Positions 1-64,000 of a stretch of 64,000 bases of DNA are shown piece by piece. The notes beneath the pieces are model-generated. The model saw nothing but the letters and a program-made list of their open reading frames with translations. It was not told where the DNA came from and did no database searches. Position numbers and translations under genes: made by a program. Source of the DNA: Arctopsyche grandis (taxonomy: Eukaryota; Arthropoda; Insecta; Trichoptera; Hydropsychidae); contig NC_135360.1 in assembly GCF_051622035.1 (NCBI RefSeq), positions 13,134,001-13,198,000 on the forward strand, given 5' to 3'. Within the stretch, counting starts at the first letter, position 1. Every line of letters begins with the position of its first letter.

Positions 1-1195
1 TTTTTTTTATTTTGATTTTTAGACTCCCAGTTGATACATTCTTAGACTTATTTGTGCCTCTAGTTTAATGAGTTATAAACTGCTATTTCGAATATATATT
101 TATTCAAAATCTGTATTGCATATTTAACATAAAGTTCGTAAAGTAATTATTATATATCTACATATACAAATTATAATCCCATTTCAAAGGTCAATGAAGT
201 CGACCAATAAATCCCTCAACTGAGCCCCCCCCCCCCAAACAAATACAGTCTGAGAGACCCTTTTGTCAGAGAACGAGTTGGTTGTCCAGCAATATAGTAG
301 CACTAGACTCTAGAGCAACTGCTCATCACTGCTGTGTTTAACAAATATATACGTACATTAGATAGTTTCCGTTGAATATTTAGCTTTACTATAGATAGTT
401 ACCATTATTTTAAAGTCAATTATCAATGTAACTGAAACCTGTCGATCGTCCTAAGTGGCACTAATGCAGCTGCTTATGCGCACATACAGGTGTACTAATT
501 AAACTAGTGCACTAACATGTGTGTGTGTGCCAAAGTGGTACTTCAACGTCACGCGTACACACCTACGTAGCCATTATGCAATAGCTTGTGGTGAAGGCAT
601 AATTTTATCGGTTTCCCCATAGATACACAGGAGCTCTATAGGGAGGCTGTATGGGGGCGGCAGGATCTCTCGTACCCCGTTGGGTCCCCCCAGTCCATGT
701 TTATATAATGCGGTCCGTTTCCTTGGAATTGTCTCGCAATGCTCTTGTTTACACAATTTACCACCTCATTTCTCTTGCGGCCCACCGACGAATGCAATCA
801 TTGCACACGCAATCGAACAACGGTGCATCCTCGATTCGATTCGAAACACACGTACACAAATACGTGCCCCATCCTCCTCATCTCGTCTCCCTCGCTTCGG
901 CACGGAAACAAACGTGTCGTTAATGCCACTCAATTTGCGATGAAAGTAAATTTAAATATTGCCGGCCTTCGAGGGTTCCCCTCACAACTTCGATAGCCTG
1001 TGTTTGTATAGCATCATAGACACGTTTTGAAATTTTTTGTCAGACTGTTGTATGCTATATTAACAATCATCGCAAATTATTTGACTTTTAAATTGTTTGT
1101 TATTCATCATTCTGAGATCATATCCCTTTATTTAGATTTTCTTTGTATAATGAAATATTTAAGCATAAATACCCTCTTCATTTTCTTGTAGATGG
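1..1195. other. Gene-free spacer with a C tract
   Basis: No ORF here has recognisable homology or plausible splice structure. There is a 12-C tract at 225-236. A moderately GC-rich, pyrimidine-biased stretch runs from about 590 to 1000 and has overlapping short ORFs in several frames, none convincing. Positions 180-275 resemble 33705-33800 (reported separately). Confidence 0.5.
180..275. repeat. C-tract-bearing dispersed repeat, copy 1
   Basis: This block has a C tract followed closely by the shared string ATACAGTCTGAGAGACCCTT. The same arrangement occurs at 33705-33800. The two copies diverge on the left side. The family is not recognised. Confidence 0.5.
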
Positions 1196-1425
1196 TTGCA
1201 GAAGGTAGATGTACGAAAGCTACTTATAATAAAGCTAGAAATAATACATAATATTAGCAATTAGCTAGAAGAACGGACGATAGAGAGATGAAAAAAATTC
1301 TCGAATGGTACCAAAATGGTGCAAGGAAGGCCGCAGGGCAGATGGGAGGATGAAAACAGAAAAACGTATGGGAAGAGATGGATGATAGTTTCCCAAAATA
1401 GAGATGAATGGAAGCTTGCAGAATA
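1196..1425 (+). pseudogene. Decayed LINE ORF2 C-terminal tail
   Basis: Conceptual translation gives, across a frameshift near 1320, ILEWY followed by GRPQGRWEDENRKTYGKRW and then SQNRDEWKL. The pattern of a W-Y/P-R segment, a G-R-P-x-x-R-W segment and a closing R-x-x-W is common at the extreme C-terminus of insect non-LTR retrotransposon polyproteins. Stops and frameshifts show it is dead. A relative lies on the opposite strand inside the WAPL intron at 46341-46520. The exact LINE clade is not assigned. Confidence 0.6.
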
Positions 1426-1869
1426 TTGATGATTATGATTAACGCTATTCCAGTAGATAATTTAATGGATTAAAATAAAACTTATAGTATGTAACCTACA
1501 CATACATACATATGTATGTAGATCAAGTTAGGAGTAAATTAAGCAGATATTTGACTTCTCATGGAAACACGGTAGATAACAAGGATAGTTTAAACATGTA
1601 CAATATGTACATATATGTACAGTATAATATCTAGAGAAACTAAAATGTATCAATAGATGGCGCTAAATGCTCGTGAGACTATTTTTCTAGAGAAAACATT
1701 GAGGAATTGGTAGCAAACAGTATATGTATATACATTTTTTTTATTCGTTATTATATTGCACATTTTGCTGGCAGTGTTTTACCTGTGACGTACATATGTC
1801 GAATCGAATCGACTATTATACTACGGTGAGCGTTATCGCAGACATACACACAGAATAGCGCTATTATAT

Positions 1870-2310
1870 ATTTTATTTTTATTTTATTGTCACAAATCAA
1901 TACACACTCGCCATTACAGATTTGCTCCAATGCGACGGGTGTACGTTAATGAAATACATAAACAATCAGAAATCAGAAATACAGTAATACATACATATAC
2001 AATCAGAATATATAGAATATAACAATTAATCAGAAATAATAATCATAGTGACATCTATGGATTTCAGATTACTGTGTATAATTAATACAAATTATACACA
2101 GGCAGATTTTTGTGACAACAGGATTAGATCTTTTAATACCAATTTTCAGGAACCGTTTCAGCAATGATCAGATAAAATTGGCAAACTCTGATAGAGAAAC
2201 GATCGATTTGGAGTCACAAAACCCCCAAATCTAACCAGCAGTGGCGAGGACACGAACCTATGACCTCAGTGATGCTAAATATATACGCTATCACTAAGCC
2301 AAACTGCTGG
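1870..2310 (-). mobile_element. tRNA-derived SINE, near full length
   Basis: Read on the minus strand, it begins at 2310 with CCAGCAGTTTGGCTTAGTG (A-box-like). A B-box-like GGTTCGTGTCC follows, then a core containing AGAGTTTGCCAATTTT. It ends near 1900 with a GC-richer segment related to CACTCGTCGCTTTGGAGC and an ATAAA-rich tail. The same order of parts occurs at 9682-10130, 19913-20335 and 61786-62950. Confidence 0.7.
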
Positions 2311-4484
2311 ATGAAAAAAAAATGTTGGCCATTTTCATTGCTTCATTCGCATTATTATTAATGTTACTGATAAATTTGTACTCTACCTAACTTTACTAAA
2401 TATGTGTCAAATTATTTGGTCATGTGAATTCTTAGGTATGTGAATACATACATACATATATTTTTTCTTCCGTGGTCAACAAACGTCATAGTGTCCCATT
2501 GCAATATCAATCTTTAAAATATACCTATACCAATATGCACAATAAAACTTCCTGTTAAAACGAATTTTTCGTTGATTTGTTTACGTTTAAAAATATGCAT
2601 TGTATCAAATATTTGCGTATTCCAATCGCGCACAATGAATTTTGATTTAAAACAACAATAGAGTGGCGATTGCAATTTAATTTGCGCAATTCCCTCGCTG
2701 CGGAAACGCGTATATAAATATTCTAAAATTTTGATATCGTAAAACTCAAAATTGATGCGTGCTTAATTCGCTCACTATCTGCGGGTAGATAGAAATGGCA
2801 CTTTGCATATCGGAATATAACAACCGAATATGTGTACAGTATTGAATAAATTGTAGAAGGTACTACCAGATACACCCGGCATCGCCCGACCCTAAATTAC
2901 AAAATTGCATAATGAAATTACCATAATTGTTTTTATTTAAAAATCAGAAAGTTCCTACGCATATGTATAATATGATATTATTATTTTTTTAAAGACGTAC
3001 GGATTATATTATACGAGTGTATAGTGACAGGTAATCCTATTATTTGCGCTACAAGCTCGTCTACAAAGTTAACGCGCTAAACTTTCGAATTTTCATAAAA
3101 CTCTTTTATTTTTAATTCAATCCCAGCTGTGGATCTGTTCCTCGATAATTGCTGATTGCATCTAAACTGCGAACTAAAAAAATGCGAGCACTTATATAGG
3201 AAGAAATGTGAACGAAACAAATTAGCGACAAAACGGTCGTACCAAATGAACTCTGAGTAAAACTGACAAACAATTACCAAGTGTGCACCTTTGTTCGCCA
3301 TTTTATTTTTCCTTTAACGTTCGCAGTGTCCAATTCTAAATTAATCCATTTCATTGCTCTAACCTTCATTATCATGTGTCCATATTTTCTGGTATATCTT
3401 CATTATTTAGACGACTTGATTTTATAACTCGATGTTTTCAAAATAAGCATATACAATTTAAGGCGTATGTGTGATCTTTTGCTTCATTATTTGCTCTATC
3501 GATGCATAACCGAAATAAATTTCGATATGAAAAGGGCAATATGGCGTTCGCGTCTATTTATTTGTTCAATACATCGACTCATATGCAAGTTGATCCTGGA
3601 GCAAACTAAAAACGAGAAAAAATCGCCGAATTGGGCAACGTGTGCTTCAGGCTATAATCGCATGGATGCACAACTGCATCCCATTCTCCCGTTTCTTTTA
3701 TCCCAGTTTTTCCGGCCGCCCTCCGCCTACGGGTGGTGGACCGGTGGGGAGGTCGGGGGCATTAAGCCAGGTGAGCAAATTCATCCCCATTTTGTTTTCA
3801 TTTGATTAAAATTCGACGTACGAATGACTAACTCCAAAGTTATTACCGGCAAATTAAATCGTTGCAGTGCATCCAGACCGCATCACCAACATATACAAAC
3901 ACACACACACACACGGTAAAACGATGGCTCTCCAAGTGCAATCATCCCTGCGTGAATTGTTTATTACAAATATGTATATTGCGTTTGGACGAACACATTA
4001 TTTATTCAATGACGACTTTAATAGTTTCTTAGAATTTTTGAATATGTTATTTCATTGCTTCTCCATATTGTATAATAGAAATATGATTTAATTTTAATTT
4101 CAAAAGCTTTGCAAGTTATTTCACAACAGGCTTTAGGTCTATTTTAATAATTGCAAATAAAAAGATCATTATATATTATTCGCATATTTTCTTGTTTTTT
4201 GATATTTGTATATAATGTTCCTCTTATGTTATGTTAGTATTGAAACGATAATAAGAGCAAAAGTTCAAAAATCTGTGCTAAAACTTAACTACTTAAAATT
4301 AGCTACGTACATATAAACTACTTTTTATTTTATTTCCTCTCCTATAGACGATTAGATTAGTGTATCAACGATTGCGCACAAGACAAATACGCGCAATACA
4401 AAAGTAATCGTGGACATTTATTTCCAATAATTTTATTTTAAAAACTTATAATATTGTTGCGTATTGTTTAAAAACTTATAATAT
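2311..4484. other. Gene-free AT-rich spacer
   Basis: Only short ORFs are present. The 112-aa plus-strand ORF at 3467-3805 includes a GC-rich stretch (3640-3775), but I see no family signature or convincing splice sites around it. A CA microsatellite lies near 3900. Confidence 0.5.
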
Positions 4485-4809
4485 TGATGGGTGGGTTCAG
4501 GATCCAAATGAAAGGCTTAAGTCGCTTCACAACATTTATTCAACGATTCAGGAGGTCCACACGTAACCACCGCTTACTCCACAATACTTGCTTTGACGTG
4601 TGTACCTCCTTATAAAGGACAAGTTTCCCAGCATAGCATCCCCAATCCGTTGGCGTTTCTATTGTCTCCCCGCACTCTCCCCGTTCTGTGAGAACCCCAG
4701 CGTATCCTTTGTTCGGGCACTGAGTCCCGTTAGCCTAGTCTGGGTTTCTAATGTTCACCCACGAATACACTTATACAGTGGATACTCCCTCCCATGTTTC
4801 TACGTTACA
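4485..4809 (-). mobile_element. Probable solo LTR
   Basis: The block starts TG and ends CA on the plus strand; on the minus strand it reads TGTAAC...CATCA, the usual LTR borders. It is flanked by ATAT on both sides (4481-4484 and 4810-4813), a plausible short target duplication. On the minus strand it has a TATA-like TATAAGG and an AATAAA-containing stretch near 4531. It is less AT-rich than its surroundings. No internal retroelement region is adjacent, so I call it a solo LTR; a Ty3/gypsy-type origin is a guess. Confidence 0.55.
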
Positions 4810-6226
4810 ATATTTTTAATGAAATCGAAATAATAATTTCAACGTGGATTATAAAAATAATGAGTTTATATATAATAAATACTTATTAAACAATGTATCC
4901 ATATTAACTCTAGGGTATAAAACCCGCTTAACAATTTTAAAAACCAGTTTTCTAATATTTCAAATTTAGCGGAAAAATAAAACTGATAATCCTTAAAGAT
5001 TTTTGTTGATGAGCAGTCTTGCGAAATCAAATAAAATCCAAAAAGGCATATTTTTTTCAATTATATTTAAACTTTGTACATACGTATGCGTACACTATTC
5101 AGATCATTTATTTGTTCTAACGTTGGTCATTGTTTTATGTACTTTATCTAGCACTTTTCATATTTAATTATAATAAAACTGTGAGTTACTTTTTATCAAA
5201 ATACTATTCTATCTAAAAATTAATAGACGAGTATGCTACTATGTAATTACGAGTAATTACTATTTCCTACACACATCGTAGGGCATAGTAATTACTTCAC
5301 TACTTCGATGTGCAATGTATAGGTACATATTATATGTATGTCGACTATTTACGTGTGTTGAGAAGTCCTCAAAAGTTTTCATTGATAGATTGTCTGTGTC
5401 TTTTTTGTTCATTAATGTTATTTAGTTTAACTGACCAGGAAAGTCCGGTAGGGGTTGGGTGGTGGGTGATTCAATTGGGGATTAGATTAGTGAACCACGC
5501 TCACGTCAGTACAACTACGTACGTACACTGTTCTCTTTTACTTTTTTTTAATATAATACATTTCCAACTGGTACAAAAAATACACTGTAAAATTTTACAG
5601 ACCCTCTCTCCAACGGTTTATAATCACATTATCTTCGTACTGCACTGAGTATTGTTACAATTGTAACAAACTGTCTGGGCTTAATAATAAACACACTTTT
5701 ACATGTCTATAATTACATTTGAAGTGAATATACATATGTATGTACATATACATATGTACGATTGAATTTGCACGATTTAAATTGTAAATTGTTTCATTTG
5801 AAAGCATGTAAATAAATCGCCATCGTATTTCAGACGTATGTTTAATATACAGAATAAATTTGATTAAAATCAGTTAACCGGAAGTTGCAATTTACTCGCA
5901 TCGCTCATGATTTCTGCTATATTTTTTTCATTTTTTTTTTTAAATTCAACATAAAGTTATGAGTATATTTTTTATAATTATTTTTAGAAAAATATAATGA
6001 TATTATCACAGTAAAATGATACTTCTAAAATTTCGTTACAATACAAAAAGTATTTAATTAAATTACTAAATACATTTAAAAACAAATCCCAATATATGAG
6101 GCCTTTACATTCGTAAAAAAAATTAAAGATTTTAAATTATTTTCTCATCATTTACACTGACTGCTCTTTTTCCATCTAAAAAATAAAATTCTTAGATTAT
6201 ATGTGTAGATTGAAAGAACTGTCTAC

Positions 6227-6228
<2 letters not shown>
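4810..6228. other. Gene-free AT-rich spacer
   Basis: Only short ORFs and TACATATGTA-type microsatellite patches (for example near 5730) are present. I see no gene. Confidence 0.5.

Positions 6229-6317
<89 letters not shown>
6229..6317. repeat. (TA)n microsatellite
   Basis: An uninterrupted TA dinucleotide run of about 88 bp. The tyrosine-isoleucine ORF across it is an artefact of the repeat. Confidence 0.95.
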
Positions 6318-6322
<5 letters not shown>

Positions 6323-8015
6323 TATATGTACATATGTAGATTCAATTTTTTTTCAGAATCTTAAAAAAGCAGAAACAAACAACTTAGGTATGTATGTATG
6401 TATATAAAATTGACACCAAAAAGTATAGATTAATAACAACAATGAAAAAATCATATAAACACAAATAAGAAAAGTATTGAATAATGGTTGATAGATATGG
6501 GATATATATACATATTATGTATTACTAAGAAAAATGATCAAACAATAAAAATATTGTTAAAAGAAGAGCAAGTGTATGTGCTAACTGTTGATGTAAGACA
6601 TTCCCTATTATTTTCCCAATTATATTTTTTGTGAGTGCTTCCAATGTTGTTTAAACTTTTTCTCCTGATGTTTATGTATTGTATGTAAATACATATGTAT
6701 ATACGTATACATATGTACATTCTTTCTGTATGATTTATATTTTTTTGGTTACTCTCTCTGTTATATTTTTGACTATTTTAGCGCATTAGGAATTTTGTAT
6801 TTCCACAATGCTTCAAACTTTAACTTTTGCTCAGAGACCGTTGTACGTACAATTGATATTTATAGCTTAAAACAAACTTTTATAAATGCTTGTAATTTCT
6901 TAAATCAGACAAAGTTAATCCAATTCAAAAAACTCGTCGGCATCTGCATTATTTTCGTCATATCACAGTTTCCCTAAACCATGTACTGCAATACATTATG
7001 TATGCATTCGCAGAATTGCATGTCGGCCACGGCGAATGTTTTTCATTCTTAAGTACATACATACATATGTACGTACACGTATAAACGAACCAATCGGATG
7101 ATACCATATCGAAACCAAGTGATGGCAAAGTTTATTATTTTTCGAAAAGTTTACGTACATATGTATGTGCATACGTGCATACATATACAGTGCAATCATA
7201 TGTATGTATGTACATATATTGTAAACGAACCGCCTCTTTGGCCCGATTCACATGAAAATGCATTTCCGGCCAAACAGGCACGCGCTGAAAAAATACAAAG
7301 GAAAATTAACACAACGCCGCGCGCGTAGTAATTGTTGCGTTTGCGTTTGTCGAGAAATAGAGACGTGTATCCAAATATTTGCGGTAAACAGATTCATCAG
7401 AACGGCAAAACAATGCAACCGTGCATCGTTTCATCGGTAGGCGTAAATATGAATATAAGAGTGTGTGTGTGTGTTGTGTTCATGTGTTTGGGCTCTTTTT
7501 ACAAATTAAAACGGGAAAAATGAACAAAGGCTTATTTACTCACGTGTGTGCACTCGTGTACACGTGTGTAAGGCAAATTAGACGAGCGCCAAATGCATCC
7601 AGATGCACTTAATACGGTTTTATAGAAATGTACGTGTATGCAGAACTGCATTATAATCGTTCGCAGAAATATCTGTGTTGATGTTTTTATTTTATTTATT
7701 CCTTGACCCAATTGTCGTCGCCGGGTTCAATATGCGTTCGACCTTTTTAATAAGATTCTGGGGAAAACATCGAAAAATTATTTTATTTTACGGTTAAAAG
7801 TATATTGTCAGCAATTCGATCTGTTCAATCAAAACTCAACCCGGATCTTACATGCCAATAACAGAGGTTCCTCTCTCGATGTCCTCTTCTCATATTACTT
7901 TTATTGAAAAATGTCTGTTTTTCCTATTCAATATAAAAGTTTTCAAACAATGCCATTCCGTTTTATGCGTATTGTCATTTACAATAAAATTTTATCATAC
8001 TCTTATACTAAATAT
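6318..8015. other. Gene-free spacer with palindromic microsatellites
   Basis: Repeated TACATATGTATG-type palindromic microsatellite patches occur at about 6670-6720, 7060-7080, 7155-7215. A GT-rich patch lies near 7460. A mildly GC-richer stretch, 7220-7620, has several short overlapping ORFs but no recognised domain. Confidence 0.5.
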
Positions 8016-8935
8016 GGTGTAAATTTAATTTAATTAATTATACGAGACTTAAGGTCTGACAGATATAGTCTATTCGAGTAGTTGAGTACTCAAAACTCGA
8101 GAGTATATATTCGTCCATTTTTACAAAGATTTTTTAAGCTCTTGATAATCTAGTATTTTGAAAATTACTCGAGTAATCGAGTATATTATGATTTTACTAC
8201 TCGAGTGTCGAGTACTCGACTACTCGAATTGGTCAGCGCACTGCAGCGACGCAGCACAGCACATCAGAGTTTGTACAAAAGTCAAATTTGATGCACAGTG
8301 TCGCGTCACTCATATGTATTCTATTTATCTCATACAATTTCATACAAACAATATTTTGCCGCGCTGCGACGCTGCATTCCAGTGCTACCTAGTGCGTTCT
8401 GACCTTAAGGGCGTAAACACAGAATCCTACAGCGAGGCATATCTACATAAATATAGGTAAACGGACTACTAGTCATATGTGAACCAGTCACAGGATAACC
8501 GGTCGCTCTAAATCGGTCACGAGAAAACTGGTTGACCGATTTTAGGGTGTGACCAGTTTTAGTGTGACGGGTGATCACGTGTGACCGATCTAGAGCGACC
8601 GGTTGTCCTGTGACCGGTTCACATTTGACTAGTAATCACCGAACCCTAAATACAATGGGTGTGCCTTCATGGCATTGTTAATTCGTACGATCTTATTATT
8701 TCGACGAGATTCCTTCCCTAAAAAATGTGAATCACCGCTATCTACCACTGTCAAACCTATGTAAAAACAAGAAAAAAGTCACCGAAAACACTCCAGAGGA
8801 TTATTTTTGGCCTGGATCGCGATTGCATAGATCAGGCATGCTAGCTAAATCACTAAAATACACATTCCGCGTTCCACTGTGTCTGCGCCCTAATACTATA
8901 ATTTAATTTAATTAATTATATGAGACTAAGGACGA
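8016..8935. repeat. Segment bounded by a 34-bp direct repeat
   Basis: An AATTTAATTTAATTAATTAT-centred string followed by a GAGACT-AAGG motif occurs at 8018-8054 and again, with a few changes, at 8899-8934. Between the copies lie a CTCGAG-rich patch (8080-8225), an inverted pair around TTAAGGTC (8049 and 8408) and the 191-bp element at 8456-8646. The origin of the duplication is unclear. Confidence 0.45.
8456..8646. mobile_element. Palindromic non-autonomous DNA element, 191 bp
   Basis: Left and right halves are near-perfect inverted copies, for example ACCGGTCGCTCTAAATCGGT on the left against the complement of the matching right arm. Termini read GGTAAACGGACTACTAGTC on the left and GGGTTCGGTGATTACTAGTC (complement) on the right. 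Flanks are TAAATATA (8448-8455) and TAAATACA (8647-8654), an 8-bp duplication with one mismatch, as expected for hAT-type insertion. A relative lies at 35353-35557. Confidence 0.75.
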
Positions 8936-9681
8936 AATCACACAGCGGTGAATGTGGCATATTTTATTTACTATAAGCCAAATTATTCTTATACGAATAT
9001 TGTAATTTGTTATGGCGCTCAGCGTGCTAAATGGGTTCGCTATTGTCAATTTCTATTGTTCTTTTTTTGCTCTCTAGCATTGTAGGGACAATAGTAATGA
9101 ACGCTCTTTCCTGGAAAATATCCCATTTAACACGATGAATGCCGATCTGTAGTTATGACCGTGCTATTTTCTAGGAAAAAGGGCAAACTACAAAGCAATT
9201 AACATTGACAATAGCACGGTCGCGCCTATATCTAGTTATGACGAAAGTTTCTATAAAATATTTTAATTGAAATAATCTAAATCAAGATAACTTGCAGATA
9301 TTTAATCGAACCGATTTTACAGCATCCTTGTCGCCTCATTCATAAACCGGATGAAAATTGACGTCGGTGTTCTCGTTTTATGACGCTCGGCGTCGTATCA
9401 ACTGCGAATTACTATTACTTCTACAGTCGCCTGCTGCATTCGCAGCGCAGCACGGATGGACCAGTTTTACGATTGTAAATTTTATTTTATGATCCAAATT
9501 CGTTTTAAGGGCGCGAAAATGGAACGACTTTAACGACCGGTTTACCTGGACCTTGCTCGATTCTCAAACATTATTATTGCATATCTTCGATGCGTGTAAT
9601 TGACTCGAATTATGCTAACGGTTAGGCGTGGGGATATATTTTATAATATTTCTTTATTCGACTACTCGTTACAAATCTGAA
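8936..9681. other. Gene-free spacer
   Basis: It contains imperfect inverted fragments around GTGTTAAATGGG (about 9020 and 9125) and short GC-richer patches that may be old repeats. I see no gene. Confidence 0.4.
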
Positions 9682-10130
9682 ACCAGCAGCATAGACTAGT
9701 GGTTGGCATATAATGCTTTCGAACAAAGTGGTCACAGGTTCAATCCCACCGGTTGCTGCTGGCCAAACCTTAAATATGTGTTTCCAGCTCGATCGTTTCC
9801 TATAAGAGTTTGCCATCTTATCAGATTTTCATTGTAACGATTCCAATAAAATGGCAACCTTTACACATTTACTCGCAAAATTTCGAGTTTTCCAGCATAT
9901 CGAATTTCGCTGATTTGTATAAATGCTGAAAATTTGTCCATAGATGTCTCTGTGGATCGATTTTTAATGTTTAATCGATGTTTTTATTTGCCTTGTCATA
10001 TTTAATGTAAATATGTATATGAGTGTACACCTGTATATTTAATTAATAATTCTTAATCTGTATACCACACTCGTCACTTTAGAGCAATCTGTTAAGACGA
10101 GTGTGCATGATTGATTTATTATTGATTCGT
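9682..10130 (+). mobile_element. tRNA-derived SINE, near full length
   Basis: The head has A-box-like TAGACTAGTGGTTGGC and B-box-like GGTTCAATCCC. The core includes AGAGTTTGCCATCTTATC. The tail, CACTCGTCACTTTAGAGC followed by AAGACGAGTG, can fold as a hairpin. The same architecture is seen in the other copies in this window. Confidence 0.75.
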
Positions 10131-11157
10131 GAAATCGATGATTGATATTTCATCAGATTTGGGTGCGGAATATTAATGAATGGTCAACAAATATAATGGT
10201 TAGTTTGTCTTCCTTTATTTGGAATCTTATCGCTATGTGACACATGTTGATGAGTATTTAATATGAATACATACATACATACATACATGTGTTTATACAT
10301 TTTTAAAAATATTTACCGCAGAGGCTCACAGCGGTTTCTAATGAAGAAGGTGGCAAATAAACTTATATTTTAACACTGCTGCAGCATTAATACCTTTTTT
10401 TGAATGATTTTGAATAATAAAAAACAGCGGCTGGGACTTTTTCTTCATAGTCGGAATCGCTCTGATTGCCCTTGCGGAGATTATTTAAAAATATCTTGCA
10501 GATTGGAGTATGTATTATACAATGGACGTACATATGTATGTATTATACAATGTACATACACACAGGTATCGTCTTCCGTGTCGAAAGTCTGTTGACGTTA
10601 AAGGTCTCCAACTATGGACTACTACTCTATTCTCTATGTATTAATTTTCGCTATAGTAAATTTCCCAAATGATTGTTACTAAAATCTTGCTACAAATTCC
10701 AGTACATCCTCTTCACTTGCATTTAAATTATCGTCTTCATTATATCCTTCCATACATACATACATACATATGTACATACATCTTTATATGAGCCAATTTA
10801 TCAACACACAGTTCAAATATGCGAAGTCTATCGGTGTTGCCAATGCATCCGTCGCAACGTACTATTTAAACAAACTGACCGGAAATCGCCCCCCCCCCCC
10901 TATCGTCTCGTTCACTCTCGTACACGTTTAAATTAAAACGGAGGATGAAAGTCGAATGCGATGTCTTTGTGTGTTTTATTTGCGCGGTAAATTCGCGCAC
11001 GAACGTTTCATAATGCAACCGACGAAACGGAAAATGAGCGCTTCATTAGACCACGAGATAGTGCAGGGGCGTACGCCCTTCTAGGCGTCAAGAAATCTCG
11101 CCTCGGGCGTGACTATTAAACTGGCGCCCTTCGAGCCAATCGACTCGTCAAAATCTG
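10131..11157. other. Gene-free spacer
   Basis: Contains CATA microsatellites (about 10268 and 10752) and a 12-C tract at 10889-10900. The stretch 11041-11157 directly precedes the truncated LINE and has no recognised coding content. Confidence 0.5.
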
Positions 11158-12210
11158 ATGATGAGAATGGTGCAATTTATATATTGTTTAGTTGCATTTC
11201 AGTCTTCAAACTATCTTTTAACTAGTCGTATAATAAATGAACAATTTGGATTTCGCACTGGACATTCCACGACCCAACAACTAACAAGACTAACTGAACA
11301 CGTCACGAAGAACTTTAATATGAAGAGAAGTACCGGAATGGTATGTCTCGACATAGAAAAGGCCTTCGACACGGTTTGGCACGATGGACTCATTCATAAG
11401 CTCCTTATTAACAAAATACCAAACTACCTAATTATCATCATCAAATCGTACCTAACTCGTAGAAAGCTAGTGGTTAGCGTAAATAATGAATTATCGTCTC
11501 CAAAAATAATCGCAGCTGGCGTTCCGCAGGGGAGCTTGCTTGGCCCACTCTTGTTCTCCATATATATAAATGACATACCTATTCCAAAAAACTGTCACAT
11601 AGCCCTATATGCAGATGATACCGCTTGCTTCACAAGTAGCAAAAAACCAGACACTATTCTTAAAAATCTTGAATTCGCAATTAAAACAATGACTGAACAC
11701 TTCACTAAGTGGAAAATTCAAATTAATCAAACCAAAACAGACGCCATATTCTTTAGTGTTAGAAAGCATAAGCCAAGTTCAGATCTGAAAATCCCCTCTG
11801 GAGAAAGTCTGAAATGGCAGTCAGTAATAAAATATTTAGGAGTAACGTTCGATAAAAGAATGAGATGGGCACCTCACATTGAGGCAGCGAAATGCAAGGC
11901 GATGCGGGGTATATCCTCAATATATCCAATATTTAATCGCCATAGTTCTTTATCAACGCTAAATAAAATAAAATTATATCGCGCGCTCATATTACCATTA
12001 TTAACGTATGCTTCACCTGTATGGAATAACGCCTCGAATACTAACCTTTCCAAGCTCCAAGTAATACAAAATAAATCCCTAAAAATAATTTATAATACAC
12101 CCATATATACTAACCTGAAAAAACTGCATGCCATATATAATATTCCGTTTGTTACAGACATTACTAACAAACTAACCAGTAGATTCTATGACAGAATCAC
12201 TAATAACTAG
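11158..12210 (+). pseudogene. 5'-truncated LINE ORF2, Jockey-like reverse transcriptase
   Basis: The 350-aa open frame holds most of a non-LTR reverse transcriptase: QFGFRTGHST near residue 29, motif A DIEKAFDTVWH near 65, motif B GVPQGSLLGPLLFS near 121, motif C YADD near 151, and KYLGVTFDKRMRW near 227. A C-terminal LTYASPVWNNAS segment follows. These motifs fit the Jockey superclade. The upstream endonuclease and the N-terminal RT blocks are absent, so the copy is 5'-truncated at about 11200, as is usual for LINEs. The frame is uninterrupted, so the insertion is fairly young. The first ~17 residues are probably flanking DNA. Confidence 0.9.
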
Positions 12211-12625
12211 TCACCGAAGCCTGAGGGGGCCGTGTATTGTTCAAAGGTTGTAAATGCATTGTTAAAGGTTTGCCGAACAATGGATAGCACTGTGACTATC
12301 CTACCTCTACTAATAACCATACTAACACACTTGTGAAGAGTCTCGGTGATTACAACAAAATGTCTATACCCTTCAGGTATAAACACAGATTACCTAAACA
12401 CAATCTGCTTTAGGTCATCGACTTCAGAGAGTCTTTAATTAATATTATGTATTAGATGTATTATGAACATTTATAAGGATTGTAAATAGGTTTTTGAGCT
12501 CTTTTTCCTATTATGCTTTAGATTAACATTAGAATAATATAATACCGTGATTACTAACCAAATTAAATTAAATTGTGAACATAATTTCGTAATAATAAAA
12601 AGCATTTAAATATCAAAAATCAAAA
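12211..12625 (+). mobile_element. 3' untranslated tail of the LINE
   Basis: This follows the ORF2 stop and ends in an A-rich stretch with AATAAAAAGC-like polyadenylation sequence near 12595. Positions 12219-12285 closely match the left arm of the foldback element in WAPL intron 3 (43613-43679), including TAAATGCATTGTTAAAGG. Confidence 0.6.
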
Positions 12626-12641
12626 CTAGTCGTATGTATAA

Positions 12642-12853
12642 TCTAATATATAATTTCGAAAGAGACTTTGTAACTATGTTTGTACATACATATGTAACTA
12701 TTGTTGGTTCGAAAATTCGTGACGTCGTCGAACAAATGAATATTCATATAAATTTAAATTAAATAAAACTATTCAAATAAATTTAATAAAAGATTGGCCA
12801 TGTTTAAGCGGTTTATATTACAAATACCGAACGAAACCGGGTAAAAATACTAG
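12642..12853 (+). mobile_element. Short non-autonomous Helitron-like element, copy 1
   Basis: It starts TCTAATATATAATTTCG and ends with ACCGGGTAAAAATACTAG. The borders TC...CTAG lie between an A and a T, the Helitron target rule. Near the 3' end, CGGTTT and AAACCG can pair as a hairpin. Two related copies with the same borders lie at 24276-24515 and 37468-37645. Confidence 0.7.
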
Positions 12854-13621
12854 TATTAAATACGTAAATATATACAATTTTGTAGAATTATAATATAATT
12901 TCAATGCTGATTTTTGTCCATCGATACGGCGCAACTTTTCATTGCGAAGTTTGATAAACTAAAATTCAACATCACTATCAGCTGCAAGTGCAACAACGTC
13001 TTTATCGGATGTGAAATTCGTGGCTTCAACGTCTGGTAGTTTATCCATTTGTTTGTATAATATATTCACCTTTAATGTCCAAGCTTTTATTTGTATATGC
13101 ATGTGTTTTTTGCTCTTGAATGACTACAAATATGAGTCGGGAGCCGTGGAGTTGTGACATTTTGGCTGGAATCGGAATCGTTAAAAATCCGATTTCGAGC
13201 CTGATTTCTTGTTTAAATCGCATTTTTTACTTTATCTCTATGTACGTAGTAACAATAGATGAAGTTTTGTGATCATGCGAAAATTCTAACTCGAGATTTT
13301 GACTGATTCGAACTCAGAATCGATTACTGATCACGTTTTCATGATCTAGAAAAAATGTGTGTGTCTTTGTATTATTGGGATTTTTTCAACACCGTTAGTC
13401 CTATCGAACTGAAACTTAGTATCGGTTACTGAAATTCTTGTGGACACAACTTTAAATTTTTAAATTAACCGGAAATGGTACCTCCCCTTATAGGTATCGC
13501 CTTTTTTAAGTTTTTGAATTAAATTATCTCCCAAACTGCTAACTGAATCGAACTAAAATATTTTATGTAATAGAAATTATAAATTTTATAATCTAATATT
13601 TTTGAAATATTATTTTAATTT

Positions 13622-13625
<4 letters not shown>
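12854..13625. other. Gene-free spacer
   Basis: Short ORFs only. I see no repeat family I can name. Confidence 0.4.

Positions 13626-13708
<83 letters not shown>
13626..13708. repeat. (TA)n microsatellite
   Basis: A TA run of about 80 bp into which the next DNA element appears to have inserted; TA repeats continue on its far side at 15196-15226. Confidence 0.9.
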
Positions 13709-13711
<3 letters not shown>

Positions 13712-15192
13712 TGGCGGACTGGGACTGAAATCAGTGCATGCCAGGAGTCAAAGGGGGCCCCACCCAGGGTTAAAATAATTTGTCCCCCCCCCCCCCCATA
13801 TAACAAAATTTTCTTCTTTCCATAACGCTAAAAATCAAGGGAAGTTTTTTTTTTTTCAAAATTGGGAATAAACAAATTTAGGTACAAGAAAAATGGCAAA
13901 AGCAAAATAGATCCATAAATTATATTGTATATTTCGTTTTAACCCTTGCCCTTGGTAAATATAATGCATCATAAAAGAATGCGGCATAAAGGCGGCTATT
14001 ACTTTCGGTAGAAAACAATCAGGGACGTCATTTCAGCTTTTTCTTTGGGGGGCAGGGCAGGCAAAGATTGGTCAAATTGAATTTTTTTTCAAAAAATCTT
14101 TTTTATATCGGAATAAAAATGGAAAATATTCTTTACCTTATTGAGTTATAAAATATGAAAAAAATAAGCTTATTTTTGAAAAAGTAATTATAAAAAAATA
14201 TTATGTAAAAAGTGAAAAAAGCGCCGCAGGCGAAAATTTTTTTCCACAAATCTTTACATAGTCAACATTAATCGACCATCAAACTGATTCTCCAAAAAAC
14301 TATCAATTAACTTAATTTCTACCGACTGTCTTGTCACTTTATCTATGTACATATGTACGTTATAACATTAGATAAAGTTTTGTTTTGTTTTTTTTCAAAG
14401 CACATAGCAGCGATTATTTTATTAGTTACCCAAAAGTAACATACATAAGAAATACACGTAGCATTCATAGATCCATAGTATCTCATTAATCATTAAATTC
14501 ATAATATTTTCTAAATTCACACTATTCCTTCATTTAGGCGAGTGCCCCCCTATGGCCCCCCCAAATTACGTCCCTGAAAAAAATGCATAATATTTTCAAT
14601 TAATGTTAATCGAAAATCGGGATTTTGGGGAGGGGGCCCCTATCCTATATTTCTATTTACATGGGTGTGTCTAGATTAGGAATAGATTTTATATTCGGAA
14701 ACTGTTTAAAATTGTGTATTTAAATCTTACTATATCATCGAAGTATAATCAAATGTTATTTTGAAAGTATGAAGTAAATTTAAATCGCTGGTTGATGATG
14801 AATCGTCCTCGTATTCACGAAAATTTGTTTATTCCCATTTTTATTTCAGTAGTTAGTTGTTACATAGGTATTGGTATATACATAATCTTGACGTTGGAAT
14901 AGGCCCGGCAAAAGGGCCCACACAAATGTTGAAACTTACATTTCAAGCCTAATAAAAAAAGTTAACCGATCCTTGGGCTGTTAAAGCAGGTATTAGTTAT
15001 TTGTGTATATCGTAAGAAATTTGTTTTGTTGAAATACCCAAACTTTAGGTCCTAAAGTTGCAATATCCTATACATTTTTACACACGTGAAATAGTTAAAA
15101 AGTTATTTAATTTTACTGAGGGCCCATATTTTCTAACAGATAGTGGGGCCCACATGCCATCGGGCATGTTCGCTTGTATGGCCAGTCCGCCA

Positions 15193-15195
<3 letters not shown>
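13709..15195. mobile_element. DNA transposon with CAGTGGCGGACTGG termini, non-autonomous
   Basis: Terminal inverted repeats CAGTGGCGGACTGG face each other at 13709 and 15195. The next ~45 bp are only loosely symmetric (GGGGCCCCAC on both sides). The element sits inside a TA microsatellite, so a TATATATA duplication is consistent but not provable. No transposase ORF is present. A second element (14020-14576) is nested inside. The termini suggest a hAT-type family. Confidence 0.75.
14020..14576. mobile_element. Nested hAT-like element, 557 bp
   Basis: Termini are CAGGGACGTCATTT and, on the complement, CAGGGACGTAATTT. Flanks are AAAACAAT (14012-14019) and AAAAAAAT (14577-14584), an 8-bp duplication with one mismatch. 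It has no ORF and lies within the larger CAGTGG-bordered element, so it is the younger insertion. Confidence 0.75.
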
Positions 15196-15231
<36 letters not shown>

Positions 15232-18194
15232 TTAGAATGACTTAACAATGCAAAATGTATCTGCGACACTAATATAAATATGGTGTTGTTAAAGTAAAAG
15301 AAAAATTTTAGCACGATCATAACTTTTAAACGGAAATTATTATGAAGCTCCTGTAAGAAAAATCACAACTTATGTACATATAAAGAGGTCAAGGTGCAAG
15401 TAGGTACATAATAACCCCGAGAAGGGCTTATATCAAAGAAAGGCTGCGTTCAATATTTTATATATTTTTTAGCTTAACATATTTAATTTTAGCATATACT
15501 CGTAATATCCCTTGATTGCAACACTTTTGAAATACATATATCCGAAAATTTTGAAATTATCTTGAAGTTCACAAAAAAAATTCGGATGTGACCAATCAAG
15601 TATAAACAACATAATTCGATAATGACACATACATACATATGTACATACCGTTTGTAGGGAAACGGTATGTTTGTGCCAAAAGTTTGAGCGGTAATGTATT
15701 ATGAACTCACTCAAACAAGACAAAAGTTGTACTTCTAGTCGTCGGATTTTGTTCAAATTCTTTTCATTACTAAATATTATAAGCATAAAATATGAAGTAG
15801 ATGGAATGAATTGAAAATGTCAAAATGAAAAAGTGAAATATTGTTTTAAAAAATAAATTGAAATGAAAATTTATTTTATTAATTAATTTTTCTTTCAGTG
15901 TTTTATATTGTTTATACATACGTAGGCAGATAGGTAGTTTTAACCATTTTTTTCATATTAAACAATTAAATATAAATATTAAATTAAATATATTTAAAAG
16001 GTATTTGAAAAAAATTCGAAAAACATAAAGGAGGTTTGTAAAAATGATCGAACACATGACCGACGATACATTTCTTTTAATTTTTTTATTATTATTTAAT
16101 AACTTAATATACCAACACCCATGCGATGATATGTCATCGGGTACAACACTAGTTTTATTTATAAGAATTATACTGGATTTTTTCGTAAAGAGCACACATA
16201 TTTAAAGGGTCGAAAAAAATAGTGGAAGAAAAATCTTACAAGAGTAAACTACCATTTTTGGTTGACGAGTATTCAGCATATGTATGCAATGCAAATAGCT
16301 TAAAAAGCCGCTCTACGGCTCAGACTGAAACAGACTGAAAAAAAATTGATACAATATTTATTTTATATTATATACATATTTACATAGAGAGATTAGCACG
16401 TTAATTGAAAACCTGATGTAATGCGATACATTCAAGCTAACCGTAGTGTTTCCCTATTAATTGACTACAGTTCACTACCATATAAGAATACTTGAAGAGA
16501 TCTGATATCGAAAGCAATGACTTGTGAACATACCGTTCGGTAATCAAGTTCAAACACTTTTAAATCATCGCACACCTGTTTTTTTCTTCTCGTCATCTCG
16601 TAAGACGCTTGCGGTCATGGAAGTGCGCATTCATTGGTTTTGTAGGGTTCGTTTGTCGGGTAAAATGTTTGCACTCCCGCAAAGCTGCCACTGAAGATCG
16701 TTTCTCGGCGAAAAGGATTTCCCCAATTGCATTTTGGAAGGGCTCCAACACAAAGCCTAGCACGACTGCAGAGCGAACTACACCCTAGCACTCCCCTTCG
16801 ATCTCATCCCACTTTCACCCCCCCCCCCCCCCCCCCCCCGCTGGCTTATTGACTTTGGTCGGCCGCCCCTGTGACTATTGTATCCACCCCCTCTTTGCAC
16901 CTACAAAACGGTATATGTAGTTCATCTTTATGGTCTGACAGTGATATGAATGATGGTTGCAATCGATATTTTTTATTCCTCTTCTTTTTAATAAATTTTT
17001 ATAACGCTGTAAATATCTATCGCATTTTGTGGCACTTAAATGGTCGTAAATAAATATGATATGACTTCAGCGATAACGTACTGTGTTTATAAAAATATCA
17101 TATAAAATGAGTGCTTTGGCCAGCAATCGTCGAATTTTCGCTTCTGTATATTGATACTGTACTCTCAATCTAAAATCAAATCGCATAAATTTTATCTTTT
17201 CATACAAATGTAAAATTTATACTTTTACAATATCCACTTACACCAAGTCAATTTCTTGAAATTTTTCCGATGACAATATAATATTTTGATGACTGATATA
17301 TAAATATTATACAATCGATTATACGACTATGATCTTATTTACATATACATATGTATGAAATTAAGGATTGGTATGTAGAATACGAATAGATGGACATGTG
17401 AGAATTTTCCCTACGTCTCTATAGACATTATAATTGAACGGAATGAGTTTAAACAAAGTTCCCTCGCATACATTTCTTTTGAGCTTATTTTCCGGTTTTA
17501 TGCGTTTGAACGGATTTTCCTTTTAATTTTTAACCGGTGGTCTTACAAACGAGCCGTCTAGCAATTACAGGCTCTTTGCTCTTTGGGAGCACGCGCCTCA
17601 AAACCTTTCCAGTTCACACTCCCCACGGGCGTTTTCACTTCTTTTTACTTCGCAAACTCTATATAATTTACCTTTTCACTGAATTACCAGTAGTTTAATG
17701 TAAAACACATCCTCCAACCTTATGGTCCATTTTTTTAATCAACTCTTTAATAATCTTGGATAGTTAGTAGGTAGTAACAAAAAACCACAAAGGCTGTCGG
17801 TGAATCTGCTTCTTAGTCTTTCTTTTAAATTCATAGTTAAATGCTTAAATATTTATGTATGTATGTTTATATGATACATAGCATACTCAATTTCTAATTC
17901 ATTGCAGCTTCATCATTCAATGAACCTTCTAATAAGTACCGTCATTTCACATAGGGTACATATTGTACTATTTTAGGTTGTCAGTTGAAAAAAAATGCAT
18001 ATATTGTATGTATATTATAGTAAATTTAGTACAGGGGTTTAGTACAGGATTCGAGGGGTTTGTTCATTCAAAAAGTTTTAATACAAATAACAAATAATAT
18101 AAAAAACAAAAAAAAATGGAAAACAAAATCAAAATAAAATATAATACAAAAATAACAAAAAAAAACTCAAAATAAAAAATAAACTACAATAAAA
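15196..18194. other. Gene-free spacer
   Basis: Contains the remaining TA repeat (15196-15226), several short AT-rich ORFs, and a 22-C homopolymer at 16818-16839. A somewhat GC-richer stretch at 16560-16870 has no recognised gene. The stretch 18085-18190 is strongly A-rich and abuts the LINE tail that follows. Confidence 0.5.
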
Positions 18195-18645
18195 AAAATG
18201 GAGAACTACAAGAACCATTTATTTTTTAGGAATTTATCGAGTATATTATAAATAAGGATTAAGTCACTAGAAATTACTAAATTATTTGGTAGTCTATTCC
18301 AAATTTCAACCACTATATTTAAAAAGATTCTCTAATTATTTTATAGTTAATAAATCTTTTTGAAGTCTAAGAGTATGACCTCTCAGATTTGCATTCTGTC
18401 AAACGAAATGAGGTTAATCATTGGACAATAATAATTGGATAATAATAGGACAATAATTGACAATAATTGGCTATTTATAATTTTGTAGACTTCGATAAGA
18501 TCACCTCACATTCTTCTCGTCTCCAAAGTGGAAAGATTCATTTTTTTCAATCTCGTAATATCCTATGAAAGTGAATTAAGTTCGGAAGGTTTTTTTGTAA
18601 TTCTTCGTTTGACCTTTTTAAAATGAGGTTTCCGATTGGTATACG
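18195..18645 (-). pseudogene. Decayed LINE ORF2 C-terminus
   Basis: On the minus strand, translation gives LKKMNLSTLETRRM, a stop, then GDLIEVYKI. Further on, after stops, comes SFLNIVVEIWNRLPNNLV and a closing LDKFL. This LxxLxxRRxxGDLIEVYKI...WNxLP pattern is typical of the C-terminal end of CR1/Jockey-type non-LTR polyproteins. Several stops show decay. Confidence 0.7.
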
Positions 18646-19694
18646 CAAATTCCATAATCAATTCATTTAAAATCTTATTTTAAAATTATATCAGTGTGCT
18701 TGTGCTAGGTTTTTGCCAATTTGAGAGATAATACTAGTTTTGCTTAACCTTACAATTTTGGTATCAACACCTATTGTTTTATTAAGTGCATGTCAACTGG
18801 TGTCGTCAAAATCGAATACATTAATCTTCTCATCACAAACAAACAATCGATCTACTTACCGAATGAACTATTCATAATAACTCACAATTCAAATAAATAT
18901 AAAATGTTTACAAAGGTCCGATCGGAACTTGAAACTATTATATCCATGGATATTGTTATAACCAGACAATACAATACAAGGAGGTTGATTTTCGGTAGCA
19001 TATACAGAATGCGCGCCAAGAAGGAACGTTGTCATGGTGAGTTTTCCATTTTCCGGATTTCCACTTTTCCGCTTCCGGTTGCGACACACAGTGACGTCGC
19101 ACACCCGCAAATGGAAATATCGGCTAACTGTGTGGCCTTGCACAACATGAAAACACCATTCGATTTTAATATTGCAACTACATAATTGGTTCCAATATCG
19201 TAGTTTTTCCGAAATCAATTCCGATAAAGCAATAACCGGCTATACATATGTATGTACGTACTAAACGAAAACCAGGATGCTTGCGAACATCTGACATAAA
19301 CTAAAAATCGCCGTTCTCGAAAATTTATGATGTGTAAACTTGACAAATCAGCCTCATAAAGTTTTGGTTGAATTCTTGCTACCGAGAATATATTTTCAAT
19401 GCCAGTGTCATACTACATCGGCGCTTTCCAAACGTTATGTGCGATTATCCCCTTTTTGTATTGAGTTACATACCTCTACCTCTCACCTTCAACCTTTTTA
19501 TATGATTGATGTTAAATAAATACCTAAATATAAATTATATTACATTATATGATTTAAATTTAAGCTTTTTTTAGGCGTTTTAGAAGAGGTCAGAGTCTCA
19601 TTAAGGCTTTTTTTTTCAATTTTCAACCACCCAAACATCTCAGAACAATGAGTAATATTTATTAAGAAATCACTAAACAGATTTATATTTACCA
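18646..19694. other. Spacer with two antisense ORFs of unknown meaning
   Basis: Overlapping ORFs of 131 aa (+, 18790-19185) and 109 aa (-, 18889-19218) occupy a less AT-rich block. Neither shows a domain, signal peptide or splice support. I do not call a gene. Confidence 0.35.
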
Positions 19695-19815
19695 TAAGGT
19701 TTGCCTCAAGACAAAATGTACATAATGTTATTACGAAATGACACCGGGCAAGGAATTGAACTCATAACCAATCAGTAAATAACATTATACGTTAACCATT
19801 GAGCTGTGTTGCTAT
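19695..19815 (-). mobile_element. SINE fragment, tRNA-like head
   Basis: The minus strand carries an A-box-like AGCTCAATGGTTAACG and a B-box-like GAGTTCAATTCC. It then runs into a short divergent stretch. The core and tail seen in longer copies are missing. Confidence 0.5.
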
Positions 19816-19912
19816 TATATTACATATAATAAGAAAGCTTTTTCTCAAAGTACATTACATGTTTTGAAACATTCTGTAGTTCACCTACATATTAGATTTA
19901 AACATTCTGTAG

Positions 19913-20335
19913 TACCCAGTGGCGTGGATAGTGGTTAGCATATTATGCTTTTTACCAGAGTGGTCACGAGTTCGAGTTCCACTAGAGTCCCGCTGCTGGC
20001 CAGACCTTAAATTGTAACTCCAGGTCGATCGTTTCTTTCCAGAGTTTGCCAATTTTTCTGATTTTCAACGGTTTCTGTAAAATTGACATCTCCTATCCTA
20101 TCTCTCTTGCTAATCTCAAGTTATTCAGCGTCTTGAGTTTCGCCAATTTCATTATAAAATGCTGCAAAAATTTCTTCATCCATATCAATGTGGATGTTTG
20201 TATGAATTCGCATTGTATAAAATGCTTATGTATATTAATTAATTATATATGTTTAAGTGCACTCATCGCTTTGGAGCAATCTGTAAAGGCGGGTATTCGT
20301 GTTCTATTGAATAAAAAATTGATTGTTGCAATTAT
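19913..20335 (+). mobile_element. tRNA-derived SINE, near full length
   Basis: The head contains GTGGATAGTGGTTAGC and GAGTTCGAGTTCC. The core contains AGAGTTTGCCAATTTTTC, then CTCTCTTGCTAATCTCAAGT and GCATTGTATAAAATGCTT. The tail is CACTCATCGCTTTGGAGC with an AATAAAAAATTG end. It is co-linear with 61786-62113 over about 330 bp. Confidence 0.8.
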
Positions 20336-21325
20336 TTTAGTAAAATAGTTTACTCAACAACGTATTCATATGCTGAAAAAATCCATGCCTACTTAAAAAG
20401 AAAAATATTATTAAAGCAATTTAGCTTCAAAACACAACGACACGCACAGTTTGGAAAACGCTGTTTTAACGCTTGGTGTCCATGTAAAAGAAATTGTATA
20501 TACATATGTATATGAATACGTACAAAAATATGGAGTGTAATATATTACTTTTTCGTTGAAAGTGCTTTTCGTTGAAAGTGAAACTCTTTTTCAAACACTG
20601 GCCATTTACAATATTTATACGTGAATTACTGCTAGTATCTATGTATACATACGCGTAGATAATTTACACATTTTATATGAAACACGAGATACATTCAATG
20701 TATCTTTAGAATATTGCACAGAATAGTCCCTAGAGTACACACAAACACACACACACTATATATGTAATTACCCGTTTGAAACGGAGAAAAACCGCGTCCT
20801 AGAAATGTGTAGTTTTTAGATTTTATTTTTAGTACAGCAACTACTATAACTGTATAAGTAGGTGCGAAGCTCAAGTCTATATTTGAAGTAGACCTCGTTT
20901 CCGTAAACTCACACGTGTGTTGATTTACTTCCCGGTATAGTTCTGATCCCATTGGGTCGAAATACGACTCATAAGCAATTGATGTGAGCTTTCTAAAGTG
21001 CATGTGCATATATTTAAATCAATCTTAATATTCGTACATTTGTATATTCGTGCAATATCCGAGCCGTCTCACTGGGACAAGTGGTTTGCGAGAAACGAGA
21101 AACTTTCCGTTCTCACTTACAATATTGTACGGAAAGACAACACTTGAGGCTTTCAAGGTCTTTCGTCCTTGTTGTCCCAGAAAACTATTAATATTATTTT
21201 AATATTATCCTTTTAATTGGTTAACAATGGCAAAACTAATTATATATGGCATTATGAATCTAAATGTATGTACATAATATATAAATATAATACAATACAT
21301 ATGTATGTATGTACATATATGTAAT
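20336..21325. other. Gene-free spacer with a small hairpin
   Basis: CTGGGACAA at 21072-21080 and its complement TTGTCCCAG at 21172-21180 could bound a 109-bp miniature element, but no target duplication is visible. A 104-aa minus ORF (20695-21009) has no recognised domain. Confidence 0.4.
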
Positions 21326-21540
21326 TCAGTGGCGTGCGGTGACTTTTCAACCAAGGGATGCTGTCCAAAAAATGATCAATTTATTTTTTTTAATTTTATT
21401 TTATTCTTTGAAACTTTGTCATATGTGTTTATTAAAATTTCTAATATGTTTTCGTTTTTGAATGAATATTCAATTTTGGTGTGGGTTTTGGGCTCTTAAT
21501 AATATCTTGTTCATTATATGGTAGAGAAGCAAATGTCCTT
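21326..21540 (-). pseudogene. Possible hAT transposon remnant
   Basis: CAGTGGCGTGCGGTGA at 21326 resembles the end of some hAT-type elements. On the minus strand, 21441-21540 encodes a fragment reading LPYNEQDIIKSPKPTPKL, similar in layout to the N-terminal zinc-finger region of ZMYM1-like hAT transposases (from memory of the family). No matching far terminus was found. This is a weak call. Confidence 0.35.
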
Positions 21541-23348
21541 TTTAGTACATTTTTAATTAAACAATTGCAATTATTATTAGCAACGGCGATAAATCCATTT
21601 ACATTGTTACTTTGGCTATCCATATTTAGAGCCATAATAAATAATAATTTAGGAAGTATCAAACTACATTACAATAAAATAATAAAAGTAAAAGTAAACC
21701 AAAACTGATTGTTTCCTCCATCTCATACTTTTTTTTATAAAATTGATTTGTTTGTGTATGAAATTCACACACATACATTATGGATGTACTTACTTTTTAT
21801 TTATACCTACATATTTCATTACCAATAATACAATATGTACATAGGGTTACATGTAAATTTTTACTGATTTTTATAATTCCTTTAATTTTTTTATATTTTG
21901 AAAATCGCTATTATTTTTACTACTAAAAATGTATACGTTGGCAAGAAAAGTCGTTCTTACCAAAATCGTTGAAGTTGGAATCGGAGTCGGTAAATTTTGA
22001 ACTGACTCCACAGCCCTTGCATAATACATACATAGATATATTGTAGGTGTGATTAATGTAATACGTGCATGCATTTAATTAATTGTTATATATTTATTCA
22101 TTTATTAGATTGTTATTTTTGAGCTTCCCGGTACAGATTTAACGTTTACTTTGCCCTTTCAGCTCGAGCAATCTTCGTGAAGGAGAATTATGAAAGGATC
22201 AATGCGTAATGCTCCCGAGGCTCCACGTGTCGCTAAATCGGGCCATCGAGGAGGTAGTGGGTGGTGTGGGGGGTAATGTCGTCACTGACAGTGGGAGGAG
22301 GTTAAAAGGAAATAGGTGGCATGGGGGAGTCTGGGGGGTACTTTAAAGGGGTGTGCGGTGGGGTGTTTTCGCAACATCTCCAAGCGAACTATACCCCAGG
22401 GCCAACCTCAAAATCGATATTCGTATCTCAACAGTCCAGAATGCAACGAGCGCTGCACGCATTGGATCGCATATTTATGCGACAAGAAGTAGGACAGTAC
22501 ATATATTGGAAAGCAAGTGTTTGGCATTCGACATATTGAGTTCATATTAAAAAAAAATCAAATTAAGAGAATCTATAATTTGTATCCATAGTTGGTTTCG
22601 ATATGTTTTTAAAATTTAAACCTCTGTCAATCACGAGGATTATATCAACATTTTCAATTCGGAATATTCGTTTGTGATAAATGTATGCTTTTAAATTGAT
22701 GTGAAATATGCATTTCAATTATTATTATTTCTCGTATATTATTTTTATCTCAATATTTGATTATCCAATTAAAATTCAGCATTATGTAATCTCCTAGCTG
22801 AGCTATACACTACAGGCAGAATAAAAAGCTTATTTACTATGTTATTTGAAATTGTCAATTTAAGAGCATTAGTTTGAAATGTTTATTTCCGTAGTTGATT
22901 ACTTCGCTTATTCTTAATATGTCTTCCTTAGACATATTCGAGAGAACTTTTATGTATTTGATTGTAAAAGTTGAGTCGTGGTATGCATTTCTGGAAAACT
23001 TAATAAACAAAATGGAATATTTCCATGGGTGCATTTTCTCGTAGAATGAAAAAGAAGCGTATAAAGCGTATCTATGATGAGTTTGTTCGTTTTGAGGTAT
23101 TCTTTAAACAAATATTGTATAATGTAAACGAAAGAAAATTTTGTTTTAATTTTTTTTACATTGTAATCAAACGAATTTTTTATGTTTATTTTCATAACAA
23201 GTAGGTACATGGTACTAGGTTTTTTTTTACTTTGCTTAGTATTGTTTATTTTTAATATTATTTCTAGCTCATTTATGCTTATATGTACATTAGCCCACGC
23301 GCTATAACCACGTTAAATTCAATTATTAGTAGTTAAAAATTGGTTTAG
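21541..23348. other. Gene-free spacer
   Basis: A GC-richer, G-biased stretch lies at 22150-22400 with short overlapping ORFs (72 and 65 aa) and no recognised domain. The rest is AT-rich. Confidence 0.4.
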
Positions 23349-23560
23349 CCAGCAGTATAGCTCGGTGGTTGCGTTAATGCTAACCACCGAGAGATTCCTT
23401 GATTAAAACCCCGGGTTGACCTCGATTGTAAAATAAAATTCGGAAGTGTTTCTGTAGTACTGCTGTTCAGACTTGTGATTGTTTCCTATCAGAGTTTGCC
23501 AATTTTTATGATTTAATTATTGAAATGGTTCCTCATCAAATTGGAAAAATCATCTTACCC
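23349..23560 (+). mobile_element. SINE fragment
   Basis: The head reads GCCAGCAGTATAGCTCGGTGG, a B-box-like stretch is degraded, and the core retains TATCAGAGTTTGCCAATTTT followed by GAAATGGTTCC. The tail is missing. Confidence 0.6.
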
Positions 23561-24275
23561 ACTATGTCACCATCATTTGAATATGATTTCAAATTTAGAA
23601 TCTATTTATCAAATTTAGAATTTATTTACATACATGTGTAAAAAGTTAAAAAATGTAAAACCAGTAATGGCATCATGGGAAGACATCATTTAAAACAAAG
23701 TTATCCTAATTCTCGGAAAATCTAGATATACCCTATTTTGGAACATTCTCCATCGACTTAATTATTTATTATGCACGCCAGAATTTGTGATTTCTACGAT
23801 AAGTGGTGCACGACAACAACAATTTTTTTTTTTCAATTTCCTGTTAAAAAGTTGTATTTGATTCTATTGTATTGTTTTGTATTCTTCAATCGTGCAATTA
23901 CTCTATCTGTCATAACATCCTTCTTTTAACTTATTTGTCGTAAATGTTTCCATTTTTGTCGTGAAGTTCTTTTTATCGTCAATTTGACTTTTACGGCTCG
24001 TCGTGCATATATCTCATTTAAATTACCATCGATTGTTGAATGCTTATTTATTAAGTAATAAAAATATCGAAACTAATCTAAAAAAAAAGATATATTGAAA
24101 AATCATACCTTTCGCTGCTTTTTATTGAAATAAATTGATTAGTTTGAGACACAAAAAAATATTGTTTGAAATCGATGACTTTTTATTTGACCTTGACGCG
24201 ACGTAAATTTTGTACTAGATCAAAATTTTTAACGTAGTATATTATCGCACATAGTAATATTGATTATATGTATAA
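23561..24275. other. Gene-free AT-rich spacer
   Basis: Only short AT-rich ORFs; nothing recognised. Confidence 0.4.
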
Positions 24276-24515
24276 TCTAATATATAATTTCGAAAGAGAC
24301 TTTGTATGTATGTATGTATGTATGTATGTTTGTTTGTTTGGGTCGTAGATTCCGAGACGTTCGATTTAATAAAAAAACAAATGCATATTCAAATAAATTT
24401 AAATAAAATAAAACTATTTAAATTAATATAATAAAATGTTTACTATTAGATTGGCCATGTTTAAGCGGTTTATATTATTATACAAATACTGAACGAAGCC
24501 GGGTAAAAACACTAG
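24276..24515 (+). mobile_element. Short non-autonomous Helitron-like element, copy 2
   Basis: It starts TCTAATATATAATTTCG, carries an internal GTAT microsatellite (about 24305-24330), and ends GAAGCCGGGTAAAAACACTAG. The borders again sit between A and T. Confidence 0.7.
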
Positions 24516-25559
24516 TACCTATAGTGTTTATTTATTTATTTAAAGTTCAGACCATTGTGGCATTACAGGAATTCTATAACACAAAAAAAAAAACAAAATA
24601 TAACACAAAAAAACAAAATAACAATTAAACATAAATTAATACATACCGAAAATAATATGCTAATCAATTATACATAAAAAATACATTTATAAATACATTT
24701 AAACATAAACATAAATACATCCATACATAAACATTAAAAAAACAATAGCATTTAATAATAACAGATAACGTAAAAATATCAAATATAAAATATAACATAA
24801 GGAATGTCTTGCACCTACAGCCAGTTCCAATAAATGAAAACCAACTGCAAATAAAAAACATCCCTGTGAGGCCCAAATGGAAGAGAGTAAATCAAAATTC
24901 CACTCATAAATCACAATCAATCATGAAAACAATGATGAATTATAATACCATACATAGTTAATAGATATTATTAAGGCAAAATGACAAATATGCACTCGTA
25001 AATAAGCATCCTTGTGCTCATATACATACATTCATACTCGATTACACAAACATGCTAAACAAGCAATCGATGAAATTGATTGCATAACATTATATGTACA
25101 TATGTTAATAGATGGGTTTGTTTACGAACACCCAGTAGCAATAGAGTGCATTTCTGCAACCTTGACCTTGTGCACGCGCCCTGTCGCCCCCGCCTCGGAG
25201 ATGGGGGCGCCGCCCTTACCGCTGCGCCCCCATGCGCCCCCTTTGCAACTCCCCTTCGCCTCCCCGGTTACAGCCTGTCCCAGTTAGAGCGACTCTCTCT
25301 CTCTCTCCTCTCGCCTCTCTAGCTCCATCTCGCTCTCTTGTAAACTCAATATTTCAGCCGACGCGTACAACCAGCTGAAACGGGCTTAGCTAGAAAAATT
25401 CACCGTACGTGCCTTTTAACCTGCTGGATGCTGGACCAGCCGTACAAACACTTCGTTACCGTCTCGCGGCTCGACCAAAGTGTCCGTGAGATGTCTGAAA
25501 AATTACTAATGATCGCCTTTGCACTCTTAAAATGAACCTACTCGCTTTCGCGCTCATAT
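24516..25559. other. Spacer: A-rich repeat tail, then a CT-rich GC block
   Basis: The stretch 24525-24960 begins with TTTATTTATTTATTT and is A-rich, like the tail side of minus-strand LINE or SINE copies. The stretch 25135-25345 is GC-rich and strongly C/T-biased (CTCTCTCTCT near 25300), with overlapping short ORFs and no recognised gene. Confidence 0.4.
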
Positions 25560-25568
25560 TGTTCGATT

Positions 25569-25943
25569 GGGTCTACCCCACGGGATCGAATTAGAAATGC
25601 ACGAAAAACCAAATATCGGAAGGCAAAGATCGAAAATCGAAAGATCAAAAAAAAAAGGGTGCATGGTAAACGGTACATACTCACCTAATTTGCGCGAGCA
25701 GGATACAACAGGAACAAGAGGAACAGGCTTTTCCTCCCGTATTAATGTGCGCGCGCAGAATACGGGAGGAAAAGCCTGTTTCTCTTGTTCCTGTTGTATC
25801 CTGCTCGCGCAAATTAAGTGAGTATGTACCGTTTACCATGCACCCTTTTTTATCTTTTGACTTAAGATCTTTTGATTTTCAATCTTTGCCTTCCGATATT
25901 TGGTTTTTCGTGCATTTCTAATTCGATCCCGTGAGGTGCACCC
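25569..25943. mobile_element. Long foldback (hairpin) element, copy 1
   Basis: Nearly the whole 375 bp is one inverted repeat. Arms run from GGGTCTACCCCACGGGATCG inward to a centre near 25738-25765 (CCCGTATT...AATACGGG around a GCGCGC core). Flanks are TGTTCGATT (25560-25568) and TGTTTGATT (25944-25952), an 8-9 bp duplication with one change. It has no coding capacity of its own; the ORFs in it are by-products. A second copy lies at 34908-35271. Confidence 0.85.
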
Positions 25944-25952
25944 TGTTTGATT

Positions 25953-26553
25953 TTAAGCGATCGAATGGAGTGTATTACACTATCAATAATGTCACGCGAT
26001 CCGTATTGATAGTAATAATACCCCCCCCCCCCCCCAATGATCGTTGTTCTCTCGATAATTTGATTGTTTATATCAAAGATATTTGTACCAAGTTACATAG
26101 AACACTATAATTGGGGTGACCATTTTTTCCAGGACTCCTATTTTCCTTGTTGGTAACTCAAGTAGAACAGAGTTACTAACACCAACACAATTTTTTACGA
26201 CCTACTTATAATCTTAGAATCTTCCTAATTCTTATAATCTTCCATAAGAAGGTTATTATAGTTATAAAAATTGTTTAACAGTTTTGTTGACTTTTAAAAG
26301 TTTATACCAAACGTGACTTTCACTGTCAAATGTTGCGCTTTTAGGTTAAGTGCAACGGCTGAAGGAAAAGTTTCTTAATCAACTTAAAATTTCTAATCTT
26401 ATAATTTATTATTCTTAAGTGAATGGGCAAAACGGGACAAATCAAATCGACGGGACCAACACAAAGCACGTAAAATACGGGACTATCTCGGCCAAAACGG
26501 GACGTGTGTTCACCCTTACTATAATGAAGCTAACAGTTTTCCACCAATTATAA
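25953..26553. other. Gene-free spacer with a C tract
   Basis: A 15-C tract lies at 26021-26035. Around 26120-26500 there are scattered GGGAC-type motifs on the plus strand (26435-26500) that may be an old repeat. No gene was seen. Confidence 0.4.
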
Positions 26554-26682
26554 CCAGATATCGGCGGACAAGTTGCTTGTGCTCACAAAAAATGGTTCAC
26601 TATTGTCCTACAAACACAACAAAAAAGGTTTTAAATAGCGAACTATTTTTTGTGGGCATAAGCAACTTGTCCGCCGATCTCT
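26554..26682. mobile_element. 129-bp hAT-like miniature element
   Basis: The arms are inverted copies: ATCGGCGGACAAGTTGCTT and CACAAAAAATGGTTC on the left match the complement of the right arm. A perfect 8-bp duplication AATTATAA flanks it (26546-26553 and 26683-26690). Confidence 0.85.
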
Positions 26683-26690
26683 AATTATAA

Positions 26691-27349
26691 CAAATAAATG
26701 AATACACAAATAACTTTCAGATGTTTTTATTTAAAAAAAGTTCACAATCTTCATTCAATTGAGTCTAAATTGTATATGGCTTAATATAAGTAGAACTTTT
26801 AATATTTATATTTGCATTCATTCTAATGAATTTATTTTTTTATTCCCACAAAAGCTCTCCTCTCCGTGGCTATGGTGAAATTTAAACAACATATTACGTA
26901 AATTTTGATGTAATTTTATTTTTGTTTCAGTATACAGACAGCATGAAGAGGTTTCAGACACTGTCAATCATTGCTTGATTTTTCGTATGTAAAAATATAC
27001 TTTTTGTATCAATCTATAACATGTCTTTTAAATTATTAATTTTCTAATTATCTATAAAAAAATTATCTACATTTTTTTTTAATTTACAGGAAATGATATT
27101 TCAAAAAATCTTCAAAACTCGACTCAATTTAAATCAATACATAAAATATCATATTTTATTTTGAAAAAAAATCAAAGCTTCCGTCTACTTCCACGTTGGC
27201 CTATCATACATTGAAAGACCTCGCTATTTTACATGAAAGTCGACAGTTTTCCAATATTAAGGATAGATTTTCCAATCAGTGTAAAATCCCAACGGGCGAT
27301 ACACGTCACAAGTCATATCACATAAATGCATATATACCTATATCTTTTT
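26691..27349. other. Gene-free AT-rich spacer
   Basis: Short ORFs only; nothing recognised. Confidence 0.4.
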
Positions 27350-27505
27350 ATTATTTTATATTTACCATGGCGCCATTACAGGTTTCCCCAAGGTGACACC
27401 ATTGGCAAAAATTTGGTAAGGAACCGCTTCAACAATGAAATCAGATAAATTGGCAAAATCTAATAGGAAGTGATCGAACTGGAGTCACATATACCCAAGG
27501 TCATA
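27350..27505 (-). mobile_element. SINE fragment, core region
   Basis: The minus strand carries GTGACTCCAGTTCGATCACTT, TAGATTTTGCCAATTTATC and GAAGCGGTTCC in the order seen in full copies. The head is missing, and a T-rich tail precedes it on the plus strand. Confidence 0.55.
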
Positions 27506-28196
27506 AACATAAAACGACAAATTACACATGTTTATATTATATATGTATAAGAGCTTCCACATTAATAAGTAAACATTGTACAAACAGTGCATTTCAGATA
27601 CGAAATCGAGGAAGTTCGACGTGAAGACGTGCAACAACAACAACAATGTCATACGCAGATTCAATCGAGCATTCTAACTAATTCAATCGGAGGATAGGTC
27701 GGCTGAGACGCGAAGCAAAACTCCTTTACGCTTAAAGTCAATAGTGCCTGTCTGAGGCACGCTAGCTAATTTTGTAATCCGAACTTTGAGAACTTACACC
27801 GTATAATATTTGAACGTGTTTCTTGTCGAACGATACTGCACAAACAGAAACCTCCGGTACGAATCTTTGAGATGAGCGGCTCGCCGTGTTTAAACTCTCG
27901 CAGCTGACGAACCCTCTGTCGGCGTAGATCCAAACTAAGCCTCGACTTCTAATGAGGTTTTTCCCGAACTCTAAAAAGCTCACCGTAGAATTCCTGGCCT
28001 GAGTTGACCCACAATCCCACCTCTCAATGGGAGACTTTAAATCTGCGGTGGCTCACTAACGTTAAAACCCTTTGAAAGTTAGCCGAGGTATATATGTACG
28101 TATGTATGTATGCACGTACGGAGTAGTTATCCCTGTCTGCAGATGTAGAGATTCGGTGTATTTATTAAAAAAAAATTGTATTCATGTTAATCTAAG
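27506..28196. other. Unassigned less AT-rich block
   Basis: The stretch 27590-28070 is less AT-rich and looks non-random (for example TGAGTTGACCCACAATCCC near 28000), but no reading frame is convincing. The 73-aa minus ORF (27762-27983) has no recognised domain. It may be part of an unclassified repeat. Confidence 0.35.
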
Positions 28197-28430
28197 ACTA
28201 GTGGTGCTACCCGGTTCCACTTTCGACGATCTCTTCCGTTTTACCACGGATATAATAGAAGTAACTTGAAATGGAAATGCATTCTAATAGTCGAAGCTTG
28301 AAAAAAATCTTCATTTGTTTTTTTATTAAATTTATTTCAATCGAAAAAAATTAATATTATTTAACAACAGACCAATCCAGCCAATCAAAATCGAATTAGA
28401 CGCCGTTTCGGTTTTATATTTATTTATTTC
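28197..28430 (-). mobile_element. Helitron-like 3' end, reversed
   Basis: Starts on the plus strand CTAGTGGTGCTACCCGGTTC, the complement of a GGGTAGCACCACTAG 3' terminus. It shares ATCGAAAAAAAT and GACCAATC with 37685-37875. The 5' border is not resolved. Confidence 0.5.
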
Positions 28431-29690
28431 AGTTTAGTTATAGTGACATTATAGATATACTCCAGGGCGTCACTATAGCTAGGCATATATACATACATAC
28501 ATACATGAAAAAACAAAAGATACAAAAATAAAAATTAAATATCAAAATGTAATAAGATGTACATAAACAAAAAAAATCTCGAGTTCAAATTTTCGTACGA
28601 TCACAAAACTTAATCTATTGTTAATACGTACATAGATAAATTAATAAAGCATGAAGATAATGTTTACAATACTTTAGTAAAGAACAAACATAATAGAAAA
28701 ATAAAAAAAATAAAATGAAATATGAAAAATTAAATGTAAGAACAGATCTCAAATTAAACAATTCCTCAACCAGATCTGCATAATTTAGATTGAACAAATC
28801 CAAGTTAATAGAAATCATAAGATAAGCTGCTTACTATCCAGTTACATATATGTACATTTACATACTTCTTCTTAAATCTGTTCATTTCTATGGCAACTAT
28901 GATACCATGCCAAAAAATTTTATTATTTATTGTTTATTATTTATTATTTATTTACATACATATATTGTTAAGAAGTTTTCTTGTGAAATGTTTTTCTCAA
29001 GTTGTTTCTCTGTTGCGTTCTGAAAATTAACAATGTAGAAAGTGGAATTTGACTAAACATTTGATGTTCAGGACTATGGAATAAATAATAAGTATGTTAA
29101 AATTGATTATTGAATATTCTTAGTGAAAATTATACATAAATGCTTGACGAGACCAATAATTAAAAAAAACATTGTCTTTGACGGAACGCCTATATAAAAA
29201 ATGAATTTTCCAATGGCTTCTGAACTGTGTGCGACTTAATATGAACACGTACATACATGTTAAATCGTAAATATGTGTAGTATTACATGTATTTAATTTA
29301 CATTATTCATTATTTGTGTTAATTTTATTTATTTTATATGAATTTTCAATATGCGCCATTTTATGCAAAAGAATTACACATGTACATATATATATGTACA
29401 TATTGCAGGTTTTAATTAAAAAATCACAACTTTTGGGAATTCGCTATGATTGATGTTGTTTTGTGATACTCAAATAGTACATTGTATGCATTTAATTACA
29501 TTGAATCGTTGTGTGATTTATTACGTTGCTAAGTAAACAAATGTTGTTATATATCTATGGCTACGCGAGTCAATTTTCCGGGCTTGTAGACCTAAGCGCA
29601 CGCTTTTCCACCGTTTTATCGATACAACATTGACGAGAAGTAAGATAAAACGCGTCCAAAATTAAAACCTAATCAAAAGCAATTTTCACA
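28431..29690. other. Spacer upstream of IQUB
   Basis: The stretch 28431-28860 is T-rich then A-rich repeat-tail-like DNA with CATA repeats near 28488. The rest is AT-rich. No obvious core promoter can be named; the IQUB 5' UTR presumably lies within the last ~150 bp, which is less AT-rich (29560-29690). Confidence 0.4.
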
Positions 29691-32352
29691 ATGGAAAGGA
29701 AACCCATCATACGCCAACGCTCCGAACCGATACCAGATAGCCTCAGAACGGACGACGAGAATGTGGAGAGCAACTCATTGGACGGCAAAAGGATCAACGT
29801 AACGTTTCACGTATCGAACCAAAACGATGACCACTTCAAGAGGTCCTTCAAGTACTCGTCCACAGTCGGAGATGTCAAGAGGAAGCTGTCCAAGCTATTG
29901 AAAACAACCACGGACAACATCACCATCCTCAAAAACGATTCGACTCTATCAGACGACGTGCGCATTTCAACTTTGGAGTCGGACGCGGAAGTGGAGATTT
30001 TCACCAAGGATGACAGCTTCATAGACGTGGACATTGTCAAGGAAAAGTTCAACGAGTCGATATCGGTAATCGTTCACGAAGAACCTCCGAAGAAAATCAT
30101 TCCGCAGAATATCACTTGCAAATTCCACGTGGTCAACCAGCATCACTACTTCACGAAATTATTCCCATGCTACAGTACGATACAAGTCATGAAGGAAAAA
30201 CTTTCAAGCCTATTGGTAGTCGAACAAAGTGTACTTTTGCTCGTTAAAAACAAATCCATCTTGACCGACGATACCCAATTGTCAGATTTGGAAATAGACA
30301 ACTTTGGAAATTTAGAAGTCGAATTGTACACTAAAGATGGAACCAAAATGAAATTCGACACTGTGTATAAAGACGTGCCTATTTCGGACATTTTAACCGT
30401 AGCTATTCCTTTGGGACCAAATAGAATCATCAATGTCAATGTTGAAGTCATCGATACACGTATCGTCAAACCTTATTTGGGAGGCTATCGCAATAAAATA
30501 ACAGGTAGTTTTTTTATTAATTTTATTAAATAGAAAATTACTTTTACATAATATATAATTTTATTTGTTTCAGGCTTGGAATATCACCATGCGTTTACGC
30601 AAACTCAAGACTTTCGCTCAAAAGTGCCTCCCGAAAAGAAAAATCACAGAGATACACAAACCGTGACTGTCAGAGATACTGCTATTGTAAGTTGACTGAG
30701 ATTTATGAAATACATGGTTGTATATTTTTGACCTTTTTTAGTTTTTATGTAGGATACTGGCACCAGCCGTGGTACCCAAATATATGGTAGGGGTGTTTAC
30801 GTGCCCAACGTTACAGACGTCGTGTTGTTAGCGAGACCACATTGGCCCAATGTTACTCAAACTGTGGCGCAAAAACGACGTACGGAATGTGCTATTCGTA
30901 TTCAAAGAGCCTGGAGAGCTTATCGATGCAGAAAAGCAGTCAGTGGTTGGCTGATACAGTGCAGGTAATCCGATTTATATATGTATATGTACCTATGTAA
31001 GATAAAATTATGATATTATTTTTAATTTGAGAAAAATTTATGATTATACTCATAAAATAACATTACGGCATGTCTGTTTCAGGAAACGAATAGAAAATTT
31101 GAAGAACGAAGATCTGGAAGAGATACGAATACGTGATCTCAGACTGAAAAAGGAAATGATTGCCAAGACATTTCCCAGAACTAGAGAAGATTTTGATCAA
31201 TTATATGCTATGGTTGTCATTTTATTTTATTTCAATGAATGATTTTCTTTTATGACATAATATTTATTATATTTGTTTTAGGTTGATAGGTGGAGAAATA
31301 CTGAAATAGCTCGCATATCAAAATTTCACACTAAAGGTCCCAAAGTTGCTGAATTCAGTTTGCTGTTGGATAAAGAAATTCAGTTGTTGAGGTCTATAGA
31401 AAAATTTAGGGTTGAATTGATAGAAGATTTTAGGAAAATGAAAGAAAAGAACCTTTTGGAAGAGATGTCGAAACCGGTAGTTTGGCAAAATTCTAAAGGG
31501 AAAATTATCACAATGGACACTATGGAAGCTCAAAAAGCAAGAGAACTAAAAGATATATATACGGAGTTCTGCAAAGAGGATTTGGGCTTAGAAGACAGGA
31601 TGAAATTGTTAGTGAACTTCAAGTATACATTGGCTAATTACAAAACTCCTTTGGCGTATCAGTTGAGCTCGTTGATCGACAGGGAGTGCGATTTGACCGT
31701 GAGAAACGTCCCTGCCAAATTTTTAGACGTATTACGGAAGAGAATCCACACGACACTCTTTCAGTTCATCAAGAGCTCTGAGTTTAGTGGAAACGTAGCT
31801 GCAAAGCACAAGGAGAGAACCGCTAAAAACATGGAAGGTGAACGCTTATATTATTGCAGTCAGTGCGACAATGTGAAAATGTACACGAAATTTCCCCTGC
31901 ACTCCAGGACTAAAAATATGAACATGTGCACGGCCTGCTCCTGGAGTAACTTTGCAGAACAAAACTGGGTGGACATGACACCGTACAAGTTCATGCTGAG
32001 AGCGGTTCGGCGCGAGGAGCGCAAGAATAAATGTTTGTCGTCGATAGCTTTCGTGATTCAAGAGAAGGATGTTTACTTCATCGTTGACAAGGTCTGGCAT
32101 TCGCGATCCGCCATCAGTGAGTACGACGACATTATAGACTTGCGTCTCTGTCGGTGGAACGTGCTCGAAGATTGGTCCCCGTGGAACTGCATCCTCCTGA
32201 CGTTCAGGGAAATGAAGTCTCATTTGAAGTTGATAGAACCGGAAAAAATGTACGACGCCGATCTTGTTCAAAAAGTTCACAGCAAGCTCTTGCTCGCCAA
32301 AACACATTTCAAACATTTGATGGAATTCAAACGCGATAGTCCAGTACAGTAA
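29691..32352 (+). CDS. IQUB: IQ and ubiquitin-like domain-containing protein (IQUB homologue), 5 exons
   Basis: Exons: 29691-30504, 30574-30686, 30753-30964, 31083-31212, 31282-32352. All have GT-AG borders and compatible phases, giving 779 aa, close to the ~790 aa of vertebrate IQUB. Order of parts: a disordered N-terminus; two ubiquitin-like domains (about residues 35-107 and 141-217) that clearly resemble each other; an IQ motif in exon 3 (AIRIQRAWRAYRCRKAV); a charged coiled stretch (KRIENLKNEDLEEIRIRDLR); and the conserved C-terminal region with a Cys pair motif (CSQC ... CTAC), possibly metal-binding. In mammals IQUB binds calmodulin and is linked to radial spokes of sperm flagella; an axonemal role here is inferred. 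The start has context CACAATGG and is the first ATG of the frame. Identity is by recognition of domain order and length. Confidence 0.92.
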
Positions 32353-33704
32353 ATTACACGTTTTCATTTGTAACTACATACATACTTACATTATAATGTT
32401 TGTAGATGTGTGACTTTTGTAACAAATTAATTGCAATCTATGTATAGGTAGTTTTGAAATAGTACATACATACATATATAGCGAGTGAAGTGTTCATAAA
32501 GTTATTATTTTCCATTAATTAATAAAACTACTGAATTATATACAAATTATACATGTAGATGATTGCATTGTTTTTGCACTAGAAATTTACATTTCGGACT
32601 GTTCTATTAATGAGTAAGATCTACTAATTAATATTTAAATGTAATATGTATATTTTTCTATCATGTGAAATTACATTTATATGGAAACGATGCGTTTCAA
32701 ATATTAATTCAATTTTCTTTAATATCTGATTGTCATATGATACAGATTTTAATACAAAACAATATAGCACAAAAATTAGTTGCACAGTGGTTGCATGTAC
32801 TTTGTAGTATGTATTATATATTTGATTTTTGATAGGTATGTGTATCAATAAACACTAACCAATGTTGTATCATATGTAGTTGAATATGAAATACCAAGTG
32901 AGCCACATTAATTTAAAATTTTACTTTCACCTTATTACAAAATATTCACAATCAACTGTTCCGAAATTTTATTGTGTCAAATTTTAAATAATTTAGAAAC
33001 CGAATCAACGAAAAGAATAAAATACTTTCTCGTGAAATTGTTTAATATAAGATTTTTAATTTTATCTAAAATAATATTTGTTTATGTTTATTATGCATCA
33101 ATGCCAATAATTTTGCGAACTGTATTCTATAGAAATATTTATATTTCAAATGTAATTTTCATTAATCAGATATGATTATTGAAAAATGGTAATGCAAACA
33201 GATGTTGAAAATTTGTGTGTCGACCCAGATGATAAGATATTTTTAATATTTATAATATAATGAAGAGCACTAGCGGAATCATAATGTAATCCAAAGGGGG
33301 GGGGGGTTTATTCAAATTGAAAACATAATATATTAAAAAATATCTTATTAAAAGCACTAATTAAAATCAGGCCTTTTAACAAGATGTGTTTTATGTATTA
33401 TATTTTCAATCCGAATGCCTCCCCCCCCCTGACGCCCTAACACATGAAAGCGACTGGTCAATATTTCACAATTTTAAAATTCATAGTCAAATTGGTGAAA
33501 ATTACAATAAAATTTAATCTATTTGCTCATTGCAAATCTCCCGTCATCGAAAGATAAAAACTGTTATATTTTGATAGCATGAGATACTATTATCATATGT
33601 ATGACTTCGGTTTGGAGGGGGGGACGACGACGACACCCTAACAAACTGCATCAAGTGACACCAACCCTAGCAACACCGCTGCTATATTGTACATTATAAA
33701 GCCC
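32353..33704. other. IQUB 3' flank and spacer
   Basis: IQUB 3' UTR follows the stop; ATTAATTAATAAAACT near 32515 could serve as its polyadenylation signal. Further on are an 11-G tract (33296-33306), a 9-C tract (33421-33429) and a G7 near 33617. No gene was seen. Confidence 0.45.
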
Positions 33705-33800
33705 GCTTTAAGGGTCAATTAATTCGACCCTTAAAACCCTAAACATGAGGCCACCCCCCCCCCCCTCAACGAATACAGTCTGAGAGACCCTTTCATCGGA
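33705..33800. repeat. C-tract-bearing dispersed repeat, copy 2
   Basis: A 12-C tract (33754-33765) is followed by ATACAGTCTGAGAGACCCTT, as at 180-275. Confidence 0.5.
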
Positions 33801-34274
33801 GATTTTGTACATAGGCATAGATATAGAATAAAATAGATGGGGCCTAACTATTCAATAATTGTCTCACTTTTGAAGAGTGCACTCTCTCAGTAGCTAACTG
33901 GCTTCTAAGTCGATTGACATTTTTGCCTTCCTTCCTTTTTTCATCCCTTCCCCCGCACTTCTCCGTTGTTGGGTCCGCTTTCTTCAGACAAATTTGTTTC
34001 CAATACCTCATCCACATATGTCTATGTACAGTATTTTCCAAACTTTGATGCGATTTCTCCGAAGACTGAAAACCGCTGGAAACCGATGCGAATATCTGGA
34101 AATAATCAACGAGGTGGTGACCAACGTCCGGATGCGGACAAGGCATTAGGAAGAAGAAGATAATAGTTCGCGTTTATTTTTATTTTTTCCGGGATTCCTC
34201 TCGAGATGTTTCGTGATCGAGATTTTAGTGACTTGCGCGACATCGATTTTTGCGGAATTATCCGTTTACCATAT
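33801..34274. other. Gene-free spacer
   Basis: Short overlapping ORFs on both strands (100 and 65 aa) lack any recognised domain. A repeat origin is possible. Confidence 0.35.
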
Positions 34275-34282
34275 TTCTCACA

Positions 34283-34819
34283 CGGGGCCACGCCTAGGAG
34301 TTCGTCCGCCTGTGTGCAAACTTAAATCGACCGTTGAAAATTTGAATCACAATCAAAATTAACCAGAAAAACAAAACGTTTAGTACTGAACAAGACCAAA
34401 CGAAAAGTGAGACTGAAAGCTTCAAGTTCATCCATGAAAATATAGTGCTTTTAACCCAAATCTCATATCTAGGACATTGTTATTTCGATTAGCAACCAAT
34501 ATTCAACATCCTTGAAGAAATACACCAGGCAGTCGCAAAGATAATAGAACATAAAAGACCTAGCTCATTGCGGACCGAAGCTATACCTGGTATCTCGTTA
34601 TTTCCCCGAATTATAGTTTGGGTGTATTACAAGTTGTAACTTGCAACAGCAATTCACAAGTATAAGACAACTTAAATGCATTTTAAAAAGTACTGTGTTT
34701 TGTTTCGTATTTTTTAAGGATGTGATAATTTTTTCAACTCTCATTTCTTTCGGCCGCCTTTACATTTTGGCCGCCTGTGTGCGTTGTACACATTTGTACA
34801 GATGGTAGGCGCGGCCCTG
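34283..34819. mobile_element. hAT-like element, 537 bp
   Basis: Left terminus CGGGGCCACGCCTA; right terminus, on the complement, CAGGGCCGCGCCTA. Perfect 8-bp duplication TTCTCACA at 34275-34282 and 34820-34827. No transposase. Its left end recurs, inverted, at 35295-35347. Confidence 0.8.
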
Positions 34820-34907
34820 TTCTCACACAATATTCATCACAAGGTAAGATTTTTGCACTACTCGCATGCACTTCATTTTTTTTTTTATTAATTTGATTTA
34901 TACAAAT

Positions 34908-35271
34908 GGGGTCTACGTGACGAGACAGAATGTTAAATTACAAAAAACACAAATATCGGAAGGCAAAGATCAAAAAAAAAAGGTGCATGGTAAACGGTAC
35001 ATATTCACTTAATTTGCGCGAGCAGGATACAACAGGAACAAGAGGAACAAGCTTTTCCTCCCGTATTAATGTGCGCGCGCAGAATACGGGAGGAAAAGCC
35101 TGTTCCTCTTGTTCCTGTTGTATCCTGCTCGCGCAAATTAAGTGAGTATGTACCGCTTACCATGCACCATTTTTTTTTGATCTTTCGACTTAAGATCTTT
35201 CGATTTTCGATCTTTGCATTCTGATATTTGCGTTTTCTGTAATTTAACATTCTGTCTTGTCACGGAGACCG
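34908..35271. mobile_element. Long foldback (hairpin) element, copy 2
   Basis: An inverted repeat across 364 bp with the same core as 25569-25943 (GCGCGAGCAGGATACAACAG in both arms, GCGCGC-containing centre). The outermost ~35 bp of both arms differ from copy 1 but match each other (AGACAGAATGTTAAATTACA). Perfect duplication ATACAAAT at 34900-34907 and 35272-35279. Confidence 0.88.
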
Positions 35272-35279
35272 ATACAAAT

Positions 35280-35347
35280 ACTGATAAAATTAAAAAGCGA
35301 CCGATTTAAGTTTGCACACAGGTGGCCGAACTCATAGGCGCAGCCCT
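35280..35347. mobile_element. Fragment of a second hAT-like element (end only)
   Basis: The complement reads CAGGGCTGCGCCTATGAG then CCTGTGTGCAAACTTAAATC, matching the left end of 34283-34819. The other end was not found, so this is a remnant or an element split by later insertions. Confidence 0.55.
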
Positions 35348-35352
35348 GGATG

Positions 35353-35557
35353 GTAATTGGACTATTCGTCACATTGGGGTGGTCACAAAGACAATTTTTG
35401 CCATGAAAATCGCGAATACACAATATTTGGCACTCAAGTTCTCGTTACTATGATAGTTATCGTTAGTATGATGGACTTTTCGGCTGCCAGATGTTCCGTT
35501 ATAGAGATTTTGGTGACTTTGTGACGAGTAATTTGTGACCAGTAATCACCGAACCAC
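35353..35557. mobile_element. Non-autonomous DNA element, 205 bp
   Basis: Perfect 8-bp duplication CCTGGATG at 35345-35352 and 35558-35565. Ends resemble those of 8456-8646 (GTAATTGGACTATTCGTCA on the left; GGTTCGGTGATTACTGGTCA on the complement of the right). Confidence 0.75.
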
Positions 35558-35639
35558 CCTGGATGTATACAATTGCATTATTTTTTTATTTTTGAGAAAA
35601 AGGGGCCCCGCTTGTAACTTTTCCCAGAGGCTCCGCGAA

Positions 35640-36048
35640 ACCTCTAGCTAGCCTCGAGTGTAGAGTAAAGATCTCACAAACGACCGATAGGGGGGTAGAG
35701 AGAAAGAAATGAATAATTGATTGATCGCGACATGGGCAACATCGAGTAGGTTTTGGCCACGTTCGGTGTTGTTATCTGCGCGCGGTGTCGCGGCGGGCGG
35801 CGGCGGTCAGCGGCTGACGGGCGACGGCCGATCGACACTCGACGTTCGACATTCGACATTCGACACTCAATATTCGATACTCCATACTCAACACTGGACT
35901 ATCGACGAGTTTTCGACGTTCGCGACACATCGTCGACGGCTCCGAGTGCACTGCGACACTGCGGCGAAGATCGCGAGCGTGGTGGCTGCGCCGAGGATAG
36001 TGAGCGCCGTGGAGGCAACGTCGGAGTCGGTGGTGGCATGAGGTCGTG
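35640..36048 (+). promoter_or_regulatory. WAPL 5' region: GC-rich promoter / 5' UTR with short tandem repeat and uORF
   Basis: GC content rises sharply after about 35760. At 35830-35896 the sequence consists of degenerate 7-8 bp units around ATTCGAC. A three-codon upstream ORF (ATG 36038, stop 36047-36049) ends in TGATG, its stop overlapping the WAPL ATG by one base. The transcription start is not determined. Confidence 0.5.
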
Positions 36049-39000
36049 ATGAGCCGGTGGGGGCGCGGCCGCGGAGCCAGCGTGGCCGTGCCGCTGGAGC
36101 ACCTCTTCCGGGAGAACTCCAACTGCCCTTCGGCAGCGCGATCGGCCGGCACCGTCGGCAAGTGGGGCATCACCAGCTTCACCAGCATTCGCACAGCGCC
36201 ATACTGTTAGTATATACACACTCACACACCCACACCCTCTCTTTCACCCTCGCTCGCATGCCTCTCCCCTCCCTCCCCCACGTGCGATTTGGCGCGGACA
36301 CGCCCCCCTGCTCGCGACCCCTCCCCCCCCCTCCACCCCCCCCTCCGGTGGCCCTTCTGGAAGTTGTGCATTGTCTCTGGGCCAAAGCAACGGCCATGTC
36401 CGCTCGGCCGCCATTTTGTTTATTTTGACGTTTCTCCCGCGGCTTTTTTCGATTTCGATCATGTATTTTTTTGGTCGTGGCGTTTCATCGATTCGTCGAC
36501 CATGGCCTTCGATATTTTTTGTAATTTTTTTTATAATATATATGTCTTACGCATTATTATTACGTTGTCGTTCGCACGTTATTGATTTTGTATTTCATGA
36601 TTAAAATGTCAATATTTACAATGTGTAACATTCACGATGACGAATTCTATATTTAGACATTTTTATTTTCGTACCTATGTGACTGACTTTCCATTTTATC
36701 CTGATTGGGACACATTTCTTTTTATTTGTTTAAACTATTTAGACCTCTATAATGGACGTTGTCTTTCTGTTTAAAGAAAGGTCCTATCTACATACATACG
36801 ATAAACTGTTAACAATATATTTTTATTTTTTATTTTATTTTATTAATTGAAAAATCAACAGACAGGATGGATGTACATAGATATGTATAAAAAAAACAAA
36901 TAGTAAATAAATAATATATGTAACATCCGAGTCCAATAATAGATTTTTACATAAATGAAAAAGATAAATATGAGGAAAACAAATTAAAAAGTAAAGAATA
37001 AAGGCATGACAAAATATGTAGAACATTGCATAATTAAACTATAGTATTAAAATATTTGGAAAAGGTTATAAAATAGAATATAAGAAGAAATTGAAATTTA
37101 CAAATATAAAACAAATGAAAAAGGTAAATACAAAATAAACAAATGAAAAGGAAAAGAATGAAAGCTATAATATGATTAAATAGCACATTACATAACTAAA
37201 CTAAAGTATAAAAATATTGGAAATATTGGAAAAATAGAATGGGAGAAGAAATGAATCAATCGGTCAAGATTCTCTTGATGTTAGACCTGAATTGATGTAG
37301 GGAAATACCAAATAGATCAACCTCATTCAGCTCTCCGTTAAACATACGATAAACGCGCTGCAGATAAAAATATTTTTGGGAATTAGTATTGAAAGGATCA
37401 AGTGAAAAGAGTGCAACTCGTCTAGAGTACCGAACTGGGATTCTGAAATTAACCTTATATCTATATATCTTGTATATAATTTCGAAAGAGACTTTGTATG
37501 TATGTAAGTTTTGGTTCGTAGAATCCGTGACGTTAAATTTAATAAAAAAAAAAAAAAACAAATGAATATTAATATAAAATGTTTACTATTAGGTTAGCCA
37601 TGGTTTATATTACAAATACCGAGCGAAGCCGGGTAAAACCTCTAATAAAAAATAAAGATAAATTATTGTATACTATATATAATGCTAGTGGTGCTACCCG
37701 GCTTCGCTCAGCAAAAGGAAATGCAGTCTAATAATGAGAATACTGTCGAACCATGAAAAAATCTTAATTTTTTTTGTTTTTTTTATTTGAATCGAAAAAA
37801 ATATATATTATTTAACGACCGACCAATCACAAACCGTCTTTGACCAATCCAACCAATCAGAAAGTTTTATATATATAAGATGTGTGTTAGTAGCTTACAA
37901 ATATCAAATTATATAAATTTGCTTTTACTCGATACAAAAAAATATTTACAAAATTGCGTTGTACTCAATATAGGTTTTTCATTTCAAATTGACCCTTTTA
38001 CATGTTAAATAATATAAATATAAATTTTTCATTTCAAATTAGAAGACTGATTTGACATTGAAATGAATAAGGGTCAATTTGGAATGAAAAACCTGTATGT
38101 ATATTCTTCTTCTAATGCCGAATCTGTATTCAGACGTAGGCGACTACCATGGGCAGACATCGTTTGTGGCCCGTGCGAATTCTTCCCTATCATGGGCAAG
38201 CCGAAATAGCTTTTCGAGACCGAGTCCCATCCATGACCTGATGTTCCGGAGCCAAGAGAGCTTCTTTCTCCCAAGCCACCGTTTGCCTTCTATTTTCCCT
38301 TCTATGATTGTTTGTAGAAGGCGATATTTGGGGCCGCGAATAATGTGGCCAAAGTATTCCAACTTACGGCGCTTCACCGTGTCAAGAAGCTCTCTCTTTT
38401 TATGAAGAAGCTGGAGGACTGTTTCGTTTCTTACATGCTCCTTCCACGAGATTTTTAGCATCCTGCGGCAACACCACATTTCAAAGGACTATCCTGTTCA
38501 TGGATGCCACTAACAGTGTCCATGTTTCGCATCCGTACAGCAACACCGACCAAACATAGGAGTGCAGGACTCTTAAACGCAATTTCTTAGACAACCTTCG
38601 ACAACATAAAACATTTTTCATGCTGCCGAAGGCATTTCTATGTATATTACTTGTATAAATTGAATCTTTTTTTGCAGAACTATATCTCTCCCATGATCAT
38701 TTTTAAATGGAAATATAAAAATTTTACCGTAACAACATGAATTATTGAAGTGAATTAGGAATATTAGGACTGACAATAGCAAGTCTATCTAAATATATGT
38801 GTAATATATATTAGGGGTGGTTAATTTTTTTCAGGTGGCAGACCAGATTGATTATTTCTTGAGACAGTCATGAGCCAAAGCCACTGATAAATAATCGAAA
38901 GGGGGTGGGGCGTCGGTTGACCGAATCAGTGATGAACGCGGTCAGATAAAAATTCAATATGATTCATCAAAAGTAATCATCCAATTGAAGCGTACAGCCG

Positions 39001-42000
39001 TATAAATATGTGTGTTATACTTTTATCATTTTACAATTGTACTATTGCACCAAATAACAAATGTACTAATGCACTCTGTGATTAATGATAAAACAATAAC
39101 GCAACACATATGTATGTATATCTTTATTCCACTTGTGACCCAAAATACCCAATCACGAGGCTTTTTCAACCTCTTCCACTTACTTTTAAAACAGACTGTG
39201 AATGCAGATTATTAGTGGATGATATGTGTATTATTAATCGACAAAAACATTTTTGAAAAATTGTAACGTGTATTTATTCGGCCACACACACTTCAATTGA
39301 TTCATGGAAATGAAAGAAAGGGATTGAATCGACAATTTCCACCCTGTATGAAAAATTCTGAAAACTAAATTATTATGAGCACAATTTTTTAAAACCATTT
39401 AAAAATTGAAATGGAAAAATTCTTATATGAGAAGAATTGTCTGTAATTTATACAAATCACTTATGATAATTAGCGCCATAGGCATTTTTTTAAATTTTAA
39501 TCGAATTTATAAGGAATGCATATCTAAGTGAAAGTCTCTTATCATTTAAAGCTGCATATAAACCTAAAATTAGTATTGTATTAAATTCTTATCTAAGGAG
39601 GTGGTTATCACATTGTAAATCAATCAATTCTAATTGAATATTTGATAGATATTTCTCCACATTGAACATAAAAGGCAAAATTATCAATAATGAATTATTT
39701 TCGATTTCTCTACAGTCTTTAAATCGGTGATCAAACTATGAATTCGTTCTTTAATTTGCGAACTATATGTATAGAAATCTGTTTCACTGAAATTTAATTT
39801 GGTGAAATATAAACATCGTCGTGGGCCAGATAGATTCAGCCCACAGACCGGCTTTTGCCCATGTCTAATATGTATCTGAACTATTGGTCAATTCTTAAAC
39901 ATTTTAAAGAGGAAGAAAAAGGATTCATACTGAAAAGCAAGTCTACTGTGTTTCACCGTCTTGAAATAATATGACACTCGTTTTTTTTTACTTTTTCGGA
40001 GTATCTCGTTGCCTAGTTTGTACATATACAAAAGCATACACAAATGTTTTACATAGTGAAATAATATAAGCTTACATATTTATAACTGATATAATCATAA
40101 TCTATAATATATTGGTATGTTTATATACATATATTATTTTAAATTAATCAATAGATTGAATTAATCAACCGATCGTACAATTAATAAATAATATACTTCA
40201 TCAACTACATTTTCTTGTCCAGTAAGTAAGCAATTCTGCACACTATTTAAAGCCGCTTATATTTGATGAATAAAATTAACCTATGAACTTTAAAAGATTT
40301 CGCTTATCACAATTGACCTTACACATGTGTTCTATTGAAACGAATACCCAGTATCACTCGAATGTTGTTTTTTTTTTTTTAGTTGATCATCTGAAAATTC
40401 TCTAAAGTAATCTCGAGATAATCTAGCCATGTTTAATTTAGGAATTAGTACATTAGAAGATATAGCTTTTACTAATACGTTTATGTGTAATTGAGTATAA
40501 TGTTTGTTGTAGCATTTGGACCTAATACTCCAGTTCAAAAGAAACCGAAGCAGGATCAGAACAGTCCACTAACAGTACCGGCTGTCGAGCCAAACGTCGC
40601 TCCACCCAAGCCGAAAAAGTTTTTCAAATCTCGCAATGTTGTACCATCGGAAGATGCTGCGCTACCGACGAGCAGCGTCGCGCCGCCGGATGCTGAAAAA
40701 GCATTCCCCTCGTTTAGTAAGAAGGAGGAAAAGCAGACTAAGCCGATTAGCTACTCAAAGAAGACACCTAAAGTTGATACTGGTGATAATGCTGCTGAAA
40801 AACTTGAAATCCCAAAACTCAAGATACACGTCGAGCGCTCCCCCAAAAGTAACAGAAGCAAGTTCTTCGCTACCAAAGCTTCTAAAAAGGATGAGACTGT
40901 AGTCGAGGAGAAGACGCACTTGAGTCCCAACAAGAGGTACCTCGTAAGGAACCGGGACAAAGTGATCAACTATTCCGAAGACCGTAGCAATAGCCCGCCG
41001 GCTGCAAGTGCTGACGCTTCCGTAAACTTAAGCACTGTCAAAGTCAGCACCCCAAAAACCAGCCCGGCGCTATCCTCGCCTACTACGACTTATGTCAAGC
41101 CTGGTCTTTTGAGCCCGACTAATAAAGATGGCAAACCACCGATTGTTCTCAGAATATCGAAAGGAACTTCTCGTCTGTTGAGTACTGATTCGGAAGAAAT
41201 TCTCACTTCGCCGAATACAGACAGAAACTCATTTTCGGATCCGTGTGTAGATAATTCTACTGAATCGGTAGTAGTACGCGAAGCAGAAACCATCGCAAGT
41301 CCACCTACTAAACAAGAAAGTCTTAAAATAACTATAAAATGTTATTCCGGCAACAAAGAGAAGTCGTTTAAGAACAAGAGTGATAGAATCAATTCTAAAT
41401 CGACTGATGTAGTAACGGAAGATATAGATAAAGAAAGCTTACAGACTGCACGAGCTACTAGGTCCTCGCGAAGAAATCAACATAAGGAAGTTAACGATGA
41501 ACCAGTTAAGGGTGCATCTCCTCCTCCTGGTAGTGATAATTACGAACTGTATAGAACATTAGCATCACCTGATTCAGAACCACCACATGGAGATTCTCTC
41601 AACGATACCTCACTACCGAATACAACACATTCGTCTCCGAATGAAACTGCCAACGATGTAGAATTATCTTTAGCAGTGTTGGATTCGGGAGAAAACTTAG
41701 AAAATACTGTAAATGATATCAAACATCCTAAAATTTTATCACCATCAGCTGCCGAGAGGGATAATCAATCGGAGAATTCAACCGGTAGGGCTATGAGACA
41801 CAGAGCCACTATTAACTATAATGAAAACGCAAACAGTTTCATCGACGATATAACTTCCTCGAGGTTCAATAAAAATCCAGCAAAAAGTTACAGTAGAAAA
41901 ACTAAAAAGAAGTCTGATGCTTCTCAAGCGGCCGTCAATGAAGTGCAATCAATGGACACAAGCTCACCCGACGACGCCGAGACTGTTGCCCTAGAATCTC

Positions 42001-45000
42001 TACCTGTACCTAAAATTAGTGAAGTCGCAAATGAGGAGGCGTCTGCGGCCGCCGGTGACGTTGAAAGTGAAGTGACTGTGGTGAAAAACAATAAAAAGAC
42101 TGTCGTTCAAAAAAGTAGTACATTCGAGTTTGACGACGGTCCGATCGAACCCGACGAGCCTAGTGATGTGGTCCAAGAGAAAAGTCTCAAATCTAGTGAT
42201 AAACAATTGAAGAACAATAGTGACCGACACGTCTTCAAATCTCCCAAACGGCTCATCAGCGACGGCAGCCCCGTCTCGGCTGACAACGAGGAGAAGCCCA
42301 GCGTGAAGCTGGTGATAACCAAAAAGAAAGGTTCGATTTTCAAGAGCCGCTCCCTCGTCAACGATGGCCCCGGAGCCGCTGGCAAGAAACGGCACCTCTA
42401 TAAGCACAAGTGGGCCGACGATGTATGTAAACAATATCTTATTCTTACTATTATATTTAAAGATATACAGTAAAAAACCGCATTCATGTTTTTTTTTTAT
42501 GATTAGATAACAGCCTTGAATTGAAATATGCGAGTGCTTAAGTGAACTGTGATTGTATAATAAATATTTGCTGCCTAATCATACTACTTTCTAATTGACA
42601 ATGCGTTCATTTTCACACGCTCTGTATTACTACTATCGTTTCTTTGGCAATACATAATAGCATGTCGAATGTAATTTTAAATTTATAATTCTTTTGCAGG
42701 GAAAAGGTGGTCAAACTCCTCGTCCAGAACCAGAAGCCGGCGCACAGGTGGCTTTGCAAGAATTCGAAGAGAGTCGTATGCTCACTCGAGTGACTAGATA
42801 TCAAAAAGATAAAAATCCTTCACTCGAAGATGAAATAGAACCTTACACTAGTGTTAAATGCCCAAAGAATGCTAAAGACGTACGTATTTAAGTGAGGCTG
42901 TCATAATAGAGTTATAGTTCTTGGAATTGTCGGTTAATAAACTGAACTCAATCCTTTTGCCAATTTGAGATAACAGTCTGTTTTTCGTCAAGGATTAATC
43001 CTGGATGAACTGTCACTCTGTCGCGATAGCCTCTTTTTATTATTGAAATATTTCAATGAGTTAACTGCCACTCATGAACCTGTACGCCAGAAATTTTTAA
43101 ATTAGTTGGAACGTGCAAAAAAAGGGATTTGACTCATATAATTCGAGGCTCCCGGAGGTTTTGGTGTGACCTTGCATGCGTGTGTGTATTTGTGACTGTG
43201 GTGTTAAAAAATGACTGAGCAGTAGATTTCGTGATCCGAACTGCCTTATATTTTTCAGGGAATTATTATAATTTATAAAATTAAAATTGTTTTTAAACAA
43301 GAAGGGAACATAATGTTGGTTGTAATTATCAGTACCAATTCAATGGACGTCTAATATTAGCGTTGAATATTTTGTATGAACCCCGAGGACCAAATTTCTT
43401 TCTAATTAAAAAATAAATAAAGTAAAAATTCATACGCCAAGTACTCGTTTCGGTATTAGTTATAGTGGAAAAATATAACGTTTTTTGTTATATTTCTGTT
43501 AGCCTTTAGATGTTATATAATTTGTTACCCCATACGGCCCATTGGCAAGTCCCATTGGCACCCACAAAAGACATAGCCACGTTCAAAAGCCTATCTCTAG
43601 TCATTATTAGAGCCCGGAATCTGAAGGGGCTGTTTATTGTTCAATGATTGTAAATGCATTGTTAAAGGTTTGCTGAACCTTTTTTACAAAGCATTTACAA
43701 CAATTGAACAATAGGCGGCACGTTTCCGGCCCCTTCAGATTCCGACCTCTGGTCATGATGCACGAAAGTATAAAAATGAATTGTAACGAGAGTATAAAAA
43801 TTGTAGCTAATCCAAACAAACCCTAGATAACCCTAGATTTCGAGTTTTGTAACGGTGTGTTTACACTCTCTAATATATCTTGCAACATTTTAAAATAAAC
43901 AAAAGAAGTCTATTAATGAATGTATTTTTCCAAAACTAGTTCCATCTTCTTCATTGTTGTTAAAATGTAATGCTCACAATCTAAAATACTCGGCAGTTAG
44001 GGATTTCCATCTGGAAATTCTGTTATGGTTTTAAATTCAGAAATTTCGGTGTAAACCAGTCTTTATAAACATTGACACGGATTACACGACCCATATTCAA
44101 TGCATTTTTTTTTTTTTAATGCTACTTGGAAAGGCTTAGCGGGTAGTATTCTTGTTTATTTTTTACATACTCAAAAAACAACGCCTATTGGCGTATTTCA
44201 GGCTCATGAAATTGTTGGCAAAACGCCGATCGGCGTTGGTCAACATTCAAAGGGTTAAGTAGCAACCCTGATAACATATGTTGCATTTTTATCTGGAAAA
44301 CTCAAATCGTCGTTTTTTTTTTTTTTGTAACAATGTTAAGGTGCTTATAAAACCCATTTTTAAATGTTAAATATTGTACGTTTCGGAAGAGAAATCGCCC
44401 GCGAGATGAGTCGTTGCGTGACTCACAGATGAGTCGCTGGCGTACAAATGGTTAAAGATGAGATAATGTTTATCTGATAAGCGTCATATTGCTTCAAAGA
44501 CATGCATAATAAGCTTATTTGATGTGTTTCATATTTTTCAGTATTATACGGTGGTAAGAAATGTTAAGAAGGCGCATCAAATTCAAGAAATCGGTGAATT
44601 TCAAGAGTTCAACGATGATGTTGAGTACATCTTGGATGCTTTGCAAGTCAGTTTTTACGATTTGTTTTTATTTCAAACGTTTTCAATCTGCAATTTGAGG
44701 TGTTGTTAATACTTTGATGTGACTTTTCAGGACAACAATCCAATGTCGACGAGATGTCTCTCTGCGATTACGCTGGCGTCCAAGTGTACAGCGCCCGCTT
44801 TTAGAATGCATGTTCGGGCTCATGGAACAGTTGCAAAGTTCTTCAGAGCATTACACGATGCCACTAATGATCAAGTAATTTATATTTCGTATTTTTGTAC
44901 GTTTGTAATGACTTTTTTTTTTGTATTTAATACTCTTATACTTTGCAGAGTTTGGGATTGTGTACGGCAACTGTCATGTTCGTACTGTCACAAGATAGAC

Positions 45001-48000
45001 TTAATATGGATTTGGATAGAGAATCGTTAGAGTTGATGCTTAATTTATTAGAATCGGACGTATCGCATAAGTATGCCCATTTTGATATATATTTTAATTA
45101 TTTACACTGTATAAAATGTAATTTTATATTTGTTTTTAATTCGCCAGAGACGCTTTAGATGACTGTGGACTTACATCTGCTCAATTAGCTAAAAATAAAG
45201 AAAGAGTTCGTGAACTGTGTGCTGAAATAAAAAGTCAAGGAAAAGCCAAGCATTTAGATCTCGACAATATCACAGTATGTGTGATTTATGTATATATCAT
45301 TTTATGATTCATTTAAGGATGGTGATATTTATATGTATTGGTTTATTATTAGGTGGGCCACTTGGCGATGGAAACGCTATTGAGTTTGACGTCGAAACGA
45401 GCCGGCGAGTGGTTCAAAGAGGAGCTGAGAGCGCTAGGCGGAGTGGATCACATTTTAAGCACCATCTGCGACTGCTGTACGAAGATCGGTGATTATGTAG
45501 CGGAATGGTCGCCGACGTTGTTGGATCTGCTGCGGAAAGTTGACCGATGCATGCGCGTATTGGAGAATGTAAGCTGGCGTTCACTGTTTGCTCGTTTCTG
45601 AATCGTTTTCGTGGTATTAAACTGGCGTATGTTGTGAACAGGTGTCTCAGCAGAATGAAGAGAATCAAACGTATTTGGTGAGTTGGAAGAACGGGCAGGC
45701 GGTCGATATCCTCGTGAGATTATTTAGATTGTGCGACCGAGAGATACCGCTTTATCCGACGTGCGGAACAGGTAACAGTGCTGGAGGGGCCGGTGCCACT
45801 ATCCGTGATGCCCTCCTGCCGACTCTCAAAGTCCTCGTCAATCTTACGCATTCCTTCAGACCCAGTTGTAAGTGAACTTTGTACACTGTTTTATTTTCTT
45901 CATTTATGTGAAACGTGTTGATTGATTATCATTGTTTTTGGTACTTTCAGCTATGGGTAGTACTGTCGTCGGTGAACAAAAAGGCATTATCGATGCTAGT
46001 TTGCATCTTTTACTACAAGCGCCGAATTATTTACCTGATCATAATAATTTCGAATTCAGTGTTTGTGTATGTATTATTACTTTTATTTATTTTTGTTTTG
46101 ATGTAATGAATTCAGTGTTTAATGTGTTGTTGATTTTTGTAGGTTCTATTGCTTTTGATTAATTTGATGCAAAATAATTCTGCAAATATTAAATTGCTAG
46201 TGAGCGCACAGGCGCCGGCCGATTTTGAATCAGTTTTTTATTGTAATAAACCGGCTATACAAGCGTTGATTGATCATTTCTATAAGAGGGAGGACCTTGC
46301 CAGGTTTGTAGTGATATATTTTCTTATGTTATTATACATATCATCATCATCATCATCTACAGCCATACACTGCTGAATGAAAGCCTCTCTAACACGCTTC
46401 CACTCGTCTCTGTTTTACGCAACTCACTCCACACATTTTCCTAATTTCTTCTATCCATCTTCCCTGTGGTCTTCCTTTTACCCTTTTACATTCTCTCGGG
46501 TACCATTCTAGTACAATCATCTAATATTTTTTTATGTTATGTTAACCCAATATGGATCGCTTGAAATTTTCAATAACTATGATTATCTTTCGCAAAGTAA
46601 TGGTAAAAAAAATAATAAATTTTGTAAATTAAATATATCTATCAATTAAATTGAAAATTGAAAAATGGAATACACTTAAACTTTACAGTTGTTTTTGACC
46701 ATATGAATTATCAGATCAATATTTCTGAAACTGGTTGTTTGTTTGGTATAAGATTTATATACATTTCAGTAGGCAGCAAATTAAATGGTCAGAATTTAAA
46801 TCCATTTTTGGTCAGAATAAAAATCGAAGCTCGGACAGAACTTAATTATTCAGAGTCAGAATAAAAGCAATGAATGGTCATAGTAAAAATAATAAATGGT
46901 CAGAATATACAAGCTATTTCAATATATTTCGTATAATAAACGATAATTATCTTGTAGATCATTGAATGAAAGATTCAATTTGAAAAGTATGAAAGTATAT
47001 GGGAAAAGAACTCAGTCAATTTCAGTATTTGGGAATTTGTAATCTTTTCTGAATATTATCGTTCAATTCTTTGGAAAAAAAGTCTAGCTTTAAATCATAG
47101 AAATAAAGAATTTTTTTAATTTATTTATATGGATTTTGGATAAAGATTTACTAGTATAATATCTATGAATGGAAGTTTAAAACAAAATCTTTTAAATAAT
47201 AATTTTTTGTATGAAGTTTGTAGGTTTTATAAATACGCTGTGTTAACGGTTGAATGAAATTTTATTAAAAACACAGTATGTATTTACGGCCCATAGTGAG
47301 TTAATATTATTCGACACAATAAGATGAAAAAATGCAGATCTACTGATTTGTGACCAATTTGTTTACTAGAACTGTATATTTTTCAGAATGGCTGAAAAGA
47401 ATACTGATGCTATTTTGGACGGTGAAAAGGTTAAAGAGGATGAACCAAAAGATAAAAAGAATAAGTCTCACGATGAGTTCATTGAAGAAACTGTCGCAAA
47501 ATGTACTACATATTTACATATTATTATCATATTGAAATGTAGAAAAAAATTGACCCGTTAAATGTTTTATTTCAGTGCTACAGAAAGCCGGTACTCATAT
47601 GGAACACACTATGGTTGGATCGTATATTGTTTTGCTCCTAGGACACGTGGTGATGGAATCGACTGAAAATGAGATAAAAGTTCGCAACATGTTGCCCAAT
47701 CCAACCTTCCAAGACATGCTTACTGTTTTGAAGAGATACTTCAGTTTTCTCAATCTTACAGCTAGTGTAAGTTTAACATACTTATATAATAATAAAAACA
47801 TAAATATGAATTGTTCAACTAATGATTGTAAATTTTAATTCTTTAGGCTGAAGCAGCAATCGTAGCACACGTGAAAGCGACAGAAAAGATCATAAACTAT
47901 CTGGACGATTGCGACAAGAAGCATAATGCGAAGAGCGAGGATCCCAGCACTTCGGATAACGGTGCAACGTCGTCGGTTTTCAACAACGAAAGCAGCCCGA

Positions 48001-48149
48001 TGAACTCTCCGAGCGAAGAGAAGAGTACTTCATTCGCGGGCTATTCCAACATGGACGTGTCTAACAATTCCAACATGTCGGCTACGGAATTCACGTCCGA
48101 GTCGGATAAAATGTCGAGTTCCATGGAAATGGACACTGGATTCAATTGA
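36049..48149 (+). CDS. wapl: WAPL, cohesin release factor (wings apart-like), 14 exons
   Basis: Exons: 36049-36205, 40513-42422, 42700-42879, 44542-44646, 44731-44874, 44949-45070, 45148-45274, 45353-45568, 45642-45867, 45951-46066, 46143-46303, 47387-47502, 47576-47766, 47847-48149. All introns are GT-AG and phases close: 1357 aa. Exon 1 (52 aa plus one base) starts MSRWGRGRG and has [14 protein letters not shown], which matches the insect WAPL N-terminus as I remember it and the human KWG-x-T-x-F segment. Residues ~54-690 are disordered, Ser/Lys-rich, with SYSKK near 132 and SYSRK near 511, resembling PDS5-binding YSR motifs. Residues ~750-1300 are the helical WAPL domain ([40 protein letters not shown]). 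WAPL with PDS5 opens the SMC3-RAD21 gate to release cohesin from chromatin in the nucleus. Its convergent neighbour encodes RAD21. The 4.3-kb first intron is full of repeats. Confidence 0.96.
36816..37450 (-). pseudogene. LINE ORF2 C-terminus with 3' tail
   Basis: On the minus strand 37256-37450 encodes [20 protein letters not shown] and, after a spacer, [19 protein letters not shown] then [14 protein letters not shown]. This matches the usual C-terminal close of Jockey/CR1-type polyproteins (R-x-x-x-Y-N ... F-R-x-x-I). An A-rich-on-minus tail would be expected and a T-rich stretch is present at 36820-36845 on the plus strand. Confidence 0.6.
37468..37645 (+). mobile_element. Short non-autonomous Helitron-like element, copy 3
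   Basis: Starts TCTTGTATATAATTTCG and ends GAAGCCGGGTAAAACCTCTAA. TC...CTAA borders lie between A and T. It is shorter than copies 1 and 2, with an internal deletion and a 15-A run. Confidence 0.65.
37685..37875 (-). mobile_element. Helitron-like 3' end, reversed
   Basis: Starts CTAGTGGTGCTACCCGGCTT on the plus strand and shares internal ATCGAAAAAAAT and GACCAATC stretches with 28197-28430. It lies 40 bp from copy 3, in opposite orientation. Confidence 0.5.
38097..38635 (-). pseudogene. RTE-like LINE ORF2 C-terminal fragment with a frameshift
   Basis: Minus-strand translation gives [19 protein letters not shown] and [14 protein letters not shown], then after a frameshift near 38480 [51 protein letters not shown]. 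This is the familiar C-terminal region of insect endonuclease/reverse-transcriptase polyproteins with the YGCETWT motif. RT catalytic motifs are absent. Confidence 0.8.
42880..44541. other. WAPL intron 3
   Basis: Besides the foldback element at 43608-43751, the intron carries near 44100-44460 GC-richer stretches with paired motifs (GGCGTATTTCAGG; GAGTCGTTGCGTGACTC) that may be an old repeat. No exon was seen. Confidence 0.5.
43608..43751. mobile_element. 144-bp hAT-like foldback element in WAPL intron 3
   Basis: Left terminus TAGAGCCCGGAATCTGAAGG; right terminus on the complement CAGAGGTCGGAATCTGAAGG. The arms pair over most of their length. Flanks GTCATTAT (43600-43607) and GTCATGAT (43752-43759) form an 8-bp duplication with one mismatch. 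Its left arm matches the 3' tail of the LINE at 12219-12285. Confidence 0.8.
46341..46520 (-). pseudogene. LINE ORF2 C-terminal tail in WAPL intron 11
   Basis: The minus strand encodes [20 protein letters not shown], then [10 protein letters not shown] and [18 protein letters not shown]. It corresponds to the decayed tail at 1196-1425 and is better preserved. An ATC/ATG trinucleotide run (46351-46362) sits at its end, as is common for such tails. It is antisense to WAPL. Confidence 0.7.
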
Positions 48150-51100
48150 AAATACTGTGTAGTGTTTGTGTAAGTTTGTATGCGTGTACATCGTACGAGC
48201 GAGTTGTGTGTGTGTGTGTGTGTGTGTATTTGTGTTATCAAGTTTAGGAATAATAATCGGTAGTTTCGTCTTGAGGAGTCTCACGTGTGGTGTCCCTCCC
48301 CATCTCGGACGAGTGAAATCTTACTCGACGATTGATATATTGAGATGCGGAAGGTTTAATATGTAATTCTATTGGCTGCCTAGTTGGTAATATTGATTCT
48401 ATGACAGTTTTTCTGTTTATTATTTTTTTGTATTTCGTTTTTACCTTGTATGATGTAATTTAATTATTCCATGTGACGTCTTTTTATCATCCAATGTATA
48501 ATAACAATTGTCGTTGTAATATTTGAGAGCCTCAATTGAATTTTTAAACATTGTTATTATATGCGTAAATCTCTAATATTTATGTATTTTTGGTAAGAGT
48601 AATTTATTCAAGTTTATATAAGAATAATCATAAGCGGAAATTATTTTTATGGGAACTGATAATTACCTCACTCACATGCATATTTTTATAAGTAAAGGTC
48701 AAAAATATTCTATCGTTTTCAGACATCTATTGTATAAGTTAAATTATCAAAAAAAAATATTTTCCATATATACCTTTTCAGATTTATCGACACACAATCA
48801 ATTTTAAATTATGCACCCTCCCTTTTATTGTACTGGATTTACAACATTATGATATATTATATATTTAAGATAAAATTATGAAATCTATGTCTTAAAAAAA
48901 TATTGCACCGTAAAATAAAAACTTTCCTATGAAATTAATATATATTGGTTTTTTTCTTTAATGGAATTTTATCGCCGTATTGTATACGCGAAATTAATTA
49001 TGCACCTCCCTGAAACGAAACGAGTGATTGTTGTGTCACTTTCTTTTGCATATCAAAATTGATTTATTTAATAATAATAATATAAAATATTACATTACTT
49101 TTGAAACATGTATGAAAAACTAAGGTAATTTTCCCATAACTGTGTTGTAAAATTGATGTCAACAAGTGTCAAACTGAATGTTTATGTATCATAGTTGCAC
49201 GATTAATAAGTTAATTTGGGGAAAAAAGCAAATACAATCAATTATTATTCAGCAGGGTTACTCTCTAAAAGTTAGAATTTTTATAATTAGCGATCGCCTT
49301 GAAGAAATCTAACCAAATTTAATATTAATTACCTCATGTGAAAAACATCCGATCGCAGACTTGACATTTTGTTGACGATTTCGAAGAACTGCGTACTAAT
49401 AAATATCCAATGAATAATTGACACATTGTAAAATATGATTATTTTAATTTTCATGAGAAAAGTGTCGAGAATTGTAATTGTACTGTGTGAATTGTTGCAC
49501 GATTGTGAAATACAAAGTTTCGTTATTTATAATAATATATATTGTTATACTGAAAATGAATACCAATGTTCAAAAAAAAACCATTGATTTGCCGTTAAAT
49601 TTGTTGAATTTATAAGAAGTACGTATTTATATAATAATAAACACTTGTTGCTGAGTTTTTATAATGAATAATAATAAAAATTGTACAGTTCACAAATTAC
49701 CATTAAATGTAACATTTACTTAGATTATATGCATGATATACATTATACCGATGTGGATTTCTTCAGATGTCGGCACGTAATCTATCGTAGAAGTTGTAGT
49801 ATTAAAAGTTTGACTGTAGGTTTTTATTTTATTATATTTTATGAAATAGGGAAAATATGTTTTGACTCCTTCATGCATAACGTGTAATTAAATGACAAAA
49901 AAATATATATATATATACATACATATATATATTATACATACATTACAAATGATTTGTTTTATTTATTTATATAAATGATGGATGGGACAACAGGTGACAT
50001 GAAAAATAACAATTCTTTAAATAACAAATTTAATTGGAAATAAAATCAAACTTATACATTAAGATTATTTTAAAGGTATGAGAACAAAATACAATTTTAC
50101 TTTTAATTTAAACCGTTAAGATTCACGATTCGAAAATGAAGTTGGCTATGCCAAATTCACTCGCACAATTCGAGTGAGTGAAAAAACCGTCATCTGTTTT
50201 TATAATCTAATGAATTTAATACAAGTTTTTTATCAAAAAACAATTTATCAAATACATAAGTACACACTAAAATTTTGTTTAAAATAGAAACGTTTCTCGT
50301 ATGAAAAAATAATAAAAAGAATGAAATAATAAAATAAAAAATTCTATCTATAAACGGGCTAAAAAAAGCGATCACACATTTGACAATCGTTTGTATTATT
50401 ATTTAGAGGAGATTTGCGTCACATTCATTCTTCGAATGTCACATTCAACAATGGCCGACTAATAAATATTTTAAACGTTAACAATTTGACTGGTTTGAAA
50501 GCTAGTAAAAACCACCGCGACCGCTTTGTTCAAAACGTGCATTCAAAATCAAATGTACAAAAAACTTAACTTGCATATGTAAAGATGAGCTCTCTCTCTC
50601 TCTCTCTCCATCTAAAAAGTATTCAGACAGACCACTCATTCCGAAGAGAAAAGTTTCCTCGCATCGAAATGAGTAGTCGCTCCGGGAACTTTCCGATTTA
50701 CACACCCCGCTCGCGCAGACAATATAAATATTTTAATTGAAAAATTCTAACATTTATTCAACAAAGACTTTTCAATTTTAGTTACTAATACTTCCAAATA
50801 TATATGTATATAAGCTAATTTGTGTATAAATACACTTTGGTCTTTGCAATAAATACAATCTGGAAAAGAATGAAGCGTTAAAAGAAATTTAAACGAACGA
50901 CAAACTCATATATAAATCAATATGTTCATTTTACAACTATCGACGAAATTTCTTCATTTATTTAATAGCCTATAAATAAAGACAATATGATCACTGTATG
51001 TTAACTCAGAATTTCACAAAGCAATTTTATAATATAAGCGCGTGTTTTATAACACTTTATTCAGCGTGGTTTATTATGATTAGATAATTAAAATAAAAGT

Positions 51101-52535
51101 ACAAGTATTATATGTATATATATTATAAACGATAGAGAAATGTAAAACCTAAGGACACCACCGACTTAAGGCACGTAACATGTTAATGTCATAAATGTTG
51201 TTATTATACAATACAATATAACAAAAAGAGATCACTTAAAAATCGCGTATGCATCTAGTTAACATACAGTAATTTTTTTATAAATTAAATAAGGAAATAA
51301 GTGAGTGTGGTTAAGCTACATATATACTATAAAAATACGTTAGAAACTCCTAATTATACTACCTCATTGAATGATTAAATTTCAGTAAAATACTTTTCCC
51401 ATCATAGTTTCCAATAAATGGACTTTTAAAATTTGATTTGTACATTTACCTAAACATACGAAAAACTAAGGGAACTGCATAATCTATATTACACATATGA
51501 AAACTTGTCAAAAAAAAAAAAATAATGAGAATTCTTGAGATTCCCTCAAGTTTAGGCAATCTGTAACGTGGAGAAATCTTGATAAACGTGGAAATAAATT
51601 TTGTATAAAAAATACATGCAAATATTCATAGAAAAAAAACATAGTTAATTAGAAATAACAATTTTAAATCAGGTATCACAAGAATAGAAAGACTTGTAAT
51701 TGTCATTTCAACAATTAAATTTTTCCATCCCTGATAGAAACGAATTACGACAGTTTGAAAGTTGTTTGAGGATTGGTGTTTCCGTAACCGTGAATAAATA
51801 TGCAAATTAAAGAAATTAAAAATTCGTAATTACGTATTAAACAAACGTTTAACTGATGAAAACTCTTCACATTCTTCATGACAGGTTAATAATAATTAAT
51901 AAAGATTAAAAAAAAAAAAAGCTGAAAAGATAAAATAGAAATTATCTTGTTTCTTAAATTCCAATCAATAATGATTAAAACATCAAAATCTCACCCGTAT
52001 TTGAAAATTCAGGTACTGATGATATGAACAGGTGAGATTTCAAATGTTTTAATTTAAAATTTTTATTCATAATCAGATTCGATCAACGGCGTACTGTCAA
52101 TGAGACTCGAATGTGACTTAAACTACAATATAATATATATATATTATTTTTTCATAAGATATGTTAAATCTATCATACATTGAATATTACAAATTATATC
52201 GAATATTACGCGTGTAGAATTTACTCGGATATATATATGAACTTCTTAAAATTTAACAATATTTACCTCCACAATTCACCTAATCGACAAACAACTAAGA
52301 AATCTGCATATAAATCATATGTATATAATAAAAATAATTTTAAAATTGTGTACATTGAGAATCAAAAGAAAATTGTATAAGTTATACGTTACAAAATTTT
52401 TTTTTATAATAATTTAGTTGTATCTAAATTAAAAGTTATATGAAAAATATACAATATATGAATGACTAAATTGTGAAATAATCAATGTCAATGATGAAAA
52501 TAAAAAATAAATCTATCGTTTTTACATATATAAAT
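48150..52535. other. Shared 3' flanks of WAPL and RAD21
   Basis: Convergent 3' UTRs. On the WAPL side are a GT microsatellite (48205-48229) and AATAAA at 48914, with another candidate near 49636; the stretch up to about 48400 is less AT-rich. On the RAD21 side, minus-strand AATAAA candidates lie near 52066 and 50754. The middle is very AT-rich with only short ORFs. Whether the two transcripts overlap cannot be told from sequence. Confidence 0.5.
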
Positions 52536-54053
52536 TTATAAAGAGCCGGAATCGAACAGCGACCCCCTCGTGATAAGAATGTCAGCGTATGGCTCGTCTT
52601 GTGAGATCTGCAATACTTGAACTTTCTTCAACACCAGTAAACTATAGAACTTCTGCGCAACCTGCAAAACATTGAAAACGAATTAAAACATGCTTCCAAT
52701 CGACCAACAAACTGCCACACATGCATACAATATTCACATATGTACCTGTTTGCGTTTATTCCTATGAGTCATTTCACTAAGATACAACTGCCCTCTTTCT
52801 ACCAATTTGGATCGCATCTGCGCGAACAGTTGAGTCGCTCTCTTATTTAAAACCCTCTCTTCAAACTGCTCGTCCGTTTCATCTTGCAGCTGCTCCTCAC
52901 CATTCTATAAAACGAGCTCGATTAATCAAACATAAAAAATATAGACATGCATTTACTAACATCGTAGAGGCGCACGTACATGACCAACACTAGGAGGAAA
53001 TTCATAGTCGTCCTGCGGACTATGCGGTTGATGAGCTTCATCATAGCCCATGTTCGCCATACAAACACTGCCAATTCCAGACTAATCAAAAGATAACACA
53101 TTAGTTTGAAATACAACAAACAAAAGTCGAACAAAAAAAATATATTGTTACAAAACGAACTTGATAGTGATGAGTTTGTTCGCCTAATCCATGCAAAGGT
53201 AAAGGTTCCATCGGTAAGGTGTGTTCAAGATCGCCTCGAGCGGGAGTAGGAGGTGCACCCGAAACTCCCATACTTCCGACTCCACCCACTTCCCCGTCAC
53301 CGAGTAGTGAAGAAACCTGACAAAATCAAATAATAATAAATTAGAAATTTAGTCTTGTTATAGTTTTCTTCGAGAATAAGCGAAAACGCACCTGATCAAC
53401 AGGTAAGTGTGGCATCATAGGCATGTCGTCGACCATACCGTGCTGTAGCGCAGACGGTGTCATATGCAACATAGAGCCATGCTGCAATCCCGCAGGCGTC
53501 ATACCACCGTGCTGAAGCCCAACCGGTGTCATTCCACCGTGTTGCATCATGTCGCCGTGCTGCAAGCCAGCCGGTGTCATTCCACCGTGATGCAGTCCAG
53601 CGGGCGTCATGCCTCCATGGTGCAAACCAGCCGGCGTCATACCACCGTGGTGCAAACCGGCAGGAGTCATACCGCCGTGGTGTAACCCGGCTGGAGTCAT
53701 ACCGCCGTGGTGTAGCCCCGCTGGAGTCATACCGCCATGGTGTAACCCCACTGGAGTCATGCCTCCGTGCTGAAGACCCCCTGGGGTTAAGCCTCCGTGG
53801 TGCAAACCAGCTGGCGTTAAACCGCCATCGTGCAGACCACTCGGCGTTAAGCCTCCGTGCTGAAGACCACCAGGCGTGAGCCCGCCGTGTTGAAGACTGC
53901 CCGGAGTGATACCACCTTGGAGGAGGGTTCCCGGCGTCAGCGGTCCCAATACACCTGGAGTTAGAGGACCCAAGCTGCTAAGAATTCCACCTGAAACAGC
54001 AACATATCTGATTTAGACTCAACTCGAATTACATATAATCCTATGATAAATGA

Positions 54054-54095
<42 letters not shown>

Positions 54096-56759
54096 GGCGT
54101 TTGTGGGTCCATATCGTGGCTAGGAGTGTGTGCATAGCCGGGAGTACTAGGTGCCATAATATCTGAATTATCTAAATAAATAAAAAAAAACGATTTAGTG
54201 AAAAATAATAATCAAATAAAGAATGAATAGTCATCAACTGTAATACCTATTGATGGTTGATATTCTTGTGGAATAGGAGTTGGCGGTTCTAATTCTTGTA
54301 GCATTTCAGGTTCATGAATAGGAGTAGCGCTGGCCTAAAATTTTATACATAGATTTGATTACATCCAGTATCTAAAATGATTTCATTCAATTTGATAACA
54401 ATAGACTGTAAATAATCACCAAATCCTCGTGTTTCCGTTTTCGACCGGAACGTCTGGCCTGTGGTGCTGGTGTGGGACTGGCTTGTTGGGCCAACATTTG
54501 TTCACCACTAGGACCATCGCCTCCAACTTCTTCAATATCTGTCGCTCGGTATGACATATTACGTTGGTAATTCTGTTATAATAAATTACAAAAATTAACC
54601 AATTACATAAGATGGAAAAAATAAATTAAAAAGATGAAAATAATTGCAAAAGTGCAAAACCTTAAATAAACTTCTTGAAGGAATCGGTCTAGCTGGAAGG
54701 GCAAATAATTTCTCAACACCGCCAGTTTCTTTCCAGTGCATTAACCTTCGCGTGGGTGGTGCAAGATCAAGTGTAGTTACAATATCAGATGTGTTGGACA
54801 GTTGATTTTTCATTTCCTCGCCGGATATATTTTTGACTTCATCGACAATTAATTTACGTTTACGCTTGGCTTTAGTTATACCTATACAAAAAAAAAAACG
54901 ATACATTAATTAAACATAAACAGTAATAATAAAGTCAAAATTGAAACAGACAAAAACACAGTACCCTTCAATACTGACGCATCAACGGGAGCTAGGGCAA
55001 AAGATTCTTCTTCGTTCTGCAACAACGTAGTGTGATCACCTTCATGAGCATCTACTCCATCACCAGGTACACCATCCCTGCCGAGATCTCCCAATCTACT
55101 CGGAGCACGCTCAATTAAACAGGGGGTATACGAACGTTCATCCAATTCCTAAAACATATACTATTATTACACACATCGGTACACAAAAACAAATGACTTA
55201 AATAAACCAGACAAACCTGAGAGTGTACACTAGGTGGTGGTACACTAGGCGGCGGTAATAAAAGATGATCTGGTAGCGGAGGACGCGCTGGAGATGGTGC
55301 GATACCATCCGGTCCCATTCCCATCGGTCCTTCAGCGGACATACTTTGGCTCTGTTGAGGCGAGCCATGCGAACCATCCCAGCTGAATTTCAAATCAAAC
55401 AATTAGGTAACGTTTTACAAATGCTAGGTATAAATGTAGTTAAAAATAAATACCTGTGTGCTGGAGACATTCCACCATCGTAATGGTCCATTCCATCATC
55501 GTCGTCATCAGAATCGGCACGACGATCGTGAGGTGCCGAAGGTCCACCTCTTCTAGGCGTGACACCTGCAGCTGCGGCTTCTTCCAAATCGCGTCGTAGG
55601 CCACCACCTCCAGGTGCAACTGCACTCGAACTTACACCGGCTCCGGACACATCTCCAAAAAGGTCACCTTCAAACAAACCTCCAGCATCTGCATCAAGAA
55701 AAATCAAATAATTAATATAATTTTATAATACTATAAAAATGACGTATTCACAAGTATTTTTATCAATACATACGTCCGAAATCATCACCGATCGTTCCGC
55801 CGAACCCATCATCCAAAGGAGGTGGGCCGGAATCCATCGGAGCGTGTTGAGATGACGGTAACGGAGTGGCTGCAGACACCATCGAAGGTCCTACACCAAC
55901 CCCTGGCACAGTTAAAGATTCTTTTCCTACCAAATCCAATGACGGACCGTCGGCAAACAATAAATTGCTCTAAAATAAATAATAACATTAAGACAAAAGT
56001 TCCAATATTAATCATAGATTTAGTACAAACGAATGAAATAAAAAACAAACTTGTTCTAGTGAAGCCTCAGGTTCCATAGCATCTCTCATGATATCGGGGC
56101 CATCGGTATCAAAACCGATATCACCAAAACCATCATCGTGAGTGACTAAATTTAATGAACCGTAGTCTTCCCTCATTGTGATTTCTTCGGCTCTCGATTG
56201 GTTCAAAGAAAACTGAGCCTCAATATCGACATCACTACAAGAAAACGACAAATTAAAAATACTCGATCGTACAAAATTACAATCATAAATCAAAATCAAA
56301 GATTACTTTAATTCAGGCATGGCCGTATCAAAATCGTGGAAAACCTCCGGCAATGTGATCGCATTCATAGCAGCTTCACGGTGTTCTTCAGGTAAATCCA
56401 CCATTCCAGGACGGAAAGCCATCTGTGAGTCATCATTGAAGGTTGAGTATTATCAAAACATACTAATGAAAGAAAAATTTATACTACAGTTCAATATATA
56501 CTTTGATTTTGACGAAGGCTTCATTACAATCAGCCAACAGATATTTGGCCTTCCTGGAGTAGATTCTAACGACGCCCAAGAGTAAATGACCTGATGTTCG
56601 CAAGGCCATTTTTACTTTCGGCTGAAGGATACCATCTACCGACTTTTCGATGTTGGTTTCGAAGACGTGAGCCTTAGTCAGCTTTTTGTCCCAATGGGCG
56701 GCCAGCCAAATTTTGGCCAGCGGGCCTTTTTTGGCCAGCACAAAATGTGCGTAAAACAT
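52536..56759 (-). CDS. Rad21: RAD21/SCC1 cohesin kleisin (verthandi), 16 exons, with internal repeat
   Basis: Minus-strand exons: 56759-56502, 56422-56307, 56234-56051, 55969-55774, 55688-55454, 55382-55217, 55148-54965, 54881-54661, 54572-54420, 54334-54247, 54171-54094, 53990-53392, 53316-53161, 53081-52980, 52904-52746, 52661-52536. GT-AG borders and phases close: 1006 aa, against ~630 in human and ~715 in fly. Residues 1-100 are the SMC3-binding N-terminus ([20 protein letters not shown]). DIMR ends at R175, aligning with the human separase site around R172. [14 protein letters not shown] and [16 protein letters not shown] mark the STAG-binding part. Residues ~627-826 (exon 12) hold about 17 TP-x-x-L units. 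Residues 913-1006 are the SMC1-binding winged helix ([15 protein letters not shown]). RAD21 closes the cohesin ring that holds sister chromatids and extrudes loops. The C-terminus ends GSLFDSGSL. Confidence 0.97.
53392..53990 (-). repeat. Coding minisatellite in RAD21 exon 12 (about 30-bp units)
   Basis: The exon encodes tandem units of the form [10 protein letters not shown]. About 17 TP-x-x-L units are readable; five consecutive ones are identical in protein, flanked by LTPGGLQ and MTPVGLQ variants. One unit is broken by a GDMMQH insertion. Units that are identical in protein use different synonymous codons (GCC, GCG, GCA, GCT for the Ala), so the array is not a very recent expansion. Confidence 0.95.
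54058..54092. repeat. (TA)n inside RAD21 intron 11, abutting the donor
   Basis: The intron begins GTATATATAT on the minus strand: the TA microsatellite starts at the donor itself. Confidence 0.9.
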
Positions 56760-57540
56760 GATTTATCCTTTGTTAATTCCCAGTCAGCAAATATAATCTA
56801 AACGAAACGAAAAAACGATTAGCTTTATGATATGTCAAAAAGTATAATGATAATGACAGATTTAGAATGAAACATTCACATATCGTATGTCACGTCAGTC
56901 TGTCAACTGTCATCGAGACACAACACGTCGCGTTTGAACGCAAACGTGGAAACAAATGAGCGCATTGAATTATTTTGAACTGAAATGACAGTTAATTTTC
57001 GTTTGATACACAAATGTCAAGTGTTCGAAACAAATAATATTAGAAAGTAATGATGAGACGCCAGTGGCAGGTGCGCGTGACGGTTACGTAGCGAGGGGGG
57101 GCGGGCGAGAGGGGCGCGGGGCGCAGGCTCCGGGGGCGGGGCGGGGCGGCGCGGCGCTGCGCCCCCAGCGAAGTGTACGGGGATGACCGCACCAAAACAA
57201 ACGGACGCTGGGGACGGGCGCGACCGACAAAAGCGCGGCAAACGAGTCCGCGGTCCCGAGCGACGCCGGGCGGCCGCCAGCGTCGACGGGTCGCCGTGGA
57301 GATCGCGCGACGCCGCAGCCCGAGTCGGCGCGGCCGCGGCGAGGGGGGCGGGGGGCGCGGGCGCTTCGCGGGCCAGGGGGGCGCACATACCTATGCAGCA
57401 GCCACACGTAAACATGACACCAGCCGCCAAGATGGACGACGACACTGAACGCCGCGCTGCATCGCCTGTCCGCCACCCCTTATTTAGACCAGTCAAACAT
57501 CCTAATAATTCGAATTATGACATTTTTATCATCTGGCTGT
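56760..57540 (-). promoter_or_regulatory. Probable RAD21 5' UTR exon and GC-rich promoter
   Basis: The stretch 57060-57450 is very GC- and CpG-rich, unlike its surroundings. On the minus strand a strong donor (AG|GTATGT at 57389/57388) and a strong acceptor (pyrimidine tract ending TTTAG, exon starting 56797) would join a noncoding first exon to the ATG exon. Between 56797 and the ATG is a 37-bp leader. Long ORFs on both strands here are GC-driven and show no domain. The exon is an inference. Confidence 0.45.
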
Positions 57541-59308
57541 GAATTTTACTAATTATTTCAATAGTTTAAGAACTAAGTGTTGTGATAAAAAATCCCACGT
57601 TTTCTTCAATATATATAAATAAACAAAAGTTAATTTTTCAAATTTTGATTATCTTATATTTTGTTATTTTTTTCAAAACTTTCATTTAATTTGTTTTGGC
57701 AAAGTTGAACGTATTTGGAAACGTTGACGTAGTTAAAGTGTCTCCAGTCATTGCAGTCAACAAATTATAAATGACTCGTTTGATATTGGGACGTTCCGTT
57801 TAAAATAAAATCTAAACTAGAAATTACATCTACGTTGGAGTAAAAAAACACGTATGATTTTTTAACGCGGGGTTAAAACATTACTCTTGGTTTATTTATG
57901 CATTCCGCCCGTTTATTATTTTTATATTGTGCCTTTCTTATTTTTACTGACATTTAATAATATGCTAGTAACCATTTTGTTAATAAAATACTAACTGAAA
58001 ACTGATTTATATACTTACCAAAATTGATTAAAATACATTTTGTTGCCATTTATTAAATGCACGAGAGAAAATCAATGCGTAATTGAGATAATAATGAGAA
58101 GGCCCCTTCATCTATGTTTTTTATAATATAAAAAAACGAAGTGTTCAGACACCATTTTTGATTTTCCGTACCCCGTCGATTTGATAACTACATTTTTTTC
58201 TATTTCTGTTATTTTAATTAAAATATCCACTTTTAACTGAGGTGAAATATGGTTCAGTTATATTTAAAAATAAATAAATGTATATAACAAAAAAAATGCT
58301 CGAACAATATATTTTATATATTTATATCAATTAATGTATACATATTTTACAGAATGAAAATCATCTAGAAACATTTCAATTGAAAAAAATATTATTGATT
58401 TTAAATCATCTTCATGGTAATCATAATACAATAAGTTGATAGATACACCTCCATTAAGTTTATTAAAATATCTTAAATCATATTTTATTTACACTCATAT
58501 AAATAAACTGAGAAATGTGTTTTAAATGACCATTTTTATATTATATTGAGATTTTTTTATGGGGTTTTGAATGGGTAGTTACAAATTTTTGCACCACAGT
58601 TCACACCTTTTTTATTATTGACTTATTAATATGCATGTCCCCAAAACAAAAAGGTTTTCATTTCATTTTAATCTTTGTATGTTTCAATATTCAGAATTAC
58701 AATGATTTATAATTTTAAAAATATTTATAATTTCCTTTCCTATAAATATTTATTATATCAACAAATTAAAAGTAGAATTCTTATATTTGTTTACAATTTA
58801 AGACTCAAAAATGATTGTATATTCAGATAATATTTTCTTCGATAACAATTTTCATTAGATAATGAATGTCATTAAAAATATATAATAATAATTGTTAGAA
58901 ATTAATTCAACTACTGCATAATTAGTAATTTTTACAATCGAAGTTGTTTTATTTGATTAAATGTAAACAAATTCCAGCCCAGAATTCCACTTTTAATTTT
59001 ATTGCATAGCTTCCCAAACATTTAATTCATTAATATTATTTAAGTATACATGTGTTTTGCCATTACTCTGTTCTAATAGAAATTATCAGTAGCACAATGA
59101 GATTAAAGTTATAAAAGATAAGCATATGTCTGTTAAAGACCAAAAATAATTATGCATTGGGAAAATAATTTTTCCAAAAATGAATACTTTGACTTATTAA
59201 TACAATTTATTTTTACACAATTATTTCTACAGCAATTTTTGAACAAAATTTTTAAACATATTCTATTGTGATTGTAAATTGATACTTCATTTCATTCACA
59301 TTCAGGCC
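57541..59308. other. Gene-free AT-rich spacer
   Basis: Between the RAD21 promoter side and the CCHamide gene 3' end. Very AT-rich, only short ORFs. The CCHamide 3' UTR lies in its right part; minus-strand AATAAA-like sequences are too frequent to choose one. Confidence 0.5.
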
Positions 59309-59835
59309 TTAGATCATATTGTTGAAAGGATATCCATTGCTATTTTCTTGAGCTTTTCTATATGCAATTAACTAAAAAAACAAAAAACATTTTTAATTAA
59401 ATATTAGTATTTTTTTATATATATTCATGTAAAAAAACTAATTCAAACAATTACCCAATGTCTCAAATACGGAGAAAGGTGAAGTTTCAATTGATCTGTG
59501 TTGCCGTCATCATTATTGTCAATAAAACCTAAAATTTTATATAAATAATTCATGTAAAACTATTTTACTGCTTAGAATTTATAAAATGGTATTCAAATAT
59601 TCTTAAAAATAATAACCTCCATTTCTAATAGGTATGATATCATCCCCATTGCCGAATAGATCATTAGAGGTTGGTGGATATATAGGTCTTTGTGGTACAA
59701 TTTCTTCTTGTCCCATGCGTTGATTGAATTCAGCCTGAAGTCCACGAACTCCTGGATTTGTTCCAAGATCTACAGTGCCATCAGAACGTTTGCCGTGTCC
59801 TCCGAAGCACGAATGGCCAAATGATGAACATCCAC
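59309..59835 (-). CDS. CCHa2: CCHamide-2-type neuropeptide precursor, partial (last three exons)
   Basis: Minus-strand exons 59835-59617, 59528-59455, 59371-59309 (stop at 59311-59309), GT-AG borders, phases closing. Exon one of these begins mid-codon and encodes GGCSSFGHSCFGGHGKR. The predicted hormone is GCSSFGHSCFGGH with a C-terminal amide (Gly donor before the Lys-Arg cleavage site) and a Cys-Cys disulphide, the pattern of insect CCHamide-2. The remaining ~100 residues are a spacer ending SPYLRHWLIAYRKAQENSN and a short tail. In flies CCHamide-2 is made in gut and fat body and signals through a GPCR to control feeding and insulin release; the same role here is by homology. The signal-peptide exon must lie upstream (above 59836 or outside the window); I could not find it. 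Confidence 0.92.
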
Positions 59836-61425
59836 CTATCCAAAAATGAAATATTTTAACTATTTTTTATTATTTGTAGTGCTAAAATTGTACTTCATTA
59901 TGCATACTAATATGCAAGTGAGGTTTCATTTCACTGAATAATAAAGTGACAGTTGAATGCCATCTTAATTATTTGCAGGTGAATGCACCGAAGGTTCTTT
60001 TCACATATATTTTCAAAAGCTGGTTCATTAAAAAAGTGTCAGTATTTTCTCGTGTTCATTCAATTACAGTTGCTTTGATTTTAGTATTTCTTTAAATATT
60101 TCTATGTTCAAATCTGAAAATACGATTATTATTTCTACACAATCTTAATGAAATTCTCTTTTCAGTGTCCGACAATGAAATTGAAAATATTTTGTTGATT
60201 TTATTACAAAATTTAATTATTATAAATTGACACGAGAGTTTGCATTCATATTATCAAACAAATATTTAATCTGTAATCCTATTATTTCCGGGCTTCTCAT
60301 AAGTATCTAAAGTTTCCCGTTGGAAGTACATACTCGTAGGATCAAAACAGAAAATTTTCAGTAAACATTACCCTTCGTTTCTCTGTATTTCTATGTACTT
60401 ATTTACATTTAAATTCGTTTTATTTCAATCAAATAATAACATTAAACATATACATGTAAATATAAAATATAGTAGGGGTGTTACGAGATAAACGAGAATT
60501 AAATATAAGATGAAATATACACACAATTTTGAATAATAATGTACAATGACATGTTTAATGACATCTATGGTATGTAGGTAGCAATATTTTACTAGTAAAT
60601 AAATATTATATTTTGAAACTGTCACCTATTCGCATAGTTGAGCACGAATACAAAAACATCTCCAAGTATTAAATTTTTATCGACAGGTGTCTTATTATAC
60701 ATATTATATTATAAAGTTAAGCTACAATAATTAATGCTAAACCCATCCCTTTTCTTTTATGGCTGGCTATACCAGGAAATTCAATAACGCATCGTGTGAG
60801 CAGCAATATTCAAATGACGAGAAATAAATTACATTTTAATATTCACACACAAAGAATAGGTGAGGAAGGATAAAGGGGAGAAAAATTAGCATAATTACTT
60901 CGCACGAGCTACAAATTTAATTAAATAAACACAATTCTCCCGTTTGTTTATCAAAGTTCGTAAATAATCTCATGTTTAAATATCCACCTATATAGGATGA
61001 CGCGGGGGTGGTTTTGGAGTGGGTGGTTGGTGTAATTTTTCCCATTTTTTTTTTGAAACCAGACCCTATTAGGCCGAACCTGTGTAATTCGGTTACAACC
61101 TATGGCTGTAATTCAACGGTAGCCACTTGTCATGAAATGTTGTTGACTTGCGGGGGCGTTTTATTTGCCCTTTGCTTTTTGGGAAACACTCGTTAAAATT
61201 GGATACGACACGCGCTAATGTCGCTCTCGATTAAATTTTTCGAAAATCATTTGATCGTGGAAATCGAATTTAGAAGCTCTTATCCTATCAAAGAGCGAAA
61301 ATAAACATATAATATTTACTTGCAAAGTCAACCAATTAAAACGACATTCTTTGGATCTTCATATGTACTACATATGTATGTATGTACCTACATACATACA
61401 ATATTAAGATCAATCAAAAAATATT

Positions 61426-61473
<48 letters not shown>

Positions 61474-61785
61474 ACTCGTATATATGTATGTATATATACT
61501 ACATATATATGACTTATTTGCGATAACCGTGTAATTTTTAATCGTTGTTCTTTTTTTTACCAATCACGATCTATAGAAAGGAATTTTATTTTAATTAATT
61601 TGAATTGATAAAAGAAATCTATTTTTCTTTCGGTTAATTATTCTTTTGTTTTAAACCCATTTAAGTTGGTTGATAAATTCTATCAGGATTTACTCGAGTG
61701 CAGAATTTTATAGATCTCATTTTTTCCCTCAAATATTGCAAATTGTATTTTTTTCATTAACTTCTAAGCAAATAGTTTTCAGTAA
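59836..61785. other. CCHamide upstream region / intron, no exon identified
   Basis: AT-rich DNA with a (TA)n patch at 61440-61470 and short ORFs. The missing signal-peptide exon should end in phase 1 before a minus-strand GT; no ATG-led hydrophobic segment with such an end was convincing. Confidence 0.45.
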
Positions 61786-62950
61786 CCAGCAACGTGGACT
61801 AATGGTTAGCATATTATGCTTCCGAGCGAAGTGCTCACGGTTCGATTCCCACTAGTAGCTGTTGGTTAGACCTTGGTTTGTGACTCCAGGTCGATCGTTT
61901 CCTTTCAGAGTTTGCCAATTTTTCTGATTTTCATTGAAACAGTTCCTGTAAATTGGCATCTCCATTCCAATCTCTCTTGCAAATCTCAAGTTATTCAGCG
62001 TATTGAGGTTCACCAATTTCTATAATAAAATACTGCAAAAAATTCTCCATAGATGATGTTTGTATGGATTCGCATTGTATAAAATGCTTGTATTAATTGT
62101 ATTATTATATTGTATCTGTATAAGTCAAATGTTATAATAATAGAAGTGGCTTTAGGCGTTATATTGTTGTCAAGTGACGATTGTCCACAGACATTCTTAA
62201 ATAATTTTAGCATCAGTCGTATTTGTTGCTTGGTGCTTGACGTACATATGTCCGATAAAAACTTCTCTGGGCAAGGGCAATGGGCAAATGCATCGTTAAA
62301 AATTGCACAATACATTCAAAAACACACAATAAACAACATGGGATACAATTTTATACGTAAATTGATCATTTAAGAAACATATTATTCAATTAACATCGTA
62401 GTTTGACAGTATTTAAGAGTGTCATGGCGATCGCCGGCATTCTACATAACATTTCAGGGGTGGCACCAGAGAAATGTAAAAATTATTTTTAAATAAATGT
62501 AAAAACATTTCTCTTGGTGGCGCCGAATACTCAATTATATTAATGACCAATTATTTAAATTTAATTAATATAAACATCGATCATTTTATATTATACATAT
62601 TTTTGTTGAAACATTACATGTTAATTTAAAAGTTCCCAAGGACAGACGAATAAATAAAAGTGGATAAAAATAATCCGACAACTGAGAAAATAAACGGATT
62701 GGCCACCAACTCCCAACACCACCATAAACTCAAATTGTAAATAAATCTATATCAAAATAAAATTTTAATTTCGGTAGTGAATATGTGATGACCCTGATTT
62801 TATTGCGTGCGTTTTAGCGTAGTTATGGAGACGTACCGCGTAATATTGAAACAATGTATTTATTCGTAAAGGCGTTTCTATTATTATAACATTTATCTGG
62901 TATAAGTACACTCGTCGCTTTGGAGCGATCTGTAAAGATGATTGCACATG
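61786..62950 (+). mobile_element. tRNA-derived SINE split by a later insertion
   Basis: Head and core occupy 61786-62125: GTGGACTAATGGTTAGC, GGTTCGATTCCC, AGAGTTTGCCAATTTTTC. The tail resumes at 62895 with CACTCGTCGCTTTGGAGC. The 769 bp between are a separate element flanked by a duplication of SINE sequence. Confidence 0.75.
62126..62894. mobile_element. Inverted-repeat element inserted in the SINE, 769 bp
   Basis: AAATGTTATAATAATAGAA (62127-62145) and its exact complement (62876-62894) bound the segment. It is flanked by ATCTGTATAAGT (62114-62125) and ATCTGGTATAAGT (62895-62907), near-identical direct repeats. No transposase ORF. A short hairpin (62455-62527) with GGTGGCACCAGAGAAATG arms lies inside and may be a further insertion. 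Confidence 0.6.
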
Positions 62951-64000
62951 TATAACATAAAATAATTTCGTATGACGACTTTTACTATTAACATTTTGTT
63001 CTCATTTCCTTGTAACTTATGACGTATAAATAGCTCTATGTCTCTGTTTATATTAAAAAAAAACTGCTGTTACAAAGTAACAAAAATGTTTATTCAAAAA
63101 ATTGAAACAAATGATATTTGTATGGCTCCAATTCCTTCAGATTTAATCACTACCACTAACTGAAACTGAACATTGAATACATACTACATACTTAAAGTTG
63201 ATGAAAATCTACCGAAATTCTTAAATTTTTAAGCCGTGCCGTCAAAATTGTGAATATATCGTAAATTTTCCACAACATTTTATACTACTTCATAAAAAAA
63301 TATATATATTATGAACCACACATTTCCCATTCTCGATTACCCTGAAGATGGTTATTGTTTACATCGAAGTCATTTAAGCAAAGTGCGAGTTTACACAAAA
63401 TATTACACACGTGTTGGAGCAGATGAGACTGCGGTTTCAGTTCGGCTCAGTTTCAGTTAATAATATCGGCCAACGAGTGCGGTTTTTAAAGTTTGCATCC
63501 GACCTTTACAAACCTTAGTCTGATTATGAATATAATTATTATTGCACACAACCGAAACCCGAATTATATAATGTAGTAAAAATTTACGAGGGTGGCAGAA
63601 GCTTCTGCGTGGGCGATACGACGCGTTTATTAACACATCAACGTCGGGGGTGTGTGAGCTCGAGTAGATTTAATATAAATTGCATCATTCTATTATATAA
63701 AATTAAGACGTAGGTCGCCGAAATGAGCTATGCAAATTGTGGCGTTTCAAATGGGGGCGTTAAAAGTTTCCAGATTAATTTTGGGTACACTTAATGCGAC
63801 CGTTTATGTGATGAATTCATTTATCGTACTTCATGTATGTTAGGTTAGGTTAGGCGAAGATTTCAGTGCCGTGACGATTTGTAATTAATTAGTATGTAAG
63901 ACTATCACACCCTTCATTTTATGGGCTTGAGAAACATTTTCGAAACTGATAGCAAGTATAGGTATAATATAATTCCGTTTATGACTTTCTATGACGGTAA
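62951..64000. other. Gene-free spacer at the window end
   Basis: AT-rich with a less AT-rich part at 63400-63720. Three TTAGG units occur at about 63840-63855, too few to mean telomeric DNA. No gene seen. Confidence 0.45.

Follow-up and report, generated by a model that had tools for sequence, protein, structure and literature searches.

An array of 17 Thr-Pro-x-x-Leu units under peptide-level selection in the RAD21 linker of Arctopsyche grandis

Kleisin linkers are usually seen as largely unstructured tethers, as stated in PMC10656103. RAD21 (alpha-kleisin) of Arctopsyche grandis, the gene for which lies in the 64,000-nt stretch of DNA analysed here (the window), shares with the animal RAD21/Scc1 proteins (human, PDB 7zjs, 6wg3) the N-domain, the STAG-binding segment, the winged helix and, by sequence, the region of a putative first separase-type site. 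It differs in the linker between the second and third blocks of the phmmer alignment, which comprises about 290 residues (624-914) in Arctopsyche grandis, whereas human RAD21 has about 50 (486-537). The shortest cohesin proteins reported for sawflies in PMC13239252 are RAD21, at 753 residues, and by this one comparison the 1006 residues found here are long.

The additional linker sequence contains an array of Thr-Pro units, several features of which are known from other proteins. Short tandem repeats with a Thr-Pro site in each are found in the Spt5 CTR (PF12815). The carrier of the present array is, however, not an Spt5 protein, the four Pfam families matched in its whole length being only two Rad21 domains and two repeat models; Spt5 proteins carry NGN and KOW domains. 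The N-terminal domain of SF3B1/SAP155 likewise gathers many Thr-Pro dipeptides in one domain, but it belongs to another protein and complex, and its TP-rich domain is not known to be a regular decapeptide array. The IcmE/DotG repeats, PF25296 and the pentapeptide solenoids share with the array a 10-residue register in which every fifth position is hydrophobic; they differ in their unrelated protein context, and the array has no confident predicted fold. Finally, elastin-like polypeptides, which follow a P-x-G rule, resemble the array in this motif (13 of the 17 units here), in being Gly-rich and in being nearly uncharged, yet the array is His-rich, is built of T-P units and resides in a nuclear chromosome protein. 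No mention of a TP array in RAD21 was found among the titles and abstract beginnings retrieved from open-licence PubMed Central papers.

RAD21 gene model and the exon 12 array

The 16 exons of the RAD21 model (Table 1) were spliced manually at GT/AG borders; their phases agree, and a single frame stays open up to the stop. The identity of the gene, proposed earlier in a sequence-only reading, was confirmed by Pfam matches to Rad21_Rec8_N (PF04825, residues 1-103, 143 bits, E 4.8e-42) and to the Rad21_Rec8 winged helix (PF04824, 59.8 bits, E 1.6e-16), as well as by the phmmer match between human RAD21 and the 1006-residue protein (E 1.4e-129). The alignment with human RAD21 (7zjs_B) consists of three blocks, residues 1-178, 422-623 and 915-1001 here, the C-terminal one being paired with human residues 538-628. 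The STAG-binding segment was located from sequence alignment with two human RAD21 fragments which we take to have been solved with STAG, 4pk7_B (residues 411-527 here) and 4pju_B (423-527). The C-terminal winged helix of kleisins binds SMC1. In the region of the first separase-type site, DIMR at residue 172 aligns with human EIMR. Human IEEPSRLQE, presumably the second separase site, aligns with IHEPEMLQE in exon 10 (residues about 577-585), and because the Arg is missing from this stretch the second site seems to be absent from Arctopsyche grandis RAD21; within the array, no separase-type [DE]xxR motif occurs. The exon 1 protein and the Pfam N-domain model each had one match in the 476 Mb genome of the species itself, so that a second kleisin with a RAD21-type N-domain was not found there at the sensitivity used.

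Table 1. Positions in the window of RAD21, of its parts and of other features
Feature	Positions	Strand	Content and basis
RAD21 (alpha-kleisin) CDS	52536..56759	-	16 coding exons, 1006 aa; GT/AG borders, Pfam
Exon 1	56502..56759	-	most of the N-terminal SMC3-binding domain; PF04825
Exon 8	54661..54881	-	most of the STAG-binding segment, residues 447-520; inside human-aligned 411-527
Exons 10 and 11	54334..54247, 54171..54094	-	non-repeated Thr-Pro-rich stretch ahead of the array
(TA)19 microsatellite	54055-54092		perfect repeat in intron 11
Exon 12	53392..53990	-	17 TP-x-x-L units, residues 627-826; splicing model, Tandem Repeats Finder
Exons 15 and 16	52536..52904	-	C-terminal winged helix; PF04824 at residues 951-999, human alignment
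CCHamide-like frame	about 59603-59833	-	presumed neuropeptide precursor, by look
Reverse transcriptase frame	11113-12207	+	open 365-aa frame; PF00078
IQUB-like frame	31282-32349	+	open frame; PF25805
Frame upstream of the preceding	29673-30530		open frame

Exon 12 measures 599 nt between its AG and GT borders on the minus strand and encodes 200 residues with 17 Thr-Pro dipeptides, all 17 of them in TP-x-x-L. The array of about 17 such units that had been read in one exon was therefore counted as 17, and the coordinates given for it, 53392..53990, are exact; its placement after the STAG-binding part and ahead of the C-terminal winged helix was confirmed, the stretch having no aligned human counterpart, and the lengthening of the linker by ~200 residues matches the 200 added by the exon. 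Thirteen of the 17 units fit GG[MLI]TPxGL[HQ][HD], and in all 17 column 2 is M, L or I and column 7 is L. The spacing from one TP to the next is 8, then 10 twelve times, then 16, 10 and 13; Tandem Repeats Finder independently reported periods of 30, 60 and 90 bp across 53547-53897. TP-x-G-L is present in 13 units, so that P-x-G occurs 13 times in exon 12 and 4 times in the remaining 806 residues of the protein. The exon is dominated by G (53), L (28), H (25), P (22), T (18) and M (17), with fewer A, I, V, S, Q and D, and K, R, E, F, W and Y are all missing from its 200 residues. Chance can be excluded as the source of the dipeptides, 17 TP having been reached in 0 of 4000 shuffles of exon 12 (shuffle mean 1.96).

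The units were first picked by TP, so that T and P are bound to be invariant among all 17 of them. When [LMI][HQ][HQDM] anchors were used instead, which are independent of TP, the dipeptide was found four residues upstream in 15 of 17. The claim that every unit has a Thr-Pro thus holds for these 15, but not for the two short fragments GDMMQH and GSMLH. With G[GDS][MLI] as the anchor, TP came next in 14 of 20 cases, the six misses being GGILS, where the array starts, the two fragments just named, and three GSL/GGL within units that have a TP upstream.

Single-sequence AlphaFold2 modelling of exon 12 alone gave a pLDDT of 43.9 and a pTM of 0.10, with no secondary structure. The suggestion that the linker could be a low-complexity region is borne out at the level of sequence by this pLDDT and by the six absent amino acids. 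Because single-sequence AlphaFold2 models are often poor, the prediction is only weakly suggestive of a disordered array.

Repeat families were also matched by exon 12, and two controls, the array with columns 6 and 7 swapped and the array reversed, were searched in parallel. A phmmer search found the IcmE/DotG decapeptide repeats (E 7.5e-26) and designed repeat proteins of the beta1 series (3beta1, E 4.1e-13), which we take to be pentapeptide solenoids. Both matches disappeared from the swapped control, which gained a pentatricopeptide repeat protein at E 1.2e-7, while only 4yfo (E 0.097) was left for the reversed one. The resemblance to repeat proteins follows the register of hydrophobic residues every five positions, and since a different repeat protein is gained by the swapped control at 1.2e-7, E-values for such repeats must be discounted and the scores carry little weight. 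In Pfam, exon 12 scored 45.5 bits with PF12815 (cut-off 25.4) and 56.7 bits with PF25296 'Decapeptide' (cut-off 45); these were its only matches, and no Pfam pentapeptide family was found at E 0.01. The match to the Spt5 CTR model is probably one of pattern and no sign of kinship, because the swapped control scores higher with PF12815 (95.2 bits) than exon 12 itself. Neither control matches PF25296, and we take this match to be a resemblance in hydrophobic register; the reversed control matches PF15240, under the cut-off. Taken on sequence, the Pfam and PDB repeat matches would reflect pattern, not membership.

Constraint on the repeat peptide

The comparison of synonymous with nonsynonymous divergence between units gave pS 0.755 and pN 0.211 for all 17 units. 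For the 13 core units (78 pairs) the values were 0.774 and 0.109, but these units were chosen by peptide pattern, which biases pN downwards and keeps TPxxL by construction, so that the 17-unit pN and the TP-free anchors (15/17) are the safer figures. By codon position, the differences between core units number 506 at position 3, 105 at position 1 and 46 at position 2. In the two other sense frames and in two of the three antisense frames the nonsynonymous proportion exceeds the synonymous one; the remaining antisense frame behaves like the coding one (ratio 0.276), a signal taken as the shadow of shared wobble positions. Alternative open frames in the array (193 aa in another minus frame, 134 aa in a plus frame) were rejected as a byproduct of the 30-bp period, the codon test lending them no support.

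Codons for the same residue (Met excluded) mismatch in 405 of 608 comparisons (0.666), where codons drawn independently would give 0.668 (sd 0.026) with the usage found elsewhere in the gene and 0.645 (sd 0.030) with that of the array itself. The agreement with independent draws means that the synonymous sites of the array are saturated. Across the 17 units T and P each use all four of their codons and L all six. The Leu of TP-x-x-L, which played no part in picking the units, is unchanged in all 17. Five identical decapeptide units are encoded by five different DNA sequences, with 2-9 of 30 bases differing. When neutral decay was simulated in a simple way up to the 4-fold divergence observed, no more than 2 of the 13 units still had TPxxL in any of 300 runs, whereas 15 of the 17 anchors chosen independently of TP have one. 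With synonymous sites saturated and peptide differences few, the array is old and its peptide is selected; the earlier argument from synonymous codon differences between identical units, namely that the peptide sequence is maintained, is upheld by the five such units and by the 17-unit pS and pN. Adjacent units are less diverged than distant ones (52 of 98 codon comparisons mismatched, or 0.53, versus 0.62 to 0.82 further apart), from which it follows that some turnover of units is still ongoing. At insect synonymous rates saturation takes on the order of 100 million years, and because the synonymous sites are saturated, the array may, as a rough estimate, be of about that age, which predicts its presence in related families. 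Fully scrambled synonymous sites together with a kept peptide indicate that a selected repeat module can be built into the linker of a kleisin.

Possible roles of the array

The reading that we tentatively prefer, with a confidence somewhat short of even, is that exon 12 is an old, selected extension of the disordered linker of mitotic kleisin RAD21 that serves as a multisite phosphothreonine platform. Of the 24 Thr-Pro sites in residues 528-912, the array offers 17, most of them in a regular 10-residue register; proline-directed kinases of the CDK, MAPK or DYRK class would phosphorylate the array, a threonine-preferring phosphatase such as PP2A-B55 would clear its phosphates, and its charge state would control how far the linker extends or whether a reader is recruited at cohesin. 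The phosphorylation, the reader and any consequence for cohesin are putative here. According to PMC8370769, PP2A-B55 prefers phosphothreonine, and in sea star oocytes TP sites are dephosphorylated earlier than SP sites; according to PMC1420302, binding of the FHA protein NIPP1 to the TP-rich domain of SF3B1 depends on CDK phosphorylation. The latter dependence is a property of SF3B1, whereas phosphorylation of the array is putative. None of the array TPs has the full CDK consensus S/T-P-x-K/R, which occurs in the whole protein at residues 295, 360 and 850 only, and since none does, they would be minimal proline-directed candidate sites only. The sole S-[ST]-P of the protein, presumably a polo-box-type motif, is at residue 609 in exon 11. 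If phosphorylated, the array would be a natural system for testing the effects of linker charge and length on cohesin.

The closest rival to the phosphothreonine platform is a selected spacer or self-associating, elastic linker, kept for its length, flexibility or self-association, in which Thr-Pro would be a matter of chemistry and not a phosphosite; this is a doubtful but substantial competitor. Constraint on TPxGL could stem from turn-forming or spacer chemistry instead of phosphorylation, and the P-x-G turns, so much more frequent in exon 12 than elsewhere in the protein (13 against 4), fit a spacer too, as do the Leu or Met at every fifth residue (columns 2 and 7 in 17 of 17 units), the near absence of charge (no K, R or E, nor F, W or Y) and the 25 His; elastin-like peptides phase-separate with temperature, according to published abstracts. 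What a spacer leaves unexplained is the clustering of Thr-Pro in the non-repeated left flank and the absence of Ser in place of Thr. In that flank (residues 528-626) six of seven Thr precede Pro (shuffle mean 1.13, six reached in 0 of 4000), five of these in exons 10-11 and one at residue 554 in exon 9. The N-terminal linker (residues 179-421) has three of five Thr before Pro (p 0.016), and the right flank (residues 827-912) one of three, which is not significant (p 0.32); over residues 528-912, 24 of 28 Thr are Thr-Pro. No enrichment of Ser-Pro was found in any segment tested (528-626, 827-912 and 179-421 among them), SP does not occur in exon 12, and in no unit does Ser replace Thr. Because the enrichment extends beyond the array, the array appears to belong to a wider Thr-Pro bias of the linker, and this makes a role specific to Thr-Pro more likely than that of a pure spacer.

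A more far-reaching form of the phosphothreonine platform, which we consider unlikely, is that the cohesin ring of this insect lineage has a CTD-like code of its own, in the form of a phosphothreonine module of 17 repeats and ancient origin in the kleisin linker. Over the cell cycle, the phosphorylation state of this module would determine how far the linker extends, whether it condenses or whether readers bind, and Thr would be used over Ser for threonine-selective dephosphorylation at the exit from division.

A slowly evolving minisatellite expansion without specific function, tolerated in a disordered linker, is improbable. The 30-bp tandem periods, the flexibility of the kleisin linker and the greater similarity of neighbouring units, a sign of unit turnover, would all suit it, but saturated synonymous sites with few peptide differences do not, and a neutral array that old would have lost TPxxL; on the codon tests and the neutral simulation it is disfavoured.

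It is quite improbable as well that exon 12 is alternative, or partly spliced out, so that most RAD21 would lack the array. Since the length of exon 12 is 2 mod 3, skipping it alone shifts the frame ahead of the winged helix, and for this reason its inclusion is probably constitutive, as judged from the gene model; the coding constraint moreover implies that the exon is translated often enough for selection. Joint loss of exons 10-12 (88+78+599=765 nt) would nevertheless preserve the frame, and exon 12 holds splice-like words (6 GTATG and 5 TTGCAG or CTTCAG, raw counts).

It is highly improbable that the kleisin contains an insertion folded as a pentapeptide-type beta-solenoid, for although the beta1-series (4.1e-13) and IcmE/DotG (7.5e-26) scores vanish on swapping columns 6 and 7, and on reversal leave only 4yfo, the match of the swapped copy to a pentatricopeptide repeat protein means that any such repeat can yield small E-values, the AlphaFold2 model (pLDDT 43.9, pTM 0.10) has no secondary structure, no Pfam pentapeptide family matches at E 0.01 and, to our knowledge, a Pro recurring in each second pentad would be unusual in a solenoid of this type.

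Matches elsewhere and other features of the window

A search of the 476 Mb genome with the array returned one full match, the array itself, and four partial ones (35-46% identity, E 4.2e-11 to 2.1e-4), three of the latter with internal stops. At the four partial loci, frames of at least 80 residues with at least 4 TP or more than 20% Gly were sought; no TP-rich frame and a single Gly-rich one (L005) were found among L005-L008. The partial matches were rejected as related arrays, being weak, interrupted by stops in three cases and devoid of TP-rich frames. In viral contigs three stretches with the array pattern were encountered, none of which was confirmed. The exon 1 peptide of RAD21 had one weak locus in the viral contigs (L001, residues 15-70, 38%) and two in the genome contigs, L002 and L003, the latter a contig end with 27 residues matched. 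L002 (10001-10261) is a RAD21-like gene with 57% identity over exon 1 in a record labelled as a Deltaproteobacteria MAG, and is likely a eukaryotic contamination. Open stretches of 50 or more residues containing at least 5 TP were sought at the loci; L002 had none in the RAD21 orientation and, on the other strand, one 178-residue frame with 6 TP.

Next to the array exon, the perfect (TA)19 microsatellite accounts for 38 nt of intron 11, which is 103 nt long. Several further frames were observed in the window (Table 1). Upstream of RAD21, on the same strand, a frame reading GCSSFGHSCFGGHGKRSDG... has, by look, what we take to be the features of a CCHamide-type neuropeptide precursor; it has no Pfam match. 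The frame upstream of the IQUB-like one has no Pfam match either and may be part of the same gene. The frame with a reverse transcriptase domain probably represents, by its look, a non-LTR-type element.
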